NCBI RefSeq assembly: GCF_000002865.3
Contig: NW_001865057.1
Location: 375,071 to 439,070, forward strand
Origin: Monosiga brevicollis MX1
Lineage: Eukaryota > Opisthokonta > Choanoflagellata > Craspedida > Salpingoecidae
Length of the DNA: 64,000 nt
Direction: 5' to 3'
Shown here: positions 1 through 64,000 of the stretch, piece by piece
Numbering within the stretch: the stretch's first letter is position 1
Layout of the letters: the number at the start of each line of letters is the position of its first letter
Translations under genes and position numbers: made by a program
The notes under the pieces: generated by a model
Databases searched by the model: none
Seen by the model: the letters and a program-made list of their open reading frames with translations, nothing else
Told to the model about the DNA's origin: nothing

Positions 1-3000
1 CAGCTCGCTGTGCCCAACCCGCACCTTACTGTGCATTGAGCCTCTGCTGCACCTATGCAGGCAACTCGGTAGCTTTTTGGAAGTGTTTTTCAATACAACT
101 GTCCTGTCTGTCCCGCTGGCCTACTCGCCGGTCTTGTATGAGACATATGCCAGTCATGCTCGGTCACATGGTGCCGACTTGCACCCAGAAACTGCTGCTA
201 CCGTTCGTGAACCTACACGCTGCTGATTTGCCTTTATTGCAGTGGGATATCTCGCGCTCATGTGGCTCCATGCGTCGCTGGTGGGCTCAAAGGTGACCGT
301 GTTGGAAAGCAATCGTTTCGTCGAAAGCCAGGCCTCCCTGCCCTTGATTGCAGCTGAAATGGTCCAACGTGCAGCACCAGAGCTCATATCCAGCGTTCGC
401 GTCCATCATGCCCAACACTTGCCTCGGGCCCGACACGAGGTGCGTGGAACATTTGGAGGCTTTGATCCACCGATGCGAGCGTCCAAGACAATGATGCTCA
501 CGGACGCCTCTCTCAAATAGTGGCCGTATTTCCTCACGTCGGCGCTGACCAAGCTGGCTGCCACAAACAAGACGATCTTGCTGGCCGAGTCAGTGCACCA
601 TGTACCGAGATGCTTGCGCGCTTGTGCGGTCAAGACTCTTTCCTTCTTGGGCTTGGAGAATTTGCCTTGCCTGGCGTTTATGTCCCATTTGTTTTACTTC
701 CAAGGCCTTGTCGCTTCATGCGTTTGACTCCAGCCTTGACTCATGATTTTGGGGGATATGTACCCGTTGTTGACGATGCTTAGGCCTATTCTACCCTTGG
801 CACTGGCCGCAAGCCGGGTGGTGGTATCCCATCGTGCCGAAGGGTCTTTGGCACCATGGCAACTTGACGCTTTGTATGCCGGAGCAATGGTGGTGCATAA
901 TGTCGTGGAACTGCAGGTTAGTCATGGGGCACCGGACCGCCCTTGACTCTGTCCGACAACTACCAACACTTTCCCCTTCCACGGACATGACACCTTTGTG
1001 TTCGGCCCTGCCTGTAGGCCTGTGGTGCTTTTTATCACGGCGACGATGTCCGCAGCGCTGCGCGTCATTTGCAGCAGATCCTCAATCATACGAGTGGCAC
1101 CTTGAGCTCGGGCCCTGCCTGCGTCGCGAACTTCATCTCATCCAACCCCCGCAACCTTGAGCGGTGGGCAAGCACATTGACCAAAGTCATGACTCAAGTG
1201 TGCCCAGCAGATCAAGAAGCTCGGCTGCAAGAGTATCGCCTGGCCTATGGCATTGCGGTCGACCGATTTGGTGCGTGAAACTGGCTGACTGGCCCGGGTA
1301 AAGAATGTGGCAGCTTACTCAGCTGGCTTGATGTCGCACTAGGCCCTCCCGTTGAAGTGGACATGGATGCGCGCACATTGCTCACGCTAGAAGAGCCAGA
1401 CGAAACGCTCAAAGTGCTGCGCGCAGAGCGACTGGCTGGTCTGCCTGCTGATGTTTTGCTCGAGCCACCCGAGTTGGGCCTAGGCCGCCCTCCAGCAGCT
1501 GCGAGGGTGTCCATGGAGGAGAAGGAGGCGCAGGCCAAGAAAATGAATGTTGCCATACCAATTCGAGTGGACAAGCAAAACAATGCCAGTATTTGGTCGT
1601 CAGGTATGGGCTAAGCAACCATGTACCATCTTTGTGCTCTTGCCCTTCTGCCCGTCGCTTGATCCTGATGACACCTTGCAATTTGCACGGTATTTGATAT
1701 GCGTGCTTGCTTGGGTCACAACCGCAGAGGCAACCATGACGGCCTTGTACGTGCTTGATGTGATTGAAGCCTCGAGACATTGGGAGGTTGTGTTGGCAAA
1801 TGTGGGCACTGGCGGCCGTGAGGTGAGTAGATGCAAAGCCCGAGCCCCGCGTGCCACATGCCGGGCGCCTCCCGCGAGGTCTGTGCGTGTGTTTTCGATC
1901 CATGCAGAGCTGTTTGGTCATGGATTTTGAGCGGTGCTTTGATAGGATGTACCAATGGATTGGGGATTGCGATCCAACACTCTCTTCAGCTCCTTTGACA
2001 ACGTCCGGAAGCTTCCAATCCACGTGCGTTATTAGACTCGCCGCCATTTTGGGCATTTTCTGGACTTGTTCATCGTAGGGCTGTTTGGCAAATGACAGGC
2101 GTGGATTGACTTGGGTTTCTTGACCCAAGACCAGTTGAATAATATTCAACTCGCTCAGCAGAAGGTGGGTGTCTACCAGGGACTGCACGTGCAAAAGCTC
2201 CAAGTGGAGTGATTGACCTTTGTTTGCTTGTTCCATTGGTTGTTTGCTTGCTTGCTGCCCTCAGGTTTTGACTTTGCGCTTTCGAAACGATCTACGCGAC
2301 GATTCGGACATGAATGTTTTCGACAACTCACTCACTCGTGCGCCAGCCACCGCTACCCACGTGAGAAGATTGACAATGTTTTTGCTCGTCCGCCGCACCT
2401 TCAAGGGCGCAGTTATTCACTTCACGTGTGCACGACGACTGAATAACGATCACGATCACGACAGGGCTTTGATGGTGTGCTGGTGTTTCCTGCGTTTGCC
2501 AAGTGAGTGGGCTGTGCGGTTGGGTCTCGAGAGGTGCTTTGGGCTGAAGCAAGTTCTAATTTTTGCATTGTTTTTTTCGACCGCACCGTTTTTAGAACAA
2601 ACTTGGCATACCTCGAGGTCAAATTTAATGCGCCCACACGTCGCGTTCCGCGCACCTGGAACCCGCGGTGAGCTCGCCACATGTTGCCCCTTTTTTGTGC
2701 AGCTTACTCGCCTTTCTCATACCAATGCGCCTGTGTTTCAATTTGCATGAAGACGTTTTAATATCCTGGCTCAAGCTGAGCCGCGCGGTCCGTGGTTCCA
2801 GCGCCCGCGACCCGAGGTCTGTTAAATCGCGCAGAGTCGTGTTTGAGATTAAAGCCGGCCGCTGGTGTCATGCTAAGATGCTGTTTTTACATACGACTGC
2901 CTGTCTGCAGAACGGAACGACCATCCTGGTTCTGGAGCCCAACGAGAACGTCCACCAGCAAGCTGTTCTTCCATTGACCATTATTAATAAGGTGCAGAAG

Positions 3001-6000
3001 ACTTGCTTGCACGTATGCGCCTATCGTGCTATCATAACCGTGCCTGCTTCCGTCACTGCATGGCGCACAGCTGTATGAGGACAGTGCCGAAGAGAGCTGG
3101 TTTGCAGGAGTACAGGTGCTCCATTCACAAGATATTTATCACCATGGGGATTTCCAGGCCTTTTTACGGTATGCCCAAAACGTTTTGTCTGCAAAGATGA
3201 TGCTTGAAGATGGCTCACGTTTGCTACGTGCGGCAGGCAAGGATTGAGCTTGCCCCTGGACAAAGTATGGCTGCGAGCAAGCTCCCCAACACCTTGGGCG
3301 TTGGCCGATGGAGCTGACGTGATTGTGACCCATCAGTGGGACCAGCCAGATAGCTATGCGTACCTTGATGCACTGCACAGCGGTCTCCCAGTGGTCCACA
3401 ATTCGCCATTTTTCAAGGTAATTGCAATCACCCAACGCTTTTACGTGGTTTTGTTTTTGTTTCGTTCAAGCCTCTGAGACTGACCACCACCTCAACACTT
3501 CAACGCTTTTTGTCTGTGGCATCTGCAGTGTGGGTTTCGTTACAGTGCGGACAACGTGACCGAAGCAGTTTGGGCCTTGCAAAAAGCAGTTGCCAGCGTC
3601 TACACGAATGAGAGCGCAAGCAACAAAGAAGTGGTGAGAACAATACCCGCCTGCCTCACACTGTCCCACGATGCTTGGGATTCGGAGTGTCCTAAAGACC
3701 GTGCCCCGCCGATTGACTCTGCTGCTCACTGCTTGCAGATATCATCCTGTTTGTGGAACTATCACACTGAAAATCCAGAGGTCGTGACAAGCTGGCTGGT
3801 GGTGATGGAAGACTTGCTGGCGCAGCCACGCTCTCAGCAACGAGTGGCGGAGCTTGAGCAGTACCGCCTTGAGCAGAGCCAAACACTAGGTACGCCTTCC
3901 ACCATGCCGCCCGAAACCTGCTGCCAAGAGCAGGGCGAGTCTGCACAGGAGGCGGGAGATGCATGGGCCGCCTGGACGTGGCAGGCTGGCATTTTCTAAC
4001 CAAGGGGATGGATGCTTTAATCGGTGGTTTGCATCGTATCTAGGACCTGCGACCTCGCCACTTCAAGCTGACCACGAACGTCTGCAGCGAGAGCGAGAAG
4101 TAGAACTGGGGTCTGCATGGTCTCGAAACCGCACCTCCTACACCATTGGTCTTACCATGAGGTATGCGTCAGCACGTTGAGCGCATCGTTTGCTTCTGCG
4201 TTGACGCTCTCTCACGTTTGCACGAGTCTGGTGAAAATTATGGAACAGCATACCAAGCAATGCATCAAGCATATTTACCAACGGAGCCAAGCAGACTGCA
4301 TTTTTCATCAGGGAGATGCTAACATATCAACAGCGCCATCAGGTAACACGAGGCCAGCACAAGCGTCGATCATGCTTTGCACAATTAACAAAAGGTTGGG
4401 GTTGCTAGGTCATCTTGATCAATTTGGACCGAGGCAACGAGTCGACGGCACTTGCCGATTGGAGGTTGGACGGCCAGCCCATTGTGTCCTTCCACGAATG
4501 TGAGACCATCGCTACTACTCCATTTGCAACCTGCCGGCAAGAGCACCTTGGTTCACGGCGGGGCTTGTTGTATACGCTTCCACGCACAGCCTTGGCCTTG
4601 GACATTGACGTGTACATGGAAGTGGGCATGCAGCTGAGCACGCGCCAAATCTCACTGGCCCAATTGAATGGGGCCAAGGTAAGAGTGCCAACGAGAGCCC
4701 TAGCTGTGCAGGCTCAGAGCTGCCCTTGGGTGAGCGTGACGTGAAATGAAGTGCTCATGTGCTGGGCGTGGCGTGCACCAGGTTGCGACCTATCGAAGCG
4801 GCAATGATCACGTCATGTGCATCGAGACCATGTTGTACGAACTTGACCGCTGCTCCATTTATTCGGCCACAGGCTACGACGCCATTTGGACACTTCCGTC
4901 TTTTGATTAGTGAGTGTTGGCCGCTATTGCTAGATATTGGTGAGGTGCTGTTCAGTTGTATCTGACATTGCCATGTCTGTGCATCTCTGAATAATGTCTG
5001 AATGAGCCAGCCTCGAGGCGCTGGATACGACCGCTTTCGAGCACGCAAGCTTTGCGACCGTGCCTTTCACGTGGAGCCCGCGCTTCCTGAACTACACGCT
5101 GCAGCAAATGCAATCTCGACGGTTCTACACGGCACGGGGCCAGGCCAAGCACGTGGGTGTATTCGAGAGCAATCTGCATCTGGTGAAGACCGACATCATA
5201 CCCGTGGCCATTTTGGAGGCATTTTATCGCCGCTATCCGAATCTGTTGGCCAAGGCCCATGTCACGAATGCCCTCAAGGTCTGAAGCGAGCTGACGGGCG
5301 CTATTCCAACAACCGGATGGTTGTTTTTGTCGTTTGTTGCGCCTGTGAAAATAGGTGTGGAGCTTAATTGCCCGCTGCGCGCTCACTCGTGCGATGGGGG
5401 CTGTGATCTAGACAAGCGAACACGAGCTGTACAAGAGTTGGCGGGATCGACGTCTGAGGGCAGCACAAGATGGCCGTTTGGAGTTCAAGGGTATGTGGGT
5501 GGAAGAACAGCATTTGTTGGGTTTGGGTTTGGGTTTGGTTGTGCAATTCCTTCACCCAGCCCGTGTCTCAACGTTGCCTTCCTTGCATGGCCATGAACGC
5601 CGCTAGGGCGTTTCAAGCTTCCGTGGTTTCTGTCGGCACATGCGGATGTGCTGCTCAGCTACCAATGGAATAACGCGCTCAACTATCTTTATTTGGATAC
5701 CATGTATCTGGGCTACCCAATGGTGCACAATTCCCCCTTTTTTCAGGTTCGATCGATGATGCGTGTGGAAATTGGGACGGGAGGCTGGGCTCGGGTCGCA
5801 ACGGCCGTGTTGCGTGTGACAGGCTTAAATCTCGTGTGGCAACGCTGGGTATTTGGGGGCATGATCAGGACTGCGGATTCTATTATCCTGCTCGCGACGT
5901 GGCTGCTGGCGCCCAGGCCCTCTATTCGGCAACGACGACGTTTGATGCAGAGATGAAAAGTCACTACCAGGCGTATGCCAATTGCACCTTTCGACACCTC

Positions 6001-6563
6001 ACTACCAACCCGGACAACGTTCTTGGTCAGTGATGCTAGATTGAGTTGCCGCTCGACAAAGTCTTTGTTGCTCCGCCTCTGACCGACGCCTGCTTGCAGC
6101 CTGGGAGCGGGAGCTGGATCGGCTTGTCCAGCAGCCGCGAGCACTGGGTCGTGAAACAGCCCTGCGAGAGTGGGCCCTACACAACGCGCACGCCCTGCAG
6201 CTCCTGGTGACGCCGTCGGATCTGGGTCGACAATTGCTCGATGCTCTGGCCTCACAACCTGACCGCGTCGCCAACAGCTCGGAGTTGGCAGCCACGTCAC
6301 CGCCACTACCACCGTCAAAGGGCCCAAATGCCATTCCTGAGTCCGTTGAGGGCGCAGGCGACGAGGGCCTGGCCGATCCATCTGGCACCGTGCCCAAGGA
6401 GCCAGATCAGGGGGTTCGCGAAGCTGCAGCTGAACTAGAGACTGAGGAGCCCATGGCCCAGAGTGCACCTAAACTGGCTGGTCTTGAGGCACGTCTGGCC
6501 CACCGCCATGACCAACAGCAAGAATCCCAACAGCAGGTGCTTGACTTCTTGGCTGACTTTTAG
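1..6563 (+). CDS. Multi-repeat DUF2827 (glycosyltransferase-like) protein, 5' partial
   Basis: Many-exon gene entering from the left edge. The window opens inside a first DUF2827-like repeat and holds two further repeats. Repeat 1 (about 57-1270) has a VLESNRFVESQASLPLI exon at 242, SHRAEG and VVHN. Repeat 2 (about 1540-3895) has IWSSG, VLEPNENV, THQWDQP, YLDALHSGLPVVHNSPFF. Repeat 3 (about 4130-6030) has YRSGNDHV, TLPSFD, PFTWSPRFL, VGVFESNLHLVKT, SYQWNNALNYLYLD, HNSPFF, GFYYPARD. These follow the order of bacterial DUF2827 proteins (SHQWN, YLDAL, PLVHNSP, YYPG). The exon at about 1330-1600 and the exon at 4046-4160 each carry the linker after one repeat and the N-terminus of the next in one frame, so this is one polypeptide. 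A Gln/Glu-rich tail ends at the stop at 6563. Function is unknown; a sugar-transfer role is inference from the family. Confidence 0.82.
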
Positions 6564-6910
6564 GTTTAGGTCTTTAGGAGGTGAGGTGTAAGCACGCTCA
6601 GAGATGTTCAGAATCGCCAGCCAATAAGCGGCGGCAGCTGATAGCAAAACATAAGAGTGGATAATTGACATCATGACAACCGTGCACAACTGTCTTGGTC
6701 TTGATGGGATGAATGCCTTCTTTAAGTGTCTTCTTTAAGTGTGTGCTTCATGCTGTAGTGGTGAGAAGAGAAGAGGATTGTTGGACAATATTTTTTTATT
6801 TTCAATTTGTTTGGTTTTTTTTTTTTTTTTGGTTCACAAACCAAGTCATCAAGATGTGAATCACCGCCAGCGGTCAGGTGGGAAGGAAGAAAAAGAGTTC
6901 TCAAAGACAT
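6564..6910. other. Tail-to-tail intergenic spacer
   Basis: Short 3' spacer between the convergent DUF2827 gene and HSP70. It holds a T-rich tract near 6795-6832 but no coding sequence that I can support. Presumably both 3' untranslated regions lie here. Confidence 0.5.
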
Positions 6911-9019
6911 TTAATCAACCTCCTCGATGGTGGGGCCCTGGTTGCCAGAGGCATCACCAGCAGGAGCACCGCCGGGCATGCCGCCGGGCATGCCACCGGC
7001 ACCCTCGGGCATGCCACCAGCCTGGTAGAGCTTGCTGACAATGGGAGAGCAGACACCCTCGAGCTCCTTCTGCTGGTGCTCGAACTCCTCCTTCTCGGCC
7101 GACTGGTTGGCGTCGAGCCAGGCGAGGACCTCGCTGCACTTGTCGACCACGGACTTCTGCTCCTCCTCGGAGACCTTGCCCTTGACCTTGTCATCGTCAA
7201 AGGTAGACTTCATGTTGTAGGCGTACGACTCGAGGGCGTTCTTGGCGGCAATCTTCTCCTTGACAGCCTCATCCTCGTTCTTGTACTTCTCAGCCTCGGC
7301 CACCATGCGCTCAATGTCGTCGGCAGAGAGACGGCCCTTGTCGTTGGTGATGGTGATCTTGTTGCTCTTGCCAGTCGACTTGTCGGCGGCCGAGACGTTC
7401 AGGATACCGTTGGCGTCAATGTCAAAGGTGACCTCAATCTGGGGCACACCACGGGGCGCGGGGGGGATGCCCGAGAGCTCGAACTTGCCCAGCATGTTGT
7501 TGTCCTTGGTCATGGCACGCTCACCCTCGAAGACCTGGATAAGCACACCAGGCTGGTTGTCCGAGTAGGTGGTGAAGGTCTGAGTCTGCTTGGTGGGGAT
7601 GGTGGTGTTGCGCTTGATAAGGGCGGTCATGACACCACCGGCGGTCTCCAGACCCATGGAGAGGGGGGCAACGTCGAGCAGGAGCAGGTCCTGAACGGCC
7701 TCCGACTTGTCACCGGAGAGGATGGCGGCCTGAACGGCGGCACCGTAGGCAACAGCCTCATCGGGGTTGATGCTCTTGTTCAGCTCCTTGCCGTTGAAAA
7801 AGTCCTGGAGCAGCTTCTGGACCTTGGGGATACGAGTGGAGCCACCGACAAGGACAACCTCATCAATGGTGGACTTGTCCAGCTTGGCATCGCGGAGGGC
7901 CTTCTCGACGGGGTCGAGGGTGCCGCGGAAGAGATCGGCGCACAGGTCCTCGAAGCGAGCACGGGTGATGCTGGTGTAAAAGTCAATACCCTCGAAGAGA
8001 GAGTCAATCTCAACGTTGGCCTGGGCCGAGGCGGAGAGGGTGCGCTTGGCGCGCTCGCAAGCGGTGCGCAGGCGACGGAGGGCGCGCTTGTTGGAGGTGA
8101 TGTCCTTCTTGTGCTTGCGCTTGAACTCGGTCACAAAGTGGTTGACGAGACGGTTGTCAAAGTCCTCACCGCCAAGATGGGTGTCACCGGCGGTCGACTT
8201 GACCTCGAAGATGCCATCATCGATTGAGAGGACGGACACATCGAAGGTACCGCCACCCAGGTCGAAGATGAGCACATGGGCCTCACCCTGGCTCTTCTTA
8301 TCGAGACCGTAGGCAATGGCGGCAGCAGTGGGCTCGTTGATGATACGGAGCACGTTCAGGCCGGCAATGGTACCAGCATCCTTGGTGGCCTGGCGCTGGC
8401 TGTCGTTGAAGTAAGCGGGGACGGTGACGACGGCGTCCTTGACCTCGGTACCGAGGTAGGCCTCGGCAATCTCGCGCATCTTGACGAGGACCATGGAGCT
8501 AATCTCCTCAGGGAAGAACTGCTTGGTCTCACCCTTGTACTCAACCTCGAGCTTGGGACGAGAGTCAACGTTGATGACGTTGAAAGGCCAGTGCTTCATG
8601 TCGCTCTGGACGGCGGCGTCATCGAACTTGCGGCCGATAAGGCGCTTGGCATCGAAGATGGTGTTGGTGGGGTTCATGGCCACCTGGTTCTTGGCGGCGT
8701 CACCAATGAGACGCTCAGAGTCGGTAAAGGCGACATAGCTGGGCGTGGTGCGGTTGCCCTGGTCGTTGGCAATAATCTCGACCTTGCCGTGCTGGAACAC
8801 GCCAACGCACGAGTAGGTCTAAAAAGAGGGTACCGAGCAGAGAGAAGCGAAGCAAAAAGGGTGAGTGTGTCGCAAGCCGCCAGTGAAGCCAGTGAACAAC
8901 ACGTCATTCACACAACACCCATGGCATGTGTCTTCAAGTGTTTGTTCAAGAAGTTGCAAAAAAAGGCAGTCCGACAACAAGTGACGTACCGTGCCAAGAT
9001 CAATACCGATGGCGGGCAT
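6911..9019 (-). CDS. HSP70: Cytosolic heat shock protein 70
   Basis: ATP-dependent chaperone, about 645 residues in two exons. Exon 1 (9019-8990) encodes [11 protein letters not shown] 171-base intron with GT-AG ends follows, and exon 2 (8818-6911) starts [12 protein letters not shown] and runs uninterrupted to the stop. The nucleotide-binding domain shows [23 protein letters not shown] and the GIDLGTTYS phosphate loop restored across the splice. The substrate-binding domain follows, with a GGMPGG-rich tail. The C-terminal EEVD, which docks TPR co-chaperones, marks the cytosolic/nuclear isoform and not an ER or mitochondrial one. The gene is strongly codon-biased and has only one intron while neighbours have many, both common for highly induced HSP70 genes. 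It is divergent from RICTOR. Confidence 0.98.
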
Positions 9020-9411
9020 GGTGATGTTGTTGAAGAAGAAGTAAAGCTAAAAGAGTAGACACTACTGGGATGATAGCTGATGAAGCTAGCAAGAAAATGC
9101 CACTGCCCCGGCCAGCGCCGCGCCATCCAAGCGGTCGGGAGCCGTTTGGCCACGTCCACATCGTGCCACCACGTTATTGAACGTTGAGCAGGCTAAAGTT
9201 AGTAAGCAAGCCCTTACCTTATTGGCTTATTCGCCTTTTGCTTCCAAGGGTTGCTAGACGGTTCCTTTGGTTTCCACATGATGCTTACGATAACAGGGGG
9301 TGCACGTGGCAACAAGTGCCCCAGCCGCCTATGACAGCACAGCACGCAAGCATAGGTGCAGAGCAAAGGGTGTAAGGGGAGCCATGTGACTCGAAAGCAA
9401 CAGAAGGTTCC

Positions 9412-9421
9412 AGTGGCAATG
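9412..9421. promoter_or_regulatory. Candidate heat shock element
   Basis: The sequence aGAAggTTCc is a perfect head-to-head pair of nGAAn units, about 395 bases upstream of the HSP70 start codon. A further GAA lies at 9393-9395 (20 bases before, same orientation). HSF binding is inferred from the consensus only. Confidence 0.4.
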
Positions 9422-9540
9422 AGAAGAAGTGACGCTTTGCAAGCGTCATCCTCTAACCAAAGGTGTTGTTCAACGGATAAAACTACTATTATTTTAAGCC
9501 GATAAATTTCTACCCAACGATTCACCACCCGATAACACGG

Positions 9541-9760
9541 TTATTAGTAAAATACTTTTACATGGCTTCTAATGTAAGTATAATACTTACAGTGGCTAAA
9601 AGTATATTACATACAGATGTGTAGAAAAGTGAAATACTTATTTCATTTTTCGCTATACAAGCTGAATTGTTCCTAGCATGTCAGTTCACGTAGCTAAACA
9701 ACAAGTTGGTGAAGCCCACCAACGCCTTCCCATGTTAAAATACCGCTACTTTGTGTCGAT
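9541..9760 (+). repeat. AT-rich island, possible dispersed element (copy A)
   Basis: AT-rich stretch in a GC-rich neighbourhood, with five AAGTAT/ATACTT words in its first 100 bases. By eye it shares collinear short words with the reverse complement of 45865-46050: GTAGAA..GTGAAA, ATACA.GCTG, CATGTCAGT and AAATAC..TACTTTG. It could be an old non-autonomous element or a shared promoter block. The alignment was not computed. Confidence 0.3.
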
Positions 9761-9945
9761 ATTTTAGCAGTTTGTGCACAAGCGCCTCGCCCAGCCGACC
9801 CCCGTTCGGCACTGGGCTTCCTGTTTCGCTGCGACAACCGTCCCTCGCTCCTTCGTTCCCTCGCTCGCCCGCAACTCGCCGAGGAGGGGCGGCGAGCGTG
9901 GGGTTGTAGAGCCGTGAGGATCAGCGCCTTAGAAAGCTCATCCAG

Positions 9946-12900
9946 ATGGCAGCGGCATCACTCAGCCCTGGCGATGGCCGGCGTGAACGCCTTTCCAGTA
10001 CGTCTGTGCGGGGGGGTAGCTGTGTGTGTGCGTGTGTGACTGTGTCTGTGTATGTCTGTGTGTGTCCCTGTGTGTGTGTCTCCCTGCGTGTGTCTCCCTG
10101 TGTGTGTGTGTCTGTGTTTGAAGGATCGCGACATGGAGGAGGAAGGCGCGCCACCCTGAATGCCTACCCCATGTTTGTTAGGCCAAAGCAACGCCCGCCG
10201 TAGCCAACAAGTCAAGCATGAAGTCTTGGCCACTCTCACTTCGGGTCAGTCGTGTCCAAACCCGCCAATTGCATCCTGCGCAAAGGGACTTGCTCGAATT
10301 CCAGCCTCCTAGCTTTTCATCGCTGATCCTCCACGGNNNNNNNNNNNNNNNNNNNNNNNNNNNNNNNNNNNNNNNNNNNNNNNNNNNGTTCCCCCGGGGC
10401 TTGGAAAACCCAGGAAACCCCCCCCCCCCCCCCCCCCCCAGGCAAACCGGCAGACAACCTGAAAACAATTATTCTGGCCCTGCATGGTGACTCCATCAAG
10501 GACATCGAAAAGGTATCTGATGCCCACGGCACTCGCTTGTCTCCCGGTCGCCTTCGGCTTGAAGATCATTACCGTGATGGCTTTTGCCAATCTGTCGTCG
10601 GATTTCACGTTTGGATTGACCGTTTCCTCTCGCAGGTTCATTACCTCAACTTCCTCTGCGACAAACTTGCCAAACAACGCAAGGACCCTGCTTTGGCCAA
10701 CCTTCTCCAGAGCAAAAGCTCGGCCCTCCTCAAGCAGTGCGTGCCTTCTCGTCCCTCAGCTCAACCCATGCATTTGCCCGTGGACCCGTCCAACGATCAT
10801 GGCTCACATTCCCAAACCCCATGTCAGGTTACGCCTCCTCATGGGCACCGACAATGTCCAACTGCGCGCAGCAACCCTTCGAGCCGTCCGCCATGTCGTA
10901 GCCACCGGTTCGTGCAAGGGAATTTTTTTTTTGTCCTGTTCACTCGATCACCGCTGCAACTCGGTTTACACGCCCTGTGTCGCATGACACCATTCATGCA
11001 TTGCGATCACGTTCATGTGTGCCATGTCACCAGATGAGTTGGCGCTTGAGGCGATTCGACGCGGCTTTGATATTTTTACTTGCATTGCCCTTGAACGTTC
11101 GGCCCAGCGCATGTTTGAGGGCGAACGACACCAAGCCCTGGCGGTACGCTCGCAGGCATCTCTTTCATCCGTTGCGTCCCACTAGTAATCCCACGCAGAC
11201 ACTGCATGTGTCTGCCTGGTGCAAAATTTTGCCCTGAAACGATGGCGCAGACCGCCCCACCCCTCTGTGTTTCCGCCAAATCGCTAATTGTGCCATTTTC
11301 TTTCCCCGTTGCCTCTGATTTTTTAAAGCTGGCTCGACAGCTCCTCCGCCTCACCAAGCCGGAAAACATTCCGCGGGCCATTGGTGAGACCAACACTGCC
11401 AGGTTCCCAACCGAGACATCGTCGACCCCACCTGCGCTCGCATCTTACTTCCCTTGGCTCTCTTTGAATAGCGGCCACGGTAGCGGCACTGGCTGCCGAT
11501 TACAATGACAACCTACAATTGGCTGCCATTGAATTCCTCTGCGAATTGGCGCTGCGCAACCCTCGGCTCTTGGCCGAAGTCGATGGCTTTCAGGTTTGCA
11601 CCTCCACCACCAACGCAACTCTTTTCGAATTGTTGCTCATCCACAATGCCGGTGCAAATCTGATCCCGTTTCCCTCACTCATGTATTAGGTTCTTGTTGC
11701 CGCGGCCCTGGACTGCCACAACAATGCGCACAATGCTCGCAATCTGGTGCGCCACCTAACCCTCCGTCTTGGCACCCGCACCCCCGACCACAAGCATCGC
11801 ACCAAGCATGGGCCAATTTGTTGCCGCCGCAGCTGCTTACTCTGCACCCTTTTGTCCCTGACCCGCCTGACCCGCCTGACCTGCCTGACCCACTGAGGCT
11901 AGGCCATTGTGCAAACGCTGGTCTACACGGCCAATCGGGCACCGCACAACTGTGTTGCAGCCCACAACATATTTGCCTCTCTGCTGGTGCGATCCCGGCT
12001 GATCTCGCCCTTGCCGGCGCTCCAGCCAACCCCTGCTTGACTGTTGCCATTTTTTCGGCCACGAGCTCTTGCGTGCCAAGCTCTCGCGTACTCGGCCCTT
12101 GGTGCGCTGCGCCGATATGTCTCACCGCGTTGCTATTTATAGAGCCCGTATTTGGATCCTCATTTCGTGCACATCAGTGCCCTTGCGCCCGCCTCCTCGG
12201 AAAGCTCGCTGCAAACAAATGTCACCGAAGCTCAAGATCGCAACAACCGCCTTGCTGCTAGCCGCTTTTCCGTCCTTCACCTTCTTCGCTCTTGGGCTGG
12301 TGAGCAAACGCATGGCCGGCTGAACCACGAGCCTTTAGACTCTCACTCCGAGTGGTTCGCTCTGACATGTGTAGGCATTGTCTATTTGACCAATGCGGCG
12401 CATGGCCTGACATCCCTCGTCCGCGTCCTGCACTCACCATCCATGGACTCATCGGTTTGTGGCGTCGGCACCGATCGTGTTTCCACACATAATCTGAGAC
12501 TCTGAGATTCACATGTTCCCGGCTCTCTGGGGGGGCTTGGTTGAGTGCGCTGTGTCCATCTGTGTCTGCATGCTCGTCCTACCCGCTGGATGTCGGAGCA
12601 TGCTATACTGATTCTGCTGAATCTGCTTCATGCTGCAGACTTGCAGCTCGCTGTTGGCATTCTTCTTTCACTTGTTGCTTTTGCCGCTGCCCACTTGGAG
12701 CGAAAACTTTCAAAAAGCCACAGAGTACCGGTACGCACCAATTTGTCCCCTGCTCTTGATGTTTGACCAATCGCCTCGTCTCACCACATGCCTCACAACG
12801 CCTGAAACTCACACATCTCGTCAAAGGATCCCGCCCTACGCCAGTGATCTCTTGGCTGAAGGTCCGTTTGCTTTCGACTTCCCCTGCCCACCCCGACAGC

Positions 12901-15900
12901 AGAATGCTGGCCGTACTCAACCGTGAGTGAGCACATGTTCTTTTCTTATCCTGCTGCATACTCTCCCACAGTCAAGTCGGGTGTTCGCCGCCGGGATCGC
13001 CGCATTGACCTATTAAACGTCTACCGCGCCGCCGTGGTGGCTGCCCTGCGCCAAGCTGGATTGGCTGACACCCTGCTTCATGTGCGTTATCCACGCACAC
13101 GCCTCTGCTTAAAGGCGCCCAAAGCTTTCGCACGCTACTCTGCCAGTTTAGTCACATCGGCAATCGCATGCTGTTTGCAGGTCATTGTCACCATGGAAGA
13201 CGCTTGTATTCGAGTGCGAGCCAACGTCTTGTTGGCTGATTTGCTGGAGCTGACGAGCCGTCTCTTGCCCAACGAGCTAGCCCTCAGCCTTCAAGCCTTA
13301 CCCTTCTTGATGAGCCTGAGCAGCTCTCCCAACGCATGCGAGAAGCAGAAAATGCGTGTCGACGAAGCCAGCTGGTTCGTTGGGTGATGACTTTATACAG
13401 AACGCAGTTGTCGTTCCGTGGCTGTTGTGAGAATCAACGCCGTTCTCCCTTGAATGGGGCCATGCTCGGTTTGCTCTTCTGGCACTCACGGCCAAGTATC
13501 GGCTGTACCTCGTCTACAGGAACATGGACCGCTACCGCCGACAGATGCTGACCATTTATCAGCAAGAGCCGCTGCCCATTGACATGGCCGAAGCCACCCG
13601 CCACATTGATGAAGTGGAGGACACCTTTTATTTACAGCGACCCGTACGTCCAACTCCGCTGCCCCTTGTGATTCAAGTTCTATCATTCACTCCTGCCCCA
13701 TGACCACACCGTTGTCGCATATCGGTAGAATTACATGAACAAGCTCAAGTGGGAATTGAGTGAGGCCGCCTTCATGCAGGCGCTGCGTGACACCAAAGTC
13801 ATGGAAAGCAAAGACATGCTGAGTTGGAGCTGGCCGCACATTCTCGAGGTGCAGTCGCCATGCTTTCCCCTTATTGCCGATGCCTCTGTTGTCCACTTCC
13901 CGCGCTCACCCCCTTTTGCATTTTGAGCAGGTGTGCGATTCGGCATTTTTGTACCCCAAAGGCGCGAGCGAAGCTCTCCCTTTTCCCCGTTTTGTTCGCC
14001 GCATCCTTTCCTACTTCCACACCGACTCTCCTTTTCGGACCCATCGTCAGTTTGTGTGATGCCAGCTCTGGATCCCGGCTTCAACGCAAGATCACTCCTT
14101 GGTGCCTTGCTTTCGGCGGCCTCATTCCTCACTGGTCGTCTCGTTGCAGCCTTTGAGGAGCACCAGATGAGCATTTACACCCGCGCCGGCACGATTCTCC
14201 TCTCCAACCTCGTCAAGTACCAAGGTTGGCTCGTCAAGTCATGCCTTGCCCAGCCCTTCTGAACCTGCCTCCGCCCCAAAACACGCGCGCGCATACACCA
14301 TGGTGCAAGTGGTGGCCAGGCTCAAAACGTGATGACTTACTGCGCGTGTAGACGGCTGTGACTGCATCCGGCAATCCGACTTCTTCAAAACCCTTTTGGC
14401 TGCCCTCAGCGACATTTCCCCCGATGTATGTGGCTCTTCAAAACGCGACTACTCTCATGCGAATCAAGCCTGCAACTCTTATATCCTCGGCGTTTTACTA
14501 ACATGCTTGATTGTTGTTAGAAATCCGTGTTCTCGGTCCAGGCTGTCAGCTCGACGTTAACGCGCGACTATTTTCGCCTCATTGCCTGCATGTACTCAAC
14601 CCAAAGGTGTGTGTGTGTGCGGTATCAATGTGTTTCAGCTCTTAACCCTGCACCCACTCACACCTGTTTCCTTTTTCTTTATTTCTTTTTTTTTTTCTTC
14701 TTTTTTATTAAAAAAAAACCATCAACAATGTTTCAGTGGCCAAGCGCTTTTGCAAGAGCACATCACCACACGCCTTCATAAGTGCCTGTACAAGGAACGT
14801 CGTGATTTGGGCGAGCTGATCATTGATTCGTGCAATCCCCAGCGCTCCAAAGCCGTCCGCGGACTCTACAAGTTTGTTCCGCTGGCCCGACTTCTTTCGC
14901 ACCATGCTCCCCAGCCTTGCGGTAGATGAGCATGTTCCGGGCCACCATTCTTTTGTTGACAAGGCTCGATGGCTGCTGGGAAATAGATTTGCTCTACGCA
15001 ATGGCTCGGAGAATTTGCAAATCAAGGTGTTGGCCAAGCTAGATGTTTTGGCAGTGCCGACGCGAGCCGACGATGTCATCGAATTTAACAAGTGGATCGT
15101 TGAGCTCGTCGTGCATACCATCCTGGAATCGAGACCTGGGTCAGAGGATTCGCTGTGCCCTACTCATTTGCATGCATGCCGAAAGCCCCCGCCTCTGGTT
15201 CAGAGAGAAGCGAGCTTGTCCTTTGTTTTGGCTTGAAGCACTTGAAGCAGAACACACCGACGTCCTGTGGCTTGACTCACGTCAGACCTACTTGGCATTT
15301 GCTTTTGCAGGAAAGCGCGAACGGGCGCCGTCAACACTCTTTTGTCTCTGTGTTCGACAGAGGACTTTTGTGCGCTTGCCCTCAAGCAGCATGAGGTTAT
15401 GCTAAAGCGGTCTCAAAGCCTAACGGATCCGCGCGAGATCAAGGACCTTCAAATGCTCATCTCGCGCTTGGAGTTGCGCTTGTTTGGGGCTCGTGAATGC
15501 TTCCGCCAGTTTTTGGCTGAGCATCCCAAGATTGTCGAGCAACAGCTCTCACGTTGGTACGTTTGCTGGAGCCTCAGGCAAAAGCCCGGCGGGTCGAAGA
15601 AGCTGAGGGGCAGGCGAAGGAGCATGTGCATGTCAGGTGAAAGTGGGGTTGGCCATCTGCCATTGCTCACGGGCGATATGGCGAGAGCATTCTGCACCAC
15701 CTGGACTTGCCTGCGTTCATCAACGTACATGATCGCTGATGTAGGGCAAGCTCGCGCTGCTTGCGATATGTGCACAAGGTCGAAGAGGCGCTGAATCGCG
15801 ACTTGTATGCCGATCCAGGCAAATTGTTTCGCGTCAAGACGTATGTCCTTCGCCGTTCTTGTCGTGCCGTTGCAGTAGCCACCACAAACAAGGAAGCGGA

Positions 15901-17643
15901 TTCAGTCTTGGAAGCGTAGCTCACTGGTGCTCGGCGGCTTTCCAGGACGCTGGCTACAGATGACGGCGGGCGCATGGGTAAAGTGTACGTGCCCACCCAT
16001 CTATACGGCCAGCTTGCCGCACATGATTCGGTACGTGTGTTTGGTTGCATTTCTCGAACAGCACCACACTCGGGTGCCGCGTCACCTCATCTCTTCCCCT
16101 TCACACCGACTCCCAAATGTTCACCGGGACTTGGCAGGGCATGGAGTATCTACATGAGCACGGCGTTGTAACGCATTTATGTAACGAATACTTTCGACTG
16201 AGTCGAGAGTCACTAGACAATCAGGCGGTACGCTGCAAACAAGGCTGTGATGCACTCTTGTGCTTTTGCGGTTGTGGTACATGTGTTTTGTGCCTGTGTC
16301 TTGTGTCTTGTGTCTTGTCCCTCGGTCTTGATCTCAGTCTCCGTCTCCGTCTCGGTCTCCGTCTCCGTCTCGGTCTGGTCTCTGTCTCTGTCACTGTCAC
16401 TGTCTCTGTCTCTGTCTTTGTCTCTGTTTCTGTCTCTGTCTCTGTCTCTGTCTCTGACTTGTGTTTCGGGTCGACATGACCGGTTTGGTTGGCATCGCTA
16501 GGACTTGCATCGGCTGCAAAGCGTCATCTGGTCGCTTTGCCACATCGCGGGCAACAAGCAAGACTCGCGCGTTTCCAGCAAGCTGATTGCCAGCATGTGT
16601 CAACTGGCAACAACCACCGCAGTACGTTCATGATTGGGCGCTTGAACCAGCTCTCTCATAGAAAAGATAGTCATTCTTGGAAAATGCAAGACGCCGCAAG
16701 GAAAGAAAGAAGTACATGCCAATCTGATTGTTTGGCAATGCTGGAAACGTAGATTATGAGCCTTCGCGGCACGTGTGTTTATGCACTCAGCCTTTTGGTG
16801 CGATCTGCTTCGGGGCGCGCTGCACTTCACGCCGCAGGCTGGGGTCACCAAACAAACGTACATCATCGGTATGCTTTGCAGCCGTGCTGCCTCCCGACGC
16901 CCTTTGACCAGATTGCCATTTGCGTCACCACTTATCAGATGTTTCTGCACACTGCTAGATTGAGCAACAGCAACATTTGCGTGGCCATCCCGCTTGATGT
17001 CCACACTCTATTCCAAGCGCCACAAGACCCGGTCGCGGTGTCTGTGGAGCGCGCCGCGCCGCTTTTTGACAATGTACGTAGGCTCCGCAACAGTGCCGTG
17101 CGTGGCTCTGCTCCCGCCTTTTGACACTAAGCATGCGTACCGGCGCTCTTTCTAGGTGGATCCGAATGCCAAGGACCCGTACAGCGAAATCAAGCTTCAG
17201 GTATCGGCGTGTTTGAGAAAATCTTTTGTGGCATCTTCTCCCAGCTCTTTTGCATTGCGCCACATTTACGATGACTAACTCGACGCATTGCCGACTTGGT
17301 ACTTGCTAGCTGCAAAATGTTACGAACATCATCAACAGCCGTAAGAGCCTAGATCAGATGTATGAGCTGCGCGAACTCGAACCAGAGCTTTTCCAAGATG
17401 TTGGGGTGTTTTTGCACGTAAGCTGACGATTTTCGCTTGTTTGTTGTCGCCCGAGCCTTCATGTGTACGAGAGAATGAGCACCGATACGGGCCGGGCAGT
17501 GCTCAACACCCAGTGTCTGTGTGTTTTTACAATTAGATGCGCAAGCGACTGGCCTTGCTTCCCATCAACTTGGGGTTGCGCCGCGATTTGCAGTCCTTCT
17601 TTGACATGGCCGCCATTGTTTCGAGTCTCCCTGAGTTTCTTGG
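9946..17643 (+). CDS. RICTOR: RICTOR, core scaffold of TOR complex 2
   Basis: Many-exon gene for the TORC2 subunit that with TOR controls AGC kinases and actin. Proposed start MAAASLSPGDGRR at 9946. Recognisable blocks in RICTOR order: LALRNPRLLAEVDG near 11560 (N-terminal armadillo region); LLRSWAG then IVYLTNAAHGL..VRVLHSPSM at 12280-12450 (human MLRSWPGLIYLC); LLPLPTWSE at 12680; VRRRDRRIDLLNVYRAAV near 12980-13040 and IRVRANVLLADLLEL near 13210 (human IDLMDNYLALV, ISVRATILLGELL); KWELSEAAF and MLSWSWPHI at 13745-13850; VPTHLYGQL near 15990; LRGTCVYALSLLV at 16758 (human IRGTCVYVLGLIA); LEPELFQDV..LALLPINLGLRRD at 17380-17590, the RICTOR C-terminal domain. Exact exon ends are not all resolved, and a 51-base gap interrupts an early exon or intron. 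Confidence 0.92.
10018..10122. repeat. TG-rich simple repeat in RICTOR intron 1
   Basis: Imperfect TG/TGTC tract immediately after the first RICTOR exon. It gives open frames in several phases that are not genes. Confidence 0.8.
10337..10387. other. Assembly gap (51 N)
   Basis: Run of 51 undetermined bases inside the 5' part of RICTOR, followed by a run of about 20 C at 10419-10439. The homopolymer probably caused the gap or low-quality sequence, so the early RICTOR exons cannot be fully read. Confidence 0.99.
16323..16458. repeat. GTCTCY hexamer minisatellite in RICTOR intron
   Basis: About 22 copies of a six-base unit GTCTCY/GTCTSK, starting with GTCTCC/GTCTCG and shifting to GTCTCT and GTCACT. 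It lies between the LYGQL-containing exon and the exon beginning near 16500. Confidence 0.85.
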
Positions 17644-17706
17644 TAGGCACCACCATGGCATCACATCACAGATACGGGACGCGATTTCTGAGCTATCCTC
17701 ATCCGC

Positions 17707-18960
17707 GCTGGGCTGTTTTAGTTGTGGAGGATGCTGAGCACAGCAGCGTACCACACTCTCTCTTCCGCATCGAGGTCAGATCGCTTCAATGCCACTCTAG
17801 CAGCAGCTGTCACTGTGCTTGTTGCCGTGTGGACCGGCGTGACATTACTTTGTGCCGCATTTGAGTTTGCTAGTGCACTCGACAATCTTTTGTTCCCTTC
17901 CCTGCCGGTCTTAATTTGTGTTTGTTTGTTTGCTTGCTTGTTTGTTTGTTTGTCTTTGCTTTTCCTGTGCCTTTATTTTTCCTTTCGATGTAGGCTGGGC
18001 AACAAACCTCAAGTCGTCCTGGCAGCGGTGGGTTACGATCTGCAATTCTCGAATGAATCACTTGTCCCCAAACTTTATGCGCTTTCAACTTACGCCGAAT
18101 GTGCGATGCTGTGGCTTGATCCGCATGCGCAGCTCGTATTCGTAGGGTATCATCGTCGACTCGTCAACTCTCAACAGTCGCAGAAACGGCCGAGCCCGCC
18201 CATCGTACGAAACCTGTCTAGCCAACTTTTGACGCTCCCAGCATGATGCAAGCTGGTGAGCGGCCCTTGACCTTGAAACATGTTGCTACACTTGTAGGCC
18301 TGAGTGAGATCGCTGATGAAGCACAGCAGAACACACAGGAAATCTTTGGCACAGCAGAGGAGCAAGAGATGACAGATATCTCCGAAGAAGAAGATTGGGC
18401 CGAGGCCATTCAACTCGCCTTTCAAGAGGTGGCCGGCTATCCCCTGGCCAAGCGGGAAACGACGGTAGCCAGTTTCAATCCCCCCATCTTGCGTAAATGG
18501 GAGCAATACGTGGTCGGCAAAATGATGGCAGCTGGCCCGTCGGCACCACCGGAAGCCAATAACCAGCAACCCGGTCGTCGACGTCGATCAATGAGTGATC
18601 CAGGCGAGGCGCCCCGCTTTGCACTAAGTGCCCGCACAAGTGCAATGTCGCTTGAAGGCACCTTGGCCTCCACTCGACCAGAGAGGCGCTCAGTTTCGCC
18701 TGTGCCATCCATGTCTCTGTCTTCGGCCTCCATCCTTCGCCGCCGCGATATCCCGTAAGTCAGGTGGCCTGCAGCTGTACCCCATCCGCTTATTCTGCGC
18801 GCGAAATCTGCCCATCCCAGGCACCTCATTTCTTGCCGTGCTGCACTCATTTTTCATTTTTTATTGTTTCTCTGTCTGTATTTCTTGTTCTCCCTCGGAC
18901 ACTTTGGCTTGCTTGTCTTTTTTTAGCCTTTCTTCAGTGACGGGCAGCTCGTACGTGTAG
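17707..18960 (+). CDS. Possible RICTOR C-terminal extension or separate small gene
   Basis: Three stretches with coding character follow the conserved RICTOR C-terminus on the same strand. Near 17715-17775 an exon reads VVEDAEHSSVPHSLFRIE. At about 18000-18140 a frame reads SNESLVPKLYALSTY. At about 18297-18757 a longer exon has an acidic patch (DISEEEDWAEAIQLAF), then Ser/Arg/Pro-rich sequence (RRRRSMSDPGEAP). A splice at 18757 (GTAAGT) to 18926 gives a last exon ending GSSYV before the stop at 18960. No family is recognised. The closeness to RICTOR and the lack of an obvious start suggest a tail of the same protein, but a separate gene is not excluded. Confidence 0.4.
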
Positions 18961-19533
18961 CGGCTCACAGGCAAAGAGAGAGAGAATGCAAAAAACACTT
19001 GTTGTCGGCCGAGCCGAGTCGTTATCTGACATGCCTGTGTTGTCCCAGTCTCCAGCCTCCAGCGTGAACGAAATTGATTGTTCTTTATTTTTTCGGAATT
19101 TCTGAAGAATTTATATTTGAGACGACGTATATTTCAGCGACTGCACTCGATGCCCACGCGGCATGATAAAAAAATGGTTCGGTCAATGTCAGCGCTATTG
19201 CTCGTGTCAAACAGCGAAAGTCGCATTTCTCCGTCATTCGGCGCGGGATGTTAAGTCAAGCCAACGGTGTTCTGCTTGATGGCGCGACGACTTGTTTTTG
19301 TTTTACAATAATTAAAAAATTTTTCTCCATCCTCAGCAGTCCCAAGGTGTGGCGCAGATTGATTGATGAAATGAGTTACTGAGTTCATCGCCAAGCCGCC
19401 GAAAACGCGTGTTGTTGGGGGAGGCGGGTACTCGCTACGGCCACAGCGTACTGCGTCATGCTTTTCGGGTTTTTCGTTGCAAGTGTTTCGGCATCTATTT
19501 TTCGAATCAACAAGTCCGACAGGCATCGCCATG
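18961..19533. other. Tail-to-tail intergenic region
   Basis: Spacer between the RICTOR-side gene (+) and the TPR gene (-). Moderately AT-rich, with an open frame of 93 codons on the minus strand (19251-19532) that shows no domain or splice support. Nothing else is seen. Confidence 0.5.
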
Positions 19534-21549
19534 TCATTTGCGGTGCGGGGGCCCCGGGCGCTGGCGTAACTGGGCGCCTGTGGTCATGGGCCTTGTGCCC
19601 GGTGCAGAACGGGTGCTGGCTTGGGGAAAGGGGCGATAAAGCTCCTTAACTCGAGCTTCATTCTGTTCAGGCATGGCAACCCCGAAATACACCGCCAGCA
19701 GGGTGAATGCTACGCAGAATCCAATGAGGGCCCAGGTGGAGGATGCATTTTTCTGGCTGTCCAGCTCACGCAGCAAAGCCCTGTGAGGACGAGACAGCAG
19801 GGATAGGAGGAGTCGTGAGCTTGATCAATGGTGGCTGCATTGGTGGCTAAAAACCCTCAGACATCGACAGTTCGGTCAAGCGGACACGAACCGTGCGGCC
19901 TTCAGGCGCAGTTGAGCAGAACCATGCTGTGGGGTGAGGGCGATGGCTGTCTCGTATTCGGTGATGGCTTCGAGCAGACGCTTTTGAACCTGCAGTGTCT
20001 CGCCAAGCGCAAAGTGTGCCTGTGATTGGACAGAGGTGGTCGAGGCAAACTTGAGGCTTCGGCGTAAGAGATATTCAGCGTCCACAGCGTAGTTCTGTGC
20101 GAGCAATCCCAGCAGAGGTAGATATCAAGGTGAGACGAGCCCTCAGAGCCTAGAAAAGTAGACCTGAATGCGCTTGGACCGGGGTTCGTACCGCACGCAA
20201 CATGCAGTATCCCAGCTGCAGCAAGGCCTGTTCATGCTTGGCATTAATGGCGAGGGCATGGCGATAACACTCAATGGCCAAAGTAGTATTGCCCTTGAAT
20301 CGGTAGAGGATGGCTGCAGAGACATAGTCGTCGGCTGAAAACTTGATCTAATGCACAGCCCCCGGTCATGGCATTGTCAATCATCATAGCTGCTCTGGTC
20401 ACAGTGGTATTGTGGTCGTGTACACGTGGCATAATACAGTGAAGGAGACGCACCTCAATGCTATTCGAGCGTAGGCGCATCAGCTCGCGGGAGAGGCGAT
20501 TGTGCTTCTGCAGTATCATGTCAGCTTCTGCCAGGGTCAAATCTGTGTAAGCCTATGAAGATTCACGAGCATAAAGACAGCAACACAAGGATAGTGGTTA
20601 AACAGAGGCCTCTTGGTGGATGGGGGACATTCCGACTGGATGGCAAGTCAGCTTGGCGTCTTACGTCGGCTTCAACAATTTGGGGCAGAGCTGCACGGGC
20701 GCGTACGCCCTCAAGGTGGTCCACGCTGGGGCGGGCAAGAAGCGATGAGCGCGGACAATGTCAACATGCAGTGTGTTTGCAGCTGAGTCAAAGGGCGCAT
20801 GAGACCGACGAACCTGCTATGTGAGCGAAACGGCCGGCAGAGCTGGTCTGCTGGCGATTCATTCTGAGCGCATCCCGGGCAGTCATTTTCTTCAGCTTGA
20901 GCTGCAGAAATGCCGACAAAGCCACCCAACAGGCCACACGGACAATGTATCAGCTGATGCGAAGGTGGCAGAGGGAGCGAGGGCGCGTGCCAACTGAGAG
21001 GCAGAAGCAGCTCCATACCTCGTTGCACCACGCGCGTGCGTAGCTCAGAGCCCAAGAGCTGGGGGGCAGGGATCAGAGAGCATGAGCACGGAGGAGGCAC
21101 AGAGGGGATGCGTCAAAGGTGGCAAATGTACCTGGTGCCGCAGGTTTTCACTCTCTTTCATCATCAGCAGAAATGCCAAGTCGGTTTGTTCCTGTCCGTG
21201 CCGCGAAGGGTACGGGAACGACCATACCACCATCAGTTCTCAAGGTTGTGCTGTGAGACAAGGTGCTGTGTACGGTAGGCGGGGCCAAGCACGTACAGAT
21301 AAGGGCATGTCTTCATCGGCGAGAAGCTCGTGTACTCTAATGCCAACCCAAGCCGGGCCACGACACTAGCACATGAGCTGATGTCGCACACGGCACGAAG
21401 TGGCGGCCCCGGTCGGTTGGGCATGTCGTTACGCACCGCTCAAAAGGATCATCTCGCGAGGAGACGACGGTTGACTGCTCAGGGTCAACGCGAAGGTAGT
21501 TGGATGAGCAGCACAACCCAACCAGAGCGGCCGAGAGCCACAGATTCAT
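19534..21549 (-). CDS. TPR-repeat single-pass membrane protein
   Basis: Multi-exon gene. Exon 1 (from 21549) encodes a short hydrophobic signal-like N-terminus (MNLWLSAALVGLCCS). The following exon, joined in frame, reads VHELLADEDMPLS. A further exon near 21230-21130 reads DLAFLLMMKESENLRHQ. Downstream exons carry tetratricopeptide-like helices: SADDYVSAAILYRFKG..LAIECYRHALAI..ALLQLGYCML (20346-20170) and YAVDAEYLLRRSLKF..AHFALGETLQ..AITEYETAIAL (20100-19900). The last exon starts ALLRELDSQKNASS and contains a hydrophobic segment, TWALIGFCVAFTLLAVYFGV, then a short basic tail to the stop at 19534. The layout fits a type I membrane protein with a luminal or extracellular TPR domain. A TTC17-type relationship was considered but not shown. 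Some 5' exon limits are approximate. Confidence 0.65.
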
Positions 21550-21721
21550 CTTGATCGAGGCGCTGCACGATGCGTCGCAGCCATAAAAAGGCGCTTGACA
21601 CCAAGGATAAACACCCTAGTCAATGCCCAGCAACAGTTCCGTCCCGCCCTCCCCTGCTGTGATACTCTAGTGCCAACCAAAGTACATCCAGCTCAAAGGC
21701 CATGCGGCCGTCCAACTGCCG

Positions 21722-21724
<3 letters not shown>

Positions 21725-21792
<68 letters not shown>
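21725..21792. repeat. (GA)n microsatellite
   Basis: Near-perfect dinucleotide tract of about 60 bases, GA on the + strand, continuing as imperfect GAGA/GTGT sequence to 21870. Confidence 0.95.
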
Positions 21793-21926
21793 GTTTGAGT
21801 GAGAGGGTTTGAGAGAGTCTGAGAGAGAGAGTGTGTGTGTGTTTGTGTTTGAGAGAGAGCGAGAGAGAGAGAGAGCGCAGAGACAGACCTGATCCAAAAA
21901 TGGAACAAAGAGTTAGAGTTTGAGAG

Positions 21927-22086
<160 letters not shown>

Positions 22087-22152
22087 AGTAAAACTACCAC
22101 ATGGGGTCATGGAGAGTTTGAGAGAATTTTTTTCAAAAATTTGGATGCGACA

Positions 22153-23139
22153 ATGGCGGCGGCAGCAGGAGTTGGGAGGGGTGGCGGCGGATTGGGGCGG
22201 CGGCTGGTGGCCGCAGCGAGGGTTGAGGTTGAGGCCTTGGGGCGACGAGTACGGCCTCGAGATGTTCGGGCTGCTTTGGTGGGATTGGGGTCAGAGATTC
22301 GTGCTATTGGGCGGCAGCTGGGTGAACTGGGAGCTGAAGGCCACGTGCGCCTGCATGAGCGGCCGCATTGTCCAGGCGTGCTCGAGCTCGTCCTGGACTC
22401 TCCAGCTCGCCGCAACGCCATGAGTGGCGCCATGCTCGATCAAATGGGGCAGCATGTACTGATGCTGGCCGAGCCCGCCACTGTGCCTTGCCAGGGCTTG
22501 GTATTGCGGGGTGACACGGCAGCGTTTTGCTCCGGGTCGCACCTTCAACTCTTACGCAACTGCTCGGCCAGCGACGCTGCCCTCATGTGCGACTACATGC
22601 AAGCCGTTACAACTCTCTTGCAGCTTCTTCCCGTTCCCATCATCACATTAGCTGAAGGCCCAGCGATTGGGGGCGGCGGCGAGCTCTTTAGCGTAAGATC
22701 CGATGAGACTCGAGCTTGACGTGCTGTCCGCATGATGGGAGAGACATGCACCAGCTTCTCGACTCCCCTTGCGCATTACTGACGCCTACTGCTGGATTCT
22801 GATGGGCATTGGTTTAGGTGGGAGATCTGCGTGTGATGCACACCGATGCCACCGTACAATTTATTCATGCTCGTCATGGCTTGGCTCCAGGTCAGAGGCA
22901 GCGTCCACCCTTCTGCGCGAGCCAACAGGCAGCAGATCAGCCAGGTGCCGTGCAAAGTTTGTGATCCTCATTCCAAATACGCCCATCCAGGTTGGGGCGG
23001 CGCCGCTCGCCTCAGACGCCTTCTGCCCCCCGGGCAAGTCCTGCAAGTGATGGGAGCCAGTCCTAAGGTCTGACCCAACTCTGCATTTGCACTTTCACTT
23101 GTGTGGAGTCATATGTGATGCTGCCTTGACCAGATCCCT

Positions 23140-23174
<35 letters not shown>

Positions 23175-23604
23175 GGTACTCATGCCCTCTTATAGCTGAC
23201 AGCCGCAGAAGCATTGCAGCTCGGCCTGGCGACGCACATGTCAGCCGATCAGCTATTTGCCAACTTTGCCAAAGCCGACGGTCCAAGGGTACGCCAAAGG
23301 TGGTGGCCCACATTACTGGCCGGGCCGCTTGGGGCTGTCCCGCGGTCAGCTTGAGTCTTCACTAGTGAACTGACCGCAGGAATGGATGTCGGATACGAAA
23401 GATCTTGCAATGGCAAATTGGACCGAGCATTGTGCGTGGCCCGCCTGGCTCCTGGTTTCAACCTACGATCGAGCTGATTGCGCTTGCACTCACGCCTGTC
23501 CAAACGCCACGGTAGTGCTCGAGGATCTGGAGGAGGAGCAGGCCCGGTTTGCCCAGCTTGCCGCTCGTTTCAGCGCACGACACAGCCCGGGCTCAGCTTC
23601 ATAG
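22153..23604 (+). CDS. Enoyl-CoA hydratase/isomerase family protein, ECHDC1-like
   Basis: Start chosen at ATG 22153 (MAAAAGVGRG), the first ATG in the coding frame. The N-terminus is Arg/Ala-rich and without acidic residues for some 25 residues, so a mitochondrial presequence is plausible. The crotonase fold is clear: LVLDSPARRNAMSG, GLVLRGDTAAFCSGSHLQLL, LLPVPIITLAEGPAIGGGGEL in exon 1 (to about 22692); then GDLRVMHTDATVQFIHARHGLAPG near 22820-22890, GWGGAARLRRLLP at 22992, and LTAAEALQLGLATHMSADQLF at 23197. The last exon ends with EEEQARFAQLAARFSARHSP. The spacing resembles ethylmalonyl-CoA decarboxylase (ECHDC1), which removes a malformed acyl-CoA, but general enoyl-CoA hydratase activity cannot be excluded. 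Confidence 0.88.
23142..23173. repeat. Poly(T) tract in ECH intron
   Basis: Uninterrupted run of about 32 T between two exons of the enoyl-CoA hydratase gene. It could be an oligo-dA relic of retroposition on the other strand or simple slippage. Confidence 0.9.
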
Positions 23605-23767
23605 CCCATGACGCCCCCTAGCTTCACTCTCCCTCAAACGTTCTGCTCCCATATAATCAAGTCTCTATTCGCCTCTACGCTGCAATTGACCCGTCCCGCA
23701 AAGTGGACGCTAAGTTGTTTGCCTGGTCATGAACCCCGTCGAAGGATGTGGTTCGTGGACAAAAGCG

Positions 23768-24052
23768 TTGGGTTTAGGCACAGACACGCTACAGACACAG
23801 CCACAGGCACAGACACAGACACTAGACTCATTCACAGGCACAGGCACACGCCAGGACACAGGTACACAGACACAGCCAGCCTCACAGACAGACACAGACA
23901 CAGGCACACACAGGCACACACAGGCACACACAGGCACACACAGGCACACACAGGCACAGGCACAGGCACACGCAGGCACACACAGGCATACACAAGTACA
24001 CACAAGTACACACAGGCAGACACACGGGCACACGAGCATACACACAAGCAAA
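23768..24052. repeat. CACAGG/CACACAGG minisatellite
   Basis: Some 285 bases of ACAGGCAC- and CACACAGG-type units of 6-10 bases, most regular at 23900-23985. It creates long spurious open frames on both strands. Confidence 0.9.
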
Positions 24053-24200
24053 CACTTTTGTTGACATCCAAGTCAAGTTTTATGTCACAAGGTGACAAGA
24101 TGACGTAATTGAAGCGTGTTGCTGAGTTTATGTGGTGCGCCACAGGAATCAAGTTCAAGTTGTTGCATAAAAGATAGACTTTATCGCACTTGCTTTCAGC

Positions 24201-24356
24201 CGATGAAAGCAGTGAGGATATCGATCGCAAGGACGCCATCGGCGGACTGAGTGGCGGTTTGTCGCCGATGAGCCGGGGTGGGGGCGAGGCGGGGGCAGTG
24301 CCGCCGCAGTTGCGCTTCGGGATCCGGTCGGACAGCGCTTTATATCGTCGATGAGG
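24201..24356 (+). CDS. Possible orphan terminal exon
   Basis: After a pyrimidine-rich tract and an AG (CTTTCAG), an open frame reads ADESSEDIDRKDAIGGLS, then a Gly-rich stretch, VPPQLRFGIRSDSALYRR and a stop at 24354-24356. GC content and composition look coding, but no upstream exon is seen because the minisatellite lies in front. It may be a terminal exon of an alternative ECH transcript, a gene remnant, or chance. Confidence 0.25.
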
Positions 24357-24744
24357 TAAAGGGCGTTGGTTTTTGTGCGGCTCGCTTATCTGGTCGTCTG
24401 CGTTCGTCCATCGACCAACCCATTCGGGCTCTTGCGGATCAAGCTGTGCTGTGACACATGATCACCGCTACGCTTATCGTGCGGTAAAACAAAACGGCAA
24501 AGCGGGCAGGGGAGAATGGGCAGGCAAGGGGGACACAGATGCTTGGGGCAATCGATCCGCACATGCGTTGATCCTATTCTCACTTCTCATCCCCAATACA
24601 ATTTTTCTTGCATGACAGCTGATGACCTCACACAAGCAACTTTGAGTGATTGGCACAAGATCATGGTGACAGTCTAGTTGCCGCCAAGCCACGCAAGTCT
24701 GCTTCCTTGCCAGTCGACCTAGGGTTCGGCTGAGAAAAGAGCAT

Positions 24745-27700
24745 ATGGCTGCTCAATGTGCACGCGTAACCGTTGCCAAGGCCGTCAGCATGGTGCCTGT
24801 GGCCACCGTGCTAACGTTGCTTGCGTTGTGGGCGGCAGCCCTCCCAGTCCGAGCTGATGAGAAGTACTGCCTCTTAACAAGCCCCAACACAACATATGGG
24901 CTCAATCCCGATGCTTGTGAGGAATGCCCCGAGAGTGAGATCGCTCGTTTTTGCTTTTTGAGCGAGGCGTTTTCCTTGAGCTCGGGCCTGGTTTTTTCAC
25001 ATGGGGCCATTGCGCGTAGATGCCACGACTGAGCCTAAAGGGGAGTTTCGGGAATGTGTTTGTGGTAAGTGACAATGGAGGAACGCGAATGCAGCTGGGC
25101 ATGCAGGCCAGCTCTCAGATCCACGCATCGGCTCGCACAGACACAGAATACTGGCGTTCAGGCGGCAATTGCACGCAAAAAACAGCGTGCAAACTAGGCC
25201 AGTATCAACAGCAAGCACCGACCACTACTTCAGATCGATCTTGTGATTGGTGCACACAAGGTTGCCGCATGCCACGCCTCGGCTGCGTGTTGGGAAAAGC
25301 ACCTTCTTACAAATGACTTTGTATCTTTATGTGTGTTTAAAGGCAAATTCGAGAATGCTACCAACAACGAGGCCGAGGAGTGTCGGCAGACCGTGTCGTT
25401 TTGCGCGGCAGGCCAATACGAGCATGAGGCCCCAACGGTATCAACGGATCGTGTTTGCTCCGAATGCCTCAACGGTTAGACAGGGATTGTCACTCGCTGC
25501 CTCGCGCTGCTTGGCTTCCTTGGCATCATCATCATCAATGTCTTGTCCGTTGATGCGAGCTAGGTACATACCAGGCTGCTTCAAATGACGCTATCGGTGC
25601 CTGTTCAAATTGGACTTTGTGTTTGCCTGGCCAATTTGTGAGCCGCCCGGGATCGACATCACAAGATCGCGTCTGCGAGCAGTGTCCCGCCAGTGAGTTG
25701 CGCGGCTGTGTCAAGGAACTTTTTAGTTTTGAGAGCTCGGCAGATGTTGACAGGAGATGCCTCTCATTTATCTATTGGCGCTGTGCCGTGTTTCCTAGAC
25801 GAGTATCAATCAGATTATAACGCAGAACATTGCAAATCGTGCCCAAAAGGTTTTAATTCAACTGTGGGAGCTGAGGCTTGCAAGGGTGAGTCCTGGTATA
25901 TATGTATCAGAAGCAGGCCCGCCATGACATTGACCAGGTCCTCCATTGGTTTTAGATGAGACTCCACCTGTCCTCGTATCCTCATATACGGAAAAGGAGT
26001 TCGAGGCGGCTTTTTACGAGCCCCCCTCTGTAAACGCCACCGACACGGCATGGCCCTTTGAATTATCAGTCAATCATACTGGGACTGTGGATGGTGGCAA
26101 GTAATTTGCAAGTGGCGCCGATGACCCCTAGCAAGGCATCCGGATTGAATGTGACCTCACCTTGCATGTTTGGTCATGGCACATCTTACGGTGGGGGCTA
26201 GGCAAGCCTGGAGTATATTTCTTGAATTTTAGCACGGTGGATGCGAGCAATAACGCGGCCTGGTTGGTCGTGACCGTCAAGATAACAGACCCAATCAAAC
26301 CCCGGCTTGAGCTTCTGGGTGACAATCCCTGGGTGCAAGAAGCGGCTGTAACAGGCATCCAGGATCCCGGTGCCGCAGTGAAGGATTCATCCGAATCAAA
26401 CCTCAAAGACGACTGGAGCAGTAACTTCACGGCAATCAACCTTCTGCAACCAGGAAACTATTCAGTGACGTACAAGCAGACGGGATCTGATCGGCAGGGC
26501 CTCAGCGCCGATCCCGTGACTCGACTCGTGATGCTAAGGGACACGATTGCACCGGTATGGCGATTTCACTGTCTACTTGTATGAATGGCTGCTTAAACTT
26601 GGTTATGCGACGTCATCGTCACGACTCGGCTTGCAGAAAAGGCCCACAGAGAAAACGGGCACGTCCGTCGCATTTGTTGTCATAAGCCACTCCTTGCTCA
26701 TACAGCACGACTGCCGCTTGACCTGTGCTATGCTGTAGACCATCAAACTGGCGCCCAACGTGAATCGCCCAGACCGTCAATGGAGGGACACGGCTCAAGA
26801 TATCATTTTCTTGCAGGCCACCTTTCCCTTTGATGAGCCTGGCTATTCAGCTTTTGACGCTGTTAATGGCTGGCTGAACTCCACGGTCACAGTCACCAAC
26901 CCGATCCAGTCGTGCAACCTGCTTCAGAAGTGTGCAATCAACTACACCGTACCGGATGCGGCGAGAAATGTGGGCCATGCCCGTCGCCTAATATCGATTG
27001 TCGATACCCTTCCACCAAACATCAACATGCACGGGCCATCTGTTGTTGCTTTAGAGGCAGGCGCAGTCTATGATGACCTCGGAGCGACGGCCCATGACTT
27101 GCTGAAGGGCAATGTCGCTGTCGACAGCTCACCCAAAATCATCAAAGCGCCTGATCCGGACACGCCACTGCCCTTCAATGTGACACAAACCTACAGCGCT
27201 ACAGACGATTACGACAACGTCGCAACCGTACAGCGTGTCGTGCAGGTGGTAGACACGACGGCACCAACCATCAAGCTTAATGCAATGCGCACACTTGAGG
27301 CCGGGCATGACTATGTGCTGCCCTTTGGCGACTGGATCAACGTGACGGACAACTATCTCTTCAATGTGCATGAGCGCGTCATTGACAACGTGTCACATGC
27401 TCCCCGCATGCACATCATCACGCCGCTGGAGGTAACTGTGTTGATCGAGTGCACGGACAATAACGGAAACACGGCGCGAAGCTTGACGACGGTGACGCTC
27501 GTAGACACCACGCCGCCGGTCATTACAGCCCCCGACATCTTTCTAGAGGGTGGTACGGCAACAGAAGCCCCGTACCCAAATATTTCTGCCATTGATCTGG
27601 TGGACGGAGACCTCACAGCCAATCTGGAAACGACGCTGGTTGCGGCAAACATTTCATCAGAGCCAGCGCCACATGTCTGTGGCATTGGTGCTAGCCGGCA

Positions 27701-30700
27701 GACGGACCCGGCATCCCGTGCCTTCCAGGCAGCTCGCTGCTTTTCGAGCGCCGCTGCAGTGGTCTCAACAGCACCGGCAGGTTCAGTCTTCCTACTGAGG
27801 CATCATAGTCAAGATGCGGTAGGTAATGTTCGGCTGCAGACGCGTCGCGTGACCATTCGGGACCAATTGCCGCCCAGGCTGGACATCAAGGGTTCCCTCG
27901 CCACGACAGTTGAATATCAGACCACCGGTACGCTCCTCTTTGCCGACGCAGGCACCAATGCGACAGATGCCCTGGATGGAGATATCGCCAGCTGGGTATG
28001 TGTGTCAGTGGAGCGCTACAGACCTTCGGGAATGAGCATGCCAGGCAGCGGTGGACAGACTGACACAAGTGAAGAGCCAGCCACATTGACAGAGGTCGTC
28101 TTGACACGAGGACAACTGAATGAGGTGGCGCCTCACAACTGGAGCGACTTTTCCATCGGCGAGCGGGGCCAACCCCTTGCAACAGGCGGACTGGTCATGC
28201 TTCTCCGCAACGCAACACCCGGTACACTTTACGTTGTGATTTACAGTGTGCAAGATGGTGCTGGCCACCAAGCCAGTGCCAGTCGGCAGTATCTGGTAGT
28301 GGACACGGTGGCGCCCACACTTCGGCTTTTGGGTGGCGCGAAAGTCCACATACCTTTTGGCACGGAGTATCGCGAGCTTGGGGTAACAGCCATGGATACT
28401 TCAGAACACCTTCTTCGGGTGCGGGTGGTTGAAGTCAATGTGATAAACGTGAGGCGTGCAGCGTCCTATGTCCTGGAGTACGTGGCACGGGACAGGTACA
28501 ACAACACTGCGCGAATACAGCGAACGGTGGTTGTGGACGATTTTGTGCTGCCAAACTTGGAGGAGCAGGTGGAATTGCGGGTACGAAGCAGCCGGCCGCC
28601 TTCTTTGTTGGACGCAAATGAAGTGGAGCGGAACTTGCAGGCTTTCTTGCAGCCACTGGGCTTTGTCAGCTTGCTGACATTGCGCTTGGCTAGCGATACA
28701 GAGGTGCAGTACAATCAGCTGCCCAGTGTGCGGGCAGCTGTTGCTACTGCGGTCGGGGATGCCGGGCTTGAGTCTGCGCCCGGTGCAAGGCATCTCTTGG
28801 CCGAGTACAGCTTGGTGATCAATTGTGCCGTGCGAAGCAATGCCACGCTGGCTTATATGCCCGCGGCAGCGGTGTTAGCAGCGGTGGGCGAAGATGAAAG
28901 CGCTTGGTCGGGCGCTTTGGGAACGGGGTCACTTGAAGTGCAAAGCGCTCGTGACGCGTCGGCAGACAAGGCTCCCCAGAGTGTCTCTACGGGTCTGGTG
29001 GTGGGGATCTGTGTGACCATGGTCTGTGTTGTGGCGGCGATGCTGGTTGTGATGCGACGCCGGCAGCGACAATCAGTAGGGCATCAATTTAACGGAAAGG
29101 CGTCCGAGCCAAGCACGCAAGGCATGGCAATGATTGACGTTGATGGTATGTATACAACAGCACTGGAGCCGAGCAGCGGTCGAACCTCAATGGGAAGCGG
29201 CCGTGCGGGTATGGTGGCTGCATTGGCCAGCTATAATGCCGGCGAGTCGTCAGCCATGCACGAAACGACCTTGGATGGCGAGACGTACGACAACCCACGC
29301 TCCCATCGGCCAGCGCAACAGCAGACGATCTCTTCCATGTATGCAGTTCCAGACGACCCGAGCATGACATCCACGTTTGCTTTTGAGACGTATGACACGC
29401 CCAACGCCATGGAGGACGCAATCTCCAATCCAGTCCTGTACGATCAGCCCAACGCTTCGGATGCAGGCGTGTATGTCCCTGACACATACGATCAGCCCAA
29501 CGCTTCGGATGCAGGCGTGTATGTCCCTGACACATACGATCAGCCCAACGCTTCGAATGCAGGCGTGTATGCCCCCGACACATACGACCAGCCCAACGCT
29601 TCGGGTGCAGGCGTGTATGTCCCCGACACATACGATCAGCCCAACGCAACCAGCTCTCTGACACCAGAAACGTACGATGGGGTAGATGTCAAGCCTCAGG
29701 AAGAGGCCGAGGCCGTGGATTCGTCTGACACCCCTCCGGTGGCACGGCAAGCTGTTGGTTCGTCCGAGGAACATTTTGCCGGTTTTGGAAATGATCAAGT
29801 CGACCCTTCTCTGGCGGACGAGCCAGCACCAACGGCAAGGCTAGCGAAAGTGGAAAAATCGGTTGGAGCTCTGCCTCCCCGAACTTTGAAGGTACCAGCG
29901 GCGCCAGCACCTGGCGCCCATTTTGAAGAAGCACCCGCGCCTGCTGCGACTTCTGCCAAGAGCGCAGAGGCCGTGCGCGGCCGTGCCATTTCCATAGGTA
30001 GCAGTGCACCAGCACAGGTAGAATCGGCCAAGAATAACCAGGCTGGGCCGCGGGCACTGCGCAGCCACAGTATTGGGATATCAAGCCGTGAGGGCTTGCA
30101 GGAGAAGGCCGTGCCTCTGGCTGGCGCACGGCGTCAAGACGGTGGTGCGGTGGGCATGACTGGAGGTTCGCTGCTGGCGGAGGCGCGATTGCATCCCATG
30201 TATCATGACCACTGCTCACGTGAGTCAGCAGAAGCTGCCTTGGGCCATCTTGACGACGGCAGCTTTATTCTTCGGTACAGTGAGAACACGGCCACTGTGG
30301 TGCTGACGGTTCGCAGGCGCAACACTTTTGCGCATCACAAGTTACGTGTCCTACCGGAGGGAACGGCCTGTATCAATGACACGGCCGTGGGGCGCTTCGA
30401 TGACTTGAATGAACTCTTGATGGTGTTCAGTGAACCAAATGGTTACATCGAAGGCGTACTGCGGATGAGCTTGGAACATACGCGCCCGGGGGTGGGTGCT
30501 TCAGGGGTGGCCAAATCGGTGTTGGGTGGAAAGCCAGATCTACGCTCGGGCTCCACCTTGTTGGATCAACCCTGGTTTCATGGCGGAATCGGGCGCCAGG
30601 AAAGTGAGGCGCGCCTGCGTGACTTTGGAGAGGAAGGCGCATTTTTAGTACGGCGGAAGGGGCCCAGCTCCTTTGCGATTAGCGTACTAACGGACGGCAA

Positions 30701-30872
30701 ATTGGTGCACCACCTCCTCCGTTTGCGTGGCGATGTGGTGCAGTTTAACGACTTGGTTGTACCCGGGGTCTCGACAATCGAGGCTGCAATTGCGCGGCTG
30801 TGCCAGGATGGGGCGGCTGTGCTTGTTCATCGCTTGTGCACGCCCTGCCCAGAACCGGACACCATGGCGTGA
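24745..30872 (+). CDS. Receptor-like membrane protein with Ig-like repeats, tyrosine repeats and two SH2 domains
   Basis: Signal peptide (MVPVATVLTLLALWAAALP within the first 40 residues), then several small exons with Cys-rich units of the GxYxxxxPT..TSDRxC type (25160-25900). Next come five or more Ig-like DUF5011/HYR-type repeats, each opening near a DTxxPxI motif (about 26280-28540), mostly in one very long exon from about 26740. The transmembrane helix (GLVVGICVTMVCVVAAMLVV) is at 28996-29055, followed by basic residues. The tail holds YDNP, YAVP, YDTP and a 16-residue YDQP/YVPD repeat (29439-29678). Two SH2 domains follow at 30198-30480 and 30571-30840, both with the phosphotyrosine-binding arginine (FILRYSE; FLVRRKG). 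There is no kinase or phosphatase domain. It probably relays tyrosine phosphorylation. The splice pattern of the 5' third is only partly resolved. Confidence 0.85.
29439..29678 (+). repeat. 48-base in-frame tandem repeat (YDQP phosphotyrosine array)
   Basis: Four full 48-base units start at 29439, 29487, 29535 and 29583, and a fifth, diverging unit starts at 29631. Each encodes YDQPNAS.AGVY.PDT, so every unit carries two tyrosines (YDQP and YVPD/YAPD). Units differ by only a few bases, so expansion is recent. Confidence 0.95.
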
Positions 30873-31448
30873 GATGGCTCTCCTGGTTAGCGCTGCGAGC
30901 TGTAGACGGCCGTGTATTTGGCTTTCAGTTGGTCTGATGATGGTTGGTCTGATGATGGCATTTGGAATGCCGCCCTCGTTCAACCTGTTTCCTTGAGTTT
31001 TGTATGGAACAGCCTCCTCATCTGTGTTTGTGGCGTGTTGTTTGATGGGTTTGTCGTGAGTGAGTGAGTGAGTGAGTGAGTGCTCATGATGTTGATTTTG
31101 TGTTGTTCTTCTTTCATTTGGCCGAGGCGGGATGTGAGGGCAACGTGAGTCCCAACCCACCCATGTGATCCTTCGGCGCGTCATCATGTGCGTGTCCCCA
31201 TTGCTGACCCTGGCTGGCTCGTAAACTTGTTCAGTCTGCTGCGCTCTCCCCCATAGGGACCGAGGCGCGGATGCGCTGATGTGTTGTTGTACATGTTGTG
31301 GCTGCTAAGATTAAGCCATCTATCATTCTCAATCCAGTTTTTTCCGTCTTTCTAATACAAAAACTAGCCTCCTGAGCTCTTAGATTAAGTGAGCCATTAT
31401 CACACTTTACGAAGGGGAGCCGTTTCAACGCACAGTCAAAAAACGCGA

Positions 31449-31660
31449 AAAGGGGGAGAGAGAGAGATAGAGAGGGAGATAAGAGAGAGAGATATGAGAG
31501 ATCAGATAAGAGAGAGAGAGAGAGATAAGATAGACCAGAGAGATCAGAGAGGATAAGAGAGAGATATGAGGAGAGAAGAGAGAGAGACAAGAGAGAAAGA
31601 GATAAGAGAGAGATAAGAGAGAGATAAGAGACTGAGAGAGAGGAGAGGAACAAAAGAAAT
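31449..31660. repeat. Imperfect GA/GATAAGA repeat
   Basis: About 210 bases of GAGA interspersed with GATAAGAGA units, ending in a short (CA)n tract at 31661-31680. Confidence 0.9.
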
Positions 31661-32467
31661 ACCACACACACACACACACACCCAACTCAACAAAAGGAAG
31701 CGTTTTTTTATTTTGTTGGTGGTGCGTTCCACGGTCAACAAGAAAAAAACGGCGGCGACCCGCGTTGTCGGGGTGCTTTATCGGGTTGGCAGTGGTACCG
31801 TACGTAGACAGCAGGTTCGGAACATCCTTCAGTGCGGCCTCGTACCATCTGCATTAAAGCCTCGTTCACCCCATCGGAGGGCATCGACGGCCAAAACTTT
31901 CCCCGCCCTTGGACTTGGGTACGAGTTGTGGTTTTTTCGCCGTTTTTGCTGGTGGCTCTCTCTCGCTCTCGCTCTCTCTCTCGCTCTCCCTTCTACTCTT
32001 GCTCCTTGTGCCCGAGACTTCTCTCAGTGGTCAGGGCGGGGACACACGGTCCTGCGTGAGGATGATAGCAATACAAATGGGGCAGTATCTTCTCCAACTC
32101 CTCGCGCCTTCTTTTTTTTTTCGGGCACCAAATTGCATTTGAGCTGGGGGAGGTTGCGGGTGCAGTGGGTGGCTCACAAGTGGTTGATTGTCTGTTGCTT
32201 TTGGTGTTTGCCACTGTTCTCACACCGGAATGTGGCTGTATGGATACAAGTAGATCGGTGGTGCCACCCCCCCAACGGTACATCATGCCAGCAGAGGAAG
32301 AGGTCTGTTTGACATGCATATCTTGCTGCCATTCTCCACTTGCATGCCACAGTCTCCAAGGCTCTCGTTGGGTCTGGATTTTTTTTTAATTTTTTATCAT
32401 GAAAAAAATTTCGAGGCCTTTGCGTTATTTTTTTTTTTTTGTGAGGGTCAGCAACAACGAGATCAGG

Positions 32468-32468
32468 G

Positions 32469-32498
<30 letters not shown>
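32468..32498. repeat. (TG)n microsatellite
   Basis: About 30 bases of perfect TG dinucleotides upstream of the first recognised TOP1 exon. Confidence 0.95.
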
Positions 32499-32499
<1 letters not shown>

Positions 32500-32762
32500 C
32501 GCACGCGCGTGTGTGCGTTGCGTGTATACAAGACAGTGTGGCTTGTGACAACTCGTGCTCAATTGTTCCTGCGCCCTGCTTTCATGGTGCTCAAATTGCT
32601 TCGGGGCCACATTTTTGGATGGCATTAGAACGGCAAGGCCGTCAAGGGTTAGTTGTTGCTTCTCAGTCAGCCCGATCATTGGCTTGACGAGCATTGGTTT
32701 GCCATGCCCGTCGCTTTCTAACCGCATCTTGCACGCTGCTTCCATCCCTCATGGCTCTGCAG

Positions 32763-35700
32763 AGGAGGTGCAGGATGGCCCGGATGCCGTCAGTACCAGC
32801 GGACGCCCCAAGCGCCGCGCCTCGCAGCGGGCCAGTTTTCGCGAAGCCGTGGTAGATGACGATGACGAAGATTTCGAGGTCGATGTAAGCCTTGAATCCC
32901 TGTCCCACCAGACCTGTGCGACTGCACGCACAAAACGCCATCCCAGCTTATCTATGAGTGCCAATGCCGTTCCGGAGTGCCTGCCAAGCATAACCTCACA
33001 TTGTGACTGTCCACAGGAGAAGCCAAAGAAGCCAGCCAAAAAGGCTGCGGCCAAGAAATCACCCGCCAAAGGCAAAAAGGCTGCACAACCGGTCAGTGAT
33101 GGTACAACAATAGATAGCAGCTGCTCGCATTGCAACTCCATGCCAAGCCACGGAGGCCACGTGCTCGCTCTTTGGTAACATCTTCATTGCTCGCGTCCCA
33201 GGCTGCGAAGCGAGGCAAAGCGGCGGCGCCCAATGGCAAGGCAGCGAAGCGCAACGGCAAGGCCATCAAGACTGAGCCAGAGGCCGGAGGTGTGCACGAT
33301 ATTCTTGCGCCTGCTCACATCCATCGCGTGTGGAGCGACATGACACTACTCGTCGTTCAGGCTTTACACTTGGGTGCCGGCTCATGAATCTGGATGGCTT
33401 CCTACAGAGAACAAGCCCAAGCGCAAGAAAGCCAAGAAAGAGCCCGAGGAGGAGGAGGAGATCCATCGCTGGTTCGATCTTGCGCCGTTGCTTTTGCTTT
33501 GCCCCTCCGTGTTGCAGGTCATGCTAGGCTTGCACCCGTCCTCACGCCTGTTATGGGGTACTTGATTGCCATACAAACATCCGTTGGCCAGGTGGGAGGA
33601 GGAAGAGCTCCCTGATGGCCAGAAGTGGCGCACCTTGACGCACCGCGGCCCACTTTTCCCACCCGCATACGAGCCACTGCCCAAGGGCGTGCACCTCCTC
33701 TACGATGGTACGAATATGGCAAATGTATGGCCGTGGACGGGAATATTCGCATTGTTGCTCACACCCGCCTTCCATATAGGCAAGCCTTACTTGCTAAAGC
33801 CGGAGGCAGAGGAGATTGCAGGCTTTTACGCCATGATGCTCACGCGAGACTACGTGCACAAGGATATTTTCAACGAAAACTTTATGCATGACTGGCGAGC
33901 CAACATGACCCCCCAGGAGCGCAAGGATCTGACGGACATTAAAAAGTGTGACTTCTCCCTCATCCACGTACGTGGCTTGGCTTGCGCCGATAAACCCTTG
34001 TACCAAACGGGGTTTTGACATGCCAAAGCCCACTGACTCTTTGTGTGTCTGTGTGCATTATTTGCGCGCACAGAGTCACTATCAGCAACGCGCCGAAGCA
34101 CGCAAAGCAGCCAGCAAGGAGGAGAAGGAAAAGCGCAAAGAAGCCGAAGCTAAACTGAAGGAAGAGTATGGCTTTGCTCTTATGGATGGTCGCAAGGTCA
34201 CCATTGGCAACTTTCGCATTGAACCCCCAGGTACCTCTATCCCTTTTGTCTCGTCTCGTTCAGACCTCCTCTGTGTCCTGTGTGCCATGTTCCCCGCCTT
34301 TTTTATTTTTTATTTTTTTTGTTTTCCCTGACTACCTGTTACATCCGCTTGAACTCAGGTCTGTTCCAAGGGCGCGGTGAGCACCCCAAGATGGGCAAGC
34401 TGAAGCTACGTGTGATGCCTGAAGATGTCATCATCAACGTGGGTCCCAAGGACAAGGTGCCAGAGCCGCCTGCTGGTCACAAATGGAAGGAGGTCAAGCA
34501 CGACAACACCGTCACTTGGTTGGCCGGCTGGAAGGAAAACATTCAAGATCAAAACAAGTATATCATGTTGAGCGCCGATACACACATCAAGGTTCTACCC
34601 CGCGACGAGGCCTGCTTATGCTGATCCCTCTTTGCGCAGAACCTAATGATTTTCTCCATCCCCATTCGACTTGCTTTGCAGGGTCGCAACGACTGGAAAA
34701 AGTATGAAACCGCGCGCAAGCTCAAGGAGCACGTGGACAAGATTCGCCGCGACTACACCCGTGACTTGAAAAGCAAGCTCATGTTTGAGCGTCAGCGTGC
34801 CACGGCGCTGTATTTTATCGACAAGCTCGCCCTTCGTGCCGGTGGCGAAAAAGATGCCGAGGAACAGGCTGATACTGGTGCGTCTTTGTGCCCTGCTTTT
34901 TGTTTTGCACAAGCCTCAAAGAGAACTGGTGTTCTCTGAGCTTAGTGCCTCCCATCAGCATGTCCCTCGTTGGCTGCTTTATTGTCGCTTATGCATGTGA
35001 CTCACCACCTGACGTTTGGATCGTGGCTTGCGTGTTTACGTAGTGGGTTGCTGCAGCCTGCGCGTCGAGCACTTGGAGCTTTTGCCCGGGGATGAGCTCG
35101 TGTTTGACTTTCTGGGTAAGGATTCCATCCGTTATCAGAACCAGGTCAAGGTCGACCATCAAGTCTGGAAGAACGTGGGCCATTTCAAGAAGAGCAAGGA
35201 GCCCGGGGATGAGCTCTTTGACCGCCTTCGTGTGCGTTTCACTTCCCCCCTTGCTGCCCCTCTCCTCTCTTGTCTGTGCTTTGGATGCCGTCGTTGGCTC
35301 GCTGTCTTGCATATGCCGGCGGCTCGTTTGGTGCCAACTTACACCCCCACTTATTCTTATTGCGCAGACACAACAACTCAACGAGTATCTGCAGTCACTT
35401 ATGGACGGCCTCACGGCCAAGGTCTTTCGTACTTACAATGCCTCAATCACGCTACAAGACCAACTCAAGTCAACGCCGGCCGGTGGGACAGTCGAGGAGA
35501 AGCTACTTGCTTACCAACGTGCCAACCGCGCCGTGGCTATTCTTTGCAACCATCAACGTGCCGCGCCCAAGACGCACGATGAGCAGATGGAGCGTTTGGA
35601 TGAGGCATTGGTCAAGATTCAGAAGGAGCTGGACAGCACCATCAAGGAGCGCAAAAAGCTCAAGAAGGACCTGCGTGCGCAAGGGTCAGACGTGAGCAAA

Positions 35701-36189
35701 ACTGATCTCAACCGATTGGACGTGCTCAAGCGCAAGGTGGATCGCCTGGAAGAGCGCTTGCACAAGAAGCAAATTGCCAAGGTGTGTGGTCCCGTGCCGT
35801 GAGGCATGTCTGGTTTTTGGCCGGCCTACATTCATCAGCACGCGCTCATGCACCATGCGCCTTTGGCTTGCCTGCTGTTATAATGGCCACAACGATGTCG
35901 GACATGCAGGTGGATAAGGAGGAGAACAAATGCATCGCTTTGAGTACCTCCAAGCTCAACTATCTGGACCCTCGCATTTCTGTCGCTTGGTGCAAAACGC
36001 ACGACGTGCCTGTTGACAAGGTGCGCCGTCAAATGGCTGTCGCTGCTCTTGACAGCTCTCACCGCTGGCTGAGTTTCCTCTGCTCACCACGGCGCTTGCT
36101 GACCGCGTACGACGTAGGTTTACAACAAGACACAACGTCGTAAATTTCGTTGGGCCATGGACATGGCCGAGGCTGATTTTGTCTTCTGA
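32763..36189 (+). CDS. TOP1: DNA topoisomerase I (type IB), start exon not resolved
   Basis: Nuclear enzyme that relaxes DNA by transient single-strand cleavage. The first recognised exon (32763) encodes a charged N-terminus ([23 protein letters not shown]), followed by Lys-rich exons with basic nuclear-signal clusters. The core follows TOP1 order: [52 protein letters not shown] (across a splice), [92 protein letters not shown] linker coiled coil ([20 protein letters not shown]) precedes the C-terminal domain with catalytic tyrosine in [11 protein letters not shown] near 35950, and the end [15 protein letters not shown] with stop at 36189. About ten exons. All key motifs are intact. Confidence 0.96.
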
Positions 36190-36743
36190 GTCATCTCTAT
36201 TCCGAACGCAACCTCTGGCCGCGCATGAGAAATGAGGCATATGTGCGGGGTCTGGGGAACACATATGCTCTGGTGTCATGTACCCTGGACAGAGTTACTC
36301 ATTCTGATCCCCAGTTTTTTTTTATTTGTTTTTTTTTTTGGACTCTTTTTGTTCATGAATCCTTGTCCATGCGTGTTTGAATTGTTCGCCTTGTGTTTCT
36401 CCGGCTCAGCGAGCCAGCACCAGCAATCATCAAAGATGATGCTTGGTGTACGAGAACCTGTGGGACGACCGATTTTCGAGTTTCCTTCCCTCTTCTTGTC
36501 CTTGTCTTTGTTGATCGTCTCTCACCTACTCTTAAAAAGAAAAAAAATCAATCAAACCATACAACTCAAACTCAACCATGTTAGTCGAGGCTTGAGGCGA
36601 GACGAACCAGACCTGCCGTCACCCTTCCCTATTCCAGCTTCAAAAAAAAAAATCCCAGCAAAACGTCAGACAAATCGTCTGACATTGACCGCGTGTGTTT
36701 CTCTCTCTCATTTTTTTTTTTTTTTGGACTCGAGAAAATCATC
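36190..36743. other. Intergenic region TOP1/CCDC86
   Basis: Same-strand spacer with several T-rich tracts (36315-36340, 36710-36725) and an A-rich tract. No coding sequence supported. The T tract directly before the ATG at 36744 sits in the presumed 5' leader. Confidence 0.5.
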
Positions 36744-38049
36744 ATGGCGCGTGTGAGTGTGGCAACCATAGCGGGGGCGGGGGAGCGCGGGAGGTGTTGG
36801 CGCGTGGTGTTGGCTGGTGTAAAACTAGCAGTGTGGTGGATGTTATTGGCTCATGAGTGGCTGGTTTTGGATCAACAGGCCAAGCGAAGCAAGGCCACGG
36901 CTCAGTCGCCAGCCAAGAGTCCCAAGAAGGTCGAGGAGCAGGCCGAGGAGCAGGTCGTGGAGAAGCCGCTGGTTGAAGACAAGACGCAAGCCGAGGAGGA
37001 GCCACAGGTCGAGGTATGCTGTTAAGGATCTTGTTCCTCTTTTTATTGAAGTGGCATGCGTGCATGTGTTTGATTCTGGCTTGTCTTCAAAGCTGCGGGG
37101 TCTGAGCAGACCCTCACTCACAGAAACTGCTTTGCCAGAGCGTGGAGACAACTGAGGGTGCTCCAGTAGTCAAGCGACACAAAATCATGGTGCTGGACGC
37201 CCTCACCAATGAGCAAGCGCAAGGTCGAGGCCGACCCAAGTCTGGCCGGATCTGGAAGGCTGTCAAATCCGAGTCAGTTCTTTGAGCCATGCCGCCCGAC
37301 GCACTCTTTGGAAGACCACCAGGGTCGGGCTGTAGGAGTGGGGATGGGAGAGAGGGGCGGATAGAGCTGAATAGAGGGATCTTGGCTCTGTGTCTGGCTG
37401 TTAACTATCATCACAGCGCAGAGGCCGAGGGCGGGCTGGTGGCTGTACTCGAGTTCCGAGCTGCGCTCGATCGCCTTCTACCAGTCATCTAATTCAAGGT
37501 GGCCCTTTTGCTCCACAGACGGTTCTCAGCCAACCACAAGTCCATATCAGGGACGGCGTGGGCCAAGAAAGCAGCTGAGCGCCAAAAGCAAAAGCTTCTC
37601 GATGCGCAAGAGAAAGAGATGAAGGAGGAGACCAAGCGCCAGCAACAGGTGTGCGATTCTATTTATGTTTGGTGGCACCGCTTGATGTGCCGGCACGGTT
37701 TTTGTTTTCGTTTTTTTCCTCTTCCAATTCTTTGGTGGTCTGAAAGCTGGTGCGTCAATAACAAAGTGCTCAATGGATTGCCATGTGATTATGCTGCATA
37801 GGAGCGAGGCGCGCGCTTGAAGGCAAAACGCGAGCAAAAGGAAGCCAATCGCTTGAAGAACATGCGATTGCAACAGGGCGGCCAGGGTGTACGTCCTGGC
37901 TTGGCAGAGCTGGCGCTTGCTCCACATTGGCCTTTTGTACATTGGAGCGACCTCATGTGTGTGCTTGGTGTGATTTGCAGCCGGTTTCAGCAGCAAAGCT
38001 GCGACGCATGAGCAAGAAGCAACATCGTGCGGCTCAAAAGAAGCAATGA
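36744..38049 (+). CDS. CCDC86: CCDC86/Cgr1 family rRNA-processing protein
   Basis: Start at 36744: the first exon is only MAR (9 bases, donor GTGAGT). Exon 2 resumes AKRSKATAQSPAKSPKK, then a Glu/Val-rich acidic segment. The hallmark of the family follows: GRPKSGRIWK near 37225, then RFSANHKSISGTAWAKKAAERQ (human CCDC86 has PKSGRVWK and KPLRTSWQRKMKERQ), then a long basic coiled coil (EKEMKEETKRQQQ; RLKAKREQKEANRLKNMR). The last exon ends KLRRMSKKQHRAAQKK with stop at 38047-38049, matching AKLKRAKKKQLRSIEKR in animals. The family acts in the nucleolus in pre-60S ribosome maturation (yeast Cgr1). Six exons. Confidence 0.88.
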
Positions 38050-38676
38050 ACACATTCGGCACCAGCAAGATAAACCGGGCGGATTTGATGAAAGGGAATA
38101 TGTGCCCCTGGCGTTAGGGCTGACAATTTGTGTGCTTTTTACCTTTGCTCGGTTTGTTTTTTCGGTTTGTTTTCTGTGGCCCGCCAAACTGTTTTTTTTT
38201 TGGTCGTGATTGTACACAAGCCATGCTTGCATCCAGATGCCAGCGCATCTGATCTTTGTTTCGTTTTTATCGCCTGACAAAATTCGAGAAACTGGTTGAC
38301 ACCGGTATTCCTTAGCGCCTCCGTTTTTCGGCCCCGCGTGCTCGCCCGTGATATTTTGTGTGATTTTCACCACAGCCCCACCTGGCTGTGTGTGCGGGTG
38401 TGTGTTGAGTGTAGAATTTGTGAATGAGTGTGATAGTGATCTGGCCGAGAACACAATGGCAGCAAAACTTATTTTTCCAGCACTCAGCAGTCGAGTCACA
38501 TGAGTGGAGAGGGAAATGGAAATGACCAGACATGGGTTGCCAACTTGAGGTGCTTGCAATGGTAAGGACGAATGGTTGTGGCAAATGTTTCTGACTCTTT
38601 GCTTCGATTGAAGACGGTGGATATAACGAGGGTAGCTCAGCTACCAAGCCACGTGAGTGTGAGTGGGTGCAAGTGA
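38050..38676. other. Tail-to-tail intergenic region
   Basis: Spacer between convergent CCDC86 (+) and the PhyH gene (-). No coding sequence supported; open frames here are antisense or low-complexity. Confidence 0.5.
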
Positions 38677-40584
38677 TTAGAACACGTCCAGTAGCGATTG
38701 TGTGCCGTAATTGCGAGCCTCTGCATAAGACGGCACATGATACAGAAATTGCAGGAGGGCACGCTGGGTATTTTTGCTCGTATTGGGCATACCTATAGCG
38801 CCACTTTGTCAGTAATACGACAGAAAGATACCACAAAGTCTCGAGATTGGGCAAAGATGGTGAGAGGGAGGGGATGGGGAAGGATCTTTCTAACACCCAC
38901 CTCGGTGAATGGTGCGATAGTCATACATGACGGCGTGGCCGAGCGAGACCAGACCGTCGAGGGTGCTTTCTGTGAGGGTACAGGCGTGTCCAAAACCTGA
39001 TGGGTAGGCGTGAGTGACAAACGCTCGTCCATGACGGTAAGGTGGATGAAGGTGAGGATGACGGTGTGTGTGTTCATTTGTGGTCATACCGAGGAGGGAA
39101 TCATATTTGTGGGAGCCCGGCCAGAATTGAGTGAATCCGACTGTCCGGTCGAGGTCCATGAGGGGCAAAAAGACGCAGAGGGCATAGGGTGCCGAGGCGC
39201 CACTGTCAACAGAACAAGTGCGGATGGGAAAAACCCCCCCGGGCAACCATTCCATGAGTGATCTAAACAACAACAGATGGGAAAGAATCAGGTGGGGTAG
39301 GCAGGCGTTGAAAACTCTCACCGGCCATTCCAGTCGGCGGTATGGCTGATATGAGGCCCGTCAGCATGCCAGGTCTGCTCCTCAGCTCCCGGGCGAGAGT
39401 AGACGACGCTCACTTGGCACTTGAAGTCGACACCTGAGACGCAATCGTAATTCCAGTTAATCGGGCGCTTTTGACATGGTGTAGGCGTATTGCGGTGGGT
39501 CTGTACCAACCGAGAAGGTGTTTGATGATGGGCACCCAAGGAGCTGTGGCAGCGAGATGGGCAATGAAGAGATCGTCGGCATCAAAGAGGAGGTCAAAGC
39601 GTTGTCGGGAGCGCGACGACATTTCGCGGCGACGGAAGGCTTCCTCGCCCACGTCAATGCCTTGCTTGCGTAGGAGGGCATCGGCCCAATCGATGCGCGC
39701 GATGGCACGAGTGTTGAGCTCTTGCAGGGGCAAAAGGGCAAGATCACCAGCGCTATCATGCATGTTTCGGCAGTCCAGAATCAGCAGACCCTGGTCCTCG
39801 AGCAGAGCTTGTGCGGCATCAAGAGCATCCGGGCTGTCGTCGGGCTCAAGAGTCAGGTCACGAAGGTTGTCGGTGGGATGCGAGGCGAGAGGGCAGGGCG
39901 AGGGCATGGTGAAGAGGAGCTCGATGCCGCGCAGCGGCGCGACCGGATCCTCGTTAGGCTCGCGAAGGTGGCGTGGCAAGCCGAGGTAATCAGCCACCGC
40001 GGTGGTGAGCTCAGCGATGGGACCGGACATGTCTGTGTGCGTATCAGCAACGTTGAGCTCGGCGGTAACGTAACCAGCCCGCGCGACGGTAGGGTCGGCA
40101 ATGTCTGTCTGCACAGGTTGGTCTTGAGGGAGATCTTCTTGGGGGGCATGCGTGTTCTTGTCTTGATGATCCTCGCTATCGGGTTGACACAAACGTTGGT
40201 GAGATAGCTGTCTGCCAAGGTCAGAGAGCCCTGGTTGCAGTTGGGTCAGACAACGTCAAACGGAGCGAAGAAGTCGAGAAGCGGCATCGTACTCCTTTGT
40301 TGTTGTGTGCAAACGGAAAGAGGGTCGAGCCGAGACAAAATGCAGGGGATGTGGCCAGCTGTTTCGGCTGCGCAAGTGAGCGAAAGCCTGAGGGACAAAA
40401 GGTCAGGTGAGCGCGACCGTCTGGGAATGATGGATGGATCGAGCGTGTCAGCTCGCAATCCATCGATTTGCAAGGGGGGAGGACGGGAAGACTGAGTCAC
40501 CGGGCATACCTCCTCGATGGAGGCAAACGGCGTTGCCTGCAGAGCAATGCCCCAGCACAGGGTGAACCGAGCCTCCAAATCCAT
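38677..40584 (-). CDS. Phytanoyl-CoA dioxygenase (PhyH) family protein
   Basis: Minus-strand gene starting MDLEARFTLCWGIALQ at 40584. Exons follow near 40385-40255 and 40225-39510, the latter carrying an acidic, family-unspecific N-terminal domain with QGLLILDCRNMHD and RQRFDLLFDADDLF. The oxygenase core includes TWHADGPH near 39365 (the iron-binding HxD), VFLPLMDLDRTVGFTQFWPGSH near 39150, and YRTIHRG near 38910 (distal iron-binding histidine). The last exon, joined in frame at 38812, reads MPNTSKNTQRALLQFLYHVP and holds the arginine that would bind 2-oxoglutarate. The stop is at 38677. PhyH enzymes hydroxylate small molecules with Fe(II) and 2-oxoglutarate; the substrate is unknown. It is divergent from another 2-oxoglutarate oxygenase gene. 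Confidence 0.85.
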
Positions 40585-40871
40585 TCCGAGCTTTTTTATT
40601 ATTTTATTGATTGACGTCGAGTGAAAATCGTGCGAGTGCTCAAGAAATTGGCGTGTTCAAGAGGCGCACAGGGGGAGAGGGAGGGAGGAAGGATGGCAGA
40701 GGAAGAAGGGAGGGGGGGGGGGGGAGGGGGGTGAAAACACCAGGGGGGAAGAGAGGGCAAGAGAGACGAGAAAAGGGGCTCAACGTGTGTTGTGAGAGAG
40801 AGAAGAGAGAGGGAGAGGGAGAGAGGGAGGTGGTGAAGGGTGTTGCTGCAAAGCCGCTGCCAAAGGGGCGA

Positions 40872-40938
<67 letters not shown>

Positions 40939-41249
40939 AGGACAGAGGGACGGGCCGACACACTGACGGACAGAACCGGAATCCAACACATGAAATTTCA
41001 TCGTTGTGTCCTATTATTCAGGTGTTAGGGGACAAAGTTGGCTATAAATAGCGGATCTTGCACTCAAAACCGTATTCGCTTGCTCGACTTGCAGCAATGT
41101 TCTTTCCACTCCCCCCACAACCCGAAAGGATTTGTCATACTTTCTCATAATCTATCTGACAACGGCTCAACTGTGATGTCAGCATTATATGTCAGATGAG
41201 TGACGCGAGTCACATTTGGTAGTCGTGTTCCCCTGATTGACTGATCGCC
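40585..41249. other. Divergent intergenic region between two oxygenase genes
   Basis: Head-to-head spacer of 665 bases containing G-rich (40640-40850) and (CA)n tracts, then a more AT-balanced stretch with TATAAATA at 41043-41050, about 200 bases before the + strand start. No coding sequence supported. Confidence 0.6.
40873..40935. repeat. (CA)n microsatellite
   Basis: Perfect CA tract of 63 bases in the shared upstream region of the two oxygenase genes. Confidence 0.98.
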
Positions 41250-42335
41250 ATGGCGGTGCCGGTCGTTGATCTGGCGGCGGTGACGGGGCCAGCGGCACGT
41301 GACCTGCCGCTGGCTGAATTGGATTCGGAGGCAGTGCGTGAGGTGGCCGAGGCGCTGGGACGGGCTTGTCGACATGTAGGATTCTTTTATGTGCGCAATC
41401 ATGGCGTGTCCGAGGCCTTGCTCTCAGAGTTGCAGGCCATGAGTCGCGACTTTTTTGCTCAACCCCTCGCGGACAAGATGCGGCTGGATATGCGTCAGGG
41501 TGGACGTGCATGGCGGGGTTACTTCCCGGTGGGTGACGAACTGACTTCAGGCAAGCCAGACATCAAGGAGGGTCTGTACTTTGGGGCGGAGCTGTCAGAG
41601 ACCCATCCGGCCGTGGTAGCTGGTCGCCCCATTCATGGTCGCAACCAGTTTGCTGATGAGCGCATGCGCCGCGTTGTGCTGGAATATCTGGAGGCCATGC
41701 TGGCCCTAGGTCAGCGCATCATGGCGCTGCTGGCGTTGAGTCTGGGCCTCGAGGCCGATTTCTTTCAGCGATCCTACACGCGCGAACCCACCCCGCTCTT
41801 CCGCATCTTCAACTACCCACGGCCGGAGAGCTTCAACTACGATGGCGATCGCGAAGCCCTTTGGGGAGTTGGCGAGCACACCGATTACGGCCTGCTGACC
41901 ATTCTGCTGCAGGATGAGTGCGGAGGGCTGCAGGTCAAGACTCGCACCGGCTGGCAGGCGGCCCCGCCCCTGCCCGGTACCTTTGTGTGTAACATAGGCG
42001 ACATGCTCGAACGTATCACGGGCGGCTACTTTTGCTCGACCCCGCATCGCGTTCGCAACGCCGCTGGCCGAGATCGCCTCTCCTTCCCCTTTTTCTTCGA
42101 CCCCAGCTGGGAAGCCGAGATTCGACCCTTGCCCAATGTGCGCCTGCTTGCCGAAGAGGCTGCTCGAACACAGGAATCGGACGAGCCAGATGCTAGGGCC
42201 CAACGATGGGATCAGGCAAACGTCGTCCAAGACGAAATTGGCGCCTATGGTGATTATCTCACACGCAAGGTATCAAAGTGCTTCCCCGACCTCTTCGCCT
42301 CTGTGCAGTCCCGCCCCGTGGCCACAACCCCCTGA
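41250..42335 (+). CDS. 2-oxoglutarate/Fe(II) oxygenase, isopenicillin N synthase-like, intronless
   Basis: Single open frame of 361 codons with no intron, unlike nearly all neighbours. The N-terminal DIOX_N domain shows VPVVDLAAV, HVGFFYVRNHGVS and SRDFFAQPLADKMRL. The middle has GYFPVGDE and KPDIKEGLYFG. The catalytic domain carries FRIFNYP, the iron-binding HxD in GEHTDYGLLTILLQDE, VCNIGDMLERITGG, the distal histidine in TPHRV, and the 2-oxoglutarate-binding RxS in RDRLSFPFFFDPSW. All metal and co-substrate residues are present, so the enzyme should be active. The substrate is unknown. Family members occur in bacteria, algae, fungi and plants. The absence of introns is consistent with fairly recent lateral gain or retroposition. 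Confidence 0.93.
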   Translation: MAVPVVDLAAVTGPAARDLPLAELDSEAVREVAEALGRACRHVGFFYVRNHGVSEALLSELQAMSRDFFAQPLADKMRLDMRQGGRAWRGYFPVGDELTSGKPDIKEGLYFGAELSETHPAVVAGRPIHGRNQFADERMRRVVLEYLEAMLALGQRIMALLALSLGLEADFFQRSYTREPTPLFRIFNYPRPESFNYDGDREALWGVGEHTDYGLLTILLQDECGGLQVKTRTGWQAAPPLPGTFVCNIGDMLERITGGYFCSTPHRVRNAAGRDRLSFPFFFDPSWEAEIRPLPNVRLLAEEAARTQESDEPDARAQRWDQANVVQDEIGAYGDYLTRKVSKCFPDLFASVQSRPVATTP

Positions 42336-42951
42336 AGTCCCATCGATGTTTTTGTTACTGTTCTTCGTATCTTGTTCTCGTGGTCTCGAAAGCTAATTGA
42401 CTCAAACGACTGGCCGTTTTCCCCGCGCACTTCATGGGACTAAAGTCGTAGAGTCATACGGGTAAGCGAAATGAAAAAAGTGATCTGCATGCCCAAGAAC
42501 GCCTCGCCGTAGGTGTGGGGGGAAGATCCATGGAGCCGGTGGTTGTGACTCTCCAGAAAGTGCTTTTGAAGCCAGCAGAACAGCTCGAGCGAAACAACCA
42601 GAGAAAAGGAAGAGCCAGTCAAGGAAAGAGAAGGCAGAGCCAAGGAAAGAGAAGGCAGAGCCAAGGAACTCGTGCAGAGGAACCAGGGCAAGCCCATGAC
42701 CAACACCCAAAGCAGCCACGCAGCATTGCCTCCAAATGAAGGTGTCAGCCATTTTTTGTTGTTGTTGCAAACCCCTTTCGCGTTTTCACTGGTGTGTGTG
42801 CTACATGTATTTCTTTTGTGTGTATGCGTGTGTGTGTGTGTGTGTGTACACACGCTGTGGTGGTACCAGAGGCGAGAGGCGAGTTAAACTGGCTGGAGAG
42901 CTTGGCTGGAGGTGGTGGGTCAGTGGATGAGAGAAGGCGGCTGCTAATGAC
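42336..42951. other. Intergenic region oxygenase/DNAJC30
   Basis: Same-strand spacer with a purine-rich direct repeat of CAAGGAAAGAGAAGGCAGAGC-type units near 42618-42665 (about two and a half copies) and a TG tract at 42828-42848. No gene supported. Confidence 0.5.
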
Positions 42952-43940
42952 ATGGCTATGCTGGCCTCGGGCCGCCCGTGGTTGAAGACGGGGCCGGTGG
43001 TGGTGGTTGCATCGCGCCGATGGCTCCATGCGAGCCGCAATGGGCTGGCACTCGTCAACTACTACACCATCCTAGGCATCCGGCCCGAGGCTTCACAGGT
43101 GAGCTTCCGCTGCCCCCGCCTTGCCCTGCCGGTAGTATTCCAGCTTGATAACGACTGTTGCTGCGTTGGATACGGTCTTGCTCTCTTCATAGCGTGAGAT
43201 TAAAGCTGCCTACTACAAGCAGTCCAAGATGCACCATCCCGACGTTGCAGGCGAAAGCCCAGAGACCGCTGGCCGCTTCGCTCTCATCAGCGAAGCCTAC
43301 TCCGTCCTCTCCCATGTAAGCTTTGGCGATATTGGTCTGCTGTGGTCTCTGGCTCCATCGGCGCCGGCCAACTCATCCCTTTTCATCTGGTTGCAACGCT
43401 CGCGCGCTGCAATGTACGTGACATCGAACAGCCCGTGAGCCGCCGAGCCTACGACCGAACCGGCCGTGCCCCTTTGGCTGCCCATGACTCGCCTGGCGCT
43501 TCGGGAACGGGAGGGCACATGCGCAATGAGCGGCAACGGGGTCCGCTTGACTATCAAACCCAGTACAACTTTCAAGAGTTTTATCGCCACCACTATGGTT
43601 CGCTCGACTGCAGAAAGAGCACTGGCTTTCATAGCCTTTCTATCTCACTCATTTCTTGCACTTGTTCTCAATTCCTGTGTGTGGCGCGTGGCGCACAGGT
43701 GAGGCTATCCGCCGCCGCCGCGTGCAGCAACAGCGGAGGCGGGAGTACTCAGAGCTGCTCAAGGAGGTATGCTGCCGGCATGCATTCGATGGATGGTCAT
43801 GAACGCTCATTGCTCATCTGTCACCTTGCGCCCTGACTTGACGCTGGAACGGTATGGATTAGGATCAAACAAGCGCCACCACCACAGCAGTCATCCTTAC
43901 TCTAGCCTTTGGCGCTTTTCTCATGTCACGCGGACTCTAA
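42952..43940 (+). CDS. DNAJC30: Mitochondrial J-domain protein DNAJC30
   Basis: Start at 42952 (MAMLASGRPWLKTG); the Arg-containing, acid-free N-terminus (VVVASRRWLHASRNG) fits a mitochondrial presequence. The J domain runs NYYTILGIRPEASQ, spliced to REIKAAYYKQSKMHHPDVAG with the HPD motif intact at about 43236, then RFALISEAYSVLSH and SRRAYDRTGR. The DNAJC30-specific part follows: YNFQEFYRHHYG near 43565 (human FNFDAFYQAHYG), a basic helix EAIRRRRVQQQRRREYSELLKE at about 43702, and a last exon DQTSATTTAVILTLAFGAFL forming the C-terminal membrane segment before the stop at 43940. In animals the protein sits in the inner membrane and supports complex I subunit exchange. Human protein length is similar (about 226). 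Confidence 0.9.
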
Positions 43941-44122
43941 CGAGAAGGGCCCCTCCCCCCCCTCGTGCACTGGCCTCGGTGCTAGCGTGGTGTTGCCGCA
44001 ATAAGGCACCCTGTTTCGATCGATCGATTCTTGTCAATTAATGCCAGCGCATCATCTTGTGCCCCGTGCAGCGAGATTTAGTCGCGCATTCAAAAGTATG
44101 CAAGACAGTCGGCAGTGCATAT

Positions 44123-45624
44123 TTAAAAGGAATAGAGTGTGGTCACAGTCGGATCGGTGGGTGCCGGAACCGAGTCTTCGTCACCGTGGTCGACTGACGC
44201 GGGGGCCATGACGGGGGCTGGGCCGGACGACACGGGAGCCGGAGCCGGGGCCGGGGCGGCCGCAACCTTCCGCTTTGTTTCGAGGGTCTCGAGAAGGTTG
44301 TGAAGCTTTGCCAAGCCGCTGCCAGATCCAGCATTGCTTAGGCTTGATGGACCAGGCGCGCCCACCTCGGGGTCGGGGTTGTCATCACTAAAGGCACCGC
44401 TGAGCCGCTGAGCTTGGTCGGCGGGCCGTGTGCTGTTGGCATGAACCAGCTCAACAATCTCGCGGGTGAAGATGTCTGGATAGTAAACAACCAAGTACTC
44501 GAGGACAAGACCCGTTTTCTGAATGGGTAGCTGGGGAAAGAGGGTGGGGCCGACGGCCGTGGTCAGATTGGCAGCCGTCATCAGGTTGCCCGGCGTGGCA
44601 ATGATGCGCCGCAGCAGGAGAACCAGGGCTTGAAGCATGCCAAATCGAAAAGGCGAGAGGACAGCGACCGTCCTGCGTTGCAGGCAAGGGCGTGGCGTGT
44701 TGCAAGATGAGGCCGAAGGGGCGGAAGAAATGGAAAAGTGGCTCATCACCACTCAAGCCTCGGGCGGGGTGCTTATCAACGGCGGTGCGTTCTTGTGGCA
44801 CGGCAGAACCTACTTGCGGCAGCGACGCAAGCTCTGGCTTGGTCCGGTGCTTTGATCGACGGCCTTGAGGAGACGCCGCTGTGTTGTGCCATCGACGGGC
44901 AGCTTGAGCTCCTCTGCAGCAACAAGGAGAAACGGGCGGCGGCGACCCGCACGCGTGCATGTGGGTGAGGCCCATCTCGTGGTCCTTATGCAGCATTTCG
45001 AGGATCCAAACGTACTAAGCAAAAGCTTGAGAAGGCCACAGACAATGGCGGGCTCCAGAATCTCGTCCAAGCGTAGAGGTTCACCTGTTGAGCCGCCAGC
45101 ACTCATCAGGTTTGGGCGCGCGCCCCACATGGATCGTGCGTCTCATACACGGTTGGCGGAGCCGGTGCAGACCTACCTTGTTCAAAGAGCTCATAGAGGC
45201 GGCGCACATGTCGCTGGTCACCCGGGATACGGAAGAGGCCTTCCTCGCGCAAGGCGCGTGGTGTGCTGAGATAAGCGAGGCAATCGCGGATGGCACTGGG
45301 TGTGTGTGTGTCGAGCTGTGCCTCGACCAAGCCCTGGTTGTCGACATCTGTGATGACCCGCGAGCGCAAGACGATGGTGTGGGTGGGTGCCGTGGAATCT
45401 GTGGTGTCAGCAGTGCTGGCGGTGCTTGAAGTGTCTGTCGAGTCTGCGTTATCAATGCTTGCATTGTGGATCTTGCGCTGCACAAATGGCCAAATCGAGC
45501 ACAGGGACGCAGCAAGAGACAATGAGTAGGCAACCCCCAAGCTGATCAAGGCGCCGCGTTAAAAATAAGATAGACTCACGCGACGGGGCGGTGCCACCGG
45601 GGCTGGGCCGGCCGGCTCGGCCAT
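44123..45624 (-). CDS. RhoGAP domain protein
   Basis: GTPase-activating protein for Rho-family GTPases. Start MAEPAGPAPVAPPRR at 45624, then a Thr/Asp-rich spacer (TDTSSTASTADTTDS). The RhoGAP domain begins near 45300 with TPSAIRDCLAYL and GLFRIPGDQRHVRRLYELF, where R in GLFRIPG is the catalytic arginine finger. It continues with LDEILEPAIVCGLLKLLL near 45060, AAEELKLPVDGTTQRRLL near 44900, and MLQALVLLLRRIIATPGNLMTAANLTTAVGPTLF near 44640-44540. An Ala/Pro-rich tail (AAAPAPAPAPVSSGPAP) follows, ending at 44123. No other domain is seen, so the specific GTPase cannot be named. It is convergent with DNAJC30, only about 180 bases apart, and divergent from the cyclophilin gene. Confidence 0.88.
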
Positions 45625-46699
45625 GATGGCACGGACGAATACCGACCCAAGACTCAACTTGCCCCGGACCACAACAAACGACGCTCAACGGCCAATCCAA
45701 TCGAACAGCACCCTCGAGGGCGGTAAGCAAGGGCTGTTGGCTCCCTGTTGAAACCTAGAACAACGATCAAAACTAATGGAGCGCGACGCACAAGCAGCAG
45801 CAGCTGGAGGCGGCGGCGATGGAGGCGGTGCGGTCGCTCTCTCCATAATCGTGCCGCTCGTTCCAAAGTATTATAGTATTTTACTTTATGCAAAGGCGAA
45901 CGATACGCCCTTTCATCTCACTGACATGTGAACAAAAAAGTATTTCCTCCAGCTGTATCAGAAAGTTATTTACTTACCACCCCATTATGTCGTGTTTCAC
46001 CCTTCTACGTGCCAACCTAACGTAGAATAAAAGTATTTATCCAATGTCAGACTATATTTTGTGGCATGCAAACGAGCATTCGTGCGGACACTGAATCGAT
46101 CGCGCAGAGAGTCGTTGCCGTGCCCTCGGCGCCGTGGTGCCCTGCTCCTTCTGCCGCTTCGTTTGCCTTCCTGCACGAGCGGGGCAGGGATCTGAACGAA
46201 AGCGAAGTTTCTCGACCCTGTCTGGTGTGTGGTGTGGAGGGTCTTTTTCTGCCTTTGGTTCCCTCTTCTTGTTTTTCGTTGCATCAGAGTGAGAGAGTGC
46301 CGACGAGGACGTGCAGGTCTGTCTGTCTGTCAGTCTGTCAGGTTTACGAGCGAGTCGCGTTGCGCCGCCTTGCGTTGCTTGGCAAACGATTCGAGCCACA
46401 GTGCGGTCTTGCTTCCGAATCTACCAGCCCGTATCGACCTGCCTCGCTTCTTTCTGGCTCACTCTCGAGCCCTCATCAAAGCTGCGCGGTGAATAAATAT
46501 TTTTCTCCTTCCAGCACCCGCTGCCATCTGTCGCTCCATCACTTCACACCGGTAGGTATGCACAGGCCGAACACTGAAGAAGACTCTCTCTTGGCGTGTG
46601 AGGTTGATTGAGCTTGTGCATTCTGCGTGCTCTCTTCGTGCTCTTTTGTGCTGACCACAACTGCGTCTGGGGTCGCGCTGCCTCTTCTGACTAGGAACC
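45625..46699. other. Divergent intergenic region RhoGAP/cyclophilin
   Basis: Head-to-head spacer of about 1.1 kb with an AT-rich island at 45865-46050 (see repeat). An alternative 5' exon of the RhoGAP gene (MERATAPPPSPPPP, near 45850-45780) is possible. Nothing else is supported. Confidence 0.5.
45865..46050 (-). repeat. AT-rich island, possible dispersed element (copy B)
   Basis: AT-rich block with three AAGTATT words. Read on the minus strand it shares collinear words with 9541-9760, as described for copy A. It also lies in a divergent promoter region. By-eye comparison only. Confidence 0.3.
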
Positions 46700-47940
46700 A
46701 TGTTGTCGCGCTTCGCGATGTCGGCCCTGGCCGTCGCGGCGCTCCTTCTCTGCCTGGCCTCTTCGGGACGTGTCAGCGCTGCAGAGCTGGATGAGGTTTG
46801 TTTGTCGCCGAGTCTTTTTGAAAGTTCTGATCTTGAGGGGATGTGGCCCTCCTTCTCGCGTGTTTCTCCAGTGCAGTGCTAGCTTGAGCTCGCAGCGTGG
46901 CCCTGCGTTTTGTTTGCGTGCTTGCACAATGCTTTCCTGCCAGCCTCTTGTGCATTCTTGAATGGCTCACCCTATCGGGTGCTGTGGATGGATGGGCAGG
47001 TGATTTACCTTGACACGATTCACGGTCGTATTGTGATCCGAACCTACCCCGAGTACGCGCCCCGCCATGTGGAGCGCATTACCGAGCTCGTCAAGGCCGG
47101 CTTTTACGACGGCATTGTCTGGCACCGCGTCATGGAAGGGTTCGTGGCGCAGGCCGGTGATCCACTGGGCAAAGGTTGGTGCTCTCTTGAGTCTCTTGCC
47201 TTGCCCTGTCTCACCACACCACCAACCCGTCAATCCGTTAACTTGTCAACCCGTTAACCCGTCAACCCGTCGACCCGTCAACCCGCTCACGTCTCCATGC
47301 CCCGGCCGTCGCTTGCTCTGAATCGTGTTTGTAATGCGGCACAGGCTACGGTGGCACGGGCATCACCATCGACGCCGAGTTTAACAATCGCTCCCACCAC
47401 ACGGGCACAGTCAACATGGCTCGCGCCAACGATCCCAACAGCGCCGACTCGCAATTTAGCATCATGTATGTGCACAACGGCTTCTTGGACCATCGTTACA
47501 CGGTTTGGGGCCAGGTCCTGGGTGGCTTTGACGCCGTGAACAAACTCAAAAAGGCCAAGCCGCACTCACCCGGTGGCCAAGTTGAAGACCCTGACGTCAT
47601 TGTCAAGATGCGCCTACCAGCCGAGGTGGAACAAACCTGCGTTGACACAGATCCCAAGTGTGAGTACTGGGCGCGCCCCGGTGAGACCGGCTATGGCGGC
47701 CGCCACAGCATCGGCGAGTGCCAAAAGAATCCCGACTTTATGAACAAGGCCTGCCCGGTTTCCTGCGGCCAGTGCCAGGTTCTGGAGAAAGCCAACATTC
47801 CCTGCACCAACCTCTATCGCCAGTGCACGGACTGGGCCACCCCAGGCCACACCTCGGCAGAGGGCGAGTGCGTCAACAATGCCAAGTGGATGAAGCGCAA
47901 CTGCAAGCTCTCTTGCGACCCAGCCTGCCAAGCAGCCTAA
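46700..47940 (+). CDS. Secreted cyclophilin-type prolyl isomerase with two ShKT domains
   Basis: Exon 1 (46700-46795) encodes a signal peptide (LAVAALLLCLASSGRVSAAE). Exon 2 (47000-47174) and exon 3 (47345-47940) encode the cyclophilin domain: VIYLDTIHGRIVIRTYPEYAP, GFYDGIVWHRVMEGFVAQAGDP, NRSHHTGTVNMARANDPNSA, SQFSIMYVHNGFLDHRYTVWGQV. The catalytic Arg (WHRV) and the Gln/Phe pair (SQFSI) are kept. The positions of human PPIA Trp121 and His126 are Phe and Tyr, as in bacterial cyclophilins, and overall wording is closest to alphaproteobacterial enzymes. Two ShKT Cys-rich domains follow (CVDTDPKCEYWA..CQKNPDFMNKACPVSCGQC; CTNLYRQCTDWA..CVNNAKWMKRNCKLSC), six Cys each. Predicted to act in the secretory pathway or outside the cell. 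Confidence 0.93.
47225..47293. repeat. AACCCGTC nonamer repeat in cyclophilin intron 2
   Basis: Short tandem array of CAACCCGTT/CAACCCGTC units of 9 bases, about six copies, in the intron between exons 2 and 3. Confidence 0.85.
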
Positions 47941-48382
47941 ACCCTTCAAGCACCCTGCTTCCTTCTGGCAGGCCATTCATTCAACCTTGCTTACCCCACG
48001 TGTGTTGATGCCTTTGCTTCCGTTGTCCGTCCACCGGCACGCTGTTTGAGGCGGGGTGAGTCGGGCTGCTTGGCCTCGACTGCAGCAGGCAGATGCCATC
48101 TCGCCATCTGACCTTTTTTTGTTTTTTTCTCAAGTCCAGCAAAAGTCTTATGGCTGCTGCCCCTCTACTTCCAACTGACATCTCTCATTCGTCCTTATGA
48201 AACATACAACATACACGAAGAGAGAAGCAAACCAACAGAGCTCGAGACAGGAGACAAAAGTAGAAAGAGACACACCAAGCCACGCCACGCCACGACACGA
48301 CACGACGACAAGACAGGCGGTCCGCGGTCCGACAGACAGACAGCTGGCAAGCAACGAGCAAGCTGCGCGATAAGTCCTTAGG

Positions 48383-48427
<45 letters not shown>

Positions 48428-48742
48428 AGTGACTCGGGAACATTGTCCAAAACAGTAGTTTGCTCCGTTTTGACCGTTTTTTGCGCGAACGAGAGGTCAG
48501 CGCAGAGAGAGAGACAGAGTGTGTGTGTGTTGTGTGTGTGTGTGTGTGTCGGAGTTTGACGCGGGCGGTATTAATCAAAGGTGGGACGATCAGGGTTTCG
48601 GCTGGCATGGTGTGGACAGCGCCGGCCACCAGCTGCAAGTGACTGGCTGGCGTGCTTGGCGTGCCTGGCCTTCTATCCTCACTCTGTGACCTAGGATACA
48701 GACCACTCATGACATCGGTCTCGCTCATCTCGCAGGGACAAC
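47941..48742. other. Intergenic region cyclophilin/ELOF1
   Basis: Same-strand spacer with a 39-base (CA)n tract at 48385-48423, CACGA repeats near 48282-48308 and a TG tract near 48520-48550. No coding sequence supported. Confidence 0.6.
48385..48423. repeat. (CA)n microsatellite
   Basis: Perfect CA tract of about 39 bases upstream of ELOF1. Confidence 0.97.
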
Positions 48743-49622
48743 ATGGGTCGTCGCAAGTCCAATCGCAAGCCGCCGCCCAAGAAAACGGCTGGTTGGTATC
48801 AGCCCTTTGCTCGCCTGTCTCTCCTGCGTTGATCAACAACTTATTCCATGACCTCTGGGGCTGGTGTGTAAAAGGCAAGCTGCAAACCGTCTTTCCCTGC
48901 CCTTTTTGTAACAACGAGGAGGCCTGCGATGTTGTTCTGTGCGTACCTGGCCTCGGCTGCCCGCTCGGTCTCATTTGTTTGAGGCCTTGACACCCCAAGA
49001 CCCTCATTTCGCTCACGTCACGTCAACTTTCTTGCACCTTTGTTCTCACGTCGGTTCATACATTGTTGATAGCCGCTTTCGCAAGGAAGTGGGCGCTGTC
49101 ACCTGCCGTGTCTGCAACGAGAGCTTCCAAACCCGTATCCATCGTAGGTGCACAGACCCTGGCTGGTGTTCCATGCTGCTTTGACGATTTTTTGTCTCCG
49201 TCTTTTATCAACTGGAGCGTCGGCACAGATGCATCATCACCTCCCCTCACGAGCAGCCACGACAACAATGATTGACCATGCAGATTTGACAGAACCCATC
49301 GATGTTTACACCGAATGGCTCGATGAGTGCGAGCGTCTGAACCGTGAAGATGGGGGCAATGACGGCAGCGCAGATGACTTTGATGGCACTGGCACCCACC
49401 TTGGGCGCTCAACCTCACGTCACGATCTGGATGACCCAGAAGATGTTTGTACGTTCTTGAACTGCTCGTCAACCATATCCCCGTTTCTTTCCAGGCCATA
49501 TCAACACGACGGCGCTGCTTGATGATTCACACCGGCCTTCCTCTGCGCGCTGTCCTTTGCCGCCGTGTGCAACAGATCGACAAGATGATGACGACGAAGA
49601 CTTGCCCGATGTGGGGCTGTGA
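48743..49622 (+). CDS. ELOF1: Transcription elongation factor 1 (ELOF1/Elf1) with acidic tail
   Basis: Starts MGRRKSNRKPPPKKTA, almost identical to the animal N-terminus, at 48743. The zinc ribbon is split over exons: LQTVFPCPFCNNEEACDVVL (about 48876-48938) and VGAVTCRVCNESFQT (about 49094-49145), giving the CxxC...CxxC set. DLTEPIDVYTEWLDECERLN follows (human YLSEPVDVYSDWIDACE) at about 49285. Animal ELOF1 stops soon after. Here the protein continues for roughly 70 residues rich in Asp/Gly/Ser, with DDPED, then after one more splice HINTTALLDDSH and DRQDDDDEDLPDVGL, stop at 49622. An acidic C-terminal tail is also known in yeast Elf1. The factor binds elongating RNA polymerase II and assists transcription-coupled repair. 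Confidence 0.93.
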
Positions 49623-50580
49623 GTCGTGGCAGACTTTGATGTCCTTGTGTATTTTTGTCCGTGTGTACGCAGGTCGACCCCATTTTAGTCTTGAAGCATC
49701 TTTGCTTCCCCATTGTGTATCCGCGGCCGACCCTTTCTCTGCGACCTCGGTCGATGGTGGCATTCCAACGATTTAAAGAAAAGAAAAAATGCAAGAAGAA
49801 GATGAATTGAAGAAAGCCATGAAGCATCCTTCTTCTGAACGAGCGAATCTTCAAATTGAAACGTTGAAAGTCAAATTACTCGAGGCTCAGGACACCTGCA
49901 AGCGGCCATGCGGCCTGGTCTGACAGATTCAAAGAAGAGTTGAGCGTGGGTCCACGCTTGACATCAATCCAACTTGCCGACTCGCACGCGTTTACGGGCC
50001 GTTGGGTTGCGTCAAACTTTGCACTGCTCATCGATCTGTGGTGCCCAGCACGTCTCGTCAAGAACACAACGCGGTCTGTAAACAATTGAGTCAGCCCAGC
50101 CCACTCGGGCCGAAGGGATTAGGTGGCCGCGCGCCGCACGCCACGCAGAGAAGGGCTGGCCCTATTGATGGTGCACCTGAATCAAGGGCTGTCCCAATGG
50201 ACATGCGCATGCTCCATGAAGCAGTCCCGAGTACGACTGGGTCGGGTGCCAGGACGCTTCATACTTGCAGCCTGGCATTGTCGAAACCCACTGGCTGGCG
50301 ACCAACTACACAGACAAGGCACAAGGCATGTTTGCCGGCTGTCTGCTTGCAACGACTGCAGGGACTTGAGGGGCACATATGCCAAAGCCTCAGCTGATGT
50401 ACGAAGTGGGGTGGAACAAGATCAATTGCCACGGGAAAGGAATAAGAAAGAGAAACCTGTTGATAAAAAAAATGGATGGGGAGAGGGCGAACACGCCCTA
50501 CTCGAGCTAGACTAAGCGTGGACAATAAAAAGGTCCCCCCCCAAAAAGGTGGGTGTGTATGTGTGTGAAGGGACATGCGC
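49623..50580. other. Tail-to-tail intergenic region
   Basis: Spacer of about 960 bases between convergent ELOF1 (+) and the lipase gene (-). Open frames up to about 130 codons exist but show no family resemblance, splice support or coding composition. Nothing can be supported. Confidence 0.5.
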
Positions 50581-51530
50581 CTAAGCGTGGCAGGCGTCCG
50601 TGTCCAGGGTTTGACCCAGGTAGTTGAGGTGATCAGAGACTGCGAGACGAAAAGCAACAAAGCGTCGTGAGGTGGTGTGGTAAAAACAGGGCGCATGGCG
50701 AAAGAGGGTGTGAGTATGGTGGGGCCTCTGGGGGTGGGGCACGAAGATCGCACAAGATCGCACCTTTGAGATCGGTCCAGTGCTGGTTGGAGCAGTTGGG
50801 GTCTTCGCCACTGCCATCGCAGACCTTGAGAGAGCTCTGGCCTTCAAATTTCTCGCCATAGTAGACCTCGGTCGAGATGTGATAAAAGCCCATGGATTCG
50901 AGAGGAAGGTGGGGGACGGGGTCTTCGTTGTGGGTCATGCGGTAGTGCTGGGCAAGGTTATGGCTCTCATAAAATTGAGCAAAGGCTTGGTTGCCAACAC
51001 GGGGCTGGCCGTAGGTGTAGTGAAGGATGCGGGCTTGCGGGTGGCCGATGGACAGGTCGAGAGAGCACATGGCGGCGAGGGCAGCGCCCAGGCTGTGGCC
51101 GGTCACCAGGATGGTGTACTCGGGATTGTTGAACAAGGTTTGGTTGACGACCTGGTCCACATTTTGCTTGACCTGGCGGTAAGCCTATTCAAGAGCCAAG
51201 ACGAGGTGTGAGCGAGGCGTGAGTGACAAGGATAGAGGTACCAGCCAGGCCTCAAAAGACGCGTTGCTAGAGCCAATGGATCGTACCTTGTAAAAGCCGC
51301 TGTGAACCTTGACGTCACTCGAGGCGCCGGGGTATTGAAGATCGGCCTTGAAAAAGTCGAGGTCGTCAATCCATTGGGTCAGGTCGTGGGTACCCTGAAA
51401 GGCGACAATGATGCGCTTGCCAGCCTCGTCAATGCCGATGTAGCCGTTGGTGTCAGTCTCGCTCGCGTGGAACACGTCCTTGACCTAAGGGAAGGCGCGA
51501 TAGCATGCTGATCAGGTGAGCAAGAAGGAA

Positions 51531-51571
<41 letters not shown>

Positions 51572-52070
51572 AGAAGAAGAAAAAAGTATCAATAAAAAAA
51601 AAAAAAACAGAACAAAGCCACAGTGACGGGCCAGCCACTGAGATGCCGGAGGAAGAGTTGGGCCGAACGGGGCTGAACCTATCGCCGGGACGTACATCGA
51701 GGGCGAGACCAGTGCCCACGCAGGGGGGGCAGCTCCAGGCCTTGATGACAGAGGGATCACAGTAAGCGGCGGCGCTCAGATTGACCGAGCCCAGGGCAAT
51801 GTTGTAGTCAAAGCCACCGTTGGCCAGGCGGGCCGTTTGCGGCAGCACCATGGCCGATGCACCAGCGGCAATGCTACAGCAACGACAAGGGCAAGAAAAG
51901 AGGACAGTCCGTTTGATGTGAGCGTTGCGCGCCAAAACGGAGGTGGACCCCGCGGGGGGAGGGAACCAAACTGGCAGGCAAGAAGACTAAGCAGATGTTG
52001 CACGGCGGGCGATGGAAGGATGAACGTACGCAACCAACGCCAGCAGAGACAGCTTGCACGACGCTGCCAT
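50581..52070 (-). CDS. Secreted class 3 (fungal-type) lipase
   Basis: Start MAASCKLSLLALVA at 52070; exon 2 (from about 51877) continues SIAAGASAMVLPQ, so the signal peptide is encoded across the first intron. The mature part shows GFDYNIALGSVNLSAAAYCD, a Cys-rich CPPC segment, KRIIVAFQGTHDLTQWIDDL (oxyanion region) near 51400, and VKVHSGFYK. The nucleophile elbow is TILVTGHSLGAALA near 51095, with SLDLSIGHPQARILHYTYGQPRVGN and then the catalytic aspartate in HNEDPVPHLP near 50915. The last exon ends VSDHLNYLGQTLDTDACHA, where DHLNYL supplies the probable catalytic histidine; stop at 50581. The triad is complete. It resembles Rhizomucor-type triacylglycerol lipases and would act outside the cell or in a food vacuole. 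Confidence 0.93.
51534..51568. repeat. (GA)n tract in lipase intron
   Basis: About 35 bases of mostly GA dinucleotides within an intron of the lipase gene, followed by an A-rich tract at 51592-51607. Confidence 0.9.
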
Positions 52071-53633
52071 TTTCCAATGTTTTGATCTGGAGGCGGTCCG
52101 TGTAGTCGCAGAAAAGATGATGCAATGCCCGTCCAAAAGACCAAGACTGAAGACGATGAAAGGGAGAGGGGGAGGTTGGGAAGACAGGGGGGAGGGAAAG
52201 AGAGAGAGAGGAGATGGACCGACACGTCCCCCGGGAATGGTCGCCGATGGCGCTGCCAAAGCTTGATTCGATCTAAACGCTCAAAAGAAATGACACACTC
52301 ACATACACATCTCTCTACTCTCTCGGAGCTGTTGTTGATCTCTGGACGACCACTCGTTGCCGCTGTAAGATCTTGCTAGATGTATCGATGAAACGTTGTA
52401 TCTCTGAGGAAGCTGCAGTCCTGCTTCTCTCTCTCTTTCTCTCTCTCTCTTTCTCTCTCTCTCTCTGTGTTGCGACATCATCGTGTCAACGTTGTCACAG
52501 CCTTTGACATTGGGGCTGGGACATCTCTGAGTCAGTGTTATCCATCGCCCCTTGTCTCTGAATAAAGGGCCACCTCAAGGCGAATCAGAGAAGTACTTGC
52601 ATGCAGGTTCGCAGGCTCTCTCAATTGGATGCTACGATGAGGCCACCTCTCTGCTTCCTCCAGGAATGAATGATGTAATACAAACCCAACTCAAGTGTAA
52701 CATGGATCACACTGTTTTAATCAGCCAATGTCAAGACTCGGATGATTTGTTGTACGTTATAGTTCAAAACATGTGTTTATGTGCTAAAAGCCGTTGTAAT
52801 CTGCTGTTGTAAAGTAGCGCGCCAGCGCCATAACTCAACGCAACGTTTCCTATGAGAGCGAGGGTCGGAAACGGCAGCGCGGCGCTTGTTCCGAAAACGC
52901 ACGGCCGTAGCGGGCTTGGCCTTCCCTTGCTGCTCATGGCGAGGCTTTCCTGTTCATCTCTTCTTTCGCGAGGGTGTTTACGACCTCTCTGCCGCCTATC
53001 GCTGCCAAGGTCGGTTGTCATAACAAAACACCCTCTTGCTCAAACGGCAGCACCCTGATCTGACCCCCTGCCCCATGCGCCCGCTTGCTCATTGGCTAAC
53101 ACATACATCTAAGCCGGGCTACGATCATCCGCCAGAACCGCGCCGACCACCAAGCAACCACACCATCATGAAGACCATACAACGCCGAGAGACGACTCCA
53201 AAACAAATCCCCAAGCGCTTAACACCGCTTGATACCGCTTGATAACGCATAAAAACCGCTTAAGACCGTTTGCGCGTGGCAAGACCGACCCAACCACCCC
53301 ACAAGCCAAGCCAAGCGGAGCGGAGCGTCCACATTCGCAAGCACACACACAGCCCCAAGCCCCTTCCTTCCCCTTTGGCTTCCTTAAGGTTCCTTTGGCT
53401 TCCTTAAGGTTCTTGCTTGCGCCCTTTGCGGTCACCACAGTGTCAAGACCCCACCCGCTTGTGACTCTTCCTGAGCGCGTCCCCAAACCAATAGTGTAGC
53501 GTGCGCTTGACGCTGGACGCCTCTTGCTGCCGCTTGCTGCCGCTTGACGCCGCTTGCTGCTGCTGCTATTCGCCCATCGTGCTGCTGTTATCCTCTTGGT
53601 CTTGGTCACACACATACACACACACCACCTCCA
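52071..53633. other. Divergent intergenic region lipase/CDC14
   Basis: About 1.6 kb head-to-head spacer. Holds CT-rich tracts (52425-52466), a moderately AT-rich part (52670-52810), clustered ACCGCTTGA/GCCGCTTG words at 53215-53265 and 53525-53560, and a 21-base direct repeat of the CCTTTGGCTTCCTTAAGGTTC type at 53374-53415. No gene supported. Confidence 0.6.
53374..53415. repeat. 21-base tandem duplication
   Basis: Two adjacent near-identical copies of a 21-base unit beginning CTTTGGCTTCC and containing the palindrome CCTTAAGG, upstream of CDC14. Confidence 0.8.
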
Positions 53634-56074
53634 ATGGACACCACGGCGACTGGCACGACCAGCATAACCAACAACACCACCAGCACGACCGCCTCCAACA
53701 ACAAGAACAAGAACAACAAGAAGAACATTGGTCGCCTCCAAACACACACCAAGCGTCACAACACAAGCAACGCCGCCGGCGCCATCGCAGACCCGAAGAG
53801 CAAGCAAGGTCAACCCCGACGAGGTCGTGGTCACAGCCCTGGTCGTGGTCGTGGGCGTGGTGCTGCTTCACTTGATCAGCCCGCTGCCACCAGCTCCCAG
53901 CAAGCGCAACCGTCCACACGGAATCGAGGTGGCGGTCGCCATCGTCGTCGCCGCCCTCGCAAGGATCGCCTTCGTGCCCACGCACTTCCCTCCCACTCGC
54001 CCACTGCCCCTGGTCACTTGAGCTTGCCGCTGCCATTTGTCCCCTCGGCCATTGAGCTCCCTGCACCCCTCCCTGCCATCAACACAAGCAAACACAGCAT
54101 CATCTCCGCGCCAGACTCGGCGAGTGAGCCGGCTGCCATTTCACCCAACCCGACATCGTCGCCATCGTCGCTGCCTTCGGCCGCTGCCGTTGATCCCCTC
54201 AATCATCTGACCGATCTTGCGACCGCCGTCGCCGACATTGACACCGACAGTGACCCGACCGCCAACATGTCCTCGGAGGCGACCACTCAGCAGCGACAAA
54301 TCGACAATGCCTGCGTCATCGTGCCCGGTGCGCACTTGGGTCCCCGCTCCCCCGTCACCCCTCTCAACACGGAAGCTCGTGCCAATCGTGCTTGCATTTT
54401 GTCTCACGTCCCTGCTGCTTGCTGAACGCTCCCGCAGACCGCCTCTACTTTGCCACCGTTCGCCAATTGCCCCCGTCCACACCAGAGGCCTTCTTCTTCA
54501 CCGTCGATTCTGAATTTAAATACGAAGCGTTCGTGTCCCGTCCTGCTACACACGCGCCCCGCAACTCGGCTCCATCTCCCCAGCCTTTTGGCCTCACCAT
54601 GTGCGGGTTGGCTCGATTTCTTCTCGGACCTGCTCCCTGTCGTTTTGTTTAGGTTTTGTGCCGATTTTGGCCCCTTCAACCTGAGCACGAGTGTGCGCTT
54701 CTGCCGCAAACTCTGGCAATTCCTCGAGGTGCGGCTCATGGCCCAAGCCGATCCAAGCCCCCGCTCCTCTGCCACCGCCTGCCGATCCTGTTCTTGGCAT
54801 GTGGCATTCATATCCGCTTCTTCGCCCCCTCATTTTGCGCACCCCCCTCCCGTTCTCCGCGTTCTCCTTCTCTCCAGCAACCGCAACACAAAGATCAGCG
54901 CATCTACTTTTGCACCGGCACGGACATGCAGGTTCGCAGCAACGCTGCTGCCCTCATTGGCCTCTTCGCCGTCTGGTGTCTGAACATGACAGATGAGCAG
55001 GCCATTGCTTGCCTCGACACGGCCAAACCGCCCTTTGCACCCTTTCGCGACGCCTCGTATGCCCCAGTACTCTACAAGCTCCACGTGCGATACGTCATCT
55101 CAGGCGCCTACCAAGCCCTGCTCAACGGGTTTATCGACGTCCATACTTTTGATCTTGACACGTACGACCATTTCGAACGAGTGGAAAACGGTGACTTTAC
55201 CACCATCATCCCCAACAAATTTATCGCCCTGGCTGGTCCCCACAATACCCGCCACGTCGATGACGGCTACACCCACCTCGCCCCCGAAAACCTCTTCGAA
55301 CCCTTCCGCCGCCTGGGTGTCACGGACATTGTCCGCCTCAACAAGAAAATGTATGACCGTACCAAGTTTACCCAGGCTGGCTTTGCCCACCACGATCTCT
55401 TCTTCATTGACGGCACCTGCCCCCCGCCCGCCATTCTGGAGAGCTTTCTCGAAATCACCGAAAAGTGCACCGGCACGGCCGTGGTCCACTGCAAGGCCGG
55501 CCTCGGCCGCACCGGCTCCCTCATCGGCTGCTACATGATGAAGCACTATCGTTTCAACGCCCCCGAAACCATCGCCTGGCTCCGCATTGCCCGCCCCGGC
55601 TCCGTCATCGGCCCCCAGCAAACCTACCTGGTCAACCACCAAGCTGACATGTGGCTCGCCTCCCCACCCACCGCGAAGCGCAAAGGCGAGGCAGATCGCC
55701 CTCTCGCAGCCATCACCGACCTTGCCGCCTTCCACATTGTCACCTCCGCGTCCAAAGATGAAAATGCTACCGCACCGACCACCCCAACCAAAGATGCCGG
55801 CCACACCAGCCTCTCGGCCGTCGCTCGCGCCCTTAGCGACATTATCCCCTCCATCTTCCCCGATGACTCAGCCTCGGCCCTTGAATCGGCACACACTGGT
55901 GCTGCCAACTACATTCCCGAAAGTGAACGCGGCTCGTCCTCCCATGATCACCTTTCACAAGGTGACATCTTGACGCGCCGCAAAGCGCAGGCTCAACACA
56001 AGAATCAACCGCTGCCCCCATCACGGACGTGCCGCCCCACCACCTATGAACCCAGTTCCTTTGAGACCTTTTGA
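53634..56074 (+). CDS. CDC14: CDC14-type dual-specificity phosphatase
   Basis: Start chosen at 53634 (MDTTATGTTSITNN); an in-frame upstream ATG at 53544 is possible. The first exon encodes about 230 low-complexity residues: Asn/Lys-rich, then an RG-rich stretch (RRGRGHSPGRGRGRG), then Ser/Pro/Ala-rich. The CDC14 core follows: DRLYFATVRQLPPSTP (54432), YEAF joined to CADFGPFNLSTSVRFCRKL, TGTDMQVRSNAAALIGLFAV, PPFAPFRDASYAP (CDC14 has PYLPFRDAS). The catalytic domain in the last long exon includes NKFIALAGPH, DIVRLNKKMYD, HHDLFFIDGTCPP and the active site VHCKAGLGRTGSLIGCYMMK near 55483-55540, with ETIAWLRIARPGSVIGPQQ after it. The tail is Ser/Pro-rich to 56074. The enzyme opposes CDK phosphorylation at mitotic exit and at centrosomes or cilia. 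Confidence 0.95.
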
Positions 56075-57009
56075 AGGGACAGCGCCTGTGCTTCGAGCCG
56101 CCTTGTTTTCGTCTCGCCCCTCTGATGCTTTCCTTTCCCCTTCGCCTGCCGTTCCTTTCCGTGTCTGGAACCTGAGGGCTCTCCTGCGTGCTTTTGTTTT
56201 GAGGTTTTTCTTTTTCCCGTGTTCAACACCTCTTGAGGACTTTTTATCTTGAAACAGCCTCCTTTGTTTGACGCACTCGCTCGCTGTTTTGGCTCGGAAT
56301 GATTCACCAGACAGCCGTGCTTGTGCATGCCTGTGTCCGTGTGTGCTTGTGCATGACTGCGCCATGTTTCTATAGTAATCGCCATCTCTTCTTGTTGCTT
56401 CTCCCCTGCCGCCCCATTTGTTTTGTTTCTCATCCTTTTAATTTTTGAGTTTGCGTTCTGTCATTTTACTGTCGCCTTGGTCGCTGCGGCAACCCCGGCT
56501 CGTCGCCATTGCCAATGAGCCAAAGGCTGGAGCCGATGAGCGCGCCTCGCCGACTGGACTGAGTCCGGTTGACTTGGCTGCTGCTATCGCTTCTTTCGCC
56601 AATTCCGTCTGCTCGACATGTGCCTGCCGTTGCGTACGCAAAGTTGTCTTGCGTCCACACATGCACATCGTAGCTTGTGTACCCGAGTCCCGTGTAGCTT
56701 GCTCCCACACAGCCTTGTTGCGTGTGCTTTGATCCCAATTCTTTCTTTTCCCGCTCTTTCTCTTTTTTTACGTGTGCCTTTGTTCTTGAGCCTAGCCCTG
56801 GCAAGCGCCGACCCAATTCAATTTTCGTTTGCATCAGCTATCAAACCTTGTTTAATGCCCTGTATCCTCATGCCTTCTTCTGTCGAGTACTGCGCTTGAT
56901 CAGCCAGTGAAACGCTAGAGCTATCACTCTTTCAATTGTCTGATGCCAGGGCTTACTCCGTCCCCGTTCCAAAAGCACGTCGACGGTTCACATCTCAGTG
57001 GCAGTGAGG
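56075..57009. other. Tail-to-tail intergenic region
   Basis: Spacer of about 935 bases between convergent CDC14 and MSK. Several short open frames without domain resemblance or splice support; nothing else seen. Confidence 0.5.
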
Positions 57010-60000
57010 CTAAGCGCTAGAAACGCTCGAAGTAGACTTGTCTCGCTGCTTGCGACGCTTGGCGAGCTTGGCGTCCTCCACTGGAGCCAGCTACACCCAC
57101 CCGGTCCAGAAGACTTGAACGTGAGCGCCTGTTCCCGTCACAGCTTTTGGTTGTTGTTCCTTTTTTTTTATTAGACATGTGCGTACACATCCTTCCCCCA
57201 CACAAACACATGCGTCAAGCTTACCCGGGAAGCATCCGAGAGGGCTGCAACGTTGGCTGCAAGAATGCCTCGCTTGCCCCGCCCCGCCGTCTCTTCCTTC
57301 GCCAGGATGGCAGGTGAAGGCAGAGGCTGGTTGCTTAGCGCCGCCTCTGTCAACCATGGGTCACGAGCCGCCAATGTTGCCGTTGGCCGCAGGTGCGCAT
57401 TATGGGACAACAACCGCTGCAACAACTGCTTGGCCTCAGCGGAGATGTGCTGCAACAACCCACGCCAAAGGATTGAGAGGGCTGCGCGTAGCTGCCTCCT
57501 GATGGCTGCGCACGCAGGTGCAACAAACGCGTGTGCCACTCGTACCTGCCAAATGGGCTGTGTAAACTGTAACTCCTTGCGCAAGACCTTGTCCCAGGCA
57601 TCGGCGTCCTGAAAATCTAAGAAAAAGGCCCCCGTCATCCACGACCGCGTGAATGTTCTGCCCTCTTGGTCAGCAAGTTTCCCGTGCCAGATCGACGAAT
57701 TACATACTTGCTGGGACCTCGAAGGGCGTCGCGCCGGTCAACATGGTGTACAGAATTACGCCTGACGTCGAGGTGAGGTGAAGCCACACAGTTCACACAG
57801 GTTAGAAGCGCAGAGTCTCACAGCACGCTTGCTTGTCCGTTCGGCCATCCCAGTGCCACGCGTGTCCTCACCAAGACTCCACATGTCACAGGCCGATGTG
57901 TAAGCCGGAGCTGAGGACTTGAGACGAGCCGTAACCTCAGGTGCGCCAAACCTATACACCATCACCCCCATTTCAACGATGATTGTCAAGCAAGCGCCGC
58001 CCTGCGTTTGTTGCAATGATGACCCACAATGGAGGGCCAGCAAAACAAACTTGAATGTAAAGAGCGGTGTCTGCAGCGTCTGCTGGGTATCAGTCAGCTT
58101 GGCAAAGCCCCAGTCGATGATCTTCACGGGCGAGTCCACGGAAGCTTCCTGAAACACAATGTTCTCCGGCTAGAGACAAAGAGGTGGGGCAGCATAAGGC
58201 CTCCGCCATACCCACACAGAAAACAGCCTTTGGCGTCAACGCAGCGGAGGGCTTGATGGAAGGCTCACTTTTAGATCACGATGAACCACGTTATTGTTGT
58301 GGCTGTATTGCACGGCAGACACGAGCTGTTTGAAGATGTTACGGGCTTCACGTTCGCTCAAGTTGCCATGCTGTGCAATGCGGTAGAAGAGCTCGCCTGC
58401 AGAACGCAGCACCGCGCAAGAAAAGGCCATGCCATGCGTGAGACACAACAGCGACTGCACCTCAGCCTACATAGGACAGGCAGTGGTGACCACAAGTGGC
58501 CCGACGCACCGCCCGTGCAGAGTTCCATAACAATGTACGTGTGGACGGGATCTTGAAAGACATCAATGAGCTGGATAATGTTGGGGTGGCCCTGCACGCG
58601 GCGCAGCATCTCGGCCTCCTGCGTTTGGCCCCGATTGCTGACAATCTTGACGGCAAAGGCCGCATTGTCCGATTTACGAATGCACTTGCGACACGTGCTA
58701 TATTGTCCAAGCGGAGGCCAAACGGTGAACTAGACATATGTGCTGACCAAGCGAGAATTTGTTCCCCGCTGCCAGATCTGATCCAGGGCGCTGACCTGAA
58801 GCTTCCAAGACCTAGTTCGCGCTCTCCTGCAGGAATGGTGTATTCCATATGGAACGTTCGTCTGTCACGCACGCACCAACGCAAAACAAAGGGCAAATAA
58901 GACACAATACCTCCACAGGGGGTGAGTGGGGGGTGTTGGCCGCCTTATAAAATAAGCCACGGTGTCACGTACTCTGAATCGATTATGGGCGATGATGAGG
59001 CGGTGGCACCTTGACTGGTCAGTGCCGAGGGTGGGATGGCACCTAAAATCGGCCAATAGCAGGCATGCATGTTAGTCTGTGTTGCCATGAAACGGAGGGT
59101 TTGGCCGACAAGAGCTTTCGCACCGAGCGCGGTCTTCAAGGGCTGCCGAGGTTCAGCACGGGCCATGCCAACATCTACAAAACCCATGTTGGCACTTTCA
59201 TCTTGCGGCATATCCTCGGGCATCGTGGCTTGCGTTTGAAGCGATGCCGTGGATTGTTGTGTGTTGTTACCAGATGCATCCATCGGCGGAACGAAGGGAG
59301 CCGATGCCGGAATCTCCGCGCTAAACTGCGGCAGCGAGTTGTGGTTGGCCTGTGGGACCACTTGTTGCACGGACACGACGTCTGTGTGGATGAAACCATT
59401 GCATTTGCGTGAGCGTAGAATACAATCATGACTTCCTCTTGAACAACGACAGAAGCGTTGCGATTGTGTGACCGGCACAATAACTCACTCTGCAAAGAGG
59501 ATTGCAAAGCCGTCGCGTTTTGAGAAGCCTCGGGGTCAAACAAGCCTGCAACGCATGCACATGTCACATTAAGCAAAACCCCTTGTTTCAGAGGGTTGCA
59601 GAGGCAAAGGGCTGGCATTGGGTCCATTCAAGCATGCGCCAAAAGCAGAAAAGAGCGTGGGAGCCTAACCGGAATTGAAGAGAACGTTTGGCCCGACGAA
59701 AGAAAACCCGCGAAAGAGCTGTTGTCGTGGTGCCAGCCAGCAACAAGCAAGTGAGGTGGGCTCGAGGGGGCGCCTGACCCAAGTTCGTCCACTGTAGACG
59801 TGAAAAGGCAAGATCATCAGGCGGCAAACGAACCATGCGGGCAGTTGGCGAGGTCGGGGGTGCTGGCGTCAAAACGGGGTCTTGGTCTGTAAACTCGGAA
59901 TCAAAATTTTGCGTATCCAGCTCATCTGGGTCACGCGCGGTTGGCAGCAATACAGAGAACCACGATGAAGACCGTCAAGGTGGTTGAGCAAGCGCCAAGC

Positions 60001-62247
60001 CTCACTGGAGCACGAACAAAGGACAAACGGAAAAAGATATCACTTACTGGCAATCACAGGCACAATTGGGGGGGGCACCTTCTTATCACGCAAGTCTTCC
60101 CACTTGAGTGGCTTGAAAAAGGCATGCTCCTGTTTGCAAGGGGCAAGAGTGACAATCAAGGGTGAGTTGCATGCGCCCGTTCAGCCAAGATGCTTGAGCG
60201 GGCAATGAGGGCCTCAACGACGTACCATGAGCTCTGCGGCGTCCCGATGGGCTCCCAGTCGCTTTTCGGCTCGCTTCTCCAATAGCTAAAGAAGGATTCA
60301 GCAAAAGTTACCGCACAGCAGAGGCCGGAGGGGGCGCGGAGACACTGTTGTTAGGATATTCAACCATTCTGAAATTGACACTGTCACGCCCATAAATAAG
60401 ACCTACGCCGGTGAGCAGACCGCGCAGCGGCTTGCTCATGGACTTGTGCAAGACGGCGGGTTTCTACGGTGCATGATGTTCAAAACGCGCAAGGTCATTC
60501 GTGAGAGAAGGCGCGGGCACATGGTTTTTGAGCGTTGGAAGATGATAACAGGGGACCGCAGCTAGCGCTGATGAGGCAAAGTACAAACCGTCAGAATGCG
60601 GCGAGCAATGGCCGAATTGCTGTTGTCCGTGTCGCCAGGGTAGTTGACAAAGGGCGTGTGACCTGGCCAGTCACAAAACGAAGCGATTGGGAGAATGAAA
60701 CTTGGACGAGCCCGTTCGTGGGCGTGAGCGGCACCAGATGAACTCACCCTGCACCAACTCGTAAAGCAGGCACCCAAGGCTCCACCAGTCCACGCTGAGA
60801 CCGTGCCCCTCGGGGTGCTCGCCCGCAATCTCGGGTGCCAGGTACTCGGTGGTGCCGGCGTAGGAGTAAGTGCGGGCGGCGGGTGATTGGATGTGCTCCT
60901 TGGACAAGCCTGGAACAGACACCAGACGAGCTCTCGTCAGAGGCGGTAAAATGGAGCGCACGAGGGGTGATCTCAATGTGGAGGAGGAAGAATTGGCGCT
61001 GCACATACCAAAGTCGGTCAAGCGTACATGGCCTTCCTTATCCAGGAGGATGTTTTCAAGCTTGAGATCTCGGTAGATGACGCCCAAGCGATGTAGGGCA
61101 TCCAAGGCCACAAGAATCTAAAACATGTCAGGGCAGATGGCGCGCACGGGTGAAAGACGGGGAGGGGGGTCGGTGGTTTTTGCGGCTCAGGAATGGGCTA
61201 AAGCGACTTGGGAACACGCGAGTACCTCTGCCACGTAGAAACGAGCCTCGCGCTCAAGAAACATGACGCGACGGCGGAGATGCGTGAAGAGCTCGCCGCC
61301 GTTGACATAGTCGAGTACAAGATGAAGTTTGGACTCATCCTGAGCAAACAAAAGGTATAGCGTGCGGGGGGTAAGCATCAGATCAGGGAAACCAAATCAA
61401 GACAATCAGCCACTGCGATCCGGTGGGAAGATGGGACCTGGAAGGCATAGTGGAGCTGGACCACAAACGGGACGTGACGGATGCTTTCAAGAATGTTGCG
61501 TTCGGCACGCGTGTGCTCGGTCATCTTGGCTTGGCGCTGCAAGCGTGAGAGGAACGGTGCGAGCAGACATCATGCGCGTGTCAAGCCGGAGTCGAGCTGT
61601 GTCGGGTCTTGTCAAGAAAAAAAAACATGGGAGATAAAAAAAAAAAAAAAACGGCGAGGCAATGCGGGGGCGTGCGAGGGCACGTACGACAATGGCGGCT
61701 TTCTTCAAGACCTTCATGGCATATAATGTACCGGTGTCGTTGCCTGTGACCTTACGGGTGAGCATGACCTAGGCGAGGGCAGCCATTCGAGGTGAGGGCT
61801 TGTACATTGGGGCATGGAGCCCAGGCATGAGCGCAGACATGGACCAAGGGGCAACGGAGTTGAGCTCGTGCAGGCGGATGCTGACCTTGCCGTAGGCCCC
61901 CGAGCCAAGGACGCGCAAGAGCTCGAAATCTGCTGGTCCCACCCGCTCGCCATCGCTAGGAAAGATTGCCAGCAACAGGGGGGCGGCGGGGCACAAGACC
62001 AATGAGCGTGTGAGCTGCACCAAGCGACAAGCACCTCTGATCGCAAGAGGCAAGGTTTGAGCGCTGTGTGATGATCGCGCAAGAAGACAGGGGAGTGGGG
62101 GGCACGTGGGGGTCCGGATCATTGTTTAGACCTTGGATGCATGGAGGCTTCGGTGATTGGGAAAATTTCAGAATCCTCGCCAAAGTTTGAGAAATCAAAA
62201 TCCGAGCTGCCTTCGCCCGGTAGGCAAAAGTCCGCGGGCAAGGCCAT
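57010..62247 (-). CDS. RPS6KA5: MSK-type kinase with two kinase domains (RPS6KA5-like)
   Basis: Start [15 protein letters not shown] at 62247. N-terminal AGC kinase: [86 protein letters not shown], activation loop [29 protein letters not shown]. It continues with [16 protein letters not shown] and [20 protein letters not shown], then the hydrophobic motif [13 protein letters not shown] near 59690. C-terminal CAMK-like kinase: GLGSFR joined to [51 protein letters not shown], then DWG instead of DFG ([11 protein letters not shown], near 58110), GAPEV, CDMWSLG. The tail ends [18 protein letters not shown], close to the MSK nuclear signal; stop at 57010. In animals MSKs act downstream of ERK/p38 and phosphorylate histone H3 and CREB. 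Confidence 0.94.
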
Positions 62248-63340
62248 GGCCAAAGTTATCAAAGGCTCGAGCTAGCGATGGGCAGCCGTCTGCTCGATGC
62301 AAAAGTTTTTAGTGCGGATCCTAGTGCTCAAGCTCTCCAAGAAGAAACGAACGTCAAAGCCCAGGACCTGGCACCAGCGTGCTTGTTGGATGGTGCGTCT
62401 TCGTGCTCTGCACTTTCAGAGCGCTAGGATCATCAAGCAGGAGCAAGATCAAACTCAGATGTTGGATGGACGGCTGCGCCTCGCTGCCGCGGCCACCGAC
62501 TCGAGAGCACCTGTCAGCGGACCGTCCGAATGAGCCTGCTGCAGATCCCTTCTTGTCCGTGGCGCAGCCAGATACAACCCAGCACGAGGACCACCCCAAC
62601 GCCCAGCCACTGACCTGCAACCCCACTGATCCAGCTCAACGTTCAAGCAGCAGAACGGCCACCCGATACACACTCAAAAGGCAGAGCGACCAGCTCGCTC
62701 GACACCACGAGCGCGTGAGAGAGAAATAGAGAGAGAGAGCGAGCGCGCGCGAGAGAGAGAGATTTTTTTTTTTTGTGGCGAACGGAAAGTTCAGAGAGAG
62801 GGGAGGGCGGGAAGTGAGATAGGAAGAGATTGAGAGGAGGGGTGATCGAGAATGAGAGAGGCGGTCGGAGGCGTGGTAGAAACGGAGAGATATTTGCAAG
62901 GGGTCGACGCTCAGATACACGAAAACAAAGCAAATTACAGAGATCTTCTTAAAGATGAATTTAGTACAAGAGCCATGGAGCATCAAAGGCACAACGTCAG
63001 AGAAGCAGAGGGACATTTGCAGAGACACAGAGACTCGAAGACTTGAAACACACAAACGGTAACGAAAATATACTTTAAAGAGGTTATTTTAATTTATAGC
63101 CGTTCGATTTGTCAGCTTCAGTCCATTTGTCATCATTTTATAGTTTATGAAGTAGTTTTCTCAGTAAAGTCCGATTATATAAAGTTATATGAGCGTGTCA
63201 ATGTTAACGTAAGCGACTTTGTGCAGCTTTTTATCTAGATAATGCATCAGGCTGCCTGCTCATTATTTGCTCTCATCAGTCACTCGTCGCGCGGCGGTCT
63301 TCGTGTGGGGACGGCGGCCGATTGTGATTGTGAACGGATC
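62248..63340. other. Divergent intergenic region MSK/BolA
   Basis: Head-to-head spacer of about 1.1 kb with GA-rich tracts at 62716-62761 and 62790-62870 and an AT-rich island at 63050-63240. No coding sequence supported. Confidence 0.6.
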
Positions 63341-63917
63341 ATGTCCTTGGTTCGCGGCGGTGGCTGGCACGTAGGGCAGGTCCTTGTGCGTAGTATGGCG
63401 TCATCTGCTGCACGGGCTGCGGCCGAGCAGCAGCCGGTATGTGCGTGTGCGCCGCTCCGACCTGCCAAACGCGCGTGCCACGACGTGAGCATCTGTGTAC
63501 CTCTGTCACGAGCCCTTTGCGTGGACCAACTGGGTAGGGCCCGGTGATGGCGGCTATCCGACAGAAGTTGACGGAGCGCTTTCAGGTATGTGGCCATGCT
63601 CGGGCATCATGGCATGGTCTGCGCGGGCTCATGTTGGCGGGCTAATGCGATGCGTCGCCTAGCCCACCACGCTTGACGTCAAGAATGAGAGCTACATGCA
63701 CTCTGTCCCTCGAGGTGAGATGTAGAGCCATGAGCTGGTCAACACAAGGAGGCCTCGGCGCTCATCATCTGCCGTCGGTGTTCTGCTCACATAGGCAGCG
63801 AAACCCACTTCAAAGTGACCATTGTGTCTGACCAATTTGAGGGCATGAAGCTCATCGAGGTCCGTGGTTCGAGGCCGTAATGTGACCGGTGCCTTGCTCC
63901 TGTTGCGGGCGCTCTTG

Positions 63918-64000
<83 letters not shown>
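63341..64000 (+). CDS. BolA family protein, BOLA1-like, 3' partial
   Basis: Start at 63341 (MSLVRGGGWHVGQVLVRS), an Arg-containing acid-free N-terminus that suggests mitochondrial import. Four exons are visible: 63341-63436, 63538-63585 (GPVMAAIRQKLTERFQ), 63663-63714 (PTTLDVKNESYMHSVPR) and 63795-63859 (GSETHFKVTIVSDQFEGMKLIE). Joined, they follow the BOLA1 pattern (human has GPVEAAIRTKLEEAL, NESGGHAVPPGSETHFRVAVVSSRFEG). The C-terminal RHR motif should lie beyond the window, after an intron that begins at 63860 and contains the CT repeat. BolA proteins with monothiol glutaredoxins handle [2Fe-2S] clusters. Confidence 0.9.
63921..64000. repeat. (CT)n microsatellite running off the window
   Basis: At least 80 bases of perfect CT dinucleotides in the fourth intron of the BolA gene, continuing past the edge. 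Probably also close to an assembly end. Confidence 0.97.

Follow-up and report, generated by a model that had tools for sequence, protein, structure and literature searches.

A central issue raised by this locus is what a receptor might do that carries its own candidate phosphotyrosine sites, together with two domains apparently able to read them, but no kinase. The usual animal solution is a single receptor tyrosine kinase (RTK) that binds the ligand, supplies the kinase and offers the docking sites, or else a receptor lacking a kinase that works with a cytosolic one. The present case, from a close unicellular relative of animals, is a family of receptors that resembles substrate and reader without the writer, and one member of the family has an ectodomain that is also found on a true receptor kinase. 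The gene in question lies in the window – the 64,000-nucleotide stretch of the Monosiga brevicollis genome (39.5 Mb) analysed here, contig C38:375071-439070 – and its features, with the basis for each in brackets, are as follows:

24745-24934, plus strand: predicted exon 1, with the ATG, a signal-peptide-like hydrophobic segment and the first Cys residues (GTGAGA donor, boundary predicted)
25162-25260, 25343-25474, 25564-25692 and 25754-25885, plus strand: predicted exons 2-5, Cys-rich repeats (TNFR_c6 match to the spliced N-terminus, E 3.2e-9; boundaries predicted)
25956-26554, plus strand: predicted exons 6-7, first HYR/DUF5011-type Ig-like repeats (PF16403, E 3.1e-7)
26739-30872, plus strand: main exon, 1377 codons, stop at 30870-30872 (open frame)
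27021-27248 (C38:402091-402318), plus strand: PF16403 (DUF5011-type) Ig-like repeat (Pfam)
28323-28535 (C38:403393-403605), plus strand: PF16403 Ig-like repeat, best match (Pfam)
28530-28961, plus strand: membrane-proximal extracellular domain, no recognised fold (alignment of paralogues)
28992-29054, plus strand: transmembrane helix, then RRR (hydropathy)
29055-30197, plus strand: cytoplasmic tail (motif count)
29439-29647, plus strand: 48-bp tandem repeat, 4.4 copies, 95% match, unit YDQPNASDAGVYVPDT (repeat search)
30201-30425, plus strand: SH2 domain 1, FLVR Arg at 30273-30275 (Pfam, alignment)
30573-30842, plus strand: SH2 domain 2, FLVR Arg at 30651-30653, C-terminal limit approximate (Pfam, alignment; limit from paralogue alignment)

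The initial annotation placed the gene at 24745-30872, coordinates that proved correct, and named a division of ectodomain and SH2 domains between different genes as one finding that would count against it. At the level of the reading frame the parts belong together: ectodomain, helix, tail and both SH2 domains lie in one stop-free run of 1377 codons (26739-30869), whereas 200 single-base shuffles of this 7-kb region gave no open run longer than 335 codons. Upstream of 26739 the exon boundaries are predictions. The splice model, with seven introns, gives a predicted protein of 1760 residues that passes from a signal-peptide-like start through a Cys-rich part, Ig-like repeats, a helix and a Tyr-rich tail to the two SH2 domains. 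Its sixth intron has two alternatives (26094-26201 or 26101-26232), leaving the model ambiguous near 26.1-26.2 kb, and it was with the alternative intron that the Pfam scan of the spliced N-terminus, which begins with the signal-peptide-like segment, returned its one TNFR_c6 match. The Ig-like repeats belong to PF16403, which we take to be DUF5011 renamed. A single strong hydrophobic helix (LVVGICVTMVCVVAAMLVV, 21 residues at residue 1135 of the model) is followed by MRRR.

The window gene is one of a family. A tblastn search of the genome with its protein gave 31 matches at E 0.001, and there are at least five kinase-less tandem-SH2 receptors: the window gene and genes on contigs C12 (L029), C47 minus strand (L030), C47 plus strand (L031) and C55 (L032), the last with a 300-base assembly gap between tail and SH2 domains. 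The five share ectodomain, helix, Tyr-rich tail and tandem SH2. Two further HYR receptors, on C41 and C21, have a similar ectodomain and one SH2 domain each, that of C21 being cut by the edge of the locus; two near-identical loci on C33 have ectodomain, helix and tail, and the Pfam genome scan placed no SH2 domain on C33. The family may be larger than counted here, since the PF16403 loci on C17, C23, C28, C30, C34, C35, C37 and C51 were only partly read. On C30, SH2 and Ig matches share a strand, and this locus may be a further member.

An alignment shows the membrane-proximal domain to be common to the five tandem-SH2 members and to a receptor kinase that is also encoded on C38. A sequence search found no solved relative of this domain; a SEA-like fold, suggested by the order of strands and helices as judged by eye, was set aside when the sequence search lent it no support.

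Comparison across the family also bears on the possibility that the locus is an artefact, either two merged genes or a decaying paralogue. The 1377-codon frame is uninterrupted and the order of ectodomain, helix, tail and SH2 recurs in three paralogue frames (1345, 1385 and 798 codons), each likewise uninterrupted. Moreover, the ectodomain and SH2 trees are compatible: both pair C12 with the C47 minus-strand gene at 100%, and elsewhere they show no conflict, the deeper splits being weak (40-77%). We find an artefact barely credible.

The claim that both SH2 domains keep the binding arginine is borne out throughout the family, the FLVR Arg (betaB5) being invariant in both domains of all five members, as are an alphaA2 Arg and a betaD His; alphaA2, betaB5 and betaD4 are the names that we presume to apply to these pocket positions. 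The Pfam match of SH2 domain 2 is partial (30573-30713, profile positions 1-49 of 77), and a single-sequence fold of the window tandem SH2 had a mean pLDDT of 37.5, too low to be of use. A kinase domain was not found in the frame of the window gene by Pfam at E up to 1, a level at which the only further entry is a sub-threshold DUF3147, and PF07714 is absent from the window among the matches listed. With pockets intact and no Pfam kinase, the description of the window gene as a kinase-less receptor with its own candidate phosphotyrosine substrates and two apparently competent SH2 domains stands.

The view that this architecture is new does not stand: it was drawn in 2016 for M. brevicollis A9V449 and Salpingoeca rosetta PTSG_05573 (PMC5043372). 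As described there, both are transmembrane proteins with DUF5011, YxxP repeats and one or more C-terminal SH2-like domains, A9V449 having in addition a Cys-rich domain and PTSG_05573 being without Cys-rich repeats; no kinase is mentioned for either, and Crk docking on the YxxP repeats of transmembrane proteins was proposed in the same paper. The window gene has the features of A9V449, namely a helix with cytosolic YxxP repeats, a C-terminal SH2 pair and a Cys-rich part with PF16403, although its Cys-rich part matches TNFR_c6 whereas a growth-factor-receptor Cys-rich domain is named for A9V449 in PMC5043372. Judged by description, the window gene and A9V449 may be one gene or likely paralogues. 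What is new, as far as the open-access literature was searched, is the tandem-SH2 family of at least five members, its YDxPNA signature, and an ectodomain common to an SH2 receptor and a receptor kinase.

Better-known systems share parts of this arrangement. BCAR1 (p130Cas), which acts with CRK/CRKL, has clustered YxxP sites of the kind that, in the window tail, should recruit Crk-type SH2 domains. BCAR1 is cytosolic and has SH3 and FAT-like domains; the window protein, by contrast, is transmembrane, carries SH2 domains and has neither an N-terminal SH3 nor a C-terminal FAT-like domain according to Pfam. The DCBLD1 and DCBLD2 receptors have a discoidin, CUB and LCCL ectodomain and are not known to carry an SH2 domain. 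These vertebrate proteins are transmembrane scaffolds whose intracellular YxxP sites are described as binding the CRKL SH2 domain after phosphorylation by Fyn or Abl (PMC6029619). Closer to hand, the RTKB2 and RTKC kinases of M. brevicollis, as outlined in PMC3584944 and PMC10263333, resemble the window gene in having Cys-rich and HYR ectodomains, one helix and a multi-Tyr tail, but they carry a kinase domain where the window gene has SH2 domains. SYK and ZAP-70 share the tandem SH2, but they are cytosolic kinases in which the SH2 pair is followed by the kinase domain. Assignment of the window gene to either the SYK/ZAP-70 or the RTK type is at odds with the absence of a kinase in the Pfam scan at E up to 1.

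The tail is where candidate substrates lie. Its 377 residues include 15 tyrosines, all between 29151 and 29675. The initial annotation spoke of more than ten YxxP-like tyrosines: strictly defined YxxP sites number eight, and the figure holds only if four YVPD/YAPD sites are added, giving 12. Seven of the eight are YDxP and six are YDxPNA. A count of eight was reached in none of 2000 shuffles of the tail (mean 1.3), although five of the eight lie inside the 48-bp tandem repeat and the sites are thus not independent. YxxP counts in the C12 and C47 minus-strand genes likewise exceed all 2000 shuffles; those of C41, C47 plus-strand and C55 were reached by 2, 27 and 38 of 2000, respectively. The count in C33 is unexceptional (reached in 377 of 2000), and C21 has many tail tyrosines without YxxP enrichment (1690 of 2000). 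The tandem phosphotyrosine repeats themselves differ in unit length among the window gene and two paralogues (48, 39 and 114 bp).

A degenerate DNA pattern for YDxPNA has 25 matches in the genome, against five for a reversed-pattern control. Seventeen of the 25 fall in four loci – six in the window gene, five in the C47 minus-strand gene, four in C41 and two in C12 – and all four are HYR receptors with SH2; the other eight matches are single hits. The C47 plus-strand and C55 genes have YDxP variants only and no exact YDxPNA. At least one YDxP site is present in each of the five tandem-SH2 members. This, combined with the invariant SH2 pockets, suggests that tail sites and SH2 pair are probably both in use.

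How might they be used? We give an even chance to the reading that the window gene encodes a kinase-less type I docking co-receptor, similar to p130Cas and phosphorylated in trans. The Cys-rich and Ig-like ectodomain would bind a ligand or a neighbouring surface protein and so bring the receptor beside a tyrosine kinase encoded by another gene, most likely an RTK whose ectodomain is related to or the same as its own, or a kinase of the Src/Abl type. That kinase would phosphorylate the repeated YDxPNA (YxxP) sites, which would in turn recruit Crk-type SH2-SH3 adaptors in the manner of the substrate domain of animal p130Cas/BCAR1. The receptor's own tandem SH2 could anchor it to other phosphorylated proteins, be it the kinase receptor or its siblings, and such anchoring would keep the tail near the kinase and cluster the receptors. 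Nature would then offer, in this protein, a membrane-bound equivalent of the p130Cas substrate domain in which YDxPNA is the defined motif. The SH2 domain of M. brevicollis Crka1 is reported to have bound pYDVP peptides in isothermal titration calorimetry (ITC), with low affinity per site (PMC5043372). RTKC8 is described as preferring Asp after Tyr and a hydrophobic residue before it (PMC10263333): YDxP fits the first preference, and six of the seven YDxP sites of the window gene are without a preceding hydrophobic residue, a point against this reading. RTKC8 itself was located in this genome: three of its 15-residue peptides, as printed in PMC10263333, match exactly within 0.83 kb of locus L036, which identifies the genome as that of M. 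brevicollis.

The same anatomy could be read in other ways, depending on what the SH2 pair binds. The initial annotation saw a self-assembling platform, the receptor binding itself in cis or crosslinking its neighbours in trans; in the trans form considered here, the SH2 pair of one receptor would bind the YDQP and YVPD sites of its neighbours, forming an adaptor-free network after phosphorylation by a separate kinase. Substrates and readers do lie on one chain, and tyrosines follow one another in steps of 11 residues (alternating with 5) in the window gene, 13 in C12 and 12 (alternating with 26) in the C47 minus-strand gene. Steps of 11-13 residues resemble the ITAM spacing read by the tandem SH2 domains of Syk and ZAP-70, and SYK/ZAP-70 is the best solved-structure match to a profile of the five tandem SH2s. 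Three repeat arrays make the spacing a hint, not the proof of self-binding as which it might be offered, while the SYK match is one of ordinary SH2 similarity rather than common specificity, a property that is unreadable from sequence. In addition, Crka is a measured pYDxP reader in this species and the better-supported one, and the single-SH2 relative on C41 carries YDQPNA too. The window receptor may bind itself, in cis or in trans; a self-assembling network we think unlikely, though not remote.

A second alternative makes the receptor a negative regulator: the tandem SH2 would fold onto its own phosphorylated tail and hide it, or the kinase-less protein would serve as a decoy that competes with effectors. 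The anatomy required is identical, effective concentration in cis would be high, and SH2 domains unaccompanied by a catalytic domain are able to compete with effectors. Yet with many sites and two readers most sites would remain free; we hold this alternative to be quite improbable.

A kinase with a related or shared ectodomain is among those that the docking co-receptor reading favours, and the C55 receptor has such a counterpart. Over 4214 bp, introns included, it is 97.7% identical to a locus (L033) that follows the window gene on C38 at a distance of about 290 kb downstream; upstream identity is 93% over 3.4 kb (600 bp of which belong to the 4214-bp stretch), and the shared block totals about 7.0 kb. 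Identity ends at L033:4213, and from L033:4229 the sequence is of the kinase type: it resembles a C15 receptor kinase and the near copy of that gene on C20 (identity 78% over 670 bp, then 69% over 723 bp), two genes whose ectodomains differ (EGF-like by eye). The junction, near C38:701812, is thus confined to 16 bp; it precedes the helix by some 25 residues, and the L033 frame stays open across it. The C38 receptor kinase keeps GNGAFG, HRDLAARN, DFG and APE. A kinase receptor and an SH2 receptor therefore carry nearly one ectodomain.

Selection appears to constrain both copies: dN/dS is 0.27 over 693 common codons, and 26 of 60 changes are non-synonymous compared with about 44 expected under neutrality (P 8e-7). 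Some of the block may, however, have been homogenised by gene conversion (dS 0.04 in the 5′ half, 0.09 in the 3′ half). The locus lies near the contig end (703 of 706 kb). That the C38 kinase receptor is a misassembled chimera was considered and rejected, there being no N in 6.9 kb and an open frame over the junction; a divergence of 2.3% on one side of the junction and 22% on the other also speaks against a chimera at the level of the assembled sequence. Membership of the RTKC group was rejected as well: the best 60 solved matches of the kinase are of the EGFR, FGFR, RET and ABL type, and the RTKC8 structure 8E4T is not among them. Relatives of the kinase lie on C15, C20, C51, C41 and C46, and at the second kinase locus, on C51, a PF16403 repeat lies upstream on the same strand.

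From the C55/C38 pair comes a hint that receptors of the writer and reader kinds may respond to one signal. More generally, writer (the kinase) and docking/reader part (phosphotyrosine tail and tandem SH2) could sit on different receptors that take their ectodomains from a common, interchangeable stock and are brought together by one ligand, a proposal that we think less likely than not. If true, this would be split, two-receptor RTK signalling, with the C55/C38 pair, joined at a 16-bp junction before the helix, as a recent example. Whether docking receptors and receptor kinases evolved by ectodomain swapping, such that one signal reaches both, is a testable question. It counts against the co-receptor reading of the window gene that the shared ectodomain is that of C55 and not its own: the window ectodomain is only 29-34% identical to those of C55 and the C38 kinase, and searches with the window and C12 proteins found no kinase twin for the other four tandem-SH2 members.

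Kinase-less transmembrane SH2 proteins form a wider class in M. brevicollis. A cadherin-SH2 protein of this species, gene model 11339, is mentioned in PMC3082566; like the window gene it combines a transmembrane segment with a cytoplasmic SH2 domain, but it has a cadherin ectodomain. The genome holds 114 Pfam SH2 matches, and we read nine further SH2 loci (3 kb each). These are not a random sample: eight were picked because their frames are long, and L047 because it has two SH2 matches. In four of the nine a hydropathy scan places a helix before the SH2 domain: three are of the cadherin type, with a single SH2 each, and one is of the TNFR_c6 type with two.

These genes suggest a further alternative, an adhesion or endocytic receptor that uses its SH2 pair simply as an anchor to proteins of the cytoskeleton or of sorting once these are phosphorylated, the tail being secondary. 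Cadherin-SH2 transmembrane genes at three loci of the same genome are consistent with this, as is the known sorting motif NPx[YF], which lies within 75 residues after the helix in six of the eight kinase-less HYR receptors examined, and also in C54 and in both cadherin types examined. (The count leaves out C3 (L027), the helix of which is unclear, and L017 and L043, near copies of L015 and L042.) NPx[YF] is missing from the 75 residues past the helix in the window gene, in C41 and in the C38 kinase receptor, and YDxPNA, kept in four receptors and amplified, suggests that the tail matters. For the window gene we consider an adhesion or endocytic role very unlikely.

A PTB domain of M. brevicollis HMTK1 is reported to have bound the peptide TNFTNPVpYATLG (PMC3082566), and some of the NPx[YF]-bearing siblings may therefore recruit a PTB kinase. 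As a mechanism for the window gene, NPxY docking of such a kinase was rejected because the motif is absent there; in the window gene, which shares this absence with C41, kinase recruitment may differ.

One duplicated block of about 7 kb is held in a copy each by contigs C55 and C38, the former at the locus of a tandem-SH2 receptor (L032), the latter at that of a receptor kinase (L033):

L032:1-4236 and L033:1-4213, with locus L034 from 205 and locus L035 from 196: duplicated block, about 7 kb

By eye, the block includes part of the neighbouring gene upstream. It ends a little before the membrane helix; past that end the C55 copy is followed by sequence of the SH2 receptor, the C38 copy by that of the kinase.

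An alignment of five tandem-SH2 receptors and the C38 kinase receptor defines a membrane-proximal domain common to both kinds of protein:

window 28530-28961: membrane-proximal domain

Arginine-rich RR stretches lie mid-domain in five of the six members, the window gene being the exception. A sequence-based search for a solved relative of the domain found none.

L041 (C54:138500-141500) is the terminal part of a 2987-residue frame with repeats of the TNFR type, a transmembrane helix and two SH2 domains in tandem; it represents a further tandem-SH2 receptor type, apparently without a kinase. The cadherin-transmembrane-SH2 loci L042 and L043, on the separate contigs C34 and C55, resemble each other, are identical in their transmembrane sequence and are possibly a recent duplication.

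Two receptor kinase loci on separate contigs, C15 and C20, share 99.2% identity across 3.35 kb. On C33 an HYR receptor occurs in two near-identical copies (L015 and L017) with about 14 kb between them; their tails contain tyrosine, and none of the SH2 matches listed for the genome falls on this contig.

Pfam matches elsewhere in the window include:

6878-8227 and 8276-9058, plus strand: two NAD-GH (PF10712) frames
6911-8800, minus strand: complete HSP70 frame (E 9e-251)
41250-42335, plus strand: 2OG-Fe(II) dioxygenase with DIOX_N domain
54656-56074, plus strand: CDC14-like dual-specificity phosphatase (DSPn and DSPc)

Both NAD-GH frames lie mostly antisense to the HSP70 frame and probably belong to a spurious family made up of antisense HSP70 sequence.
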